From: Bacteroidota bacterium | GTDB lineage: Bacteria > Bacteroidota > Bacteroidia > B-17B0 > B-17BO | Direction of reading: 5' to 3' | Assembly: GCA_947462425.1 (NCBI GenBank) | Contig: CANHPI010000185.1 | Coordinates: 1 to 6,004, forward strand | Length of the DNA: 6,004 bases | Shown here: positions 1 through 6,004 of the stretch, piece after piece | Position numbering within the stretch: position 1 is the stretch's first letter | Layout: every line of letters begins with the position of its first letter | Position numbers and translations under genes: made by a program | Notes under the pieces: model-generated | What the model was told of the DNA's origin: nothing | What the model saw: only the letters and a program-made list of their open reading frames with translations | Databases searched by the model: none

Positions 1-92
1 ACCTGATTTAAAATCATTTGTACAAGAGTTTTAGCTTCTTGTAATGATTTATTCATTTTCCAATTTCCTGCAACTATTTTTTGTCTGCTCAT
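1..92 (-). CDS. tpiA: Triosephosphate isomerase, N-terminal fragment (runs off the left edge)
   Basis: The reverse strand from an ATG at 92-90 reads MSRQKIVAGNWKMNKSLQEA and continues to the window edge, giving 30 codons. The KIVAGNWKMN block is the hallmark first beta strand of triosephosphate isomerase. Asn10 and Lys12 match the active-site Asn and Lys that bind substrate in this TIM-barrel family. The enzyme interconverts dihydroxyacetone phosphate and glyceraldehyde 3-phosphate in the cytosol, in glycolysis and gluconeogenesis. The start codon directly follows the TAA of the upstream permease gene (TAAATG, no spacer). The two are therefore probably co-transcribed, and any translation signal for tpiA lies inside the end of the permease gene. 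The remaining roughly 220 residues of a normal family member lie outside the window. Confidence 0.93.
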   Translation of the reverse strand, partial: MSRQKIVAGNWKMNKSLQEAKTLVQMILNQ

Positions 93-1169
93 TTATTTAA
101 CTCTAACTCGTGGATCTAATATACCATAGGCAATATCCACAAATATATTAGTAACTACAAATATGGAAGCAAATATTAAGGTTGCTCCCATTACAACCGG
201 TAGGTCATTTTTTGTTAAGGCTTCAAACACCTCATAGCCAATTCCTTTCCAATTAAAAATATATTCTACAAAAACTGCTCCGGCCATTAATCCAGCAAAC
301 CAACCTGATATAGCTGTTACCACAGGGTTTAATGCGTTTTTTAAAGCGTGCTTAATAATTACAGCATACATTGATAAACCTTTTGCTTTGGCTGTTCTGA
401 TATAATCTTGATTCATGACATCCAATAATGAACTTCTCATTAATTGAACAACAATTGCTAAAGGTCTTATTCCAAGTGTTATTGCGGGAAGAATTAAATT
501 TTTTAATTTTAGTGTTTCTCCTTCCCAAACATCTATATCATATAAACTTCCGGTTGGTGATAAGCCAGTATATTCTGTTAAAACATATCCAAATAACCAG
601 GCAATAATTAGTCCTACAAAAAAGGACGGAGCAGCCATTCCCAAAACGGCTAATACTAATGATACTCTATCGTAAATGGTGTTCCTTTTTATCGCGCTAA
701 CGATACCTAAAAAAATACCAATTATAGATGCAATAACAATAGAAGTAAATGCTAAAACAGCTGTTTCGGGAAGTGTTTCAACAATTATGTCAGAAACTCG
801 TCTTTTAGTAATGTAAGAACGACGTAAATATGGTAGTTTTGCAATAATTGATTTATTTTCTCCAATAGTGAACAAGGGTTTCCAATTGTATTTTTCGGGA
901 TTTAAAAACCAGGGACTTTGATTATTAGTGTTATTATGAATTGAAATTGGAGAGAGATCATTTAAGTACATCGCATATTGCTCCATAATAGGTTTATCAG
1001 TTCCTAAATCTTTATGAATTGCCTCTATAGCCTCTTTATTAGCTCGTTGTCCAAGCATTATAGTAGCTGGATCTCCAGGTAATACATTAAATAGGAAAAA
1101 TATCACTGTAATTACACCGTACAAAACTAGTAAACTATATAATATTTTTTTAGTTATATACTTTATCAC
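93..1169 (-). CDS. DppB/OppB-type ABC transporter permease (peptide/nickel family)
   Basis: This 358-residue inner-membrane protein is an ABC importer permease of the dipeptide/oligopeptide/nickel class. Visible signs are a first membrane helix at about 9-31, then LPGDPA at 30-35 and LGTDKPIMEQY at 55-65, the typical N-terminal signature of this class. Further hydrophobic segments lie at about 134-160, 168-195, 223-245, 283-303 and 327-350. The EAA loop, which contacts the ATPase, is at about 256-285 (DYIRTAKAKGL, with Gly264). The C-terminal LDPRVR is also typical. The protein is longer than the usual 305-340 residues because of a polar stretch at about 70-125 between helices 1 and 2. The start is GTG: an in-frame TGA lies six codons upstream, and the first internal Met (38) would remove helix 1. 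No partner permease, ATPase or binding protein is present; the downstream neighbour is tpiA. The substrate cannot be told from sequence. Confidence 0.93.
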   Translation of the reverse strand: MIKYITKKILYSLLVLYGVITVIFFLFNVLPGDPATIMLGQRANKEAIEAIHKDLGTDKPIMEQYAMYLNDLSPISIHNNTNNQSPWFLNPEKYNWKPLFTIGENKSIIAKLPYLRRSYITKRRVSDIIVETLPETAVLAFTSIVIASIIGIFLGIVSAIKRNTIYDRVSLVLAVLGMAAPSFFVGLIIAWLFGYVLTEYTGLSPTGSLYDIDVWEGETLKLKNLILPAITLGIRPLAIVVQLMRSSLLDVMNQDYIRTAKAKGLSMYAVIIKHALKNALNPVVTAISGWFAGLMAGAVFVEYIFNWKGIGYEVFEALTKNDLPVVMGATLIFASIFVVTNIFVDIAYGILDPRVRVK

Positions 1170-1198
1170 AAATAAAAAAAGTTGTCATTCGTCTGCTA

Positions 1199-1234
1199 AG
1201 TAAATAAATAATTTTAGTAAATAAAATAATTTTT
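1199..1234. repeat. Imperfect tandem direct repeat, two 17-19 bp units
   Basis: AGTAAATAAATAATTTT (1199-1215) is followed directly by AGTAAATAAAATAATTTTT (1216-1234). The second copy differs only by one extra A and one extra T. It may be a simple slippage duplication in AT-rich DNA, or a tandem regulator site in the divergent promoter region. The sequence alone does not decide between these. Confidence 0.5.
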
Positions 1235-1274
1235 GCGAATTTTAAAGATTATGTGATGCATTAAAATTTTAAGG

Positions 1275-1282
1275 TAAATTTG
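1275..1282 (+). promoter_or_regulatory. Candidate -7 promoter box (TAnnTTTG) of the patatin gene
   Basis: TAAATTTG matches the Bacteroidota housekeeping -7 consensus TAnnTTTG exactly. No clear TTG -33 element lies at the expected distance; only TGTGATG near 1252 comes close. If the box is used, transcription would begin about three bases before the TTG start codon, giving an almost leaderless mRNA. A chance match is possible in such AT-rich sequence. Confidence 0.35.
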
Positions 1283-1288
1283 TAAAAC

Positions 1289-3604
1289 TTGAAATTTAAA
1301 AATAAAATATTTGCTATTCGGTACACCATTTTATGTCTTGCAATTTTAACTATAGTTAAGATTTCTAAGGCGCAAAAAGTTGGTTTGGTAATGAGTGGTG
1401 GTGGTGCTAGCGGAATAGCTCACATTGGTGTTTTAAAAGCACTTGAAGAAAATCACATACCTGTAAACTGCATTACGGGAACCTCCATAGGAAGTGTTAT
1501 TGGTGGCCTGTATGCTTCCGGATACTCTCCTCTTGAGATAGAGCAATTAGTTAAAAATACTACTTTTTCAAATTTAACTAAAGGCGAAATGTCTTCTAAG
1601 TTTGGTTACTTTCTTCGTAAACGTGATGATTATGCCTCATGGAGAACCTTAAAATTGAACTTAAACAATTCTTTGCTTAGTAATTTAGCAACTAATTTAA
1701 TAAACTCTGTGCCTATTGATTTTTATTTAATGGAAACTTTTGCTCCTGCAAATGCCGCATCTCATTATAATTTTGATAGTTTAATGATTCCTTTTCGCTG
1801 TGTTGCATCTGATATTGAGAAGAAGCAAAGTGTTGTATTTAGAAACGGAGATATGCCCTCAGCCATAAGAGCATCCATGAGTTATCCTTTTTATATAAGA
1901 CCAATTTCAATTGATGGTGCTTTGCTATTTGACGGAGGTTTGTATAATAATTTCCCATCAAATGTAATGTATGATGAGTTATATCCGGATTTTATTATTG
2001 GAAGTTCAGTTACAGAAAATTCACAAGTGCCGAGTGACGATAATTTATATTTACAATTACGAAACATGCTGATGAGTAAAAGTAATTTTAGTCCGGTATG
2101 TGAAAACGGTGTCATTATTCAGCCATGGGCTGACGTTAGTATTTTTAATTTTGAAGCCGCCAAACGTTTAATTGATAGTGGATATGCGGCAACTATAAGA
2201 AAAATGCCTGAAATAAAAGCGCATATTACAAATTATGAAAATACTGTTCAGTTATACGAAAAACGAAAGGTTTTTAAGGAAAAATCAAAGGCTTCGCGTA
2301 TTATTTATAATAAAGTAATGGTTGGTGGTGTTAGTGCTAATATGCAAAAATTTATTACTAAAAGTATTGCTCATAAACGTGATACATTTACTTTAAAACA
2401 ATTAAAGCGGCAGTATTTTAGATTAATGGCTGATGAAAAAATTAAATCAGCATATCCTATTACAAAATTAGATACTGTTTCAGGAAAGTACAGTTTAACC
2501 TTAAATGCTAAAAGGGATAAGCAATTATTTTTTGATATTGGTGGGAATTTATCAAACCGGCCAATAAGTAATTTTTTTCTAGCAGTGCAATATAATCATA
2601 TTGGAAAAATAGGTTTTACAGCCTATGCTAATGGATATTTAGGTAAATTAAATTCGAGTTCTTTAACTAAAATTAGACTTGAATTTCCAACTAAAGTGCC
2701 TTTTTATATTGAACCTTCTTTTACTATTTCAAGATGGGATTATTATAAAAGTAGCACTTTGTTTTATGATTTTGAAAAACCTGCTTATTTAGTTCAGGAA
2801 GATATATTTGGAGAATTAAATATTGGAGCACCAGTTGGTAACATAGGTAAAATAGTTATAACAGGCGGTGGGAGTGAGTGGATAAATAAGTATTACCAAA
2901 CAGATCAATTTAAGCGATTAGATACAAGCGACGTGAGTATATTTGATTTTGGATACGGACAAATATCTTATCAAATAAATACACTTAACAGAAAGCAATA
3001 TGCTTCAGAAGGTACAAATATATTAGTGAGAGCAAAAGTGGTTAGTGGCATAGAACATTATTATCCCGGATCAACCGCATTAGATACAGTTAATTATATT
3101 AATGGACCAGGTCACGATTGGTTTAATTTTAAAATTACTATTGATAAATATATTAAGCCGATTAAATATTTTAAAATTGGTATTTTTGCTGAGGGCGTTT
3201 ATTCTTCACAGGATTTTTTTAGAAATTATGCAGCTTCTATTTTATCAGCACCTTCGTTTAACCCAATTCCTGAAAGTCAAACGTTATTTATTGATGATTA
3301 TAGGGCGCATCAATATTTGGCTGGCGGCTTAAAAACAATTGTAAATCCCCGCAACAATTTCGATATTCGTTTTGAAGGTTATTTGTTTCAACCAGTATTG
3401 TCTATTTTAAAAACTTCAGATAATAAGGCCACTTATAGTAAACCGTTTTTATACCGGCACTTTCTGGGAATGGGAGCTTTGGTATATCATTCGCCTATTG
3501 GTCCTTTAAGTATTGGCGTTAATTATTATGATAGAAATGATAATAGTTTCTCGTTTTTCTTTCATTTTGGGTATATGATTTATAATAAAAAGTCTATTGA
3601 TTAA
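1289..3604 (+). CDS. Patatin-like phospholipase with C-terminal outer-membrane barrel (type Vd autotransporter-like)
   Basis: This 771-residue protein is probably an outer-membrane or surface lipid acyl hydrolase. It has a signal peptide at 1-28 (basic start, hydrophobic core, SKA before Gln29). The patatin domain spans about 30-310 with all catalytic elements: the oxyanion-hole loop SGGGASG at 36-42, the nucleophile motif GTSIG with Ser66, and the DGG motif with Asp215. A POTRA-like segment follows at about 338-410. From about 412 to the end, amphipathic strands rich in aromatic residues resemble the BamA/D15-type barrel, ending in SFSFFFHFGYMIY. This order matches PlpD-type (type Vd) secretion, in which the barrel anchors the enzyme in the outer membrane. 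The start is TTG: an in-frame TAA lies two codons upstream, and the next Met (35) would delete the signal peptide. Lipid substrate and final location of the enzyme domain are inferred from the family. The gene appears monocistronic, with no clear hairpin terminator behind it. Confidence 0.92.
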   Translation: MKFKNKIFAIRYTILCLAILTIVKISKAQKVGLVMSGGGASGIAHIGVLKALEENHIPVNCITGTSIGSVIGGLYASGYSPLEIEQLVKNTTFSNLTKGEMSSKFGYFLRKRDDYASWRTLKLNLNNSLLSNLATNLINSVPIDFYLMETFAPANAASHYNFDSLMIPFRCVASDIEKKQSVVFRNGDMPSAIRASMSYPFYIRPISIDGALLFDGGLYNNFPSNVMYDELYPDFIIGSSVTENSQVPSDDNLYLQLRNMLMSKSNFSPVCENGVIIQPWADVSIFNFEAAKRLIDSGYAATIRKMPEIKAHITNYENTVQLYEKRKVFKEKSKASRIIYNKVMVGGVSANMQKFITKSIAHKRDTFTLKQLKRQYFRLMADEKIKSAYPITKLDTVSGKYSLTLNAKRDKQLFFDIGGNLSNRPISNFFLAVQYNHIGKIGFTAYANGYLGKLNSSSLTKIRLEFPTKVPFYIEPSFTISRWDYYKSSTLFYDFEKPAYLVQEDIFGELNIGAPVGNIGKIVITGGGSEWINKYYQTDQFKRLDTSDVSIFDFGYGQISYQINTLNRKQYASEGTNILVRAKVVSGIEHYYPGSTALDTVNYINGPGHDWFNFKITIDKYIKPIKYFKIGIFAEGVYSSQDFFRNYAASILSAPSFNPIPESQTLFIDDYRAHQYLAGGLKTIVNPRNNFDIRFEGYLFQPVLSILKTSDNKATYSKPFLYRHFLGMGALVYHSPIGPLSIGVNYYDRNDNSFSFFFHFGYMIYNKKSID

Positions 3605-3705
3605 ATTTCCCTCTTTAAAGTCTTGTTTTCGCTAGTTTATTTATGTTTATTACTCATTGTTATTTCATTTAACAAATTTTAAATTTATATCGGTTTTATT
3701 GGTTA

Positions 3706-3713
3706 TAAATTTG
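3706..3713 (+). promoter_or_regulatory. Candidate distal -7 box (TAnnTTTG) for the thioredoxin-like gene
   Basis: TAAATTTG is an exact match to TAnnTTTG. Use of this box would place the transcription start near 3717, about 47 bases before the ATG at 3764. No TTG lies at the usual -33 distance. Its last three bases could instead serve as the -33 TTG of the downstream box. Confidence 0.35.
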
Positions 3714-3745
3714 AACCATACAATTCATTTAAATCATTATTTTTG
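3711..3745 (+). promoter_or_regulatory. Candidate Bacteroidota promoter (TTG ... TATTTTTG) for the thioredoxin-like gene
   Basis: TTG at 3711-3713 and TATTTTTG at 3738-3745 resemble the -33 TTG and -7 TAnnTTTG elements. The 24-bp gap is slightly longer than commonly reported. The predicted transcription start near 3749 would leave a leader of about 15 bases before the ATG at 3764. The -7 box overlaps the alternative TTG start at 3743, which argues that translation begins at the ATG. Confidence 0.45.
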
Positions 3746-3763
3746 AATATTATTATATACTTT

Positions 3764-5281
3764 ATGAAAAAAATATTATTAAGCTTTAGTTTGTTTTCTA
3801 TAATCGCTGGAGCATATGCGCAAACTGGTCATGACATTAAAATTAATTTCAAAAACTGCAAAGATACAGTGATGTATTTAGCTTTTTACCAATTTGATAA
3901 ATCGTATTTGGCTGATACTTGCAAAAAAGTGGTGAAAGGTAACATCGTTTTTAAAGGACCAAAGACTTTAGATAAAGGGGTTTATTACTTGGTAAGCCAA
4001 GATAAGGCTCGCTATTTTGATTTTTTTATTAGCGATAATAATCAAAAAATTGTAATGAGCACTGACTCTGCTGATTTAGTTAAAAATTTAAAATCCATTA
4101 ATTCTAAAGAAAATGATGATTTCTTTATGTACATCAAATTTATTACTGATAAGAACAAGGAATATGGAGAAGTAAAAAGTAAAACAAAAGGAATGAATGC
4201 AAAAGATTCAGCTGCCTTTATGATGGAAAAGGGAAAATTATTAAATGAAACGGTGATGGCATATGAAAGCAAATTTTTGGCCGACCATAAAGGCACTTTT
4301 GTTGGAGATGTTATTAATTTAAAAATGGAAAAAGAAGCTAAGGAAATTCCAAAAGCTTCAAATGGCAGACCAGATAGTTTGTATAGTTATCTTTACTATA
4401 AAGCACATTTTTGGGATGGTGTTAATTTTCAGGATGATGGTATTATGCGTACCCCATTTTTTGCTGATAAGTTAAAAAAGTACTTTAACAGTGTTATTAT
4501 TCAAAATCCGGATAGCGTAAGTGCAGAGATTGATAGATTAATGGCTAAAACTAAAGCCGGCACAATGATGCAAAAATTATTAATTGCACATTTTTTATTT
4601 ACGTATGAATCGTCTAAAGTGATGGGTTTTGATAAGGTATTTGTTCATGTAATTGATAAATACATTAGAACGGGCATGGCAAAAGAAGTTTATGATGAAA
4701 AAACAATAGAAAAAATAAAAGAACGTGGAGAAATACTAAAACCTTTATTGCTAGGAAGTATGGCGCCAGATTTATTGATGATTGATACCATTGGTCATAA
4801 ACAAGTAGCTAAAATGGGATTTGATACCGTAAAAACGAGTCAAGGTGCTACTAAATTATATTATGATAATGCTCAAAATTTAGCTCAATTATTTGTGTCG
4901 TTATATGGTGTAAAAACAGATTATTTAGCGCTTGTTTTTTGGGATGTTGATTGTGGTCACTGTAAAACGGAAATTCCAAAATTATTGGAAGAATATCATG
5001 CTTTGAAAAAAGAAGGGTATGACATTAAAGTAGTGGCAATGTACACTCAGCATGAATATGAAAAATGGAGAAAATATGTTGCCGAAAATAAATTAGATTG
5101 GATTAATCTCTACGATGGTGTCCACATTAATAATTTGAAAGAAAAATATGATATTTATTCAACTCCTGTTATTTATATATTGGATAAAAATAAGCGCATT
5201 AAAGCTAAACGTATTGGCACTGAACAAGTAAAAGATATTGTAAAGCAAATGGAAAAAGAATATAAAGCAGAGAAGAAATAA
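3764..5281 (+). CDS. Secreted thioredoxin-like protein with DUF4369- and DUF5106-like domains
   Basis: This 505-residue protein is probably periplasmic and acts in thiol-disulfide exchange. The signal peptide MKKILLSFSLFSIIAGAYAQ has an AYA cleavage site after residue 19. Residues about 23-110 look like the small beta DUF4369 domain. Residues about 165-325 resemble DUF5106, including FWDGVNF and RTPFF at about 217-233. Residues about 330-500 form a TlpA/thioredoxin fold, with GSMAPDL at 331-337, the redox motif CGHC at 397-400, and the cis-proline in STP with Pro468. Both cysteines and the cis-Pro are intact. The distance from APDL to CGHC, about 60 residues, is roughly twice that of a plain TlpA domain. 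I prefer the ATG at 3764 over an in-frame TTG at 3743. The ATG gives a textbook signal peptide, and the TTG lies inside a -7 box. Proteins of this type are abundant in Bacteroidota, but their substrates are mostly unknown. The gene stands alone and ends at a strong terminator. Confidence 0.9.
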   Translation: MKKILLSFSLFSIIAGAYAQTGHDIKINFKNCKDTVMYLAFYQFDKSYLADTCKKVVKGNIVFKGPKTLDKGVYYLVSQDKARYFDFFISDNNQKIVMSTDSADLVKNLKSINSKENDDFFMYIKFITDKNKEYGEVKSKTKGMNAKDSAAFMMEKGKLLNETVMAYESKFLADHKGTFVGDVINLKMEKEAKEIPKASNGRPDSLYSYLYYKAHFWDGVNFQDDGIMRTPFFADKLKKYFNSVIIQNPDSVSAEIDRLMAKTKAGTMMQKLLIAHFLFTYESSKVMGFDKVFVHVIDKYIRTGMAKEVYDEKTIEKIKERGEILKPLLLGSMAPDLLMIDTIGHKQVAKMGFDTVKTSQGATKLYYDNAQNLAQLFVSLYGVKTDYLALVFWDVDCGHCKTEIPKLLEEYHALKKEGYDIKVVAMYTQHEYEKWRKYVAENKLDWINLYDGVHINNLKEKYDIYSTPVIYILDKNKRIKAKRIGTEQVKDIVKQMEKEYKAEKK

Positions 5282-5305
5282 ACTTTGTTATATTTTAATA
5301 TTACA

Positions 5306-5332
5306 AGCCGCTCGTTGAGCGGCTTTTTTTTT
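5306..5332 (+). terminator. Intrinsic terminator, possibly bidirectional
   Basis: AGCCGCTC (5306-5313) pairs perfectly with GAGCGGCT (5317-5324) around a GTT loop, and a run of T follows to 5332. It ends the thioredoxin-like gene 25 bp after its stop codon. On the opposite strand the same hairpin lies just past the crcB stop, followed by the weaker TTGTAATATT, so it may also serve crcB. Confidence 0.93.
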
Positions 5333-5334
5333 AA

Positions 5335-5688
5335 TCACTTAGCAAACATAAAAAATATGCTTGTGCAAAGAATACAACTTACAACAATATTTATTATTGC
5401 CCAAACAGTCATACCCTGTTTAATTAGTTCAAAGGTTTCGTAACTAAAGGTTGAGAATGTGCTCAGCCCGCCGCAAATTCCTATTATAATAAGGTGCTTG
5501 TAGTTATCAGGAATTAAGTTTTTTTCTTGGTAAATATAAATAAGAGTCCCGAAAATAAAACAGCTGATTATATTTGACGATAAGGTGGCAATGGGAAGCG
5601 ATAAAGTTGTTTTACCAAATAATAGAGCAATCATAAAACGTAATACGCTTCCTAATCCTCCGCCTATAAATACTAGTATGTAGTTCAT
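5335..5688 (-). CDS. crcB: CrcB/Fluc fluoride channel
   Basis: This 117-residue protein with four hydrophobic segments exports fluoride as an inner-membrane channel. It is of normal length for the family, whose single-gene members work as dual-topology homodimers. Family marks in order are GGGLGSVLRF at 9-18 (Arg17), a pore Asn39 in helix 2 (TLSSN), and the block GICGGLSTFSTFS at 70-82. That block contains the two Phe-box residues Phe78 and Phe81 and the helix-3 break. Helix 4 has NIVVS (Asn100, Ser104), with Asn where some characterised members have Tyr. The ATG start is preceded by an A-rich stretch. Only 17 bp separate the start codon from the cloverleaf repeat, so a conventional fluoride riboswitch does not fit between them, and I see none of its conserved sequence. 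anmK lies upstream on the same strand, so read-through expression across the repeat is possible. Confidence 0.95.
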   Translation of the reverse strand: MNYILVFIGGGLGSVLRFMIALLFGKTTLSLPIATLSSNIISCFIFGTLIYIYQEKNLIPDNYKHLIIIGICGGLSTFSTFSYETFELIKQGMTVWAIINIVVSCILCTSIFFMFAK

Positions 5689-5705
5689 TTTATTTTTTTA
5701 TTTTT

Positions 5706-5813
5706 TGTCAGTTCGAGTAGTTCTGCCGCCTTTTTGCAGAACATATCGAGAACTTTTTATGCAACTTCTCGATACACATTTGTAAGAGGCAGACAAATGT
5801 ACTCGAAGTGACA
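5706..5813. repeat. REP/MITE-like palindromic element with four-way-junction (cloverleaf) fold
   Basis: The terminal arms 5706-5718 and 5801-5813 pair at 12 of 13 positions, with one G-G mismatch at 5711/5808. They enclose three hairpins in a row. Hairpin 1 is GTTCTGC/GCAGAAC (5720-5726 with 5736-5742, 9-nt loop). Hairpin 2 is TATCGAGAA/TTCTCGATA (5744-5752 with 5766-5774, 13-nt loop). Hairpin 3 is ACATTTGT/ACAAATGT (5776-5783 with 5793-5800, 9-nt loop). Linkers are zero or one base, so the whole segment forms a closed cloverleaf on either strand. Ends of the form GTCA.TTCGAGTA with a central TCGAGAA hairpin recall dispersed palindromic repeats of Flavobacteriia, which are thought to be moved by REP-associated Y1 transposases. 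No target-site duplication is visible and no second copy lies in this window, so repeat status rests on recalled similarity. Confidence 0.75.
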
Positions 5814-5819
5814 CTTACG

Positions 5820-6004
5820 TTATTTTCTTCCCAAATAAATACAACCCCCGATACTATCTCTGCTTGCTTTTGTTACAGAACTTAATGTGTTGCTAATTTC
5901 ATTTGCTCTTAAATACCCCAAGTATGCAAAAATAATAGCTTCTTTAAATTGAATTACATCATCGGTAGGAATATGAATCCTTCCCTTAAAATGCACTTTT
6001 AATC
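5820..6004 (-). CDS. anmK: Anhydro-N-acetylmuramic acid kinase, C-terminal fragment (runs off the right edge)
   Basis: The reverse strand from 6002 to a TAA at 5822-5820 gives 60 residues with no internal stop. FKEAIIFAYLGYLRANEI followed by SSVTKASRDSIGGCIYLG is the recognisable C-terminal end of AnmK (typically KEA.IFA.L...R followed by TGASRDS.GG). The enzyme phosphorylates and opens 1,6-anhydro-MurNAc from peptidoglycan turnover to MurNAc-6-phosphate in the cytosol, feeding cell-wall recycling. The catalytic and ATP-binding parts lie outside the window. The residue usually Gly in TGAS is Lys here (TKAS), a mild departure. The gene ends 6 bp before the cloverleaf repeat, whose hairpins could protect its mRNA 3' end. 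Confidence 0.85.
   Translation of the reverse strand, partial: LKVHFKGRIHIPTDDVIQFKEAIIFAYLGYLRANEISNTLSSVTKASRDSIGGCIYLGRK

Follow-up and report, generated by a model that had tools for sequence, protein, structure and literature searches.

The Element and Its Neighbouring Genes

The window, that is, the whole stretch of 6,004 nucleotides that was analysed, carries a 108-nt element at positions 5706-5813, located in the intergenic space between two genes on the minus strand. On its downstream side lies crcB (5335..5688; CrcB PF02537, 7.4e-25) and on its upstream side the 3' end of anmK (5820..6004), a PF03702 fragment of 60 aa that scores 20.9 bits, which is under the family cut-off of 24. 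The preliminary description of this DNA, made from the letters alone, had named both neighbours correctly. By gene coordinates, the crcB start codon is 17 nt away from the element, and the anmK stop codon is 6 nt from the element end. The anmK 3' end was matched in eight related loci besides the window, and an Rfam search of the window gave no family at gathering score. At 5305-5332, in the gap that separates a thioredoxin-like gene from the crcB end, a hairpin with a run of T after it (AAGCCGCTC..GAGCGGCTT) resembles a terminator.

Architecture of the Inverted Doublet

Based on the folds and the related copies, the whole element (5706..5813) consists of two extended REP-like half-units arranged as an inverted doublet. 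The G-half (5706..5753, plus strand; TGTCAGTTCGAGTA - hairpin - ATATCGAGAAC) and the C-half (5765..5813, minus strand; TGTCACTTCGAGTA - hairpin - TGTATCGAGAAG in the minus-strand reading) score 58.2 and 71.9 bits, respectively, with R1, a covariance model of the half-unit built from 27 halves, among which are both window halves themselves. A spacer (5755..5763) lies between them; in 38 of 51 doublets, 8-18 nt separate the two model matches. The window copy has a TGTC tag at each outer end, at 5706..5709 on the plus strand for the G-half and at 5810-5813 on the minus strand for the C-half. This tag is conserved in the doublets; its G, T and C are identical between the halves in 50, 49 and 50 of the 51 doublets, and its first base in 35.

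The base stem of the G-half (5710..5754) is formed by GTTC (5711-5714) and GAAC (5750-5753) with a flanking A5710-T5754 pair, and it is followed by tandem G.A mismatches (5715-5716/5748-5749), a closing G-C pair (5717/5747) and an apical hairpin (5720..5742) with the arms GTTCTGC (5720-5726) and GCAGAAC (5736-5742). In the C-half, the base stem (5764..5809) consists of CTTC (5805-5808) and GAAG (5765-5768) with the flanking A-T pair 5809/5764, the tandem G.A mismatches are at 5803-5804/5769-5770 with the closing pair 5802/5771, and the apical hairpin (5776..5800) has the arms ACATTTGT (5793-5800) and ACAAATGT (5776-5783) and the loop CTGCCTCTT. The same layout is common to the copies: two inward-facing halves, each of the form TGTCA[G/C]TTCGAGTA, hairpin, GTATCGAGAA[C/G]. 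A half-unit is approximately 49 nt long and is made up of a TGTC or CGTC tag, a base stem [G/C]TTC/GAA[C/G] with tandem G.A mismatches, and an apical hairpin that varies; the base stem is 4-5 bp long, followed by the tandem G.A and then by 1 bp.

Multiple variations on this layout are found among the copies. A literal CGTC tag is present in copies of genomes G182, G099, G144, G108 and G171, and in several phylum-sample genomes with this tag the apical loop differs. The interval between the base-stem anchors ranges from 14 to 51 nt and is 25-28 nt in 86 of 148 halves. In the window, the tails after the two halves are TTTT and TTGC, and across the family, in a tally restricted to the first base past the half, 33 of 150 halves have C there. 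A nested arrangement of hairpins was seen at L328:1496-1561, where the apical loop of one extended half contains a simple REP-like unit (GTCATATCGAACGGGGTCGAGAT). Halves enlarged by a palindrome insert were seen at L002:16995-17063, L112:1587-1657 and L118:1637-1710; the insert is of the type CCTGCCT..GGCAGGCAGG in the first two, and in L118 it was seen only as added length.

When the window copy is folded as single-stranded DNA, an outer stem (5+7 bp, containing a single G.G mismatch) encloses hairpins of 7, 9 and 8 bp, joined by linkers of 1, 1, 1 and 0 bases. These 36 pairs involve 72 of the 108 bases. The fold has an energy of -27.5 kcal/mol, whereas 200 dinucleotide shuffles average -9.1 (sd 2.4) and none of them is as low; this corresponds to z -7.7. 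The geometry originally described, an imperfect terminal repeat enclosing three hairpins with 72 of 108 bases paired, was thereby reproduced, and the TCGAG and CTCGA motifs were found where they had been placed. The RNA minimum-energy fold differs from this cloverleaf, with -41.4 for the former and -39.4 for the cloverleaf computed as RNA.

Copies in Related Genomes and Turnover at the Junction

All copy counts come from related genomes. With the patatin-like gene of the window as a query, 24 related loci were obtained, the best with 86% identity. Of 21 related genomes, 8 gave BLAST matches to the 108 nt, with 19 matches in G002, and R1 gave matches in 11 of 12 related genomes, with 58 half-units in G002. 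Across the order, R1 matches were found in 46 of 87 genomes; at most 68 candidates were scored per genome, and these order-wide counts are lower bounds. Among 158 genomes sampled from the phylum, G002 included, 18 had R1 matches (37 candidates scored). The earlier suggestion of a dispersed REP/MITE-like repeat is therefore borne out in the relatives, where the element occurs in many places. Head-to-tail arrays of half-units were also observed, with a period of approximately 165 nt in G182 (L334-L337) and of approximately 110 nt in G116 (L333).

A comparison of orthologous anmK-crcB junctions had also been proposed. The adjacency of crcB and anmK is found in eight loci, the window included, and the element is present in two of them (the window and L002) and absent or replaced in six. 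In L015, the closest relative (crcB 97%), the anmK-crcB gap holds, in our reading, another TGTC-tagged inverted doublet (14451-14562), whose arms are ACCCTGAA/TTCAGGGT and ATGCTGAA/TTCAGCAT. An R1 search of the crcB-anmK junction in the other five loci gave no half-unit; L001 has an unrelated 108-nt stretch at this junction and the remaining four have short gaps. The window copy is 90% identical to the L002 junction copy over 95 nt and 88% identical to a copy elsewhere in G002 over 108 nt; the two junction copies may descend from a single old insertion or from two separate ones. A search from one G041 locus gave no precise empty site at the nucleotide level, the longest matches being 65-69% identical in relatives that are too distant.

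Covariation Supports Two Hairpins

R1 matched 170 halves in 83 loci, and the best 150 of these were aligned, with the 20 weakest kept outside the counts. Covariation is seen at the pair 5711-5753, i.e., between position 6 and the last base of the half, which is G-C in 74, C-G in 65 and something else in 11 of the 150 halves. A third version of this flipping pair, T-A, was noticed by eye in the second half of G041 doublets and was left uncounted. Of 102 halves, 96 have T-A and 3 have A-T at the adjacent pair, and the A-T pair that flanks the base stem is less well conserved (67 of 150 halves). The two tandem G.A steps are retained in 97 and 96 of the 102. In a CGAG/CGAG context, tandem G.A pairs of the sheared type are stable.

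The apical arms change together as well. Both anchors were present in 148 of the 150 halves, and 137 had a core of at least 18 nt; an apical helix of at least 5 Watson-Crick bp is formed in 114 of these 137, with 68 distinct arms among the 114. The mean apical helix is 6.6 bp long, compared with 2.8 bp for arms shuffled between halves, for which the maximum over 500 shuffles was 3.45. The compensatory stem change that the preliminary description had proposed to look for is thus strong, both in the flipping pair and in the apical arms. As far as the relatives show, the element is not conserved at a single locus only, and its stems do not vary without compensation.

The same data bear on whether the conserved structure is the cloverleaf or two separate hairpins. 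The flipping pair forms within the halves in 94 of 102 cases, whereas the cloverleaf pair at the same position forms in 4 of 51 doublets for the outer pairing and in 1 of 51 for the inner pairing. Two separate hairpins are supported over the cloverleaf because this informative pair forms inside the halves and rarely across the cloverleaf, and the cloverleaf is consequently not supported as the conserved geometry. It is decidedly improbable that the whole doublet serves as a single cloverleaf or cruciform substrate, even though the cloverleaf is the best DNA fold of the window copy and arm positions 2-4 and 7-13 agree across the halves in 47-51 of the 51 doublets. These near-invariant positions fit both models, and the outer positions 1, 5 and 14 agree in only 35, 39 and 20 of the 51 doublets. 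In the window copy, the calculated energy of the whole-doublet fold (-27.5) is better than that of the drawn two-hairpin fold (-10.4) or of the two best half folds summed (-15.7), and therefore the whole-doublet fold may still form.

Pairing of G-Halves with C-Halves

The 51 inverted doublets have their tags facing outward. When both bases of the flipping pair are considered, 42 doublets are G+C, none is G+G, one is C+C and eight have a changed base; when only position 6 is used, 45 count as mixed and four as C+C. G+G doublets are carried by G108, and the G+C rule is thus not universal. Outside such doublets are 48 of the 150 half-units, some because their weak partner is among the 20 excluded matches. 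A G+C doublet is also formed by the simple TTCGAG-type units that occur alongside the extended ones in these genomes (e.g., L006:2102-2174). For CGTC-tagged REPs, a preference for heterodimers was reported without an obvious explanation in the part of the source compared here, together with the suggestion of protection from SbcCD-type clearance (PMC3733652). A single flipped pair would give such protection while leaving each hairpin whole.

Position Relative to Genes and Traces of Insertion

Relative to mechanically called frames of at least 80 aa, 27 of the 51 doublets lie between same-strand neighbours, 16 between convergent and 2 between divergent ones, 4 are inside a frame and 2 are undetermined. 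An adjacent stop codon is present for 47 doublets; the raw median distance to it is 14 nt, and 33 of the 47 are within 25 nt. The half nearest the stop codon is the C-half in 23 cases, the G-half in 22 and a half with changed bases in 2, and the doublets have no orientation bias.

The position close to stop codons, the rarity of divergent neighbours and the strong RNA fold would suit a selected RNA element in 3' UTRs, such as a terminator or an mRNA-stabilising hairpin, that was spread by duplication. This explanation is improbable, as the elements have no orientation preference relative to the gene, match no Rfam family and are absent or replaced at six of the eight orthologous junctions, and as the tandem arrays and a recent burst in G041 suit a mobile repeat.

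Exact abutting target duplications of at least 4 nt were found in 0 of 48 doublets, with at most 0.55 expected; these 48 remain of the 51 after two duplicates and one copy with a short flank were dropped. Abutting duplications of 2 and 3 nt occur 7 and 3 times, compared with 5.7 and 1.6 expected, and 5-mers common to both ends within 10 nt occur 8 times, compared with 4.7 expected, a slight excess that leaves room for a faint duplication signal. The doublet flanks are AT-rich. They are also more complementary to each other than re-paired flanks (p 0.036), which is driven by approximately six cases with a terminator-like hairpin round the element and is only suggestive of insertion into such hairpins.

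A Recent Burst in One Genome

In G041, at least 41 matches to one 64-nt G-half query were found, with 89-100% identity (40 of 62 candidates scored). Many of the doublets in this genome (L183-L202, L229-L258) were observed inside a compound structure, mostly of 150-230 nt, with one to several C-type units. Its outer arms of 17 nt, GAAGTTGTCTAAAGTCC/GGACTTTAGACAACTTC, gave 47 pattern matches, compared with 3 for the control. A nucleotide search found no close relative of G041. For one pair of neighbouring G041 copies (L238), the frames between and beside them resemble, in our reading, an amidohydrolase and an outer-membrane protein, with no transposase-like frame, and this neighbourhood was set aside as a source of the enzyme.

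Inverted ends, together with the outer arms of the G041 compounds, are what would be expected of a MITE of a DDE-type transposon that is recognised via its terminal inverted repeats. Such an origin is very improbable: the abutting duplication of at least 4 nt is missing in all 48 doublets and no target duplications were evident by eye round the G041 compounds, the window copy has no outer arms, and single halves occur too.

The Y1/RAYT Transposase Question

The preliminary description had likened the element to repeats mobilised by Y1 (RAYT) transposases. Y1 (PF01797) matches are present in 57 of the 87 genomes of the order, among them four in the burst genome G041. The association between the presence of the element and of Y1 over the 87 genomes is not significant, with Fisher p values of 0.50, 0.23 and 0.12 at thresholds of at least 1, 5 and 10 halves; at the last of these, Y1 is found in 17 of 21 genomes compared with 40 of the remaining 66, which is the expected direction. 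The Spearman correlation (rho 0.18, p 0.09) likewise gives a weak positive trend, calculated over genomes many of which are fragmented, and a weak link between Y1 and the element is compatible with these data. In the phylum sample, 13 of the 16 element-bearing genomes searched have Y1; this search excluded G093, which has one match, and G002. Conversely, G116, with a contig of 2.59 Mb in a genome of 2.6 Mb, carries at least 30 half-units and G171 carries 18, and neither of the two has a Y1 hit. The copies of G171 are dispersed and not near-identical (11 stretches viewed); G060, also without Y1, has arrays.

R1 was run on 60 Y1 loci, which are a subset of all Y1 matches. At 44 of these loci, nothing better than E 0.36 and 0.91 was obtained. 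The 16 further loci gave one match, a lone half in L315 (E 1.4e-6), which by eye lies in a palindromic insert, itself within a repeat that flanks the Y1 gene on both sides. In this locus (L315:1187-1400 and 1862-2190), the Y1 gene, with the motif YIRNQEDHH, was observed between two direct copies of the palindromic repeat; by eye, one copy carries the palindromic insert, with the ends TTACTCCGGTGG, and the other copy represents the empty site. Scanning the first 18 of the Y1 loci for the pattern of the element ends, with up to two substitutions allowed, had given hits at L063, L068, L071 and L072, and these were rejected since R1 disagrees (L068, 13.1 bits, E 0.36). When the 60 loci were scanned for tagged hairpins in general, three were positive, L071, L072 and L325. 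At L325 (G175), two identical canonical CGTC REPs, at 934 and 2364, flank a Y1 gene and lie inside copies of a larger intergenic repeat. This Y1 gene was rejected as a driver, as it looks, in our reading, like an IS200-type gene between copies of the larger repeat.

No mobilising gene was found at the Y1 loci or in the frames by the L238 copies, and a Y1/RAYT driver is not supported for the element; that part of the preliminary description did not hold, with a match at 1 of 60 Y1 loci. The repeat could nevertheless be a REPIN that was moved in trans by a Y1/HUH transposase (RAYT), since lost in some genomes. Its architecture, extragenic site and lack of a clear duplication fit REPINs as described in the part of PMC3116915 compared, and Y1 is present in many genomes of the order, with a trend in the expected direction, and in most of the element-bearing genomes of the phylum sample. 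Given the lack of a significant association over the 87 genomes, the Y1 loci, the two genomes rich in half-units without a Y1 hit and the published statement, in the part of the source compared, that CGTC repeats are not associated with transposase genes (PMC3733652), this explanation is possible but doubtful. By title, no later paper naming a dedicated transposase for CGTC-type REPs was found in the literature.

Relation to Known Repeats

The element shares multiple features with the CGTC-tagged REPs in the compared part of their description (PMC3733652): a TGTC or CGTC tag at one end (classical REPs have GTAG), a hairpin, a mostly inverted doublet arrangement with common heterodimers, a location between unidirectional or convergent genes, occurrence in Bacteroidetes and the absence of an associated transposase. 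In the same part of that description, these REPs are 20-40 nt long with a loop of 4-5 nt, to which exceptions are published, whereas the half-unit here is approximately 49 nt long and has a base stem broken by tandem G.A and a long variable apical hairpin. Their stem is 8-9 bp long and starts from complementary A/T; here, the first pair is A-T in 67 of 150 halves and the stem is 4-5 bp, G.A and 1 bp. They also have a short tail, mostly CCA, which the window copy does not have. The description as compared does not mention the G/C flip by which the two halves are told apart. Because loop size and tail, both published class features, differ here, the element is not assigned to CGTC-1 to CGTC-4; it is a new structural variant related to the CGTC-tagged REP doublets.

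The simple TTCGAG-type units (L006:2102-2174) share the tag, the base stem and the G+C doublet with the extended half-unit, and a short loop replaces the apical hairpin. Such a simple unit is likely the parent form of the extended one. REPINs and BIMEs, in the compared part of PMC3116915, are alike in being inverted REP doublets that are extragenic, fold into hairpins and are dispersed, the multiple copies here being found in relatives. REPINs are linked to a RAYT, whereas none was found for the element at the Y1 loci examined; it is REPIN-like in behaviour and does not belong to the REPINs on this point. DDE-transposon MITEs have inverted ends in common with it and differ in the abutting duplication of at least 4 nt. 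A literature search with exact element strings listed no paper whose title concerned bacterial repeats.

Proposed Mechanism and Significance

Taken together, the element is probably a non-autonomous, dispersed inverted doublet related to the CGTC REPs, which is spread as DNA by an enzyme acting in trans. In this mechanism, the enzyme would recognise the tag and hairpin in single-stranded form, distinguish the G-half from the C-half as ends that are not equivalent, and insert the copy just past stop codons, leaving the target unduplicated. The flipped pair would keep the hairpin of each end while avoiding one long perfect palindrome. In each unit, the apical hairpin takes the position of the usual small loop; its stem drifts with compensation, and the CGAG/CGAG step is conserved.

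CGTC-type REPs were described in 2013 as being without a dedicated transposase, according to the part of the source compared (Di Nocera et al., PMC3733652). A broader reading, and an unlikely one, is that extended CGTC-type REP doublets are a Bacteroidota-wide class of mobile DNA that does not use Y1/RAYT. An unrecognised single-strand enzyme would then read the tag and the CGAG/CGAG G.A step, take the one flipped pair as a mark of left and right and target sites just past stop codons.

The family provides a handle on the missing transposase of the CGTC-type REPs through its phylum-wide profile, the burst genome G041, where a search for the mobilising enzyme is promising, and G116, nearly a single contig, with many copies and no Y1 hit. 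The fold backed by covariation indicates which oligonucleotides to test, and the one flipped base pair gives a simple, testable form to the unexplained heterodimer preference of REPs.
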